Assembly: GCA_017454485.1 (NCBI GenBank)
Contig: JAFTCX010000080.1
Coordinates: 1-38,995, forward strand
Reading direction: 5' to 3'
DNA length: 38,995 nt
From: Clostridia bacterium
Lineage (GTDB): Bacteria > Bacillota > Clostridia > Oscillospirales > Acutalibacteraceae
Part shown: positions 1 through 38,995 of the stretch, in pieces
Position numbering within the stretch: position 1 is the stretch's first letter
Layout of the letters: each line of letters starts with the position of its first letter
Made by a program: the position numbers and the translations under genes
The notes under the pieces: model-generated
The model's input: the letters and a program-made list of their open reading frames with translations, nothing else
Told to the model about the DNA's origin: nothing
Databases searched by the model: none

Positions 1-1851
1 GTGGCTTTCGCTGCCCTTGCCGCCGTGATGGCCGCCTTCAATGTACTTCTTTGCGTCGTCCCATGCGCCGCCGGCGTTGGACATGAAGATTGCAAGCAGA
101 ACGCCCGTCACAAGCGAACCGGCAAGCAGACCGCCGAGCGCGTTGGTGCCGAGCAGGATGCCGACGCAAAGCGGCGCAGCCACGGCAAGCACGCCGGGAA
201 CGATCATTTCACGCAGGGAAGCCTTTGTGGAGATCGCCACGCAGGTCTTATAGTCGGGTTTACCCTTGCCCTGCAGGATGCCCGGAATCTCGCGGAACTG
301 ACGGCGAACCTCTTCAATCATCTGGTGCGCGGCCTTGGAAACGGATTCCATGGTGAACGCGGAAAAGATAAACGGCAGCATACCGCCGAGCAGCAGGCCG
401 ATGACGACGTTGCTGTTGAGAATGTCGATGCTCTGCAGACCGACAGCCTCTTTATAGGAGAAGAACAGCGCCAGCGCGGTGAGCGCTGCGGAACCGATCG
501 CAAAGCCCTTGCCCATGGCGGCGGTGGTGTTGCCGACGGAATCGAGCTTGTCGGTGATGTTGCGGACAGATTCGTCCAGACCGCTCATCTCGGCAATGCC
601 GCCCGCGTTGTCCGCGATGGGACCGTAGGCGTCGACAGCAACGGTGATGCCGGTGGTAGAAAGCATACCGACAGCCGCAAGCGCAATGCCGTAGATGCCG
701 CCGGCCATGCCGCCAACCTTGTTGCCGCAGAAGAAGGCGATGAAGATGCCAATGCAGATGAGGACGATGGTGATCGCCGTGGACTGGAAGCCGGTAGCGA
801 TACCGGAAATGATGTTGGTCGCGGAGCCGGTCTCAGACTGCTCTGCAATTTTTTTGACAAAACGGTAAGCGTCAGAGGTGTACACCTCGGTGAAATAGCC
901 GATCAAAACGCCGACGATCAGACCGGCGACGATGGTGATGCCGAAGAGATAAGAACCGAGCAGCACCTTGCTGAGCACAAGGGAACCGACAAGTACAACG
1001 CCGGAAGCGACGTAGGTGCCGATCTTCAGCGATTTTGCGGGGTTCTTGTCGCCGCGGACAAAGAAGGTGCCGATAACGGAGGAGCAAAGACCCAGCGCAG
1101 CGATCAGCAGCGGGAAGAGCAGACCCTTCACATCTCTTGCAAAGGCAAGACCGAGCGTCATTGCGGAAATCACAGCGCCGCCGTAGCTTTCGAACAAGTC
1201 GGCGCCCATGCCGGCCACGTCGCCCACGTTGTCGGCGATGACGGCAGGGTTGCGCGGGTCGTCTTCGGGAATGCCGGCTTCCACCTTACCCACAAGGTCG
1301 GCGCCGACGTCAGCCGCTTTGGTATAGATACCGCCGCCCACACGGGCAAACAGAGCGATGGAGGAAGCGCCGAGCGAAAAGCCGAAGAGCACGTCGGCGT
1401 TCTTGGTGATGGCATAGATCACGGAGATGCCGAGCAGACCGAAGCCCGCCACGCAAAGGCCCATGACCGCACCGCCGGAAAATGCAACGGAAAGCGCTTT
1501 CGCCATACCCTTTTCCTTTGCCGCGTTCGCGGTGCGCACATTCGCGAGCGTCGCCACCTGCATGCCGAAATAACCGGCTGCGATGGAGAACACAGCGCCG
1601 ACAAGGAAGCACACGGCCTCCAGCCAGTTTTTCAGCGCAAAGCCGATGGCGAGGAAGATCACGGCGATGAAGATGACGATGATCTTGTACTCGGAAAAGA
1701 GGAAAGCGGTCGCGCCCTCATGGATGGAGGCGGCGATCTCTTTCATGCGGGCAGTGCCTTCCGGCTGCTTTTTGACCTTCAGCGCAAGATACAGCGCGAA
1801 GAGCAGACCGAGCACACTGACTGCGGGCACGAGATAGATGAGTTTGTCCAT
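1..1851 (-). CDS. hppA: K+-dependent membrane-bound pyrophosphatase, 3' end cut by window
   Basis: Membrane ion pump that hydrolyses pyrophosphate and moves Na+ and/or H+ out of the cytoplasm. The minus strand encodes 617 residues from an ATG at 1851 and runs off the left edge after a Gly/His-rich stretch, so the C-terminal part (family length is about 700) is missing. The pyrophosphate-binding motifs are visible: DVGADLVGKVE near residue 181, a DNVGDNVGD block near 207 and a second Asp-rich loop (DAYGPIADNAGG). The GNTTAA motif (at 523-540) has Ala where K+-independent enzymes carry Lys, so this should be the K+-dependent subfamily. Many hydrophobic helices are present. AAAGGAG lies 7 nt before the start. 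Na+ versus H+ specificity cannot be settled from what is visible. Confidence 0.96.
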   Translation of the reverse strand, partial: MDKLIYLVPAVSVLGLLFALYLALKVKKQPEGTARMKEIAASIHEGATAFLFSEYKIIVIFIAVIFLAIGFALKNWLEAVCFLVGAVFSIAAGYFGMQVATLANVRTANAAKEKGMAKALSVAFSGGAVMGLCVAGFGLLGISVIYAITKNADVLFGFSLGASSIALFARVGGGIYTKAADVGADLVGKVEAGIPEDDPRNPAVIADNVGDVAGMGADLFESYGGAVISAMTLGLAFARDVKGLLFPLLIAALGLCSSVIGTFFVRGDKNPAKSLKIGTYVASGVVLVGSLVLSKVLLGSYLFGITIVAGLIVGVLIGYFTEVYTSDAYRFVKKIAEQSETGSATNIISGIATGFQSTAITIVLICIGIFIAFFCGNKVGGMAGGIYGIALAAVGMLSTTGITVAVDAYGPIADNAGGIAEMSGLDESVRNITDKLDSVGNTTAAMGKGFAIGSAALTALALFFSYKEAVGLQSIDILNSNVVIGLLLGGMLPFIFSAFTMESVSKAAHQMIEEVRRQFREIPGILQGKGKPDYKTCVAISTKASLREMIVPGVLAVAAPLCVGILLGTNALGGLLAGSLVTGVLLAIFMSNAGGAWDDAKKYIEGGHHGGKGSESH

Positions 1852-1922
1852 AGTGTTACTCCTTTAAAATATGTTTTCCCCATAGTGGCTTCTCCAAATC
1901 ACATCACTATGTTGTACCCAAT

Positions 1923-1951
1923 ATCATACCCTAAAATTTGACATCTGTCAA
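1923..1951 (-). promoter_or_regulatory. sigma-A type promoter of hppA
   Basis: On the minus strand, TTGACA (1946-1951) and TATGAT (1923-1928) are separated by 17 bp. The predicted 5' leader is about 65 nt and contains a 7-bp hairpin (1881-1887 with 1905-1911) before the ribosome site. Inferred from consensus match only. Confidence 0.75.
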
Positions 1952-2044
1952 GATTTCGGGCTCATTTCATGGCATTGTTCAATAATTTTTTTCTTTTTAA
2001 GAACGAGATTTTAGAGTGTTCCGAAACATAAGCGTTAAATACGC

Positions 2045-2073
2045 TTGACAACATATTAGAAATGTGCTACGCT
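2045..2073 (+). promoter_or_regulatory. Promoter of the secreted glycerophosphodiesterase gene
   Basis: TTGACA (2045-2050), 17-bp spacer, then TACGCT (2068-2073) preceded by TG, an extended -10. It lies just upstream of the AAAGGAG ribosome site of the gene at 2096. The -10 itself is weak, so the extended element may matter. Confidence 0.55.
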
Positions 2074-2095
2074 TCAATAAAAAGGAGATGAAATC

Positions 2096-2977
2096 ATGAC
2101 AATAAAAAAAGTCTTTTTTCTGCTTTTGACTCTATTTTTGCTTATTTTCTTCGCTATGCCGGTGTTTGCCGCAGATGAAAATAATGCCATTCAATTCATT
2201 GCACATCGCGGATTTTCTTCCCGTGCTCCTGAAAACACGCTTGCTGCGTTTCGTCTTGCCGGCGAAGCCAGATTTCAAGGCTGTGAGTTTGACATTCACC
2301 CAACAGCCGACAATCACTGGGTCGTCATGCACGACATGACGCTGCTGCGCACCACAAATGGCGTCGGGCCTCTTTCCGCCTATTCGCTTGATGCACTGAA
2401 AGCATTTAAAATCACCAGCGGAAACCACGTAGACAACTATCCTGACGAGAGAATCCCAACAATTGAGGAAGCATTGGATGTTTGTGCCGCCTACCATATG
2501 AAGCCTTTCGTTGAACTAAAAGCCGGAACCCAGCGTCAACTTCATGAGCTTGCAACGCTGGTGAAAGACCGCGAGGACAGTGAAAATGTCGTGTTTATTT
2601 CCTATTTTCCAACCTTACTGCAACAATTGAAGGCCGAACTTCCGAACAATTCTATGTTCTTGGTTGTGGTTCAGGCAAACCGTCTTTCGATTGATCTTTG
2701 CCGTAATCTTGACCTTGACGGTATTTCTTTCAACTACATTTTCACGCCGCCTTGGATCATCTCATCCATACAAAAAGCCGGTCTGATTCCTTGTGCATGG
2801 ACAGTCAATCATGCTTATGATATGAAAAAGCTGAAAGAAAAAGGCGTCCAATTTATGACCTGCAATGTAAACATCCAAGAAGCTGTTACAGCGAACGGAC
2901 CGGACACAACGGGGGAAATCATTCTTTATTATTTAAAACAAATCATTGCTGTCAGTTCTGGCATTTTTGCATTATAA
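2096..2977 (+). CDS. Secreted glycerophosphodiester phosphodiesterase family protein
   Basis: Predicted to hydrolyse glycerophosphodiesters (phospholipid or teichoic-acid breakdown products) to an alcohol and glycerol-3-phosphate outside the membrane. The 293-residue product starts with a Lys-rich N-terminus and a hydrophobic signal segment ending at about residue 25 (VFA-AD). The GDPD core follows at once: catalytic AHRG (His37), PENTLAAF, the Glu-x-Asp metal pair in CEFDIHP, and MHD with the second catalytic His. The family TIM-barrel layout is kept to the end. The start has AAAGGAG 8 nt upstream. The gene stands alone, diverges from hppA, and is more AT-rich than its neighbours, which fits separate acquisition. 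The substrate is not deducible. Confidence 0.9.
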   Translation: MTIKKVFFLLLTLFLLIFFAMPVFAADENNAIQFIAHRGFSSRAPENTLAAFRLAGEARFQGCEFDIHPTADNHWVVMHDMTLLRTTNGVGPLSAYSLDALKAFKITSGNHVDNYPDERIPTIEEALDVCAAYHMKPFVELKAGTQRQLHELATLVKDREDSENVVFISYFPTLLQQLKAELPNNSMFLVVVQANRLSIDLCRNLDLDGISFNYIFTPPWIISSIQKAGLIPCAWTVNHAYDMKKLKEKGVQFMTCNVNIQEAVTANGPDTTGEIILYYLKQIIAVSSGIFAL

Positions 2978-2982
2978 GCAAC

Positions 2983-3025
2983 AAAAAGCACACGCGTCGT
3001 TGAATCTGGACGCGTGTGTTTTTGC
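2983..3025. terminator. Bidirectional intrinsic terminator between convergent genes
   Basis: A 15-16 bp hairpin pairs 2983-2998 with 3009-3025. Its core is ACACGCGTC/GACGCGTGT, flanked by an A-run on the left and a T-run on the right, so it can stop transcription from both the GDPD gene and the minus-strand gene ending at 3031. Confidence 0.9.
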
Positions 3026-3030
3026 TTTAT

Positions 3031-4554
3031 TTATGTGCGCAACTCGACCGTGATTTCGTTCGTCATGTAATCGAAAACGACGCGCACAACGGTGTTGTCT
3101 TCGGCAATGTTCAGCGCACCCTTGCTTCCCGTTCCGCTGAACGGGAATGCGTGCGCCGTGCTCACACAGGCGCTCAGCGTGCCCCAGGTGGAAACGGCAA
3201 AATCATAGTCTCCGGCAAAGGGCATCACGAACGAAAGCGCGTATTTCCCGCCGCCGATGTAATGCATGCGCGTGATCTCGCTGTTGGAATCGTCCGCAAC
3301 CGCGCCGACATAGGGCTGGAAGGAGCCGTAAAGCACCACCTTTTCGGGATAGCGCACACCGGTCTCGGGGTCGTCCTCGTTTTTTCCGCCGTAATCGAGC
3401 ATGGAAGGATTGCCGAGCGCGCGGAACTTATCATAGCCCTCATGCAGCAGCTTTGCCGCCGCGTCCTCCTGCGAAAACCCGCCGGGGCAAGCGTCGGAAC
3501 GGTTGTTGAGCTTATAGGTCGTGCTCTGTCCGTCCCCGCCTTCACCGAGCCCGCGCATGAGCGGAAAGGCAAAAAAGCCGTCCGGGTTGTTGATGGCTGT
3601 CCATTTGAAGGAATAATCAAGGAATTTGTTGCGCTCCTCTTCGGGCTGGCAGCCAAACCAGGAGATCTGGTCGCCGCCCCACCACTGGTTCCAGGCGCGT
3701 TCTTCATAGCTTTGGTTTTCATACGCCCACTTGTCTCTGCCGCCCCAGTTGTCATACTCATACAAAAACGGCAGCGCTTCCTCATAGACGCCCTCCGGCG
3801 AAATGCCGCCGCCGCTTTTGCCCTCGCGCACAAGCACCAGCTTTTCGCCCGGCCGGTCAAGGATCGGAAAGCGCGTAAACGGCATGGCGTTGTAATCGAG
3901 CAGGCTGTGGCCGTTCACCACCAGCGAATGGGAGTGCGCGTCAAAAATCACCTTGTGGCGGCGCGCATGCTCCTTGCCGTAGGCGCGCAGCATGGAGAGC
4001 ACCTTGCCGATGCCCTTGCAGCCGCGGTCATGCCCCGTATAAAGATGGATCTGTCCCATGTGGAACGCCTCATAGCCGCTGTCGATGTATCGCACGCCGC
4101 GATAATAGAACCACATCTGCGTTTCCGTTTGCGAGATATCGGGCATACAGTCCCAGGTGTCGGTACCCTTCGGAAACAGGCAGGCGTCGTAGTTGAAATT
4201 GCGGCTTTCCACCGGCAGGCCGAACGCCTCAAACACCCACGCCGGCACCGGCACAGGTTCCACATCCTCGCGGTAGAGCGCTTCGAAAATGCACGCTTGC
4301 AGAATGATCTCCGGATCCGCGGCGTGAATCTTGTCTGCCGCCGCCTTCACTTTTGCAAAATGCGCCTCCTCAGGCATATCGCCCTTCCAGATCCCGGCAG
4401 CGCGGCCGAGAAATTTCAGCCCCGTTTTCAGCACCACGCGGATGTCGTCGTCAAGCGTATCGCTCATGGAGATCCACTGTGCGCTCGCCGCGTGTGAGAG
4501 ATAATATTCCAAAACCTTGCGCGGCATACTGCCGTCAAAATAACCCTTGCTCAA
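3031..4554 (-). CDS. Unrecognised 507-residue protein, last gene of a three-gene operon
   Basis: I do not recognise the family. No signal peptide is visible. The sequence is rich in Trp, Tyr, Asp and Gly (for example a WWGGDQISWFG stretch mid-protein and a DAHSHS segment near residue 205). This resembles the aromatic sugar-binding surface of glycoside-hydrolase-like TIM barrels, but no catalytic signature could be assigned. The last 110 or so residues look like a beta-sandwich with an Ig or carbohydrate-binding appearance (GGGKYALSFVMPFAG and a VVFDYMTNEITVEL end). The start is TTG at 4554 with AAAGGAG about 7 nt upstream; there is no comparably placed ATG. It follows the MBL-fold gene by 12 nt. 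A carbohydrate-related role is a guess. Confidence 0.85.
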   Translation of the reverse strand: MSKGYFDGSMPRKVLEYYLSHAASAQWISMSDTLDDDIRVVLKTGLKFLGRAAGIWKGDMPEEAHFAKVKAAADKIHAADPEIILQACIFEALYREDVEPVPVPAWVFEAFGLPVESRNFNYDACLFPKGTDTWDCMPDISQTETQMWFYYRGVRYIDSGYEAFHMGQIHLYTGHDRGCKGIGKVLSMLRAYGKEHARRHKVIFDAHSHSLVVNGHSLLDYNAMPFTRFPILDRPGEKLVLVREGKSGGGISPEGVYEEALPFLYEYDNWGGRDKWAYENQSYEERAWNQWWGGDQISWFGCQPEEERNKFLDYSFKWTAINNPDGFFAFPLMRGLGEGGDGQSTTYKLNNRSDACPGGFSQEDAAAKLLHEGYDKFRALGNPSMLDYGGKNEDDPETGVRYPEKVVLYGSFQPYVGAVADDSNSEITRMHYIGGGKYALSFVMPFAGDYDFAVSTWGTLSACVSTAHAFPFSGTGSKGALNIAEDNTVVRVVFDYMTNEITVELRT

Positions 4555-4566
4555 TGTTTTTCTCCT

Positions 4567-5592
4567 TTATGTATCGTTATGAATATGTCCGAAAACTTCG
4601 ATCTCGCCTTTGTCACCGATGACAGCGAGCACCCCGTCTTCCACACCGGTAAGATAAGTCTGCGCATCACAGATGTCTTTGATTCTCGCGCGCGATTCTT
4701 TGTTGTGCTGAGCATCATAGCTTGTGAGCACGCAGATGCGCGGCATGAGTGCTTGAATCAAAAACGCGGGATTGTTGCCGTCGATGCCGTGGTGACACAG
4801 CTTGAACAGATCAACCTTTCCGATTTGCGGCGCAAGCCGTGTCAGATCGCCGGTGGCGTCTTCCAAATCCGCACCGAGGAAGATGCGTGTGCCGTTCTTT
4901 TCAATGAGCATCCCGACAGACTGGTCGTTTTCCCCAACCTTTTCTTCAACCGCGGGGTCGTCTGTGTTCAGCAGCGTGATTTTAAAATTGCCGAGCTGAA
5001 ACGGCGTGCCGTTCATTTCGGAAATCACGGGAATATTCCTTGCCCGCAGTGCGGCGATCGTCTGGTCATAGACCTCCTGATTGTCCCATTCCGTATTTTC
5101 CGCGTCGTTGATGCGGCTGCTGTCATATTTTTTGAGATATGCGCGGTCGACCGTCACATCCGGGTCGACAAGAATCGTATCAAAACCGCCGAGATGGTCG
5201 GAATGCGCGTGCGTGCCGAGCACAAAATCCAAATGCACCTTGCCTTGCGCATCTGCCGCGTGCGACTTCAAATATGTCAGCACCTTCTGTTCAAAGCCTT
5301 CCAGTTCAAGCTCCGGAAAGCCGCGCGGATTATCGGTGTCTTCTCCCGCGTCTACCATTGCAAAGTGTCCGTCGCTTTCAAGCAAAATCGCGTCGGAGTT
5401 TCCGGTGTTTAAAAAGTGGATACAATCGGTGGCTTTCATACGCACATCCTCCCTAACGTGTTCAAGTGTTGCTGCAGTTTCCGGCGCATCGGCGGGTGTT
5501 TCCTTTTGAAAAGAGCTGCAGGCTGCAAGGCCGCTGAGCATCAGCCAGAGCAACAGAATTGCCGCCGCAGCTCGCCGCATGTATATTTTCAT
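4567..5592 (-). CDS. ComEC-type metallo-beta-lactamase-fold lipoprotein
   Basis: Exported MBL-fold hydrolase, probably a nuclease or phosphodiesterase like the extracellular domain of ComEC. The N-terminus is a lipoprotein signal: hydrophobic stretch then LAAC, with lipidation expected on that Cys. The metal-binding motif is THAHSDH near residue 127, followed by LGADLED and CHHG, which supply the remaining ligands typical of the family. At 341 residues it is the usual size of stand-alone ComEC/Rec2-like MBL proteins. ATG at 5592 has AGGGAG upstream. The gene lies 12 nt after the endonuclease/phosphatase-fold gene and 12 nt before the unknown gene, so the three are probably one transcript. The substrate is unknown. 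Confidence 0.88.
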   Translation of the reverse strand: MKIYMRRAAAAILLLWLMLSGLAACSSFQKETPADAPETAATLEHVREDVRMKATDCIHFLNTGNSDAILLESDGHFAMVDAGEDTDNPRGFPELELEGFEQKVLTYLKSHAADAQGKVHLDFVLGTHAHSDHLGGFDTILVDPDVTVDRAYLKKYDSSRINDAENTEWDNQEVYDQTIAALRARNIPVISEMNGTPFQLGNFKITLLNTDDPAVEEKVGENDQSVGMLIEKNGTRIFLGADLEDATGDLTRLAPQIGKVDLFKLCHHGIDGNNPAFLIQALMPRICVLTSYDAQHNKESRARIKDICDAQTYLTGVEDGVLAVIGDKGEIEVFGHIHNDT

Positions 5593-5604
5593 CTTGCAAT
5601 CTCC

Positions 5605-6567
5605 CTAAAAAACAATGACCGGTTCCACGGGAAGCGCCTCGACCGCGCCGGCTTCGTTGTCTTTTTCCGCCCGTTCGCCGAGCGTGAGCTTCATCTGAAT
5701 CGGATAATGATCGCTCGGATACACGCCGTCATAGCAATCGCGCAAAATGCGGTACTGCTTCACGTCAACGCCCGTTTTGGAAACGAAGAAGTAATCGTCG
5801 ATTTCCGTGGAATCCACCTGCTTCCAGCCGATGCCGTGCCAGGTCGCGCCGTCGTCGGAATCCGCCGTGCAGTATTTCGCGTTGTCAAAATAGCTCAGCG
5901 CCGTGCTGTAGGCGTCGCCCCGCTCCGCAACAAAATTCATATCGCCCATCAGAATGCACGGGATATCGCCGTATTGCTTCATGCGCTCGGCAATCATTTT
6001 GACTCCGTTGATGCGCGCCTGCCGGCCCAGATGGTCGAGATGGGTGTTAAACACAGCCAGGTGCGTGCCGTCGCTTTTTTGCGCAAGAATCAAAAACGAG
6101 CAAACGCGGTAGCACTCTGCGTCCCAGCCCTTCGACATCTTTTCGGGCGTTTCGCTCACCCAAAAGCTGCCCCTTTCTATCAGATCGAACTTCGCCGTGT
6201 TGTAAAACAGCGGCGTGCTGCCCGAAAAAGCGCCGTCGTCGGAGTAAAGAATTTCGCTGTCATAACCCCGGAGCGATTTTTTCAAATAGGTATACTGCAC
6301 CTTTGTGACTTCCTGCATCCCGAGAATATCCGGCGCCGCCTTTTCCAGCGTTTTTACAAACAGCGGCGCACGCACAAACCAGTGGGTGTTGCCCTTGTCG
6401 TCCTGATCAAAGCCGCGCACATTCGCGTTCACGACCGTGATGGCGTCTTTGTCGGCGATCTGTGTGATATCAAAGGACGGCTGATCCTTGCGATAGTTCA
6501 AATACGCAGGGAACATGGTGAGCACACAGAAGAAAAAAAGCACCATGCGTTTGAGCAGTTCATACAT
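5605..6567 (-). CDS. Membrane-anchored endonuclease/exonuclease/phosphatase family protein
   Basis: EEP-fold (DNase I-like) metal-dependent phosphodiesterase of 320 residues. I chose the ATG at 6567 because GGGAGG lies 8 nt upstream; the longer frame to 6708 would run through the promoter and operator region. An N-terminal hydrophobic segment (residues about 5-27) serves as signal or anchor, so the domain should act outside. The motifs appear in order: VNANVRGFD (Asn), LGMQE (metal Glu), NTHLDHLG (catalytic His), GDMNF (Asp-x-Asn) and SDHYPI (Asp-His). The family covers nucleases, sphingomyelinases and inositol phosphatases, so the substrate stays open. It is the first gene of the operon containing the MBL lipoprotein, giving two exported phosphodiesterase-like enzymes together. 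Confidence 0.9.
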   Translation of the reverse strand: MYELLKRMVLFFFCVLTMFPAYLNYRKDQPSFDITQIADKDAITVVNANVRGFDQDDKGNTHWFVRAPLFVKTLEKAAPDILGMQEVTKVQYTYLKKSLRGYDSEILYSDDGAFSGSTPLFYNTAKFDLIERGSFWVSETPEKMSKGWDAECYRVCSFLILAQKSDGTHLAVFNTHLDHLGRQARINGVKMIAERMKQYGDIPCILMGDMNFVAERGDAYSTALSYFDNAKYCTADSDDGATWHGIGWKQVDSTEIDDYFFVSKTGVDVKQYRILRDCYDGVYPSDHYPIQMKLTLGERAEKDNEAGAVEALPVEPVIVF

Positions 6568-6608
6568 AAAAAAAGGCCTCCCATTCATTTTTTTCATTTT
6601 ACCATAAT

Positions 6609-6705
6609 TTGTCCAACAAATGTCCAGCAAAGGTGCAAAAGAATTGTTAATTTTTTTTGAATTCCATGAAAATGTGAATCTTTTTGTTGGACATTTGTTG
6701 GACAA
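6609..6705. promoter_or_regulatory. Operator-like array: two pairs of 11-bp repeats in inverted orientation
   Basis: TTTGTTGGACA occurs twice in tandem at 6683-6693 and 6694-6704. Its reverse complement TGTCCAACAAA occurs twice at 6610-6620 and 6621-6631, the second with one change. The outer ends form a 17-bp perfect inverted repeat (6609-6625 with 6689-6705). TTGT-N3-ACAA within the unit is itself palindromic. Units repeat at one helical turn, which suits a DNA-binding protein contacting one face. The array sits between two divergent operons. Confidence 0.7.
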
Positions 6706-6716
6706 CATGGTATAAA
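6687..6716 (+). promoter_or_regulatory. Promoter of the dehydrogenase/isomerase operon, embedded in the operator repeats
   Basis: TTGGAC (6687-6692) and TATAAA (6711-6716) with an 18-bp spacer. The -35 lies inside the first TTTGTTGGACA copy and the spacer holds the second, so a bound protein would block RNA polymerase. This predicts repression. Consensus reading only. Confidence 0.6.
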
Positions 6717-6779
6717 TTAAATAAGCAACCTTTTTTGTTGTTTTAACATTCGTTTTGATACTTTAAGGAGGAATGCACT

Positions 6780-7934
6780 ATGGCAAACGCAGCCGGACTG
6801 GACGCGTTCAAAGAAATCCACGAAGAAAAAGCAAAGAAAGACGGAAAGACCGTCAAGATCGGCATCATCGGCACAGGCTGGATCGCCGAAAGCCATGTCG
6901 AATGCTATAAAGAAATGGACGATGTGGAAATCGTCGCGCTGGCAGATCTTGTGCCGGGCAAGGCGAAGGAATTTGCCGAAAAGTTCGGTCTTGAAAACGC
7001 ACGCATCTATGACAGCGACGAAGCACTCATTGCGGCGGAAAAGGACCTTGACGGCGTGAGCATCTGCACCTATAACTGCCAGCACGCTCCCTGCGCCATC
7101 CATGCGCTGGACGCGGGCATCAACGTGATGCTGGAAAAACCGTTCACCGTCACGCTTGACGAGGCCATCGAAGTCATGCGCGCCGAAAAGCGCAGCGGAA
7201 AAATTCTCACCATCGGCTTCCAGCCGCGCATGAGCGAAAACATGAAGATGATCAAAAAAATCGTGCAGTCCGGTGAACTGGGCAAGGTCTACTACCTGCA
7301 GTCCGGCGGCGGCAGACGCCGCGGCATTCCGACCCCGTTCGGCACCACCTTCATCGAGAAGGAAACCGGCGGCATCGGCGCTGTGGGCGATATCGGCTCT
7401 TATTCTCTCGATATGCTGCTTGGCGCTGTCGGCTATCCGAAGCCGCTGACCGTTTCCGGTTATACCTCAGCGTTTTTCGGCAAGGATCCCGGCTATTATC
7501 CCGGTCATCCCGAATATGCCGAAAAATTCGGCGTGGATGATTTTGCCGCCGGCTTTGTGCGTCTGGAGGGCGATATCATCCTTGACTTCCGTATCTCCTG
7601 GGCCATGAACATGGACACCCCAGGCGACGCGATCATTCTCGGCACCAAGGGCGGTCTGCGCATCCCCTCCACCGACTGCTGGAACGGCGAATTTGACAAG
7701 CCGCTGAAGATCTATAAGACCGTCTGCGGCGAAGAGATCGTCTATGAAGTGCCCCTGAAGCCGACAAAGAACCTTTTCCTCGAAAAGCTGCGCGCCTTTG
7801 TGGACGCCATTCAGGAGGGCGGCAAACCGACCGTTCCCTCTTCGGAGATCGTGTTCAACCAGGCGATCATCGACGGCATCGTCCGTTCCGCGGCCTGCGG
7901 CAAAGAGATTGCCATCGACATCCCCGAGGTGTAA
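6780..7934 (+). CDS. Gfo/Idh/MocA family oxidoreductase (first of two)
   Basis: NAD(P)-dependent sugar or polyol dehydrogenase of 384 residues, cytoplasmic. After a 20-residue charged N-terminal extension comes the Rossmann motif GIIGTGWIAE (28-37), then LEKP (118-121), the family's cofactor/catalytic Lys motif, then the alpha/beta C-terminal domain. The usual active-site pattern D-x-G-x-H-x-x-D reads DIGSYSLD at 204-211, so the catalytic His is replaced by Tyr208, while D204 and D211 remain. AAGGAGG sits 8 nt before the ATG at 6780. It is the first gene of a five-gene operon with three isomerase-fold proteins and a second dehydrogenase. It may be the oxidising or the reducing step; the substrate is unknown. 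Confidence 0.93.
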   Translation: MANAAGLDAFKEIHEEKAKKDGKTVKIGIIGTGWIAESHVECYKEMDDVEIVALADLVPGKAKEFAEKFGLENARIYDSDEALIAAEKDLDGVSICTYNCQHAPCAIHALDAGINVMLEKPFTVTLDEAIEVMRAEKRSGKILTIGFQPRMSENMKMIKKIVQSGELGKVYYLQSGGGRRRGIPTPFGTTFIEKETGGIGAVGDIGSYSLDMLLGAVGYPKPLTVSGYTSAFFGKDPGYYPGHPEYAEKFGVDDFAAGFVRLEGDIILDFRISWAMNMDTPGDAIILGTKGGLRIPSTDCWNGEFDKPLKIYKTVCGEEIVYEVPLKPTKNLFLEKLRAFVDAIQEGGKPTVPSSEIVFNQAIIDGIVRSAACGKEIAIDIPEV

Positions 7935-7937
7935 GCC

Positions 7938-8738
7938 ATGGCGATGAAGCTCGGGATCATCACAGAGCCGGACGTTGAAAGCGCAAAATGGGCGGCCGGC
8001 AAGGGTCTGCACTATCTCGAATACTGCTACAACGGCGGAAGTGACCTCGCTGTGCTGGAATCCCGTATTCCGGCACTGAAAAAAGCCTATGCGGACTATG
8101 ATCTGCATCTCGGCGCCCTCGGCCGCTGGAACGAAAAAAAGATTGCGCCCGACGGCACACTGCTGGAAGAGGGCGTGCAAAACACCAAACGGCTGATCGA
8201 CATTGCCGCTGAGCTCGGCGCACCCGTGTTCAACACCGGCGTCAACTATGTTGAAACGCTCAGCATGCTCGACAATCTCAACGCGGCAGTCAAATTTTTA
8301 CGCCTTGCCGTGGATTACGGCAAACAGAAGGGCGTGAAGGTCGCCGTTTACAACTGCGACTGGTGCAACTACATCCGCGAGCCCGCCACATGGCGCATCG
8401 TGCTGGAAGCAGTGCCGGAGCTCGGCATCAAATTTGACCCGTCGCATTGCATCAACGTCCATCACGGCGATGTTCTCGCAGAAGTTCACGAATTCGGCGC
8501 GCGCATCTATCACTTCCACATCAAGGGCACGCTGAACATCGACGGCCGTCATGTGGACGATCCGCCCGCCGGGCTTGACGCCACAAACTGGCCCGCCATT
8601 CTCGGTCTGCTTTATGCGCAGCAGTACGACGGTATGCTCTCCATTGAGCCGCATTCCGCCACCTGGCGCGGCGAGATGGGCGACTGGGGCGTAGACTATA
8701 CAATCCAATACATTTCTAATATGCTTTATAAAGGATGA
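7938..8738 (+). CDS. Sugar phosphate isomerase/epimerase-fold protein 1
   Basis: Member of the AP-endonuclease-2/xylose-isomerase-like TIM-barrel family, 266 residues, starting 3 nt after the upstream stop. The later metal ligands of the family are visible: FDPSH (Asp), YHFHIKG (His) and LSIEPH (Glu). The first ligand position is unusual: where relatives have YHNHDFEF or a Glu-Asn pair, this protein has VYNCDWCNY, so metal binding or chemistry may differ. Members isomerise, epimerise, dehydrate or cleave keto-sugars. Its place between dehydrogenases suggests it acts on an oxidised sugar; this is inference. Confidence 0.88.
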   Translation: MAMKLGIITEPDVESAKWAAGKGLHYLEYCYNGGSDLAVLESRIPALKKAYADYDLHLGALGRWNEKKIAPDGTLLEEGVQNTKRLIDIAAELGAPVFNTGVNYVETLSMLDNLNAAVKFLRLAVDYGKQKGVKVAVYNCDWCNYIREPATWRIVLEAVPELGIKFDPSHCINVHHGDVLAEVHEFGARIYHFHIKGTLNIDGRHVDDPPAGLDATNWPAILGLLYAQQYDGMLSIEPHSATWRGEMGDWGVDYTIQYISNMLYKG

Positions 8739-8744
8739 TGACTT

Positions 8745-9551
8745 ATGAAACTCGGTGTACAGCTTTATTCCGTCCGCGACGAGATGGGCGAAGATTTTGA
8801 GGGAACGCTCAAAAAGGTCAAAGACATGGGCTATGAGGGCGTGGAGTTCGCCGGCCTTTACGGCAAAAGCGCCGCAGAGGTCAAAGCGCTGTGTGAAAAA
8901 TACGGGCTGGTTCCCGTTTCGGCACATGTGGCGCTGCACGAAATGCTCGACGATGAAAGCGTGCTGAAAACCTATGCGGACATCGGCTGCAAATTCATCG
9001 CAATTCCCTGGCTGAACGAAGAGGATCGCCCGGGACACGCGGCGTTTGAGCAGAACCTGCCGAAGATTTTGGCGCTCGCAAAACGTGCCCAAGAGCTCGG
9101 CATGTTCCTGGCCTATCACAACCACGACTTTGAATTTGAAAAAATCGACGGCGAATACGTGCTCGATATGCTCTATCGCATCATCCCGGCAGAGCTCCTC
9201 AAAGCGGAGCTTGACACCTGCTGGGTCAACGTCGGCGGTGAAGACCCGGCCAAATATGTGCGCAAATACGCCGGCCGTGTGGACATCATCCACCTCAAGG
9301 ATTTTGCCGGCAAAAAGAGCGAAAATATGTATGCGCTCATCGGCGTGAACGACGGCAAAAAAGATGACACCGTCGGCAGCTTTGAGTTCCGTCCGGTCGG
9401 TATGGGTCTGCAGGATATGCCCGCCATTCTCAAGGCCGCCGAGGAAAGCGGCACAGAATGGGCCGTTGTGGAAATGGACAGCCCGGCGCTCGGTCTGACG
9501 CCGCTGGAATGCATTGAAAAGAGCGCGGCTTATTTGAAACCGCTGCTGTAA
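8745..9551 (+). CDS. Sugar phosphate isomerase/epimerase-fold protein 2
   Basis: TIM-barrel enzyme of 268 residues, cytoplasmic, 6 nt after the previous gene with AAGGATGA as ribosome site. It has the canonical set of this family: AYHNHDFEFEK, a Cys-containing LDTCWVN stretch holding the metal Asp, IIHLKDF (His) and VVEMDS (Glu). The N-terminal MKLGVQLYSVRDEM is typical of the group often annotated as sugar phosphate isomerase. It is the most ordinary of the three barrels here and the best candidate for a true metal-dependent isomerase, epimerase or hydratase in the operon. Confidence 0.92.
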   Translation: MKLGVQLYSVRDEMGEDFEGTLKKVKDMGYEGVEFAGLYGKSAAEVKALCEKYGLVPVSAHVALHEMLDDESVLKTYADIGCKFIAIPWLNEEDRPGHAAFEQNLPKILALAKRAQELGMFLAYHNHDFEFEKIDGEYVLDMLYRIIPAELLKAELDTCWVNVGGEDPAKYVRKYAGRVDIIHLKDFAGKKSENMYALIGVNDGKKDDTVGSFEFRPVGMGLQDMPAILKAAEESGTEWAVVEMDSPALGLTPLECIEKSAAYLKPLL

Positions 9552-9565
9552 AGGAGAAAAGCACT

Positions 9566-10531
9566 ATGAAACTCGGCGTATTGACCAACATGATCGGCTC
9601 CTGGCCGCTGGAAAAAGCACTGGCCTACTTTACCTCGCTCGGCATCGAGATGGTGGAGATCGGCGCCGGCGGCTATCCGGGCAAGGAGCACGCGGACCCC
9701 GAGGTGCTGCTGCACAGCGAAAGCAAGCTGCGGGAATTCAAGGATCTCATTGAAAAATACGGCGTCGGAATCAGCGCCATCAGCTGCCACGGCAACCCCG
9801 TGCACCCGAACAAGGAGATTGCAAAGCAGTTCGACGCCGAAATGCGTCAGGCTGTTCTGCTTGCGGAAAAGCTCGATATTCATCAGATCAACACGTTTTC
9901 CGGCTGCCCGGGCGACTGCCCGACTTCGGAAAACCCGAACTGGGTGACCTGCCCGTGGCCGAATGAATTCCTTGATATTTTGAACTACCAGTGGAACGAC
10001 GTGCTGCTGCCCTACTGGGCGGAGTTTGTCAAATTCGCCGCCGACCACGGGGTAGACAAAATCGGCTTTGAGCTGCACCCGGGCTTCTGCGTCTATAACA
10101 CGCAGTCCATGCTGCGCATCCGCAAGGAGATCGGTCCCGCGCTGGGCGCGAACCTTGACCCGAGCCACCTGATCTGGCAGGGCATGGAGCCCGTTGCGGT
10201 CATTCGTGCACTGGGCGACGCGATTTTCCACTTCCACGCCAAGGACACCAAGGTTGACAAATACAACACCGCCGTCAACGGCGTTTTGGACACAAAGCCC
10301 TACAGCGACGAAATTCACCGCTCCTGGGTGTTCCGTTCCGTCGGCTACGGCAACGACGAGCTTTACTGGAAGGACATCATCAGCAACCTGCGCATGGTTG
10401 GCTACGACCACGCCATCTCCATTGAGCACGAGGACTCCATCCTCAGCCAAAAGGAAGGTCTGGAACGCGCCGTTTCCATGCTCAAGCGCTGCATGATCGG
10501 CGAACAGCCCGGCGATATGTGGTGGGTATAA
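9566..10531 (+). CDS. Sugar phosphate isomerase/epimerase-fold protein 3
   Basis: TIM-barrel protein of 321 residues, larger than its two neighbours, with AAAGGAG 9 nt before the ATG. Metal ligands are visible in order: GFELHPGF (Glu), NLDPSHLIW (Asp), FHFHAKDT (His) and SIEHED (Glu). There is a Cys/Pro-rich loop (GCPGDCP) near residue 113. It belongs to the longer subfamily in which several members act on 3-keto sugars, but that link is from memory and not proven. The ordering dehydrogenase, three barrels, dehydrogenase and the single terminator after the fifth gene support one pathway. Confidence 0.9.
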   Translation: MKLGVLTNMIGSWPLEKALAYFTSLGIEMVEIGAGGYPGKEHADPEVLLHSESKLREFKDLIEKYGVGISAISCHGNPVHPNKEIAKQFDAEMRQAVLLAEKLDIHQINTFSGCPGDCPTSENPNWVTCPWPNEFLDILNYQWNDVLLPYWAEFVKFAADHGVDKIGFELHPGFCVYNTQSMLRIRKEIGPALGANLDPSHLIWQGMEPVAVIRALGDAIFHFHAKDTKVDKYNTAVNGVLDTKPYSDEIHRSWVFRSVGYGNDELYWKDIISNLRMVGYDHAISIEHEDSILSQKEGLERAVSMLKRCMIGEQPGDMWWV

Positions 10532-10553
10532 GCGAAGAAAAGAGGGACCCGAT

Positions 10554-11612
10554 ATGGAAAAAATCAAAGTTGCTGTCGTCGGCTTCGGCGGCATGGGCGG
10601 CTGGCATGTGGACCGGTTGTTGCATATGGAAAAATTCAGCCTCTCCGGCGTGTGGGACATTGACCCCGAACGGCTGGAAGAGGCAAGAGAACGCGGCATT
10701 CACACCTACGCGTCGTTTGAGGACGTGCTTGCGGACAAGGAACTGGAGCTTGTGGTGGTTGCCACATGGAACGACGTGCACAAGCCGCTTTGCATCGCAG
10801 CCATGCGCGCGGGCAAAAATGTGATTTCGGAAAAGCCGGTGGCCATGAGCCTGGAAGAGCTCGACGAAATGATTGCCGTTTCCAAAGAGACCGGCAAGCT
10901 CTTCACCGTGCATCAGAACCGCCGCTGGGACGACGATTTTTTGACGATGGTGAACATTGTGCAAAAGAACAAGCTCGGCAAGGTGTTCCGCATTGAATCG
11001 CGCGTGCAGGGCTCGCGCGGCATTCCCGGCGACTGGCGCAGAGAAAAGGGCCACGGCGGCGGCATGGTGCTCGACTGGGGCGTGCATCTGCTCGATCAGG
11101 CGCTGACAATGAACGACGAAATCGCGCTGCAAAGCGTTTGGGCGCAGACCACACACATCACCAACGACGAATGCGACGACGGCTTTTATTGCGAACTGCA
11201 GTTTGAAAACGGGCTGCACTACGCGGTGGAGGTCACAACCAACAACTTCATCTCCCTGCCGCGCTGGTACATTCTCGGCGAAAACGGCTCCGCCGTGATT
11301 GAGGACTGGGAGCTGAACGGCAAAATGACGCTGGTGCACAACTGGGACAAGATCGATTCCGTTCCCGTCAAAGCCGGCACGGGCATCACCAAGACGATGG
11401 CGCCGCGCACGGACGAAACGATTCACGACGCGCCGCTGGAAAAAATCAACGGCAAATGGGAGCAGTATTACGACAACATCTACGACGTGCTCAAAAACGG
11501 CAAAACGCAGACGGTCACCCACCGTCAGATGCGCCGCTGCCTGAAGCTGATTGAAGCGATTTTTGAATCAGCCGAAAAAAATCAGGTGATTGCGTTTGAT
11601 GAAAATAAATAA
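10554..11612 (+). CDS. Gfo/Idh/MocA family oxidoreductase (second of two)
   Basis: NAD(P)-dependent dehydrogenase, 352 residues. Rossmann motif VVGFGGMGGWH at 8-18, SEKP at 92-95, and the catalytic pattern DWGVHLLD at 174-181 with D174 and H178 intact, unlike the first dehydrogenase of the operon. The second domain follows the family length. AGAGGGAC precedes the ATG at 10554. Having one canonical and one His-to-Tyr dehydrogenase in the same operon suggests opposite or different substrates, for example oxidation of an incoming glycoside and later reduction of a keto sugar. This is inferred from gene order. Confidence 0.93.
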   Translation: MEKIKVAVVGFGGMGGWHVDRLLHMEKFSLSGVWDIDPERLEEARERGIHTYASFEDVLADKELELVVVATWNDVHKPLCIAAMRAGKNVISEKPVAMSLEELDEMIAVSKETGKLFTVHQNRRWDDDFLTMVNIVQKNKLGKVFRIESRVQGSRGIPGDWRREKGHGGGMVLDWGVHLLDQALTMNDEIALQSVWAQTTHITNDECDDGFYCELQFENGLHYAVEVTTNNFISLPRWYILGENGSAVIEDWELNGKMTLVHNWDKIDSVPVKAGTGITKTMAPRTDETIHDAPLEKINGKWEQYYDNIYDVLKNGKTQTVTHRQMRRCLKLIEAIFESAEKNQVIAFDENK

Positions 11613-11613
11613 A

Positions 11614-11645
11614 GTCGGGAGTCGTTAGTCGGTAGTCATTAGTAT
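11614..11645. repeat. Degenerate GTCGTTAGTC-type tandem repeat, left copy
   Basis: Short overlapping units of the form AGTCGTTAGTCGGTAGTC just after the operon's last stop. A longer copy in the opposite orientation lies at 14028-14084 on the far side of the CHAP gene. I have seen this kind of low-complexity intergenic repeat in related gut Clostridia; origin and role are unknown. Confidence 0.6.
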
Positions 11646-11699
11646 GTGAAATAGCCGTGCGCAGTTTTCAGCGGCGGCATATAGAAACTGAATCCGTAG

Positions 11700-11726
11700 G
11701 GGCGGCCATTGGCCGCCCGTTTTTTT
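11700..11726 (+). terminator. Intrinsic terminator of the dehydrogenase/isomerase operon
   Basis: GGGCGGCC (11700-11707) pairs with GGCCGCCC (11711-11718) across a 3-nt loop, followed by GTTTTTTT. The stem is entirely G-C, so this should be strong. It lies 88 nt after the stop of the second dehydrogenase. Confidence 0.88.
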
Positions 11727-11735
11727 GTGGAAAGC

Positions 11736-11764
11736 TTGACTTCTTTCGGAGGATATGATAAAGT
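11736..11764 (+). promoter_or_regulatory. Promoter of the leader RNA and CHAP gene
   Basis: TTGACT (11736-11741), 17-bp spacer, TAAAGT (11759-11764). The expected start of transcription is about 11771, which is exactly the first base of the 14-bp closing stem of the leader RNA. That agreement supports both calls. Confidence 0.65.
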
Positions 11765-11770
11765 ATAGGT

Positions 11771-11925
11771 GCCAAACAAAAAAGTGAAGCTTATTTCACA
11801 GATATTTTTATGCATGCATGATATAAACGTGCAGGAGGTGCAACCTAATAAAAAGGTGCATCTGTTATCTCCTGCGCGCACACTTTGTCATGCTGTGCAA
11901 TAAGCTGAGATCTTTTTTGTTTGGC
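11771..11925 (+). ncRNA. Rod-like structured leader RNA, candidate cis-regulatory element
   Basis: Nested complementary segments fold into one long rod. P1 is 14 perfect pairs (11771-11784 with 11912-11925). P2 is 14 positions with one mismatch (11788-11801 with 11893-11906). P3 is CATGA/TCATG (11817-11821 with 11888-11892). P4 is GCAGGAG/CTCCTGC (11831-11837 with 11869-11875). A short P5 is ACCT/AGGT (11843-11846 with 11854-11857). A 15-nt bulge lies between P2 and P3 on the 5' side. It sits between a promoter and a terminator switch ahead of the CHAP gene. I could not match it to a known riboswitch class. Confidence 0.7.
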
Positions 11926-11931
11926 GACGAA

Positions 11932-11973
11932 ATGAGATGCACTTTTTATGCGTCTCATATGAGGCGCTTTTTT
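11932..11973 (+). promoter_or_regulatory. Mutually exclusive antiterminator and intrinsic terminator
   Basis: GCGTCTCAT (11950-11958) can pair either with the upstream ATGAGATGC (11932-11940, one G-U) or with the downstream ATGAGGCGC (11959-11967, one G-U). The second hairpin is followed directly by TTTTTT (11968-11973), so it is an intrinsic terminator; the first would prevent it. This is the usual build of a riboswitch or attenuator expression platform. It begins 6 nt after the rod RNA ends and 44 nt before the CHAP start codon. Confidence 0.75.
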
Positions 11974-12017
11974 GTTGCCTCAAAACTCTATTTTATTTCC
12001 GAAAGGAGAAGTCAAAC

Positions 12018-13886
12018 ATGAAAAAAACGAAACGGGTCATGTCCATTGTTCTTGCTGTGCTGATGCTGATTTGTGCTGTGCCGGTGATGGAGGCGGATGC
12101 GGCAACATTTTCCCCGCGCTTGACAGCACCGGAGCGAACCGGTTATTACGGTACGCAAAACAGTTACAATCCATTCTGGACAAATTCGAGCGCCGGAAAC
12201 GGAAACTGTACTTGGTATGCGTGGGGCAGAGCTTATGAACTGCTTGGCTCCAGACCGCAACTCAGTACAGGAAATGCAAACACATGGTATCCGCGCAATC
12301 AAAGTAACGGTGCATATCCATACGGCTCAACGCCGAAGCTTGGCGCGATCGCTTGTTGGGCTACTGGAAGCGCTGGTCATGTTGCTGTTGTGGAAGCTAT
12401 CAACGATGATGGAACTTTTACAATTTCAGAATCATCATGGAGTGCGACTTCTTGGTGGTTCAGAATAAATACAATTAGAACTTCGTATTATTCCAGTTTT
12501 CAAGGGTTCATATATATTGGGGACTTTTCGAATGTGCCAATAGCGGCACCGTCATGGGCAACCATTACTGTTGATTATAACAGTATCCCGGTTGGAAACA
12601 ATATCAATTTTATTTTTAATAGTGAACGCGCCACCGGATATACAATCGGAATCAACAAGGGGAGTACACGTGTTTTAACGCAGGATATAAGAAGTAATCA
12701 GTTTTCCTACAATTGCACGATAAAGGGAGACTATTCGGCTTATGTAACCGCATGGAATGAATCCGGTCATGTAGATAGTCAGGAAGTCTATTTCTCCGTT
12801 TATGATTCCAAGCCTTCTTCTAGCAGTATTCAATCTAATACAAAAGCATTGAGGGTGGGAAACACCATCTGGTTTGAATTTGATAGCGACACAGCGGTCG
12901 GATATACGATTGGAATTGATAAAAATGGTGGTCGTGTTTTGACACAAGATGTCAGAGAGAGAGAATTCTCCTATAATTGTGCATCGGTTGGAATATATTC
13001 TGCATATGTCACTGCATGGAATAATTTCGGATTAACGGATAGTCAAAGAGTTTATTGGACTGTTTATGATTCAAAACCAACTATCAGTACTATAACTGCA
13101 AGTCATGAATTGTTGCCAATCAATCAAACAATTACTTTTTCTTTTGAAAGCGATACAGCGATTGGATATACAATTGGAATCGATAGGAATGGATCACGTA
13201 TCCTAACGCAGGATATAAGAGAGGAAGAATTTTCATACACTTGCAGTTCACTCGGAGATTTTTCGGCATATGTAACTGCTTGGAATGAAATTGGAATAAA
13301 GGATAGCAATCGAGTGAATTGGACGGTTTATGATCCAAATCATATCCACGCTTACACTTCTTCCGTCACCACACCTGCAACATGTATTGCAACCGGTGTA
13401 AAAACTTATACCTGCACTGTCTGCAACGCGACTAAAACCGAAACCATTTCCATCAACGTAAACCATCACGTCAACACTAAGAATATCGCTGCAACCCCCT
13501 CCACCTGCACTGTGAAAGGCTACACCGCCGGTGTTTACTGCAACGACTGCAAGAAGTACATCAGCGGACACACCGAGCAGGCGCTTTCCGCCCATCAGAC
13601 CACAACCGTCAACGTCAAAAACGCAACCTATGACGCCGAAGGTTACACCGGCGACACCTATTGCTCGGTCTGCAAGCAGACGCTTTCCTATGGCACGGTC
13701 ATTCCAAAGCTGGTGAAGCCCGACGAGCCCACCAACCCCACAAATCCTACCCAGCCGACAAATCCGGCACCGCAGCCCCAGCAAAGCGGCTCCTGTCGCT
13801 ATTGCGGCGGCACTCATACAGGTTTCCCCGGCGTTTTGATCGGCTTCTTCCACAGTATTCTTGCGTTGTTCGGTCTGCGCAAATAA
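12018..13886 (+). CDS. Secreted CHAP-domain cell-wall hydrolase with three repeat modules and CxxCG-HTGF tail
   Basis: Probable peptidoglycan amidase or endopeptidase, 622 residues. Start chosen at 12018 (AAAGGAG upstream, signal peptide 1-29 ending ADAA); the frame is open from 11937 but that part is leader. The CHAP domain spans about 45-170: catalytic Cys64 in GNCTWYAWG, His121 in AGHVAVVE and Glu138 in ISESS. Three near-identical modules of 87-89 residues follow (about 181-264, 271-354, 358-440), each with GYTIGI, LTQD-[IV]-R and SAYVTAWN. They look like beta-sandwich wall-binding or spacer units. Then CxxC repeats (445-560), a PTNPTNPTQP linker, and a 30-residue tail with CRYCGGTHTGF, a hydrophobic stretch and a basic end. 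The repeat region is clearly AT-rich against its surroundings. Confidence 0.9.
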   Translation: MKKTKRVMSIVLAVLMLICAVPVMEADAATFSPRLTAPERTGYYGTQNSYNPFWTNSSAGNGNCTWYAWGRAYELLGSRPQLSTGNANTWYPRNQSNGAYPYGSTPKLGAIACWATGSAGHVAVVEAINDDGTFTISESSWSATSWWFRINTIRTSYYSSFQGFIYIGDFSNVPIAAPSWATITVDYNSIPVGNNINFIFNSERATGYTIGINKGSTRVLTQDIRSNQFSYNCTIKGDYSAYVTAWNESGHVDSQEVYFSVYDSKPSSSSIQSNTKALRVGNTIWFEFDSDTAVGYTIGIDKNGGRVLTQDVREREFSYNCASVGIYSAYVTAWNNFGLTDSQRVYWTVYDSKPTISTITASHELLPINQTITFSFESDTAIGYTIGIDRNGSRILTQDIREEEFSYTCSSLGDFSAYVTAWNEIGIKDSNRVNWTVYDPNHIHAYTSSVTTPATCIATGVKTYTCTVCNATKTETISINVNHHVNTKNIAATPSTCTVKGYTAGVYCNDCKKYISGHTEQALSAHQTTTVNVKNATYDAEGYTGDTYCSVCKQTLSYGTVIPKLVKPDEPTNPTNPTQPTNPAPQPQQSGSCRYCGGTHTGFPGVLIGFFHSILALFGLRK

Positions 13887-13910
13887 CAAACCTCATCCGG
13901 CCTTCGGCCA

Positions 13911-13940
13911 CCTTCCCCGCCCGCGGGGAAGGCTTTTTTT
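13911..13940 (+). terminator. Intrinsic terminator of the CHAP gene
   Basis: CCTTCCCCGC (13911-13920) pairs with GCGGGGAAGG (13923-13932), followed by a T-run (13934-13940). The preceding CCGGCCTTCGGCC forms a further small hairpin. It lies 25 nt after the stop. Confidence 0.9.
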
Positions 13941-13955
13941 GCATGGTTTTCTTTT

Positions 13956-14018
13956 GGTTCCTTTTCTTTTCAAAAAGAAAAGGAACCCGCCGCGGCTTTT
14001 TCGCTCACGGCGGGGTTT
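13956..14018. repeat. Two further hairpins in the spacer between convergent genes
   Basis: A perfect 15-bp inverted repeat (13956-13970 with 13973-13987) of alternating T-rich and A-rich arms abuts a second hairpin, CCCGCCG (13986-13992) with CGGCGGG (14008-14014), followed by TTTT. On the minus strand the second hairpin is followed by a pyrimidine/T-rich run and may terminate the M18 aminopeptidase operon. Confidence 0.6.
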
Positions 14019-14027
14019 TCTATCCGC

Positions 14028-14084
14028 TGACAGCTAGCAGCTAACAGCTAACAGCTATCGACTAACGACTATCGACTGCCGACT
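14028..14084. repeat. Degenerate AGCTAACAGCTA / CGACTAACGACT tandem repeat, right copy
   Basis: First AGCTAACAGCTAACAGCTA-like units, then CGACTAACGACTATCGACT-like units, running up to the stop codon of the aminopeptidase gene. The second half is the reverse complement of the GTCGTTAGTC motif at 11614-11645, so the leader RNA and CHAP gene lie between inverted copies. Confidence 0.65.
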
Positions 14085-15493
14085 CATTTCTCATACGAAA
14101 AATACGCCTTGCAGGCACGGAATGTGCTGTAAACATCGCTTTTGGCAACCACTTCAAACGGCGCGTGCATCGACAGCACGGGCACGCCGAGATCGACCAC
14201 ATCCACGTTCATGTTGGCAACATACATTGCCACCGTGCCGCCGCCGCCCTCATCGACCTTGCCGAGCTCGCCGATCTGCCAGCAGACGTTTTCGCTGTCC
14301 AGCGCGGCGCGAACCCAGCCGAGGAATTCCGCGTGCGCGTCAGAGCTGCCGCTCTTGCCGCGTGCGCCGGTGTATTTTGTGATGACCGCGCCGTGGTTGA
14401 GGAACGCGGCGTTCAGCTTGTCGTGCACCTGCGGGAAGGTCGGGTCAAAGCCGGCGTTGACGTCGGCGGAAAGGCAGGAGGATTTTCCGAGCACACGGTG
14501 CACGGGCACGCCCGCCTGCATGGCAAGCTCGGCGATGAAATCGTGCAGATAAGCCGAATTCAAGCCGGTGTTGCCGTCGGAGCCGATCTCCTCCTTGTCG
14601 GTGAGCACGGTCAGCGAGGTTTTCACGGGCACGTCAACGGCAAGCAGCGCCTCCATCGCGGGATAGGCGCACACACGGTCGTCGTGGCCGTAAGCGCCGA
14701 TCATGCTGCGGTCAAAGCCGATGTCGCGCGCTTGGAACGCCGGAACCAGCTCCAGCTCGGCGGAGATGAAATCGTCCTCGGTGATGCCGTATTTTTCGTT
14801 CAGCAACCGCAGAAGGTTCAGCTTGACAAGTTCGCTTCCCTCGTCGTCCTTGAACGGGCGCGAACCGATCAAAATGTTCAGCTCCTCGCCCTTGATGCCG
14901 TCAGCCAGCGTGCGCTTGGACTGTTCAGCCGCAAGGTGCGGCAGCAAATCGGTGACCACGAACTGCGGCTCGCCGGGTTCTTCACCCAAACGAACACAGA
15001 CTTTTTCGCCGTTCTTTTTGACAAATACACCGTGCAGCGACAGCGGAATGGCGACCCACTGATACTTGCGGATGCCGCCGTAGTAATGCGTTTTGAAGTA
15101 GCCCAGCTCGTCGCTTTCATACAGCGGGGTCGGCTTGAGATCGAGACGCGGAGAGTCAATGTGCGACGCGACGATGCGCACGCCGTTTGCAACGCTCTCT
15201 TTGCCGAACACGCACAAGATGACCGATTTGCCGCGGTTGCCGAAGTAGACCTTGTCGCCCGGGGCGTAGGTTTTTTCGGGATCAAACGGGACAAAGCCCG
15301 CCTCTTCAATGTGCTTCACAATCCAGCCAAAGCATTCGCGCTCGGTTTTTGCGCCGTTCAAAAACGCTTTGTACCCCTCGCAGAACGCGTCGGCCTTTGC
15401 CGTTTCGTCTGCGTCAAAGCGCGCGGTGAAGTGTTCGTTTTTGCGGAACAACTGCTCCTTGAGCTGTTCAGCCTTTGATTTTTCCTTGTCCAT
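14084..15493 (-). CDS. M18 family aminopeptidase
   Basis: Cytosolic zinc aminopeptidase that removes N-terminal, often acidic, residues from peptides. At 469 residues it has the family length. Zinc and catalytic residues are visible: SHIDSPRLD (His, catalytic Asp), YGHDDRV (bridging Asp), DKEEIGSDG (catalytic and metal Glu), ADVNAGFDP, and VLSMHAPFE (last His ligand). ATG at 15493 has AGGAGG 7 nt upstream. It is the last gene of the operon starting at the DUF951 gene, 12 nt after the transglycosylase. Gene symbol left blank because apeA and apeB types cannot be separated by eye. Confidence 0.94.
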   Translation of the reverse strand: MDKEKSKAEQLKEQLFRKNEHFTARFDADETAKADAFCEGYKAFLNGAKTERECFGWIVKHIEEAGFVPFDPEKTYAPGDKVYFGNRGKSVILCVFGKESVANGVRIVASHIDSPRLDLKPTPLYESDELGYFKTHYYGGIRKYQWVAIPLSLHGVFVKKNGEKVCVRLGEEPGEPQFVVTDLLPHLAAEQSKRTLADGIKGEELNILIGSRPFKDDEGSELVKLNLLRLLNEKYGITEDDFISAELELVPAFQARDIGFDRSMIGAYGHDDRVCAYPAMEALLAVDVPVKTSLTVLTDKEEIGSDGNTGLNSAYLHDFIAELAMQAGVPVHRVLGKSSCLSADVNAGFDPTFPQVHDKLNAAFLNHGAVITKYTGARGKSGSSDAHAEFLGWVRAALDSENVCWQIGELGKVDEGGGGTVAMYVANMNVDVVDLGVPVLSMHAPFEVVAKSDVYSTFRACKAYFSYEK

Positions 15494-15505
15494 AATGGAA
15501 CCTCC

Positions 15506-16114
15506 TTAATCTAAATCGTAGAGTGCGGCGTAAATGCGCTGCACTTTTTTTACTCTTTTTACATAGCGCTCCGTGGTGCCGAACGGAATGGCGCGCAGCG
15601 TTTTTCCGTCGGCGCTGTATTGTTCGTCCCGCAGCCATTTGCCGACATTGCCGATCCCCGCGTGATAGGCGGCGACCGCCGTGCTTTGTTCGCCGGAAAA
15701 TTCCGAAAGAAGAATGCGCAGCAGATAGCAGCCGTAGCGCACGTTAATTGCCGGATCGAACAGATCGTCTTCGGCGTGCTCCTCGCCGAGTTTTGTGCAA
15801 AGCCAGCGGAAGGTTTCCGGCATAAGCTGCATCAGTCCGCGTGCGCCGACGTTTGACACCGCCTGCGGATCAAAGCCGCTTTCACACATGATGACGGCGT
15901 AGACGAACGAGCGCGGCAAATTTTGCGCACGGCAACCGATTTCGACCTCTTTTTCATATTGCAGCGGATATAATGATTTCAGCACACCGCGCACGGCAAG
16001 TCTGCCGGTGAAGCCGACCAGAAAGCCGGCAAGCACGCAAAGCAGCAAAATCAGCGCGACGGTGCGCGGATGAAATCTGCGGCGTATGCGGCGGGAATTA
16101 TTCAAGCGTTCCAA
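15506..16114 (-). CDS. Membrane-anchored SLT-type lytic transglycosylase
   Basis: Cleaves the glycan strands of peptidoglycan to anhydro-muropeptides. A basic N-terminus and one membrane segment (LILLLCVLAGFLVG) anchor it; the SLT domain lies outside. Motifs: MCESGFDPQAVSNVGARGL with the catalytic Glu of ESGF, LMQLMPET, INVRYGCYLL and AAYHAG. I place the start at TTG 16114 (202 residues), because GGAGG lies 6 nt upstream; the frame stays open to 16210 but would overlap coaE by over 100 nt without a ribosome site. A second TTG, four codons further, overlaps the coaE stop and is a possible alternative. It overlaps the end of coaE by 17 nt. Confidence 0.9.
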   Translation of the reverse strand: MERLNNSRRIRRRFHPRTVALILLLCVLAGFLVGFTGRLAVRGVLKSLYPLQYEKEVEIGCRAQNLPRSFVYAVIMCESGFDPQAVSNVGARGLMQLMPETFRWLCTKLGEEHAEDDLFDPAINVRYGCYLLRILLSEFSGEQSTAVAAYHAGIGNVGKWLRDEQYSADGKTLRAIPFGTTERYVKRVKKVQRIYAALYDLD

Positions 16115-16673
16115 GGGCGGCCTCCAGTGCGTTCGGTGTGTTGTTTTCAATGATGATGTCGGCCTGTGAAAGATAATAGTCGTCCTCTTTCTGCATCCGC
16201 ATCCGCGCACGCGCGTCTTCTTCGCTTAAGCCGTCGCGGGAACGAATGCGCTGCAAGCGCACGCTTTCCGGCGCGGTGACGACGATGATTTTTTCACACA
16301 GCGCTTTGGACGGACTTTCCAGCAGCGCCGCCGCGTCAAACACGCAGCGGGTAAAGCCGGCGTTTTGCGCCTTTTGCACCTCGGCGCGTAAAAGCGCGTC
16401 GATGGCGGGATGGGTGATTGCGTCAAGCTGCTGCTTGCCGTCTGCCCGTGCGTTCACCTTGCGCACCAGCGCTTTGCGGTCAAGACTGCCGTCCGGCAGC
16501 AAAATGTCTGCGCCGAAGACGGAGGCCAGCGTTTGCAAAACAGGCGAACCCTTTTGCGTCACCTGTCGCGCGAGCACGTCGCCGTCGATCACATACCAGC
16601 CCTTTTCGCGCAGCAGCGCCGCGGCGGTGGATTTTCCAGCACCGGTTTTTCCGGTCAAACCGTAAATTTTCAT
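16098..16673 (-). CDS. coaE: Dephospho-CoA kinase
   Basis: Last step of coenzyme A synthesis: ATP-dependent phosphorylation of the ribose 3'-hydroxyl of dephospho-CoA. The product is 191 residues, normal for the family. The P-loop GKTGAGKST starts near residue 8; DGDVLARQVT follows, then the ITHPAI motif and the VFDAALL core strand. ATG at 16673 is preceded by GAGGCG and lies 7 nt after the tsaC stop. The longer frame to 16814 is rejected because it lacks a start signal and lies within tsaC. Confidence 0.95.
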   Translation of the reverse strand: MKIYGLTGKTGAGKSTAAALLREKGWYVIDGDVLARQVTQKGSPVLQTLASVFGADILLPDGSLDRKALVRKVNARADGKQQLDAITHPAIDALLRAEVQKAQNAGFTRCVFDAAALLESPSKALCEKIIVVTAPESVRLQRIRSRDGLSEEDARARMRMQKEDDYYLSQADIIIENNTPNALEAALGTLE

Positions 16674-16680
16674 AAGCGCC

Positions 16681-17706
16681 TCACAGTTCAATGATTCGAA
16701 ACGCGGCGGCACGTACAAGCCGGTTGAACACGGCAAGACCGATGCCGTCCATCGCCGGGAAGCGGGCATACACACGGTTTGCGCCGCAGCGGTCCACCTC
16801 CCGCAGCGCCTCAAAAATGCGCTGCGCCTGCGAAAGGCTGTCTTTTTCGCTGCCGAACGTCACGGTTTTCACCGGAAGCAGCGCGGCCTCCTCCGTAAAG
16901 CAAAGCGCCAGCGTATGTTCGTCCGCGTGCGACAAAACATAGTTGCGGAATGCGTCAAAGCTGCCCTTGAGCAGCACGACCTCGGCGCGCGGCGCGTAGT
17001 GCTTGTATTTCATGCCGGGAGAAGCGGGGGCTTCGCCGCTTTGCAGCTGTTCAAAGACAGCCGGGTCAATTTCAAGTTCACCCAGCGCCGCCCGCAGCAT
17101 TTCCGGCGTAATGCCGCCCGGACGCAGCAGCCGCGGCACACTTCCGCACAGCGACAGCACCGTAGATTCCACGCCGACGCTGCACGGACCCGCGTCCACA
17201 ATCGCGTCAATCTTTCCGCCGAGATCCTCCAGCACATCCGCCGCTCTGGTCGGGCTGGGGCGTCCGCTTGTGTTTGCGGAGGGTGCGGCCAGCGGCACGC
17301 CGGCAAAATCGATCACCGCGCGCGCGATCGGATGTGACGGCAGACGCACGGCAACGGTGGAAAGTCCGCCGCTGACGACCGGCCCGATGCGTTCGCTTTT
17401 CGGCAGGATCATCGTCAGCGGACCCGGCCAGAACAGCGATGCGAGCTTTTTTGCGCGGTCTGGAACCTCCGTTACCAGCGCTTGCCATTGTTCAAACGCG
17501 CTGATGTGCACGATCAACGGGTTGTCGGACGGTCTGCCCTTTGCCCGGTAAATGCCGCGCACAGCAGCTTCGTCAAAGGCGTTGGCCGCAAGGCCGTAGA
17601 CCGTTTCGGTCGGAATGGCGGCAAGTCCGCCGCGCCGCAAGATTTCGCCGACGCCGCGCAGACGTTCGTCGTGCGGGTCGGTGGTTTGAATCAGTTTTGT
17701 TTCCAT
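16681..17706 (-). CDS. tsaC: L-threonylcarbamoyladenylate synthase (Sua5/TsaC type)
   Basis: Makes threonylcarbamoyl-AMP from threonine, bicarbonate and ATP for t6A37 modification of ANN-decoding tRNAs. At 341 residues it is the long Sua5 form: YrdC-like domain (1-205) with PTETVYGLA, KGRPSDNPL and PLAAPSANTSG, followed by a linker with SPGMKYKHYAP and the C-terminal Sua5 domain. It starts 3 nt after the prfA stop, which suggests translational coupling. Pairing of prfA with sua5 is common in Firmicutes. In B. subtilis the equivalent gene is ywlC. Confidence 0.95.
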   Translation of the reverse strand: METKLIQTTDPHDERLRGVGEILRRGGLAAIPTETVYGLAANAFDEAAVRGIYRAKGRPSDNPLIVHISAFEQWQALVTEVPDRAKKLASLFWPGPLTMILPKSERIGPVVSGGLSTVAVRLPSHPIARAVIDFAGVPLAAPSANTSGRPSPTRAADVLEDLGGKIDAIVDAGPCSVGVESTVLSLCGSVPRLLRPGGITPEMLRAALGELEIDPAVFEQLQSGEAPASPGMKYKHYAPRAEVVLLKGSFDAFRNYVLSHADEHTLALCFTEEAALLPVKTVTFGSEKDSLSQAQRIFEALREVDRCGANRVYARFPAMDGIGLAVFNRLVRAAAFRIIEL

Positions 17707-17709
17707 GGT

Positions 17710-18792
17710 TTATCCTTCGTTTTCGCCGCTTGCCTTGAGCTTTTCGGCAGTATCGGCGGTGATCAGCGCGTCGATCACCTCGTCCATATCGCCGTTGATG
17801 AACTGTTCCAGCTTATACAGCGTCAGCCCGATGCGGTGATCGGACACGCGGCTTTGGGGAAAGTTATAGGTGCGGATACGTTCGCTGCGGTCGCCGGTGC
17901 CCACCTGGGCCTTTCGCGCGTCGGCAATGGTAGACTGCTGCTTTTGCCGCTCCTGTTCAAGCAGCTTTGCACGCAGCACCCGCATGGCCTTGTCCTTGTT
18001 TTTATGCTGACTGCGCTCATCCTGACATTCCACGACCGTGCCCGTCGGCAGATGCGTGATGCGGATGGCGGATTCCGTTTTGTTGATATGCTGCCCGCCG
18101 GCGCCGCTGGAGCGGAACGTGTCGATCTGCAAATCGGCGGGATTGATGTCGATATCGACGTCCTCGGCCTCCGGCAAAACGGCCACGGTGGCAGTCGATG
18201 TATGGATGCGCCCCTGCGACTCCGTTTCCGGCACACGCTGCACGCGGTGCACCCCGCTTTCAAATTTAAAGCGGGAATAGGCCCCTTCGCCCGAAACGAG
18301 AAAGCTGACCTCCTTGAAGCCGCCAAGCTCCGTTTCGTTGGCGCCGAGCAGCTCCGTTTTGAACCCCTTGCGCTCGGCGTACATGCCGTACATACGGAAC
18401 AGCACACCCGCAAACAGCGCGGATTCTTCACCGCCCGCGCCGCCGCGAATTTCCACGATCACATTTTTGTCGTCGTTTTCGTCGCGCGGCAAAAGCAGCA
18501 CCTTGAGCTCCTCTGTCAGTTTTTCGCAAGTTGCCTTCTGCGCTTCGGCCTCCTCCTGCGCCATCTCGCGCAGCTCAGGGTCGCTTTCCGGGTCTTCAAG
18601 CAGCAGCTTTGCTTCGTCCAACGCCGCCTTTGCGCTTTGAAAAGCGCGAAACGTTTCCACCACCGGCTGCAGCGTCTTGCGTTCGCGCATCAGCGCCGCA
18701 TAGGCTTTCCGGTCGGAAATGACCGCGGGGTCGCACAGCTTTTTGTCCACTTCCACAAACCGCGCTTCCACATCGGCAAGTTTTTCAAGCAT
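17710..18792 (-). CDS. prfA: Peptide chain release factor 1
   Basis: Releases the finished protein at UAA and UAG codons. The 360-residue length is standard. The universal GGQ loop is in [12 protein letters not shown] (middle of domain 3), and the stop-codon reading loop is PET in RVPETESQG, which fits the PxT rule of RF1 (RF2 has SPF). ATG at 18792 overlaps the DUF951 stop by 8 nt, and no separate promoter is seen, so it depends on upstream translation. Confidence 0.97.
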
Positions 18793-18982
18793 CGCCGTCC
18801 TGCTCCTCTCTGATGATTTTTCGGATGTTCTTTTCCGCCTTGCGCCGCGGCACCATCACCTCATGCGCACAGCCACGGCAGCGCAGACGAAAATCCATGC
18901 CGGTTCTGAGGACCTCAAATACGTTGTTGCCGCAGGGGTGATTCTTCTTCATCACCAGCACATCGCCCACACGCACGTCCAT
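18785..18982 (-). CDS. DUF951 family small protein
   Basis: 65-residue cytoplasmic protein of unknown function, widespread in Firmicutes. It shows the family pattern: [13 protein letters not shown], then [14 protein letters not shown] and [12 protein letters not shown], with three Cys that could bind metal. The family is thought to be RNA- or nucleic-acid-related but this is unproven. ATG at 18982 has AAGGAGG upstream. First gene of the prfA operon. Confidence 0.9.
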
Positions 18983-19015
18983 GAAGCATCCTCCTTTTCA
19001 AGTCTCTAAAAATAT

Positions 19016-19044
19016 ATTATACCAAATGATTCCAAAAATATCAA
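19016..19044 (-). promoter_or_regulatory. Promoter of the DUF951-prfA-tsaC-coaE operon
   Basis: Minus-strand TTGATA (19039-19044), 17-bp spacer, TATAAT (19016-19021). A near-consensus sigma-A promoter about 35 nt ahead of the DUF951 start codon. Confidence 0.8.
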
Positions 19045-19077
19045 TCGTTCCGGGCAATCAATCAAAATAAAATCCGT

Positions 19078-19097
19078 TTTCAATACATATATTGAAA
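19078..19097. promoter_or_regulatory. Palindrome TTTCAAT-N6-ATTGAAA ahead of the S1-domain gene
   Basis: Perfect 7-bp arms (19078-19084 and 19091-19097) in the 156-bp divergent spacer. Size and position suit a dimeric regulator's operator, or it could be chance in AT-rich DNA. No convincing promoter for the plus-strand gene was identified. Confidence 0.35.
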
Positions 19098-19138
19098 CGA
19101 AACAATAAAAAGCTGCTCTCAGCGGAAAGGACTACACC

Positions 19139-20092
19139 ATGAAACTCTATTATCCTGAAAGTTATCTCCTCCCCAGCGAGGACAATGCCGCCGCGTTTGC
19201 CTCCGGCGCGGCACTCAAAGAAGCGTTCTACAGCGGAAAAACACTGGAGGCACGCGCCGTCATGTGCGACAAGGCGCATGATCTGCACGTTGATCTCGGC
19301 GTGATGCGCGGCATCATCCCACGCGCAGAGGGGGCGCTCGGACTTGAAGACGGCTCAGTGCGCGACATCGCGGTCATCTCCCGCGTCGGCAAGCCCGTGA
19401 TGTTCAAAATCACCGGCTTTACAGCCGACGACAGCGGCCATCCGCTCGCTGTGCTCAGCCGCCGCGCCGTACAGCAGGATTGCCTGAACGAATACATCGC
19501 CCATCTGCAGCCCGGCGACATCATCGACGCCGTGGTCACACATCTTGAGCCCTTCGGCGTGTTCTGCGACATCGGCGCGGGCATCAGCGCACTGATGCCC
19601 ATCGACACGATCTCCGTCTCGCGCATCCCCCACCCGTCCGCGCGCTTCACACCCGGACAGCGGATCAAGGCGGTGGTCAAAAGCAAGGACGACGCGGGCA
19701 GGATCACGCTCAGCTACAAGGAGCTGCTCGGCACATGGGAAGAGAACGCTGCGTTCTTCCGCCCGGGCGAAACGGTGCCGGGAATCGTGCGTTCTGTGGA
19801 GCGCTACGGCATATTTGTGGAGCTGCGGCCGAATCTGGCAGGACTTGCGGAGTATCTGCCCGGCGTATCGCCCGGACAGCAGGCCAGCGTGTATATCAAA
19901 AACCTGATTCCGGAGCGCATGAAGATCAAGCTCATCATCGTAGACGCTTTTGACGCAGCCATTCCGGCGGCAAAGACGCAGTATTTTCTTTCCGGCGCGC
20001 ACATCGACCGCTGGGTCTACTCCCCTGCCTGCTGCGACAAGACCATTGAGACGGTTTTTGAAAAGCAGCCGGCCGTCGCGGGGGCCGTTTAA
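19139..20092 (+). CDS. S1-domain RNA-binding protein
   Basis: 317-residue protein with tandem S1 (OB-fold) motifs, related to ribosomal protein S1 but shorter. Recognisable units lie near residues 40-110 (less conserved), 120-200 (GDIIDAVVTHLEPFGVFCDIGAGISALMP in outline, then ITLSYKELLGTW) and 205-275 (GETVPGIVRSVERYGIFVEL). The LSYKELLGTWEENA segment is typical of S1-family joints. Expected to bind mRNA or assist translation in the cytoplasm. ATG at 19139 has AAAGGA 9 nt upstream. It is a single-gene unit. Close relatives in Clostridia are usually annotated as ribosomal protein S1-like. Confidence 0.87.
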   Translation: MKLYYPESYLLPSEDNAAAFASGAALKEAFYSGKTLEARAVMCDKAHDLHVDLGVMRGIIPRAEGALGLEDGSVRDIAVISRVGKPVMFKITGFTADDSGHPLAVLSRRAVQQDCLNEYIAHLQPGDIIDAVVTHLEPFGVFCDIGAGISALMPIDTISVSRIPHPSARFTPGQRIKAVVKSKDDAGRITLSYKELLGTWEENAAFFRPGETVPGIVRSVERYGIFVELRPNLAGLAEYLPGVSPGQQASVYIKNLIPERMKIKLIIVDAFDAAIPAAKTQYFLSGAHIDRWVYSPACCDKTIETVFEKQPAVAGAV

Positions 20093-20395
20093 GGGAATGA
20101 TTTGCAAGTTTTCTGTAAAGGTTATGCATTGTCAAAGCGAAGAAGGGTGTAAAGTAAAAAACTTCTCTATGTGGAAAACTACGTGAAATTTATTGAAAAC
20201 TTTGATTTTTCCACATATTTTTTCGATTTCAGAACGATTTTTTCGGGAAATCGTGAAGTTTTCCGCTTTACTCACAGAGTTTTCCACACCACGCGCTTGG
20301 ATTATTCATTTTCATGTAAATGAAAGAAACGAAAATACTGTTTGGCGTGCTGTGAAGCACAGCGCCTGCATCCGCAGCACGCCGCACAAAAAAAC
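20093..20395. other. Non-coding AT-rich spacer with three TTTTCCACA 9-mers
   Basis: No gene is supported in this 300-bp stretch. TTTTCCACA occurs at 20207-20215 and 20280-20288 and in reverse at 20170-20178. The first two facing copies can pair as a 10-bp stem followed by ATTTTTT, a weak terminator for the S1 gene. A further ACGATTT/AAATCGT hairpin lies at 20234-20254 and a GGCGTGCTG/CAGCACGCC hairpin at 20344-20383. Confidence 0.5.
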
Positions 20396-20428
20396 GAATC
20401 GGGCTCCGTGCTTTCCGGAACCCGATTC
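20396..20428 (-). terminator. Intrinsic terminator after the minus-strand GDPD gene
   Basis: GAATCGGG (20396-20403) pairs with CCCGATTC (20421-20428), extended by TCCG/CGGA inside. On the minus strand it is followed by a seven-T run (20388-20394 as A on plus); on the plus strand it is followed by a shorter T-run, so it may work both ways. Confidence 0.85.
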
Positions 20429-20432
20429 CTTT

Positions 20433-21305
20433 TTATCGATGTTTTTGTGTGCGGCGCCACCATTCGGTATAGGCGTCGGGATAGTTCGTTTTAAAGCCCG
20501 TCACGCCCAGATCGCAGAGCTGCTGCCACCATTCGGGATAATCGCCGAGGTTGGAAAAAACCTTGATCCCCATCTCATTGAGCATCTCCACGTCCGCTTT
20601 GGTGAACGCTTCGTTGTTGAGCCCGACCTCCCACAGATCGGCGCGTCGCACAAAGTCCAGCGTCTTTTCGTTGAGAAAGCGGATGTTTGCGCCAAGTCGC
20701 AAGCCGTTGGGCTTGCCCTTTTCGCGGTAATGCGCCTGCATCTCTTCCAGCACTTCCCAGTCGCCGGAGAAGAAGATATAGCGCGACACATTGGGCGAGG
20801 CGGCAAGGATCTCATCCATGCGATCGCACATGCCGGTCATTTTGAACTCCACTTCCACGGTGAGGTCGTAATCGACCGTCGCCAGCCACGCGTCGAACTC
20901 CGGGAAGGAGATCAGATGCGTGACACGCTCCTCACGGTAATCCGGCGGAACGATCATGCGCCGGCCGCCGTCATGCTCCGTCCACGGATACGGCGGATAT
21001 TTCAGCTTGAGCGCGTTGCGAAAGGGAATGTCGAACTGCTTGATCTGCGCGGCAGTCAAATCGCGCAGCACATCCCGGTGCCGCTCAAAGGTCATATAGC
21101 CCAAAGAATCGTTGTGCGTCACAATGATCTCGCCGTCGCCGCTGAGCTGGATATCCAGCTCAATCCCCTCACAGCCGAGCTCGGCCGCTTTTTGAAACGC
21201 TTCCAGTGTGTTTTCCGGCGCGAACTGGGTCACGCCTGTGTGGGCAAAACGCATCGGTCGCCCGCTATACTCTTTTTTCATATAATCAAATCCAACTGTG
21301 CTCAT
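20433..21305 (-). CDS. Divergent glycerophosphodiester phosphodiesterase family protein
   Basis: 290-residue GDPD-fold protein without signal peptide, so cytoplasmic. The N-terminal motif reads FAHTGVTQFAPENTLEAF: the catalytic His is kept but the Arg of the usual HRG is Thr. The metal pair IELDIQ is present and the second His is in THND rather than HD. A C-terminal half of normal length follows (VEVEFKM, FSGDWEVLEE). Its ATG overlaps the stop of the phosphatase gene by 4 nt (ATGA), so the two are translationally coupled. It may act on a modified phosphodiester or have weak activity; the link to the PP2C phosphatase is positional only. Confidence 0.87.
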   Translation of the reverse strand: MSTVGFDYMKKEYSGRPMRFAHTGVTQFAPENTLEAFQKAAELGCEGIELDIQLSGDGEIIVTHNDSLGYMTFERHRDVLRDLTAAQIKQFDIPFRNALKLKYPPYPWTEHDGGRRMIVPPDYREERVTHLISFPEFDAWLATVDYDLTVEVEFKMTGMCDRMDEILAASPNVSRYIFFSGDWEVLEEMQAHYREKGKPNGLRLGANIRFLNEKTLDFVRRADLWEVGLNNEAFTKADVEMLNEMGIKVFSNLGDYPEWWQQLCDLGVTGFKTNYPDAYTEWWRRTQKHR

Positions 21306-23446
21306 TCACTCTGCGTGCTTTCGTTACCGCGCCAGGTCATACCGATCATGGTCACATCGTCAAACTGCGGCGCTTCTCCCGTAAATGCCGTAACATCCGC
21401 GGCAACCTCCGTGATAAACGTCTTAGCCGCCGGGTCGGATCGGCGGTTCAGCGCTTCAAGCATCCGCTCGGTTCCGAACATTTCACTTTCCGCATTTGTC
21501 GCCTCCGGCACACCGTCTGTATAAACGAAGATGCTGCCGCCGCGCTGAAGCTGAATTTCATAATCGCGGTAGCGTGCGCCCTCCATGCCGGCAAGCACAA
21601 AGCCGTGCTTGTCGTGGAAAAGCTCAAATCTTCTGTCGGGTCCGCAAACGGCAGGGAACTCATGTCCGGCGCTTGCGGCCGTCAGGATACCGGTGGTCAA
21701 ATCGAAGATTCCCAGCCAGCAGGTGACAAACATTTCCGCGTCGTTGCCCTCGCAAAGCTGGTTGTTCACATCGGCAAGGATCTGCGCCGGCGTGCCGCCT
21801 CGCATGGCACGGTTTTTGATCAGCGTTTTGGAAATCACCATAAACAGCGCCGCCGGCACGCCTTTGCCGGACACGTCTGCGATCACCAGCGCCAGATGGT
21901 TTTCATCGACCAGGAAGAAGTCATAGAAGTCGCCGCCCACCTCTTTTGCGGGCGTCATGGAAGCATACAGGTCGATCTCTTTTTTCTGCGGGAACGGCGG
22001 GAAGATCCGCGGCAGCATATCCGCCTGAATCTGCGTTGCAACATTCAGCTCGGCGCCGATGCGTTCCTTTTCGGCGGTAACGGTCTTCAGATTCTCTGTA
22101 TAGAGCTTCAGATTGTCCTGCATCTTGTTGAAGCCTCTCGCAAGATCGCCGATTTCGTCGCGAGTATCGATCTCAGATTTTTTGTCAAAATCGCCTTCGC
22201 CGGTGTTTTTCACCGTATCTGTCAGCTTGATGACGGGCTTTGAAATCGTGCGCGAAATGAAGTATTCGATCACCGAAACAATGAGCGCGATTACAACAAG
22301 GGCGATCAGCGCGTTTACGATCAGGGATTTGAATTCATTTGTCATTTTCGTGCGCGCATCGGCAAACAACCGGTCGGATTGCGCCGTAACCTTGCCGATG
22401 GGCTCCGTGACCTCTTCGGCGTTGATTGCTGTGCAAAGCAGCCAGCCGGTGGAGGGAATTTCGCGCGCGGTCATGTAGATCTCTCTGCCGTCAAGCTCGG
22501 CATGGAACGCCTCGCCGTGGCCGAAGGCGCAGTCGTCGATTTTTTTCAGCACATTTTTCGCGTCGGCAAAGTGATCCTCAAACGCGTTATACAGACCGTT
22601 ATGCGCCTTGACGTCGTCCATAAAGGTGCTGTATGCCACCAAATCTCTGGTCACGCCGAGCACAAAGGTCGTTCCCGTTTCGCCAAGACCGCTGCCGATC
22701 ACGTTGGACATCATTTGCTCAAAATTCACGTCGGCCGCCACAACGGCAACCACCTTGCCTGCAGGGTCCTTGACCGCCATGGAGGCTGTGATGCACGGTC
22801 TGCCGTAGGAGTCGATCTCCGTCTCCTTCCACATGATCTTGTCGGGCGAAGCGGCCGCGCTTTCGTACCAGTGCCGCTGCGTCACCACATAGTTTTCACG
22901 GAAAACGTTGTTGTCGGTATACTGATAGAAAATTCCGCTGGCGGTGCCGACATAAAGGTTATCCAGCAGCTTGCTGTTGTATCGCATGACCGGCGCGAAG
23001 ATTTCCTCCATGTTCGACAAAACCTTCAGCTCTTCCCGCAGTGCGGCAGTTTCTTCCACCCCCGCGCTGAACATATATCTTGCGGAAAGCGTGTCCGGCG
23101 CTTTGGACAGATGCACAGGATCATAGCGGGAATTCAGATAGCTCGCGGGCGAAGCATAGAGCCTTTCTGCAAATTCCGCCGACTGCTCCACCGCGTCCGA
23201 CACGATGCGCAGACGTGAGTCCGTCACTTCCATCTGCATATCCGCCAGCACGCCGAGTGAATCGGAATCCTGCGCGTACAGACCTTCTTCAATGGTCTGC
23301 TCCGCACCGGTCCTGATTTCTTCATAAAGCGTTTGAATGTTTTCCCGCATATCGGCCACGATTGCGTAAAGCCCGCCATAGACGAGCAGCATTGTCCCGA
23401 CTGTCAGCGCAAGCATGGACAAAATCAGCTTTTTTCCAATCTTCAA
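21302..23446 (-). CDS. Membrane Cache-HAMP-PP2C (SpoIIE/RsbU-type) serine phosphatase
   Basis: 714-residue membrane sensor phosphatase, likely upstream of an anti-sigma/anti-anti-sigma switch. Order: membrane segment (about 8-30), large extracytoplasmic dCache-like sensor (about 31-365, with FREN.VVTQRHWY, VVAADVNFEQM and STGWLLCTAI), second membrane segment (about 370-395), HAMP (395-450), short coiled coil, then PP2C/SpoIIE domain (about 480-705) with EVGGDFYDFF, VIADVSGKG, ASAGHEFP, VYTDGVPEA and FDDVTMIG, giving all metal Asp residues. The start is TTG at 23446, with GGGAGG 9 nt upstream; the nearby ATG is followed by a stop. No anti-sigma partner is encoded next to it. Confidence 0.93.
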   Translation of the reverse strand: MKIGKKLILSMLALTVGTMLLVYGGLYAIVADMRENIQTLYEEIRTGAEQTIEEGLYAQDSDSLGVLADMQMEVTDSRLRIVSDAVEQSAEFAERLYASPASYLNSRYDPVHLSKAPDTLSARYMFSAGVEETAALREELKVLSNMEEIFAPVMRYNSKLLDNLYVGTASGIFYQYTDNNVFRENYVVTQRHWYESAAASPDKIMWKETEIDSYGRPCITASMAVKDPAGKVVAVVAADVNFEQMMSNVIGSGLGETGTTFVLGVTRDLVAYSTFMDDVKAHNGLYNAFEDHFADAKNVLKKIDDCAFGHGEAFHAELDGREIYMTAREIPSTGWLLCTAINAEEVTEPIGKVTAQSDRLFADARTKMTNEFKSLIVNALIALVVIALIVSVIEYFISRTISKPVIKLTDTVKNTGEGDFDKKSEIDTRDEIGDLARGFNKMQDNLKLYTENLKTVTAEKERIGAELNVATQIQADMLPRIFPPFPQKKEIDLYASMTPAKEVGGDFYDFFLVDENHLALVIADVSGKGVPAALFMVISKTLIKNRAMRGGTPAQILADVNNQLCEGNDAEMFVTCWLGIFDLTTGILTAASAGHEFPAVCGPDRRFELFHDKHGFVLAGMEGARYRDYEIQLQRGGSIFVYTDGVPEATNAESEMFGTERMLEALNRRSDPAAKTFITEVAADVTAFTGEAPQFDDVTMIGMTWRGNESTQSE

Positions 23447-23488
23447 GTTTTCATACCTCCCGGCGTCGCCTTCATGATATTTGATATT

Positions 23489-23517
23489 ATTCTATCACAA
23501 AAACGAGCCGGACACAA
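23489..23517 (-). promoter_or_regulatory. Promoter of the phosphatase-GDPD operon
   Basis: Minus-strand TTGTGT (23512-23517), 17-bp spacer, TAGAAT (23489-23494). Moderate match, about 43 nt before the TTG start. Confidence 0.5.
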
Positions 23518-23567
23518 GAAAAAAAGACAAAAAAATATCAGAGAAACGCTTCTTGCGCTTTTTGATA

Positions 23568-23596
23568 TTTACATTTCGGCGTATTTGTGATATATT
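23568..23596 (+). promoter_or_regulatory. Promoter of the HD-domain gene
   Basis: TTTACA (23568-23573), 17-bp spacer, TATATT (23591-23596), followed by an AAGGAGG ribosome site and the ATG at 23627. Confidence 0.55.
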
Positions 23597-23626
23597 GATA
23601 AACAAGGAAAAAAGGAGGACGGGAAA

Positions 23627-24505
23627 ATGCAGGAAGAAACCAACAGCTTTGCGCTCGAATTCCGTCTTCGTGAACTCGACCGCGATCTGCATAAGCGATT
23701 TACCGACTGCGTCTTTGTGCTGCAAAAGATCCTGTCGAACTACAAGCTGTTATTTCCCGAATATACCGATCATTCCGAACTGCACTCACTCACTGTGATT
23801 GATTTTTGCAATACGCTGATCGGCGAACAGCTCCCTTTGCTCAACAAAAACGAAATTTACGTTTTGCTTTCCGGCTGTTATTTTCACGATACGGGAATGG
23901 GCATCACGAAAAAGGATTTTGAAGCGTTTTCCAAAGAGATCGCGTTCGGGGATTATCTTGAAAAGCACCCCAACGCATCAGCCGCCGAGCAGATCCGCGA
24001 TTTTCATAACGAATACTCCGCGCTGTTCATACGGAAATACGCGGAGCTGTTTGAGTTTCCGAGCAACGCCCACCTGGAGGCTGTGATCCAGATTTCAAGA
24101 GGGCACCGGAAAACAAATTTAAAGGACGAACGCATCTATCCGATCAAAATGCCGACGCCCGACGGCGACACCCTTTGTTTGCCGTATCTTGCCGCGCTGC
24201 TTCGTCTGGCAGATGAAATTGACGTGACCGCCGCGCGCAACCCGAAGCTGCTTTATGATCTGGAGGTCATCACAGACAATCACCAGCTCCTTGAACACAA
24301 ACGCCACCGGGCTGTGCGGGATCTGATTGTCAGCAAAGACGCCTTCACCCTGATGATCGACGACAGTGATCCCGTGATTTTTGAAATGATCCGAAAAATG
24401 GCCGGAAAAATGCAGCAGACGCTTGACGCCTGCCGCGACGCGGTCAACGGCCGCACACCGTTTGAGATCACCCAGCGCCGGGTTCTGCTTTGTCCGGTTT
24501 CTTAA
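23627..24505 (+). CDS. HD-domain metal-dependent phosphohydrolase
   Basis: 292-residue cytoplasmic protein. The HD-family metal ligands are visible: His53 in SELHSLTV, the His87-Asp88 pair in YFHDTGMG, His127 and His160 (RGHRKTN), and Asp196/Asp199 in LLRLADEID. That pattern is found in HD nucleotidases and phosphodiesterases; the substrate cannot be read from the sequence. AAGGAGG lies 9 nt before the ATG. It diverges from the PP2C phosphatase operon and is followed by its own terminator. Confidence 0.87.
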   Translation: MQEETNSFALEFRLRELDRDLHKRFTDCVFVLQKILSNYKLLFPEYTDHSELHSLTVIDFCNTLIGEQLPLLNKNEIYVLLSGCYFHDTGMGITKKDFEAFSKEIAFGDYLEKHPNASAAEQIRDFHNEYSALFIRKYAELFEFPSNAHLEAVIQISRGHRKTNLKDERIYPIKMPTPDGDTLCLPYLAALLRLADEIDVTAARNPKLLYDLEVITDNHQLLEHKRHRAVRDLIVSKDAFTLMIDDSDPVIFEMIRKMAGKMQQTLDACRDAVNGRTPFEITQRRVLLCPVS

Positions 24506-24523
24506 ACTACATCAAACCCCTGA

Positions 24524-24570
24524 AAAAAATAAGACGGTTTCGGGTCAAAGTGCCCCAAGCCGTCTTTTTT
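24524..24570. terminator. Bidirectional terminator between the HD gene and pdp
   Basis: AAGACGG (24531-24537) pairs with CCGTCTT (24560-24566), and the stem continues inward (TTTCGGG with CCCCAAG, one mismatch and one G-U). An A-run precedes and a T-run follows, serving both convergent genes. Confidence 0.9.
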
Positions 24571-24585
24571 GCGCATTTTGCAGTT

Positions 24586-25887
24586 TTATCGGATAATATC
24601 GAAGATCAGGTCGGTTGCTTCCGGCGCCGCCGAACCGACCGTCAGCGCGTCAAGATACCGCTTTTCTGCCGGCGCAACCGCCGCGGCGTCGTTCGTATAA
24701 AGGGTGGCGAGAATTTCTCCCTTTTTGACCGCATCCCCGGTTTTTTTGCAAACGAGAATGCCCGCGCTGTCATCGATCTCATCTTCCTTTTTGCTGCGCC
24801 CCGCGCCGAGAATGACCGCCGCAGTGCCGATTTCTTCGGTGTCCATGCAAGTGATATAACCGTCTGCGGGAGAAACAACGGGAACCGCCAGCGCGGCACC
24901 GTCGCCGTATTTTGCAGTTTCAAGCCACGCCGCGTCGCCGCCCTGCGCTGTTACCCACGCCTGCATCTTTCGGAAGGCGTCGCCGCTTTCGATGGCGGAA
25001 ACCACGCGCGCTTCGGCTTTTTCATGCGGAAGGTCCGCAAACAGCATGGTCATCTCGGTTGCGAGCGCCACGCAAACGTCATACAAATCGCCCTTGGACG
25101 CGCCGCGAAGCACCTTGACCGCTTCAATCACCTCAAGCGTGTTGCCGACAGCCGTCCCGAGCGGACGGTTCATATCGGTGATCAACGCAGACATCTTTCG
25201 TCCGCACGCTTTGCCGATCGCCACCATGTTGCGCGCAAGAATGCGTGCGTCGTCGGCCGTTTTCATAAACGCGCCGGAGCCCGCCTTTACGTCAAGGACA
25301 ATGCTTTTGGAGCCGGCGGCGATCTTTTTGGACATGACGCTTGACGTGATCAAAGGGATGGAATCGACCGTTGCGGTCACATCGCGCAGCGCATACAGCT
25401 TTTTATCCGCCGGGGTCAGATTGCCGGACTGGCCGATCACGGCGACACCGATCTCCTCCACCTGCCGGAGAAACGCCTCGCGCGCCATCGTCACCCGCAT
25501 ACCGGGGATCGACGCAAGCTTGTCGACCGTTCCGCCGGTGTGCCCGAGTCCCCTGCCCGACATTTTTGCAACCTTGCCGCCCAGCGAAGCGACGATCGGC
25601 GCGACGATCAGCGTGGTCTTATCTCCCACGCCGCCGGTGGAATGCTTGTCCACGGTCAAATCGCCGAAGCGCGACAGATCGATCATGTCGCCGGAGCGCG
25701 CCATGCAGTCTGTCAGCGCGGCAGTTTCCTCGTCGGTCATGCCGCGAAAAAAGATTGCCATGCAAAGCGCCGACGCCTGATAATCGGGAATTGTGCCGTC
25801 CACGTAGCCGTCAATGAAAGCGGCAATTTCGTCCTTTGTGAGCGTGCCGCCGTTTCGTTTTTTCAGTATGATATCATAAATTCTCAC
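24586..25887 (-). CDS. pdp: Pyrimidine-nucleoside (thymidine) phosphorylase
   Basis: Phosphorolysis of uridine, deoxyuridine or thymidine to the base and (deoxy)ribose-1-phosphate in pyrimidine salvage. At 433 residues it has the family length. Motifs: VDKHSTGGVGDKT (phosphate loop), the signature MSGRGLGHTGGTVDKL, SSVMSKKIA, LDVKAGSGAFM, and a C-terminal swivelling domain ending TDLIFDIIR. The start is GTG at 25887 with AAGGAG 9 nt upstream; the ATG in between is in another frame. It lies 63 nt after the Ig-like gene with no clear terminator between, so it may be the tail of that operon. Confidence 0.95.
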   Translation of the reverse strand: MRIYDIILKKRNGGTLTKDEIAAFIDGYVDGTIPDYQASALCMAIFFRGMTDEETAALTDCMARSGDMIDLSRFGDLTVDKHSTGGVGDKTTLIVAPIVASLGGKVAKMSGRGLGHTGGTVDKLASIPGMRVTMAREAFLRQVEEIGVAVIGQSGNLTPADKKLYALRDVTATVDSIPLITSSVMSKKIAAGSKSIVLDVKAGSGAFMKTADDARILARNMVAIGKACGRKMSALITDMNRPLGTAVGNTLEVIEAVKVLRGASKGDLYDVCVALATEMTMLFADLPHEKAEARVVSAIESGDAFRKMQAWVTAQGGDAAWLETAKYGDGAALAVPVVSPADGYITCMDTEEIGTAAVILGAGRSKKEDEIDDSAGILVCKKTGDAVKKGEILATLYTNDAAAVAPAEKRYLDALTVGSAAPEATDLIFDIIR

Positions 25888-25950
25888 GCCATGCGTCTCC
25901 TTCCGAAATCCATGAAAAGGCTGACGGTGTTCCCGTTGCGGGTAGCTGTC

Positions 25951-26865
25951 TTATTTGCGCAGCAGACCCTTGAAAAAGTCGATGATCTGCCGGATGAGCT
26001 CTGCGATCGTGTCAAGGAAGCTGCGGATGAAATCCACACGTTCGGCGTCCTTGTCTTTTACAGTAAAGGTGATATTCACCGCTTTTTCCAGCGTGTGATC
26101 ATTGTTGGCCAACAGATCCTTGCCGAGCTTGAGCGTGTATTCGCCGGGAGCAAGGTTCTGATAGGTCAGCACGGTGAAGCTGCCTTTGCTGTCTGTATCC
26201 GGCTTCCGGAAATCACTGAACGAAACGTTTGAAACCTTTTTTCCGTCCTTGTCATAGATGCCGATTCTTTCAAAGTTGGCTGCCTGGTTTATATCCATGC
26301 CGCGGCTGAATGTGATGGTGATGGTGCCGCTGGGCTCGAGCTCGGCGCCTTCCAGATCCTTGTCGCCGGCCTTGACCGAAACAACCTCCAACGGGCTTTC
26401 GCCGTTGCCGCCGCCGGTGCCGGTACCGTTCCCTTTGTTGACCTGGAAGCCGATTTCGACCTTTGTGCCGAGCGTGCTGCCGCTCTTGGCTGCAAAGTCT
26501 TGCCCGATCGTCAGTGTGTAGCTGCCCTTGGCAAGGTCACCAAGCGTCACAAGAAAGACCGCTTTGTCTGCGCCGGGCGTCACGGTTATGCTGGCTGCGG
26601 CATTGCTGCTGTCTTTGACCTTGATTCTGCCGATGTTGCCGGCGAGCACGCTCTCATCTGTGACGTTATTGGAGAACGTGAGTGCGATTTCGGAACCGGG
26701 AGCGATCTTTGCGCCTTCAAGGTCTGCGTCGCCGACTTTTGCCGAAACGAGACTCAGCGGATTGTTGCCGCCGCCGTTGCCGCCCGCCGCAAACGCTGTT
26801 GTTGCAGCAGAAAAGAGCATGAGGATTGCCAAAAAAATGCTGAGGGTACGATTGGTTTGTTTCAT
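25951..26865 (-). CDS. Secreted protein with two Ig-like (Big_5-type) domains
   Basis: 304-residue secreted protein: signal peptide (about 1-27, ending AFAA), a Gly/Asn-rich start of the mature protein, then two SbsA/Big_5-like beta-sandwich units (about 35-140 and 155-270). Both begin with PL..VS.K.GD.DLEGA and continue with an IT.TFS or LTFS strand. They are joined by a Gly-rich linker. The last 26 residues are an amphipathic or hydrophobic helix ending FFKGLLRK. It is a paralogue of the next gene upstream, with which it shares the GGNG...PL start. It follows that gene by 6 nt. It could be a surface binding or scaffold protein of the transporter operon; no enzymatic motif is seen. Confidence 0.88.
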   Translation of the reverse strand: MKQTNRTLSIFLAILMLFSAATTAFAAGGNGGGNNPLSLVSAKVGDADLEGAKIAPGSEIALTFSNNVTDESVLAGNIGRIKVKDSSNAAASITVTPGADKAVFLVTLGDLAKGSYTLTIGQDFAAKSGSTLGTKVEIGFQVNKGNGTGTGGGNGESPLEVVSVKAGDKDLEGAELEPSGTITITFSRGMDINQAANFERIGIYDKDGKKVSNVSFSDFRKPDTDSKGSFTVLTYQNLAPGEYTLKLGKDLLANNDHTLEKAVNITFTVKDKDAERVDFIRSFLDTIAELIRQIIDFFKGLLRK

Positions 26866-26871
26866 GGGGGG

Positions 26872-27909
26872 TCATCCTTTCTTATGGTTTTTCAATTTTA
26901 TGATCAGGATCACCGCAAGCACAGCGATGATCGAGATTCCCAAAATGAGCAGATACAGCCGAAGATTTTGAAACGCGCGCTGCATATCATCGGAAACGGC
27001 AGCGTCCGCCGTCCGGATTGCAGACACGGCTGCAGAGGTCGTCGAACTCGGCTCGTCGTTTTGTAAAAACGCTTCGAGCGCAAGGGCGCTGTCATCCGCA
27101 GCAGCAGCTTCTTGCGGCGCTTCGACACCGTCAGCCGCTTCGGTGCTTTCTTCTTCAGCGTCGTCGGTGAGCACTTCAAACACTTCGGTCGTCGGCGCGG
27201 CAGGCGTCGCTGTGCTTTCCACAGTTGCAGCGGGCACCGTCACCGTTGGCGCCGTTGTCGTCGGTTTTGTTGTCGCAGGTTTCGTCGTTGTCGGCTTCGT
27301 TGTTGTCGGCTTTGTTGTTGTCGGTTTCGTTGTTGTCGGTTTTGTTGTCGGCGGTTTTGTTGTCGGCGGCTTTGTTGTTGTCGGTTTTGTCGTCGTCGGT
27401 TTCGTTGTCGTCGGTTTTGTCGTTGCGGCCGGTTTTTCCCCTTCTGTCGTAAAGCTGATGTAGCTGTCCTTGCCGATGCTCGCACCGCTCTTTGAGGTAA
27501 TGCCGCCGCCGATTTTCAAAAGATAGGTCGTGCCCGGCGTCAGCGTCGACTGCGGCACAATGGTGACGATCCGCTTGATCGACGGGTCGACCTGGTCGTC
27601 GCCCATCTCCACATGGATCGGCACGGCGCTGCCGCCCTCATCCGTCATGGAAAAGCAGGTCTTGTTATTGTCTCTTACCGTAAAGTGTACCACATTTTTG
27701 GAAAAGGTCAAGACAATTTTGGGATTCAACGCTACATTTTCTGCGCCGTTGGCAATGCTTGACGACGCGAGCACCAGCGGCTGATCTTTGCCACCGCCCG
27801 TTCCGTCACCGTTGCCGCCGACCGCAAAAGCCGAATGCGCACTGCAAAACACCAGACACAACGCAAAAAGAAACGCTGCAACGCGACTGATTGCCGTTTG
27901 GTTTTTCAT
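26872..27909 (-). CDS. Membrane-anchored surface protein: Ig-like domain, TTTKP stalk, C-terminal helix
   Basis: 345 residues from the ATG at 27909 (GGAG 8 nt upstream; an in-frame Met 14 codons earlier lies in the preceding gene). Signal peptide (about 1-30, AFA), Gly-rich start, one Big_5-like domain (about 40-155: ASSSIANGAENV, KIVLTFSKNV, GTTYLLKIGGG), then about a dozen TTTKP units forming an extended stalk, a Thr/Ala/Glu-rich stretch, and a C-terminal membrane helix (LILGISIIAVLAVILIIKL) with KNHKKG facing the cytoplasm. So the Ig domain is held away from the membrane. It overlaps the Cys-rich gene by 4 nt. Its paralogue follows. Confidence 0.9.
   Translation of the reverse strand: MKNQTAISRVAAFLFALCLVFCSAHSAFAVGGNGDGTGGGKDQPLVLASSSIANGAENVALNPKIVLTFSKNVVHFTVRDNNKTCFSMTDEGGSAVPIHVEMGDDQVDPSIKRIVTIVPQSTLTPGTTYLLKIGGGITSKSGASIGKDSYISFTTEGEKPAATTKPTTTKPTTTKPTTTKPPTTKPPTTKPTTTKPTTTKPTTTKPTTTKPATTKPTTTAPTVTVPAATVESTATPAAPTTEVFEVLTDDAEEESTEAADGVEAPQEAAAADDSALALEAFLQNDEPSSTTSAAVSAIRTADAAVSDDMQRAFQNLRLYLLILGISIIAVLAVILIIKLKNHKKG
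27246..27435 (-). repeat. 15-bp tandem repeat coding for the TTTKP stalk
   Basis: About twelve imperfect 15-bp units, each encoding T-T-T-K-P or close variants, within the stalk of the Ig-like surface protein. Such in-frame repeats can change copy number by slippage, which would alter stalk length without a frameshift. Confidence 0.85.
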
Positions 27910-28112
27910 TGTCCCGCTCCTTTCATACACAGAAAGCTGTCTTTCGTCCACCGCCGGTAGCGGCAGTTATAGCAGCTTTGTTCCTCGTCGGCGACGCATT
28001 CCTCTTCGCAGTCCTCCGTGAAAAGCGGACACTGCGCAGCGATGCGTGCGGCGTCCTGATACGCTTCTTTGCCGCCGGTAAACGTTGTTTTTCCGTTTTC
28101 TTCCTTCCACAT
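27906..28112 (-). CDS. Six-cysteine small protein of the transporter operon
   Basis: 68 residues from ATG at 28112 (AAAGGAT upstream), 4 nt after the stop of the TiaS-like gene and overlapping the next start by 4 nt. It contains six Cys (QCPLF, EDCEEEC, SCYNC and FLC contexts) within its last 42 residues, spaced as in small metal-binding or Zn-ribbon proteins, and many acidic residues. No signal peptide, so cytoplasmic. I do not recognise a named family. The tight coupling on both sides argues it is a real gene and that its amount is matched to its neighbours. Confidence 0.8.
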   Translation of the reverse strand: MWKEENGKTTFTGGKEAYQDAARIAAQCPLFTEDCEEECVADEEQSCYNCRYRRWTKDSFLCMKGAGQ

Positions 28113-28116
28113 AGCC

Positions 28117-28845
28117 TTATCCTTTGTTCTTTTTGATCTTCGGCTTCGGCATCCGGACGCCGTCTTTTTCCACAAGGATCGCGGTGATCTTTCCGGCCTG
28201 ATAAACGAGCTTGGTCGGCAGTTCAAACCGAAGAGGCATGTCCTCCGTAATCTCGTTGCCGTCCTCATCAGCGAAACGCTCCACACCGTAGGTGGAGGCA
28301 AACGCAGCCGTCGTCCACTCGATCCGATCCATCGGCGGATAAAGCTTGCCCTTGATGCGGCCCTCCGCTTTGCCGGCGCGCAATCCGGCGCCTGCGAGCG
28401 CACCGATCACGCCGATGCCTGTGCCGCCGTGTTCGCTCAGATGCACGTCGGCGCCGAACGCCTTTGCCGCAGCATAGGCCTGCGCCTTGGTCAGAATCTG
28501 CGTCTGCGCCTGTTTGCCGAACGCGATCAGCGGCGCGTAATCGAGCGAATCATCATCGGTCAAAATGCAAAGCCCCGGGTCGGAACCCTCGGCCGCGTTG
28601 TGCTGCAGATAGCTTTCGCAAAACGCCGTAAAGGCGGCGCGATCGTTCGCTGCTGCCGTGCAGCACATGGCGCTGTTGTGCGACGTATACGCGATCGCGT
28701 CGTCGATCAGAAACTGATAACGCACCACAAAGCCGCTTTCGGCAAGGCCCCGCAATGCAGCTTCGCGCATCATGTTTTCGAGCAGCTCGCCCGTGCCGAT
28801 GCTTTCGAGGTTATCGGTGTCGTCGATACAGACAAACAGGTTCAT
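28117..28845 (-). CDS. Stand-alone TiaS-like ATP-dependent domain protein
   Basis: 242-residue cytoplasmic protein resembling the N-terminal half of archaeal tRNA(Ile2) agmatinylcytidine synthetase (TiaS): CIDDTDN (Asp cluster, residues 6-12), IGTGELL, YTSHNSAM in place of the TRGNA-type strand, and HGGTGIGVIGALAGAGLR in place of the family glycine loop. The OB-fold and zinc-ribbon regions that TiaS uses on tRNA are absent, and the protein is little over half the usual length. Bacteria use lysidine synthase for that tRNA, so another role is likely. ATG at 28845 begins 1 nt after the binding-protein stop. The ATP use is inferred from family likeness. Confidence 0.78.
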   Translation of the reverse strand: MNLFVCIDDTDNLESIGTGELLENMMREAALRGLAESGFVVRYQFLIDDAIAYTSHNSAMCCTAAANDRAAFTAFCESYLQHNAAEGSDPGLCILTDDDSLDYAPLIAFGKQAQTQILTKAQAYAAAKAFGADVHLSEHGGTGIGVIGALAGAGLRAGKAEGRIKGKLYPPMDRIEWTTAAFASTYGVERFADEDGNEITEDMPLRFELPTKLVYQAGKITAILVEKDGVRMPKPKIKKNKG

Positions 28846-28846
28846 C

Positions 28847-29920
28847 TCATTCACTCTTTTCCTGTGTTTTCGGGGTGCGCATCTCGCTGCCGTCTTTGAT
28901 GGCGGCAATCCACTCGTCGCTGAGCGTGAAGCCGAAGAAAGTGTTGTAGAAGTCGCGCAGCTCTTTGTCAAAATCAAGGTCGAACGTGTCGGGATAGAGC
29001 AACTTTGTCAGCCACAGCAGCGCCAGCGGCGTTTCCAGACTCGTCGGGTGTCCCATGCGCGTGATGCCGATCGGGATCTGATACACGCGCCCTTGCTGCA
29101 CAGCGGACAGACCCACCCATTTTTCATCGGAGAGGATATAGTCGTCGACCTGTGCCTCGTTGCAGATGATCAGGTCGGGATTCCAGGCATAGATTTGTTC
29201 CAGTGTGGTAAATGCTTTGTTGCCCTCCATATTCAGCGCGCCGCTTTCCAGCGAGACGTTTGTCACGCCGGTGTGCGCAATCCATTCGGCGCAGTAGCTG
29301 TCCTTGTAATCGGTGCGTACAGCCTCATTGACGGCATGATACAGCCGCACCGGCGTTTCGGTCTTTGCTTTTTCGTCCGCGCGGTCAAGCGCAGATTGGA
29401 ACCAGCGGATGTATTGCTCGGCCTTTTCACTTTGCTGCAGCGCTTCACCCAGTACGCGCACGGCGCGGAACTGTTCGTCAATGGTTTCAAAATCGACTAC
29501 CACATATGGAATCCCCAGCGCGTCGAGCTTTGCGCGTTCGGCTTCGTTTTCATAGACGCCCCTATCCGCAAACATCAAATCGGTGCCTTTCGCCAGCACC
29601 TCTTCACCGTTGACGCTGCCGCTGTTTTTGACAACGACGGCGTTTTTGATCTGCGGACAGATTTCCGCAAGCAGCAAACTTCTGGCGCTGTTGTTGCAGG
29701 TGGTGGTGATCCTCTCGCCAAAGCCGAGCAATGTGACCATCGGGCCGGAAAACGGAGACAGCGCACAGATTGACTGCGGGTCGGCGGGTACGGTCACCGT
29801 GCGGTCGGCACAGTCGGTGACGGTGATCCCGTCGGTCGGCGGCTGCGCTTTCGGGCTGCATCCGCACAGCACACAAAGAAGCAGCAGACAGACGAGCGCA
29901 AGAGACGTCATTCTTTTCAT
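28847..29920 (-). CDS. Iron-complex/cobalamin-type ABC transporter binding lipoprotein
   Basis: 357-residue lipoprotein that binds the ligand outside the membrane and delivers it to the permease. Lipobox LCGC near residue 20 after a hydrophobic signal, then a Peripla_BP_2 (FepB/BtuF) fold: ITVTDCADRTVTVP opening, SICALSPFSG, LGFGERITTT, a long connecting helix (EQFRAVRVLGEAL), NPDLIICNE and a HPTSLETPLALLWLTK ending typical of this family. Its ATG overlaps the ATPase stop by 4 nt (ATGA). The cargo (ferric chelate, corrinoid, other metal complex) cannot be decided from sequence. Confidence 0.92.
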   Translation of the reverse strand: MKRMTSLALVCLLLLCVLCGCSPKAQPPTDGITVTDCADRTVTVPADPQSICALSPFSGPMVTLLGFGERITTTCNNSARSLLLAEICPQIKNAVVVKNSGSVNGEEVLAKGTDLMFADRGVYENEAERAKLDALGIPYVVVDFETIDEQFRAVRVLGEALQQSEKAEQYIRWFQSALDRADEKAKTETPVRLYHAVNEAVRTDYKDSYCAEWIAHTGVTNVSLESGALNMEGNKAFTTLEQIYAWNPDLIICNEAQVDDYILSDEKWVGLSAVQQGRVYQIPIGITRMGHPTSLETPLALLWLTKLLYPDTFDLDFDKELRDFYNTFFGFTLSDEWIAAIKDGSEMRTPKTQEKSE

Positions 29921-30732
29921 TCCGCTTTCTCCTCTCTGCCGAGCACGGCGATTGTTTTGACCGAACGCCCGTTTACATCGTTTGTTTCCAAGATGGATGC
30001 ACACACGCCGTAAACGTCCAGCAGCGTCTGCGCGGTCAGCAGATCGCTCGGCGCGCCGACACGTGCAGGCTCACCCTTCTTCAGCATCACGGCACGCACC
30101 GGCAGGCCCTTGGATTCAAAATAGAAGGGATGATCCAGCGCATGAGTCGCCATCAGAACGCTGATCCCGTCGTTTTTCACAAGGTCGGCCAACGTATCCA
30201 AAAACAGCAGTTCGTTTTTGAAGTCCAGCGAGCTCGTCGGTTCGTCCAGCACAATCAGCGGCGTTTGCTGCGCCAAAGCGCGGGCAAGCAGCACAAGCTT
30301 CAGCTCGCCGCCGGACAGCGAGGTATACGGTCGTTCGGCAAGTGCTTCGATTCCGACGCGCCGCAGCGCCGCGCCGCACAGTGCGCGATCCTCTTTTCCC
30401 GGCGCACCGAGCAGCCCGGCCTGCGCGGTTCGACCCATGAGCACGACTTCTCGCACCGTGTAGGGAAAGGAAGGCGTATGAATCTGCGGCACATAGGCCG
30501 CCTGCCGCGCAAGCGTCTGCCGTGTGCAGGACAACACGTTTTTGCCGCACAGGGAAACAGAACCTGAAAACGTGCGATGAAAACCCAGCACGCAGTCGAG
30601 CAACGTCGTCTTGCCGCTGCCGTTCGGGCCGAGCAGACAGACGATTTCACCCTTTTCCACCGTCAGCGACAAGTCCCGCAGCAGCGGTGTTTCACTATAG
30701 GAAAAGGAAAGGTGTTGAATATGCAAAATCAT
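29917..30732 (-). CDS. FecE/BtuD-type ABC transporter ATPase
   Basis: 271-residue cytoplasmic ATPase energising the import. Start ATG at 30732 (GGGAGG 8 nt upstream) rather than the long open frame to 31188, which is antisense-like noise inside the permease gene. Walker A GPNGSGKTT near residue 35, Q-loop VPQIHTPSF, signature LSGGELK, Walker B LIVLDEPTSSLD and switch His in MATHALD. It overlaps the permease stop by 4 nt and the binding-protein start by 4 nt. The last 60 residues carry the extra domain usual for this subfamily. Confidence 0.95.
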   Translation of the reverse strand: MILHIQHLSFSYSETPLLRDLSLTVEKGEIVCLLGPNGSGKTTLLDCVLGFHRTFSGSVSLCGKNVLSCTRQTLARQAAYVPQIHTPSFPYTVREVVLMGRTAQAGLLGAPGKEDRALCGAALRRVGIEALAERPYTSLSGGELKLVLLARALAQQTPLIVLDEPTSSLDFKNELLFLDTLADLVKNDGISVLMATHALDHPFYFESKGLPVRAVMLKKGEPARVGAPSDLLTAQTLLDVYGVCASILETNDVNGRSVKTIAVLGREEKAE

Positions 30733-31745
30733 GTCCAGTTCCCTCCCCGTGTCTTTTTGAGCAAATAAACGAAGAAGGGTGTGCCGATCAGCGCACAGAG
30801 AATGCCGATCGGGATCTCCGCGCCGGTGAGCGTGCGGGAAAGCAGATCCATCAGCACCATAAAGCACGCGCCGAGGGAAATGCTGACCGGAACCAGCTTT
30901 TGGTTGTTGTTGCCGATCAGCATCCGCCCGATATGCGGAATCACCAGACCGACCCAGCCGATCGTGCCGCTGATACATACTGCGGCGGCGGTACAAAGCG
31001 TTGCCCCGCCGATCACAAGAAACTGGCAGCGGCGCACATCCAGCCCGAGGGCAGCCGCTTCGCGGTCTCCCATGGAAAGCACATTGAGCCGCCAGCGCGA
31101 CAGGAAAACCAAAAGGATGCCAAGCGTCATGGGGATAAGCGCCAGCAGATGGGAATAGCCGATGGAAGCAAACGATCCCATAAACCAAAAGGTAATACTC
31201 GGCAACTGGCTATAAGGGTCGGCGATGTATTTCATGACGGAGACCAGCGCGCTGAAAAACGCGCCGACAATGGTTCCGCCGAGAATCATGGTAATGGTAG
31301 TCGTCACGCGGGAGATGCGGCCGGCGAACCAGCTGAGCACCACAGCCGCCAGCGCGAATACAAACGAGAGCAGATAGGTCCACACCCCGCCGCCGAAACA
31401 GACGATAGCAACGCAGGCGCCGAAGCCCGCGCCGTTGGAAACACCGAGGATGCCGGAATTGACCAGCGGATTGCGGAACACGCTTTGAAACGCTGCGCCG
31501 GACACCGCCAGCGACGCGCCGACGAACGCGGCAGCCAGAGCACGCGGCAGACGAAGCTGCCACACTGCAACCTTTGTCGCAAGCGGCACGCTTCCCGGGC
31601 GGATGAAGGCTGTCAGCACGTCACGCACCGGCAGCGGATAGCGTCCGAAAAACAGCGACGCCGCAACAAACACAACCGGCAACACAAACAGCGCCGCAAT
31701 CAGCACTGCGCGGCGCATCGGTTTGGTTATTCCGGTTCGTTTCAT
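30729..31745 (-). CDS. FecCD/BtuC-type ABC transporter permease
   Basis: 338-residue inner-membrane permease with about ten helices. Family marks: RLPRALAAAFVGASLAVSGAAFQ, NPLVNSGILGVSNGAGFG, GTIGWVGLVIPHIGRML and a final GAEIPIGILCALIGTPFFVYLL. Start ATG at 31745 with GGAG 7 nt upstream; the ORF extends 20 codons further into the promoter and is rejected there. First gene of the seven-gene operon, directly behind a near-consensus promoter. Confidence 0.95.
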   Translation of the reverse strand: MKRTGITKPMRRAVLIAALFVLPVVFVAASLFFGRYPLPVRDVLTAFIRPGSVPLATKVAVWQLRLPRALAAAFVGASLAVSGAAFQSVFRNPLVNSGILGVSNGAGFGACVAIVCFGGGVWTYLLSFVFALAAVVLSWFAGRISRVTTTITMILGGTIVGAFFSALVSVMKYIADPYSQLPSITFWFMGSFASIGYSHLLALIPMTLGILLVFLSRWRLNVLSMGDREAAALGLDVRRCQFLVIGGATLCTAAAVCISGTIGWVGLVIPHIGRMLIGNNNQKLVPVSISLGACFMVLMDLLSRTLTGAEIPIGILCALIGTPFFVYLLKKTRGGNWT

Positions 31746-31776
31746 ATCTTTGCTCCGTAAAAGATGGTATGGTATT

Positions 31777-31805
31777 ATTTTACACTGCGCGCGCGGCTTT
31801 GTCAA
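31777..31805 (-). promoter_or_regulatory. Promoter of the FecCD-type transporter operon
   Basis: Minus-strand TTGACA (31800-31805), 17-bp spacer, TAAAAT (31777-31782), about 30 nt ahead of the permease start. Consensus -35. No Fur- or cobalamin-type element was recognised in the short leader. Confidence 0.8.
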
Positions 31806-31867
31806 CGGTAACCTTTTTCACGTTAGCAGCATTCCGGCGCTCTTCCCTTCCGACAGCATGAAACCGC

Positions 31868-31927
31868 CGGGCAAGCCGAAACTGCCCGACGGATAGCGAA
31901 ACACGGCCCCCTTTCGGAAGGCCGTGT
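31868..31927. terminator. Hairpins after the giant repeat protein gene, possible terminator
   Basis: ACACGGCC (31901-31908) pairs with GGCCGTGT (31920-31927), and CGGGCA with TGCCCG lies next to it. On the minus strand the first hairpin is followed by only a short T-run, so termination is uncertain. The rest of the 250-bp spacer (31746-31997) holds the transporter promoter and no gene. Confidence 0.5.
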
Positions 31928-31997
31928 CCTGCTGCTTTGAAACAATTCAGGAGAGAATTATTTCCATGGTTTTGTTTTAAAGGGTTTTGTGTGTTCG

Positions 31998-34900
31998 TTA
32001 TCTCTTGCCGAACAGATGCGCCCAGAAGTAGATAAACGAGTGCCAGAAGCCGATAAAGAAGCCCTTGAAACCGGTGTGGGTTTCGCCGCACCACTTGCAG
32101 GTCTTGGCATCAGATTGTTTCGCGCCGCAGACCGTGCAGACGCCGTCCGCAAAGCTGTGGGGGGTCTTTTCGATCTTCTCGGTCTCGGTTTCGCCGCAGA
32201 CAGAGCAGGTGCGGGACTTGGTGCCTTCCTCTTTGCAGGAGGCTTCCTTGGTCACGGACCAATCGCCGAAGGTGTGTGCGGTCTTTTCTATGACCGTGCC
32301 CTCGGTGATGACGTCGCCGCAGACCGTGCACTTGATATCGCCGGTGTAGCCGGTCGCACTGCAGGTGGCTGCCACTGCGCCCACGGGATCGCCCGGGGTA
32401 TGCGGCAGTTTGGCAATGGCAAGGTCTTCGATTTCGACACCTTCGGCATCAAAGTTCTTTCCACAGACGGTGCAGACCTTGTGGCCCTTTACGCCGGCCG
32501 CTTCGCAGGACGCGGGCTGTTCGTCGATCCAGTCGCCGAACTGGTGCGCCGCGTAAACGGTGTAGTCGGTATGCGCGGAGGAGATCACTGCACCGCAGAC
32601 CGTGCAGCGGACAACCGTATCGTAGCCGCCGAGCGTATTGCAGGTGGAGGCGACATCGTTTTCTGGCTGCGGTTCGCCCGGCGTATGTGCGGCATATTCG
32701 GTGTAGTCGACGGTCTCGCGGGAAAGCTCCGCGTTGCAGACTTCGCAATATACCACGGATTCATAGGAGCCGAGCGTGTTGCAGGTGGAGGGATTGTCGT
32801 TTTCCTTCACCGCTTCTGCCGGGGTGTGCGCGGCAAATTCGGTATAATCAACGGTTTCTCTAGAAAGCTCCGCGTTGCAGACTTCGCAATATACCACGGA
32901 TTCATAGGAGCCGAGCGTGTTGCAGGTGGAGGGATTGTCGTTTTCCTTCACCGCTTCAGCCGGAGTGTGGTTGTCGGGATCGATCGCCAGCACCCAGCTA
33001 TCCGCTTCGATTTCGGTTTCACCGTTTGCATCGGAGAAATACTTCTCGCAATCCGGGCAGTACCAGTAAGCGGTGTTACCTTCGGCGGTGCAGGTTGCGG
33101 CATTCGCCGGGGTCGCCTGCATGTTTTCATGTGCGCAGGCCGGTGCAGCTTCGTGCTGTTTCAAGTACGGGAAATATGCACTTCCGGTAGTAGTGTTTCG
33201 TCCAGCGTTGAAGGAGAATGTGGGTGTCACAATCTTCAAAGTATCGCCGTCTTCACTGAGATATAACGTCATGCTTTGATACAGAGCAATCGCTTCTTCG
33301 GTTGCACCTGCAGCACGGTTGTTTTCGATAAAGCTGTCAAGATCAAACCAATAGTCGCCGACTTCCAGCTCATCGCTGTCAGCGGTGGGAAGCAGGTAAT
33401 AACCGGGATACGGATCGTCGATTGGCGTTTCATTTTCACTCAGATCGACCAGCGCATAGATCGAGCAATGGCGCAGTTCAAAGTGAATCATGTCTCCGAC
33501 CACCGTGCTGGGGATTTCTTCGGTTTCGCCTGTCGGCGCAATATAGAACACACGGGTGGCATTCGGATTGAACGCTTCGGGAATCGGAACTTTTACAAGA
33601 ATCGCCTTGTTTTCGGCGGGCTGCACATTTTCGGCAGCCTTGATGCTGTCGATGATTTCATAGGTTTCCTCGTCGTAGACGTTATAGAACAGATCGAAGG
33701 AAAGATCGAGCGCGGCAAGTTTTTTGCCGGCAAGCTGCACGGTCTGTTCTTCTTCGTTTTCGTCCGTATAGGTCAGGCTGATTTCTTCAAGCGGGCCAAC
33801 GCTCTCGGCGAGGGCTTCCTCTTCCACGGGCGCGGCGTTGAACACCGGCTCAAGCTCATCGGCTGCCACGTCTGCGGGCACGCCTGCGGGCAGCTCGGCG
33901 GGCAGCTCAAAATCGTTGGCGCCGACAACGGCAACGGGCGCTTCGCCTTCGTCAAAGCCCTCGGCGGGCGTCGGCGCAACATAATCGATGCAGGACAGCG
34001 TCATCTCATAATATTCGGCAAAACCTTCCATATCGGGCTTCATATCGACGTAGTTTGCAACGTACTCTTCATACGACAAGCCGAGAAGGTCGGGATCATA
34101 GTCATCTTCCGCAACCGGAGTTTCGCCTTCAAAGAATGTCACAAGCACGGGATCAAGAATTTGTATCATTTCATTCGATCCCATACGGTATCTCTGCAAA
34201 ATGACAAGATCGTAATTATCATTGTAGCCGTAGAAGAAATCCATCATGTTCTTATACATATCTATATCTGCAAGAATCTCTTCCTCGGTTGCGCCCGGGT
34301 CGGCCTGCGCCGCTGCGAAAGCATACCAGTCAAAGAACATGTCGCCTTCCACAAGGGCAGCTCGGTCGGTTGCAAACTCAAAATAGCCGTCCGGCGCACT
34401 GGTGTCTGCTTTTGTTTTCAAGCAGAACTCTGCATAAAGGCTTACCTGCTCCTCTCCGTCTGCCGGATCTCCCTTGAGAATACCCTGATCTCCGATGATA
34501 ACGAGCTGTGAGCCGTCCTCGCTGAGATACACCGCCTCTGCGCTATTTCCAAATCTGGCGAGAAAATAGGACGCGTCAAAGTACGTTTCGCCGACCTCAA
34601 CCAGATCTGCGGAGAGCGGGAGTTCCGTCCACCCCTCGTCAAATTCGCCCACCTGACGAATATACGGGTACAAAACCTTCCCAGAATCATCATCTGGATC
34701 TGTAATTGATTGGTTAAACTTCTGTACACCATTCACAAACACACGCACACGTGTGCGGTCACGGGAAAGGAAGACCTTCAACTCTGCGGTTTCAGGATCA
34801 ACATCCTCGCCGAACAGAAAGCTGGAAGGAGCAAAGTGGCCGACATCGAACCAATAGTCGCCTTTTTCCAGGCCTTCATCGGTGAGCGGCAGTTCATCGC

Positions 34901-36587
34901 CGTAATCTTCCACTGTGCGCAGATAATATGCAAATGACGAATTGGAAGCCTCTTCAAAATAATAATTTGTGGTAAAGACAGCGAGTGTCTGCCCGTCCGG
35001 GCTGAGATATGCCGCCACAAACGCCTCGGGATCCTCAGGATCCTCTGTCAGAGCATTCGCAAACACGTCACCGGCGAACCATTTGGCACCGACCGCAAGC
35101 CCGTCGGCGGAAGTCGGCAACGCCGTCCAAGTGTCGTATTGACCGACCCGGTGAACGTGCTTAATAAACGCAGGTTCACCATGATAATCATAAGCGCCTG
35201 TGCTGAGAATCAGCACAAGAGTATCGTTGTCGGCGTCAAAGTACGCTTCGTCAATGGAGATTCCCTGCACGCCGTGGAAAAGGCGTGCAGTGTCTAACCA
35301 GTACTGTCCGTCGGAAAGGCCGTCGGGACTGAACGGGAGCTGTTCACCGTGCGCGCCGATTTGCCACAAATAAGTATATGTGAAAGGCCACCCGGTATCC
35401 GCCTCTGTGTAATCTACCGCTATGGGGTAACGCGGAAAAACCGCATAATCGCCGCGCGCAAAATTGATCTTCAGTTTGGTTCGATTGCCGTTGACCTCAA
35501 CGCTTGTCACAGTATCGAGGAGCGGAGAAGCCGGCATAACCTTCTTCCAGTGCGCCAGATCGAACCAAAGGGCGCCGTCTGCAAGGTTTTCCTTTGACGT
35601 TGGAACCTCGCTCCAGGCACCGGGCGCATCCAGAGCGCCGTCCTTCAGATATGCCACCCAGACCGGGCCGTCGCTCCTGAAGAAATACAAATCGCTGGCA
35701 GGATTGCATTCGTCTTCATACGGAATATCAAATTTAATGACGTTTTGGTCGCTGTTGATGTAAACACGCGCTCTCTCAAACGCCGGGTTGACTTCATAGC
35801 TCGGGTCATCCGCTTCACCGCTGATCTGGGTGCAGCGGATATATTCCGCCAAATCGAACCAAAGGGCGCCTTGGAGACTGACGCCGTCGCCCGTGGTCGG
35901 AAGCTCTCTCCACTGGAACGGCTCGGTGAACACAAATTCGAAATAGCGATAGTTGCCGGAATTGTTTTCAAATACGATTTCATCGTCGCCGTTGTTCGGA
36001 ACGAAGCGCAGGTGCTCTTTTGCGGCGTCAACAAAGATTTGACCGTCGAACATGCTGTTTGCGTCCCAGTAATCTTCCAGCGGATCATTTCGATAATCGC
36101 GAACGCCGCGGAAATCCCAAACTTGGAAAAACGGCTCAAACGGCTCGGCCTCAATGAGGTTTTGCTCCGTCTTGTCAAAACGACTCTGTGTATTCTGGCG
36201 CAGCTCGATCCAGTCAAGCGCAACCTGCTTCACATAGCTTTCAAAGATCGACGTATCAGAATCGTAGTTTTCAAACGGATCGGGCCAACCCGCATCATAC
36301 TTTGCCTGAACAAAAATTTTGATTGCAGAATGATCTTCTTTGATGAAGTATTCGGTAGTCTGATAGCGCTCGGCATCTGCGTCTCGGCCGAGTTCAATCA
36401 ACTGCGCAACATAAGCGTCAAGATCAAAATACCAATCACCGGGATCCAGATCATCCGCCGAGGTCGGCAGAATCTCGTAGCCTTCCGGTGCGTCAACCGC
36501 GAATGCCACGGCGCCCAACATGGAGCACATGGACAGCGCCATCAGCACAGAAAGAAAAATGGCCAATGCTTTTTTCATCGTTTTCAC
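31998..36587 (-). CDS. Giant secreted protein: about nine WFD-type modules, CxxC repeats, CxxCG-HTGF tail
   Basis: 1529 residues from GTG at 36587 (GAGGAGG 7 nt upstream; the ATG three codons later is too far from that site). Signal peptide 1-30 (AVAFA). About nine modules of roughly 90-100 residues begin LP-T/L-S-x-D-x-L-x-x-G-x-x-WFD, continue with [VAT]-Y-L-S-x-D-G-x-x-L-x-I and end YIRQVG...W..LP. An acidic, Pro/Ala-rich stretch with a beta-domain (FNPNATRVFYIAPTGE) interrupts them before the last copy. Then come about seven Cys-pair repeats of the ATC...C..CG kind; two 47-residue units are almost identical and a third is diverged. The 33-residue end (CKWCGETHTGF, aromatic helix, KR) matches the CHAP protein tail. 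A surface adhesin or scaffold is likely; the family is not recognised. Confidence 0.88.
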   Translation of the reverse strand: MKTMKKALAIFLSVLMALSMCSMLGAVAFAVDAPEGYEILPTSADDLDPGDWYFDLDAYVAQLIELGRDADAERYQTTEYFIKEDHSAIKIFVQAKYDAGWPDPFENYDSDTSIFESYVKQVALDWIELRQNTQSRFDKTEQNLIEAEPFEPFFQVWDFRGVRDYRNDPLEDYWDANSMFDGQIFVDAAKEHLRFVPNNGDDEIVFENNSGNYRYFEFVFTEPFQWRELPTTGDGVSLQGALWFDLAEYIRCTQISGEADDPSYEVNPAFERARVYINSDQNVIKFDIPYEDECNPASDLYFFRSDGPVWVAYLKDGALDAPGAWSEVPTSKENLADGALWFDLAHWKKVMPASPLLDTVTSVEVNGNRTKLKINFARGDYAVFPRYPIAVDYTEADTGWPFTYTYLWQIGAHGEQLPFSPDGLSDGQYWLDTARLFHGVQGISIDEAYFDADNDTLVLILSTGAYDYHGEPAFIKHVHRVGQYDTWTALPTSADGLAVGAKWFAGDVFANALTEDPEDPEAFVAAYLSPDGQTLAVFTTNYYFEEASNSSFAYYLRTVEDYGDELPLTDEGLEKGDYWFDVGHFAPSSFLFGEDVDPETAELKVFLSRDRTRVRVFVNGVQKFNQSITDPDDDSGKVLYPYIRQVGEFDEGWTELPLSADLVEVGETYFDASYFLARFGNSAEAVYLSEDGSQLVIIGDQGILKGDPADGEEQVSLYAEFCLKTKADTSAPDGYFEFATDRAALVEGDMFFDWYAFAAAQADPGATEEEILADIDMYKNMMDFFYGYNDNYDLVILQRYRMGSNEMIQILDPVLVTFFEGETPVAEDDYDPDLLGLSYEEYVANYVDMKPDMEGFAEYYEMTLSCIDYVAPTPAEGFDEGEAPVAVVGANDFELPAELPAGVPADVAADELEPVFNAAPVEEEALAESVGPLEEISLTYTDENEEEQTVQLAGKKLAALDLSFDLFYNVYDEETYEIIDSIKAAENVQPAENKAILVKVPIPEAFNPNATRVFYIAPTGETEEIPSTVVGDMIHFELRHCSIYALVDLSENETPIDDPYPGYYLLPTADSDELEVGDYWFDLDSFIENNRAAGATEEAIALYQSMTLYLSEDGDTLKIVTPTFSFNAGRNTTTGSAYFPYLKQHEAAPACAHENMQATPANAATCTAEGNTAYWYCPDCEKYFSDANGETEIEADSWVLAIDPDNHTPAEAVKENDNPSTCNTLGSYESVVYCEVCNAELSRETVDYTEFAAHTPAEAVKENDNPSTCNTLGSYESVVYCEVCNAELSRETVDYTEYAAHTPGEPQPENDVASTCNTLGGYDTVVRCTVCGAVISSAHTDYTVYAAHQFGDWIDEQPASCEAAGVKGHKVCTVCGKNFDAEGVEIEDLAIAKLPHTPGDPVGAVAATCSATGYTGDIKCTVCGDVITEGTVIEKTAHTFGDWSVTKEASCKEEGTKSRTCSVCGETETEKIEKTPHSFADGVCTVCGAKQSDAKTCKWCGETHTGFKGFFIGFWHSFIYFWAHLFGKR
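32544..32966 (-). repeat. 141-bp tandem repeat, three copies, in the giant protein gene
   Basis: Copies at 32826-32966, 32685-32825 and 32544-32684. The first two are nearly identical in DNA; the third has diverged. Each encodes a 47-residue unit with a lone Cys (PSTC or ASTC) and one CxxC. The DNA-level identity of the first two points to recent duplication. Confidence 0.9.
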
Positions 36588-36691
36588 AATAATCCTCCTC
36601 AAAATTGTTTTTGTTTGTATTTTGTTTGTAGTGGCCGAACAATGGATGTTTCCGTGCAGTCTCTCCTCCTTCTTCCGGAATTGCAGAACTA

Positions 36692-36727
36692 AGCTGATTC
36701 TGCTCCTTTAGCTGATTCTGCTCCTTT
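36692..36727. repeat. 18-bp tandem duplication upstream of the giant protein gene
   Basis: AGCTGATTCTGCTCCTTT at 36692-36709 and again at 36710-36727. On the minus strand each copy carries AAAGGAG. They lie just after the -10-like TATAAT of that gene, so they fall in its 5' leader. Confidence 0.85.
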
Positions 36728-36779
36728 ATTATAAATCAAAACAAAAAATCGCACATCGTCACAAGTGACTACGTGCGAT
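36728..36779 (-). terminator. Strong hairpin with T-run, followed by a TATAAT box
   Basis: 36748-36762 pairs with 36765-36779 (outer ATCGCAC/GTGCGAT, inner GTCAC/GTGAC). On the minus strand a T-rich run follows (36743-36748), then TATAAT (36728-36733). It probably terminates the response-regulator operon, with the giant gene's promoter beginning right behind; a good -35 was not found. Confidence 0.7.
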
Positions 36780-36835
36780 TGGAATCCGCAGAAAACACAT
36801 GTAGAATTTTCCGCGCAAAACTTGTGCAGTTTGCT

Positions 36836-36986
36836 AAGTACCCGGTGATTCACTCGGTATGTGAAGATTTGCCGCCAAGTACCCGGTGATTCACTCGGTA
36901 TGTGAAGATTTGCCGCCAAGTACCCGGTGATTCACTCGGTATGTGAACCGCCAATTGCATATTCGAGTGAATCAGTGGGTACCTAA
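36836..36986. repeat. Three 41-bp direct repeats plus an inverted copy
   Basis: Direct copies start at 36836, 36877 and 36918 (begin AAGTACCCGGTGATTCACTC). An inverted partial copy (CGAGTGAATCAGTGGGTAC) lies at about 36964-36982, next to the response-regulator stop. The third direct copy and the inverted copy share 17 of 19 bases and can form a hairpin. No open frame across it looks like a gene. Confidence 0.88.
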
Positions 36987-37624
36987 GCTTTGCTGGCGGG
37001 GTCCAGCGCAATGCCCACCACGCGCGCGTGAATGGCAAGGTCGGTGCGGCTGCTGCAGCCGGTTTTTTGCAGCAGCGTGCGCACGTGGGCTTTTACGGTA
37101 TAAGCGGAAATGCCCAGCGCCTTCGCCACGTCGTTGTTGTTTTTGCCCGCAGCGATCTCGCGCAGCACCTCCAGCTCGCGGTCGGTGAAATCTTCGCGCG
37201 CGGCGTTGCCGAGCTTCGCGGAAGGCGCGCCGGCGGGATAGACCGATTCGCCCGCCATCGTGCGGTCGAGCACGTCAAGGATCGAGATCTCGTCGGCCTC
37301 CTTGAACCAAAAGCTTTCAATGCCGATCTCCCGTGCGCGCTCCATCCAGGTGTACTCCGGCATGCTCGTCACAATGACGATTTTGACCGAAGGATACTTT
37401 TGCTTGATGGCTTCAGCGGCGTCCAGTCCGTTGGTGCCGTTGTTCATCAGCACGTCCATCACAATGAGATCGATTTCCTCCTTGAGCAGATAGAGGTCGG
37501 CCGTGAACGCGGACGGGAGCGCGCAGACGACTTCATAGCGCGGGCAGCCGCCCAGCGTCAGTTCAAAGAACCGGCGGGAGATCAGCTGGTCGTCCACAAT
37601 CATCACGCGGGTTTTCTCGCTCAT
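36983..37624 (-). CDS. NarL/LuxR-family response regulator
   Basis: 213-residue DNA-binding regulator. Receiver domain 1-120 with the acidic pair Asp11-Asp12, phosphorylation site Asp57 (LIVMDVLM), Thr86 (IVTS) and Lys108 (WFKEA). LuxR-type helix-turn-helix about 145-208: FTDRELEVLREIAAGKNN, then the AKALGISAYTVKAHV recognition region. ATG at 37624 overlaps the four-helix-bundle gene stop by 4 nt. Partner of the histidine kinase two genes upstream. Target genes are unknown; the giant surface-protein gene lies directly downstream on the same strand. Confidence 0.94.
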   Translation of the reverse strand: MSEKTRVMIVDDQLISRRFFELTLGGCPRYEVVCALPSAFTADLYLLKEEIDLIVMDVLMNNGTNGLDAAEAIKQKYPSVKIVIVTSMPEYTWMERAREIGIESFWFKEADEISILDVLDRTMAGESVYPAGAPSAKLGNAAREDFTDRELEVLREIAAGKNNNDVAKALGISAYTVKAHVRTLLQKTGCSSRTDLAIHARVVGIALDPASKA

Positions 37625-38028
37625 GCTTCATCCTCCTTCAACACAGATTCCGCATAGCGCTTTTGCACGCCGTGGTTCTGGCGCAGCGTGAGCGACGTGA
37701 GCATTTGTGAGAGCTCGTCGCAAAGGTCCAGCGCTTCTGCGCACTGCTTTTCACGCAAAAAGCTCCGCTGCACACAAAGCAGCAAGGTGGTTTCCAGCGC
37801 ATAGACCGCGCCGCGCGCCCTCAGCAGATAGTGATACATCTCCCGCTGCAGATCTCTGCCGCTGCCTTCGGCAATCAGCGCCGGAACCGCAACAGCCGAG
37901 CGCCGCAGTTGGGCGCCGAGTACGTCGATTTCCTGCGTTGGCAGCTGCGCATACAACTCGTAGCACAGATTCGTCAATACCATCGCCCGTTTCCAGACCG
38001 TCAGTTCTTTATAGTTCTTCCATGCCAT
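37621..38028 (-). CDS. Four-helix-bundle protein (S23/IVP-like) inside a two-component operon
   Basis: 135-residue, all-helical cytoplasmic protein matching the family first known from 23S rRNA intervening sequences: WKNYKELTVWKRAMVL opening, LGAQLRRSAVAVPALIAEGSGR centre, YLLRARGAVYALETTLLL third helix. Members assemble as pentameric bundles, including the Avd protein of diversity-generating retroelements, but no reverse transcriptase or variable repeat is present here. It overlaps the kinase gene by 20 nt and the regulator by 4 nt, so all three are made together. A role in binding the kinase or regulator is inferred from this coupling alone. Confidence 0.88.
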   Translation of the reverse strand: MAWKNYKELTVWKRAMVLTNLCYELYAQLPTQEIDVLGAQLRRSAVAVPALIAEGSGRDLQREMYHYLLRARGAVYALETTLLLCVQRSFLREKQCAEALDLCDELSQMLTSLTLRQNHGVQKRYAESVLKEDEA

Positions 38029-38995
38029 AGATCAGTTTCCCCTCTTTTTTCAAGCGCAACACCAGCCGGAACACCGGCGCGCTTTCAATCTCCATGCGTC
38101 CGCCCTGCCGCTCGATGAGCGCGCGCAGGTTGGCAAGTCCCCCCGTTTCACGCACCTGACCGGCGGGCGGTTCGCCGTCGTTGGTCAGCGTGATCACGTC
38201 GTTTTCAGCGTCCTGTGTCACCGTCACCTGCACCAGCCGCCCGCGGGCATGCTTGACGGTGTTGGTCAGGCATTCATGGATGGCGACTTCGATCAGCGGT
38301 TTCCAGTTCTGCGGAATCTCGCCGTCGAGTTTGATTTCCAGATTGAGCGCTTTTGCCGCCCGATAGAGATCCGCCATGCGATCCTGCTGCTCATCGGGCG
38401 CGTCGCTTTGCAGCAGCAAAATCGTTTGTCTGAGCTGCTGCATCAGCGCTTCGCGGTCGCCGTCCGATTCTTTCAGATAAGCTTCAATGGCAAGCAGGCT
38501 CTGACCGACTTCGTTGTGCAGCCGCGTCTTGGCCGCAAGCACCTCGCGTTCGCGCACGATGCTGTTCATGCTGTCAAGATAGCTGCGCAGTTCCCGGTTC
38601 ACAGTTTCAAGCCGCTCATTTCGACGGCGCAACTCAACCAGGTCGTTGTAGCGCTCCGTCACGTCATAGGCGAGCATCTCGGCCATCGGACGGCCGCCGG
38701 GTTCCACCTGCTGTTGTTTCATGTGCCAGACACTGCCGTCCGGCAGGCGCAGAAAGGTGTTGTTCGCCTCTTTGTCCAGCGTGCAGCCGGGCAGCAGGTC
38801 ACGCGATTGCAATCTTTCATCCAGCCGCCGCGTATCGCTCACGCCGACGCCGAAGGCCGCGTTGCTGATGGCCTGCATCCGGCTGTTCACCAGCTTCGGG
38901 AAGCCGTCCGGCAAGCTGTAGCTGATGCCGTCGGGCAGCTGATCGAGGCCTTCGCAAAGCGACTGCGCGGTCAGTTCCCGCTTGCGCAGACGCCA
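38009..38995 (-). CDS. Sensor histidine kinase, 5' end cut by window
   Basis: At least 328 residues are visible; the frame is still open at the right edge (it begins WRLRKREL), so the sensor and any membrane segments are missing. A PAS-like segment (LPDGSVWHMKQQ...YDVTERYNDL) leads into a coiled coil, then a dimerisation helix with the phospho-acceptor His in RLHNEVGQSLL (HisKA_3-like, although Asp after His is Asn). HATPase_c follows: HECLTNTVKHA (N box) and LTNDGEPP and ETGGLANL (G boxes). This type normally pairs with NarL/LuxR regulators, as here. Coupled by a 20-nt overlap to the four-helix-bundle gene. Confidence 0.9.
   Translation of the reverse strand, partial: WRLRKRELTAQSLCEGLDQLPDGISYSLPDGFPKLVNSRMQAISNAAFGVGVSDTRRLDERLQSRDLLPGCTLDKEANNTFLRLPDGSVWHMKQQQVEPGGRPMAEMLAYDVTERYNDLVELRRRNERLETVNRELRSYLDSMNSIVREREVLAAKTRLHNEVGQSLLAIEAYLKESDGDREALMQQLRQTILLLQSDAPDEQQDRMADLYRAAKALNLEIKLDGEIPQNWKPLIEVAIHECLTNTVKHARGRLVQVTVTQDAENDVITLTNDGEPPAGQVRETGGLANLRALIERQGGRMEIESAPVFRLVLRLKKEGKLIYGMEEL

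Follow-up and report, generated by a model that had tools for sequence, protein, structure and literature searches.

A putative attenuator RNA family of uncultured gut Clostridia in which the tip of a long hairpin may compete for the antiterminator

Analysis of a 38,995-nt stretch of DNA from a Clostridia bacterium (contig JAFTCX010000080.1, referred to here as the window) revealed a leader that we interpret, with a probability of roughly 70 %, as a transcription attenuator acting in cis and belonging to a class that Rfam 15 does not contain, in which the tip of a long rod-like hairpin competes for one strand (b) of the antiterminator. At the level of sequence and folding energy, a promoter, a leader, a terminator and a mutually exclusive antiterminator were found upstream of a gene; the predicted assignment as an attenuator is well supported, as is the topology of the pairing alternatives. 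The promoter, the rod, the pairing alternatives, their co-variation and the position before a gene were all obtained by computation, and covariance searches indicate that the element is a many-copy RNA family of uncultured gut Clostridia.

The leader and its pairing alternatives

An initial annotation had described the order promoter, fold, switch and gene at positions 11736–12017, and direct reading located all of these parts where it had placed them. The plus strand carries a sigma70-type promoter (11736–11764) with a −35 box TTGACT (11736–11741), a 17-nt spacer and a −10 box TAAAGT (11759–11764), from which transcription would be expected to start at ~11770–11772, the base of the rod. Here, GCCAAACAAAAAAG (11771–11784) pairs perfectly with CTTTTTTGTTTGGC (11912–11925) over 14 bp, so the rod closed by this base stem measures 155 nt (11771–11925). 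Both the rod by itself (−62.9 kcal/mol, z −7.75) and the whole 267-nt leader (−94.2 kcal/mol, z −8.1) fold better than any of 200 shuffles. The minimum free energy (MFE) fold places an apical hairpin, a:a′, at 11838–11863, with a′ (AAAAAGGTGCATCT, 11850–11863) forming its 3′ part and an A-run in the loop.

The switch lies 3′ of the rod. Hairpin P1, the putative antiterminator (11933–11957), pairs TGAGATGCA (11933–11941) with its downstream partner TGCGTCTCA (11949–11957) around the loop CTTTTTA, while the putative intrinsic terminator (11950–11973) pairs 11950–11956 with 11961–11967 around the loop ATAT and ends in T6 (11968–11973). The two hairpins are mutually exclusive, as 11950–11956 can be used by either, and the 48-nt switch is nearly isoenergetic between them (terminator, −13.1 kcal/mol, MFE; antiterminator, −13.0 kcal/mol, centroid). 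With a z of −2.74 and 3 of 200 shuffles reaching the same energy or better, the switch taken by itself is weaker evidence. The pairings in the initial annotation (14-bp stem, 155-nt rod, two-way switch strand and T6) can thus be read directly from the sequence; the terminated RNA that it predicted is retained, with an expected length of ~203 nt in place of ~205 nt. Downstream, a Shine–Dalgarno (SD)-like AAAGGAG (12002–12008) precedes the likely start codon at 12018; a longer ORF from 11937 has its start inside the switch. The putative controlled gene (12018–13886, plus strand) encodes a 622-aa protein with a signal-peptide-like N terminus and CHAP (E value 1.6e-18) and PKD (E value 7.6e-08) domains.

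Two features were absent from the initial annotation, namely the other copies of the element, described below, and a second partner for the 5′ strand of the antiterminator. The rod tip a′ (11850–11863) is complementary to strand b (AGATGCACTTTTT, 11935–11947), which on grounds of energy and co-evolution we regard as a pivot that pairs either with a′ or with c, the strand that follows it. The a′:b pairing comprises 13 pairs with one bulged G in the window and has an energy of −17.6 kcal/mol, measured on L054, a copy whose rod and switch are identical to those of the window.

Two types of repeat were observed beside the leader. The palindrome GTAGGGGCGGCC..GGCCGC (11696–11716), placed immediately 5′ of the leader, is a dispersed repeat with 12 occurrences in the same genome (reversed control, 0). 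Degenerate heptad arrays (AGTCRNT), present at 11620–11637 and 14060–14077, were matched 91 times genome-wide (control pattern, 2) and are found on many contigs, including upstream of the leaders in the window and on contigs C26 and C32.

Copies of the element and co-variation of their stems

A DNA search of the same genome returned nine matches: besides the window, it recovered segments of four further leaders and short stretches matching the upstream palindrome. The four further leaders (contigs C26, C32, C53 and C36) proved complete on reading and folding and were combined with that of the window into a covariance model, R1, which detected six copies in this genome at E values ≤1.1e-7 and, at E≤0.01, gave matches in 31 of the 59 genomes searched, the own one among them; the highest count, 16, was in genome G030. 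A second model, R2, built from mixed subtypes, returned 13 matches at E≤1.1e-5 in the own genome, of 16 listed; among the ten weakest of these 16, seven (L272–L278) have a promoter, rod and switch, while L279, L280 and L281 are without the full anatomy. R2 matched 25 of 39 relatives (E≤1e-5) and 96 of 391 genomes sampled within the own class (E≤1e-4); in a draw of 398 genomes from the phylum that included some class members (E≤1e-5), only the own genome was matched. The class and phylum counts are lower bounds, because at most 14 candidates were scored per genome and strict filters applied, with thresholds of 1e-4 and 1e-5, respectively; the E values of both models are rough.

A named scan yielded at least 115 stretches in at least 80 loci, in metagenome-assembled genomes (MAGs) of Ruminococcaceae, Oscillospiraceae and other Clostridia-type names, and many of the MAGs among the matches listed carry ruminant sample names. 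Three of the 80 listed loci (L167, L173 and L181) were judged to be chance matches, coming from an alphaproteobacterium, Dictyobacter and, for L167, an Oscillospiraceae MAG without a rod. The resulting set of 145 copies comprises 90 from the genome searches and 58 non-identical ones from the named scan, less these three. Leaving out 26 copies without a predicted rod of ≤200 nt gave 119, or 110 after removal of near-duplicates. A set of 126 was formed by adding 16 of 20 extra loci, the four left out being L279, L280 and L281 (non-member or rodless) and L288 (over-long predicted rod). The leader of the window is represented by L054 in the 110- and 126-copy sets.

The copies share one anatomy. 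A promoter directly precedes the rod in 103 of 125 copies, compared with 163 of 2000 random 51-mers, and its spacing is 17 in 92 of these 103; the median distance from the end of the −10 box to the rod is 5 nt. Rod sequences are variable among copies, but the base arms still pair and an A-run lies inside or beside the hairpin loop of the tip. The order 3′ of the rod is b (with a U-run at its end), c, d and a T-run. An energy of −6 kcal/mol or lower is reached by the P1 region (b:c) in all 126 copies and by the terminator (c:d) in 124 of them. Across the family, the switch is more than a chance feature: the hairpin that competes with the terminator has a median energy of −10.9 kcal/mol in the 126 copies, in contrast to −2.0 kcal/mol for 387 control terminators from the same loci (sequences resembling the element excluded), and is at −10 kcal/mol or lower in 78/126 copies versus 27/387 controls.

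Partner swaps across the 126 copies weakened every stem: own partners gave −15.2 kcal/mol for the base stem, −17.5 for P1 and −14.1 for the terminator, compared with −7.1, −12.2 and −10.3 kcal/mol, respectively, for swapped ones. Alignment A3, picked by hand as 23 of the 43 short leaders of the window's broad type, has 94.5 % of cells paired over base stem, a′:b and terminator combined, with 37 double changes against 12.2 in shuffles (0/500), and sliding the partners lowered the paired cells to 58.5 % or less every time. For a′:b alone, 95 % of cells in A3 are paired, with five doubly changed pairs, each in one sequence; its co-variation is stronger in the swap tests than in the A3 count. The apical hairpin pairs in 94/138 cells of the 23-sequence alignment and the mid-rod in 98/206, probably reflecting misalignment. 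In a mixed alignment, the terminator is 94.0 % paired, with 32 double changes against 11.8; alignment A5 (29/30) was trimmed by hand, L162, which is without a terminator, having been dropped. The initial annotation had named a lack of compensatory base changes as evidence against itself, and the search for them gave the opposite result: the stems co-vary. The element therefore has a conserved structured domain with co-variation, as looked for in riboswitches. Above the base stem, a conserved AATA bulge shows weak enrichment (68/126 versus 42 in shuffles), and for this reason we claim no ligand pocket.

The pairing of the rod tip with b was examined in the same copies. In 120 of 126 of them, the strand that pairs best with b begins at or beside a hairpin loop of the rod, compared with 367 of 1260 shuffled b strands, and RNAduplex of the rod core with b gives a median of 17 pairs. 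Over 110 copies, own cores paired with b at −16.0 kcal/mol, swapped cores at −12.2 and shuffled cores at −8.9, and the own core beats the swapped partner within each of the three main types too. For a given b, an average of 17 % of foreign rods do as well as the own rod (n=110), which ranks in the top 5 % of partners in just 24/110. Within genomes, none of 5000 permutations of tip–b partners reached the observed sum, the own tip outpaired a foreign tip in 298 of 420 comparisons, and it was the single best partner in 22 of 64 cases (11 by chance). These comparisons indicate that the a′:b pairing co-evolves in cis; since the own tip is often not the best partner and foreign tips sometimes pair more strongly (the core of L012 with b of L009, −23.6 kcal/mol; L009's own, −15.4 kcal/mol), pairing in trans may occur as well. 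RNAalifold, applied to 23 sequences aligned by MAFFT, returned a′:b together with the terminator as its consensus, unprompted; this program cannot draw pseudoknots, and the base stem was dropped in favour of a′:b.

Several loci hold more than one copy. L104 (G030:C53), L120 (G033:C46) and L072 (G033:C11) have two or three tandem copies ahead of one gene, each with its own promoter and terminator, and L105 (G032:C33) has two copies with the same short gene start after each. At L084, L087 and L097, copies lie shortly 3′ of the apparent 3′ end of a 23S rRNA gene; the end of L087 gives a cut-off match to the Rfam LSU model, below gathering score.

Proposed mechanism and competing explanations

Under the attenuator reading, transcription would begin at the rod base and the rod would fold, exposing the A-rich tip hairpin a:a′. 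Strand b, made next, would then face two competing partners, a′ and c. The A-run on the U-run is a likely toehold for capture of b by a′, which would grow to 13 bp in the window and would require the rod to fold back. With b held by a′, c would be free to pair with d, forming the terminator (OFF); with a′ withheld, b would pair with c in P1, the terminator would be blocked and the surface-protein gene read (ON). The tip would be made before b and b before c, which should give tip capture a head start, and a′:b is the likely OFF partner. The apical hairpin region is itself stable (median −12.5 kcal/mol versus −16.5 kcal/mol for a′:b) and in L009 more so than a′:b (−23.4 versus −15.4 kcal/mol), suggesting that capture of b by the tip is not always favourable; in this model, b could be captured only if the rod makes a sharp bend. 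A signal acting on the rod, be it a small molecule, an ion or a protein, would decide the switch.

The same anatomy could operate in the opposite sense, with a kissing contact between the tip loop and the P1 loop (A-run with U-run) stabilising P1, so that contact means ON and its loss OFF. The U-run does sit in the P1 loop and the A-run in the apical loop, and because both contacts share the same letters, co-variation only partly separates them. However, the complementarity is not confined to the loops and takes in part of the P1 stem (13 bp in the window; a median of 17 pairs for rod core and b), making a′:b incompatible with an intact P1, and RNAalifold pairs a′:b together with the terminator; we consider the kissing arrangement unlikely. 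Slightly less likely again is that the terminated rods of ~200 nt are small RNAs that act in trans on the b strands of sister leaders and so couple the family. Such a role would suit the finding that every copy is a promoter-to-terminator unit, the tandem copies (e.g. G030:C53 at 14037, 14322 and 14591) and the foreign tip–b pairs that exceed the own pair, but own pairs are better on average within genomes (0/5000 permutations) and an SD-led ORF starts no more than 60 nt from the match in 93 of 145 copies, which favours cis control. On the latter count, a stand-alone small RNA was also rejected as the main reading.

We regard it as improbable that the leader serves protein-bound antitermination, the rod being a platform for a factor and a′:b a by-product of two similar protein-binding hairpins. 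The tip hairpin and P1 are indeed alike, so that a′ resembles c and a resembles b, and the downstream genes are often long surface-protein genes; yet the apical A-run is complementary to the U-run of b and has no counterpart before c. For control of the LoaP kind, which was tried and rejected, model NF033641 exceeded its curated cut-off in 0 of 39 group genomes, own included. Its sub-cut-off matches, found in 33 of the 39 group genomes, fit ordinary NusG, as 13 of 14 control genomes have them too. Control by a leader peptide was likewise rejected, since an SD with an upstream ORF of at least six codons occurs in 36/126 leaders and 356/1260 shuffled leaders. Least probable is that the element is a cassette of mobile or repetitive DNA and its RNA structure incidental: many copies, some of them in tandem, and near-identical leaders before unrelated genes would be in keeping with this, but the stems still pair while sequences diverge, promoter spacing is fixed and the copies lie before SD-led start codons. 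One exact pattern gave no matches in viral contigs, a weak test of a cassette or of phage origin because the pattern is exact (a looser form finds 56/90 copies).

Downstream genes and comparison with known leaders

An SD-led ORF starts within 330 nt of the match in 131 of 145 copies; this distance is measured from where the model or pattern match ends, a point inside the switch in the named loci. Of the 14 copies without one, four have only 83, 104, 123 and 206 bases of contig remaining, and others are the front member of a pair or triple. By an ad hoc hydrophobicity rule (not SignalP), 88 of the 131 downstream ORFs have a signal-peptide-like start, giving them a secreted or membrane-bound look, versus 22 of 137 background ORFs taken from the named 8-kb loci only. 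A Pfam scan of 106 of the 115 listed downstream proteins, cut at 450 aa, identified 25 with BspA-type LRR_5, 6 with DUF6273, 5 with a zinc ribbon, 4 with CHAP and 2 with SLH. Together with the signal-peptide counts, this suggests that the regulated set leans towards accessory surface or secreted proteins, the CHAP protein of the window being one case.

The gene behind the leader appears to be exchangeable. A 12-kb stretch of sister genome G019 is collinear with the window, with 91.2 % identity over window positions 9305–12026 and 91.5 % over 14050–20335, but in place of the CHAP gene (12018–13886) it encodes an unrelated DUF6273 protein (locus L292; best BLASTP E value 2.2), with ~1.2 kb extra between the swapped gene and the right flank that holds a 389-aa frame on the other strand. 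Up to the SD, the two leaders do not differ in rod or switch; one difference lies in the promoter spacer, and a single-base gap directly follows the SD. Similar leaders ahead of unrelated proteins were also found in G000:C53/G019:C4 (leader 93 %), L153/L191 (91 %) and L171/L186 (93 %), and similar leaders with homologous proteins occur too (e.g. G015:C16/G031:C63). Recombination through the leaders and strong selection on them both fit this gene exchange.

We tentatively propose, at well below the confidence placed in the attenuator itself, that the element is a signal-responsive RNA switch class by which uncultured gut Clostridia jointly govern an exchangeable surface proteome, the leader being a fixed socket (promoter, sensor rod, switch and ribosome site) behind which unrelated surface genes are swapped. 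If so, any acquired surface gene would fall at once under the same signal, and one RNA class, which roughly one in four genomes drawn from the class contain (96/391) and which has up to 16 model matches per genome, would time the production of accessory surface proteins in gut Clostridia. It would also bring a further attenuator design, one where the tip of a long hairpin is itself a competitor for the antiterminator, provide a handle on the signal to which gut bacteria tune their surface proteins and offer a sequence marker for exchangeable surface-gene sites.

Searches with the Rfam 15 covariance models returned no family at or above gathering score anywhere in the window, in agreement with the initial annotation, which had recognised no named class; from 16 further loci, the models recovered nothing but three tRNAs and one RNase P, which served as positive controls. 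With E-value thresholds instead, all matches were below the family's gathering score, and the best near the leader, a partial match to PhrS (E value 0.0028, 11700–11727), was rejected; it falls on the palindrome upstream of the promoter. In Firmicutes, the c-di-AMP riboswitch (ydaO/yuaA, RF00379) occurs ahead of cell-wall hydrolase genes, and the initial annotation had drawn general links to both. Neither link was supported: this riboswitch has no match at gathering score in the window, the ydaO model is not among the 15 Rfam matches up to E=10 for 11700–12060, and CHAP occurs in only 4/106 of the downstream proteins scanned. The association of the leader with CHAP is incidental.

T-box leaders, common in Clostridia, are of similar length and have a long first stem and a choice between antiterminator and terminator, all of which the element shares. 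Unlike with them, none of the downstream Pfam families listed (25 of 50) is an aminoacyl-tRNA or amino-acid family, and no T-box appears in the Rfam match lists for the window, the leader or the further loci. LoaP-dependent leaders have a hairpin that controls read-through before long genes. The element is similar in its leader hairpin ahead of long genes, but no LoaP exceeds the curated cut-off in the 39 group genomes.

In a literature search of partial coverage, no description of this RNA was recognised. PMC8632094 gave no matches in a term search, and the words Ruminococcus, Clostridia and Rumen are absent from the main text of PMC11109978. The latter (Narunsky et al. 2024) describes orphan motifs, including trpB, with a putative antiterminator in the shoulder of a stem, and one motif with a possible pseudoknot between a terminator loop and the preceding hairpin; the element is reminiscent of these as an orphan leader with a putative antiterminator. 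With riboswitch-type attenuators in general, it shares a 5′ leader, an upstream fold, two exclusive hairpins and a U-run before the gene. It differs from them in that the tip strand of the rod itself competes for the antiterminator, in having no known ligand and in occurring in up to 16 matches per genome ahead of unrelated surface genes, not those of one pathway. The general kind, an attenuator and orphan riboswitch candidate, is already known, and what is new is the architecture, the copy number and the gene set.
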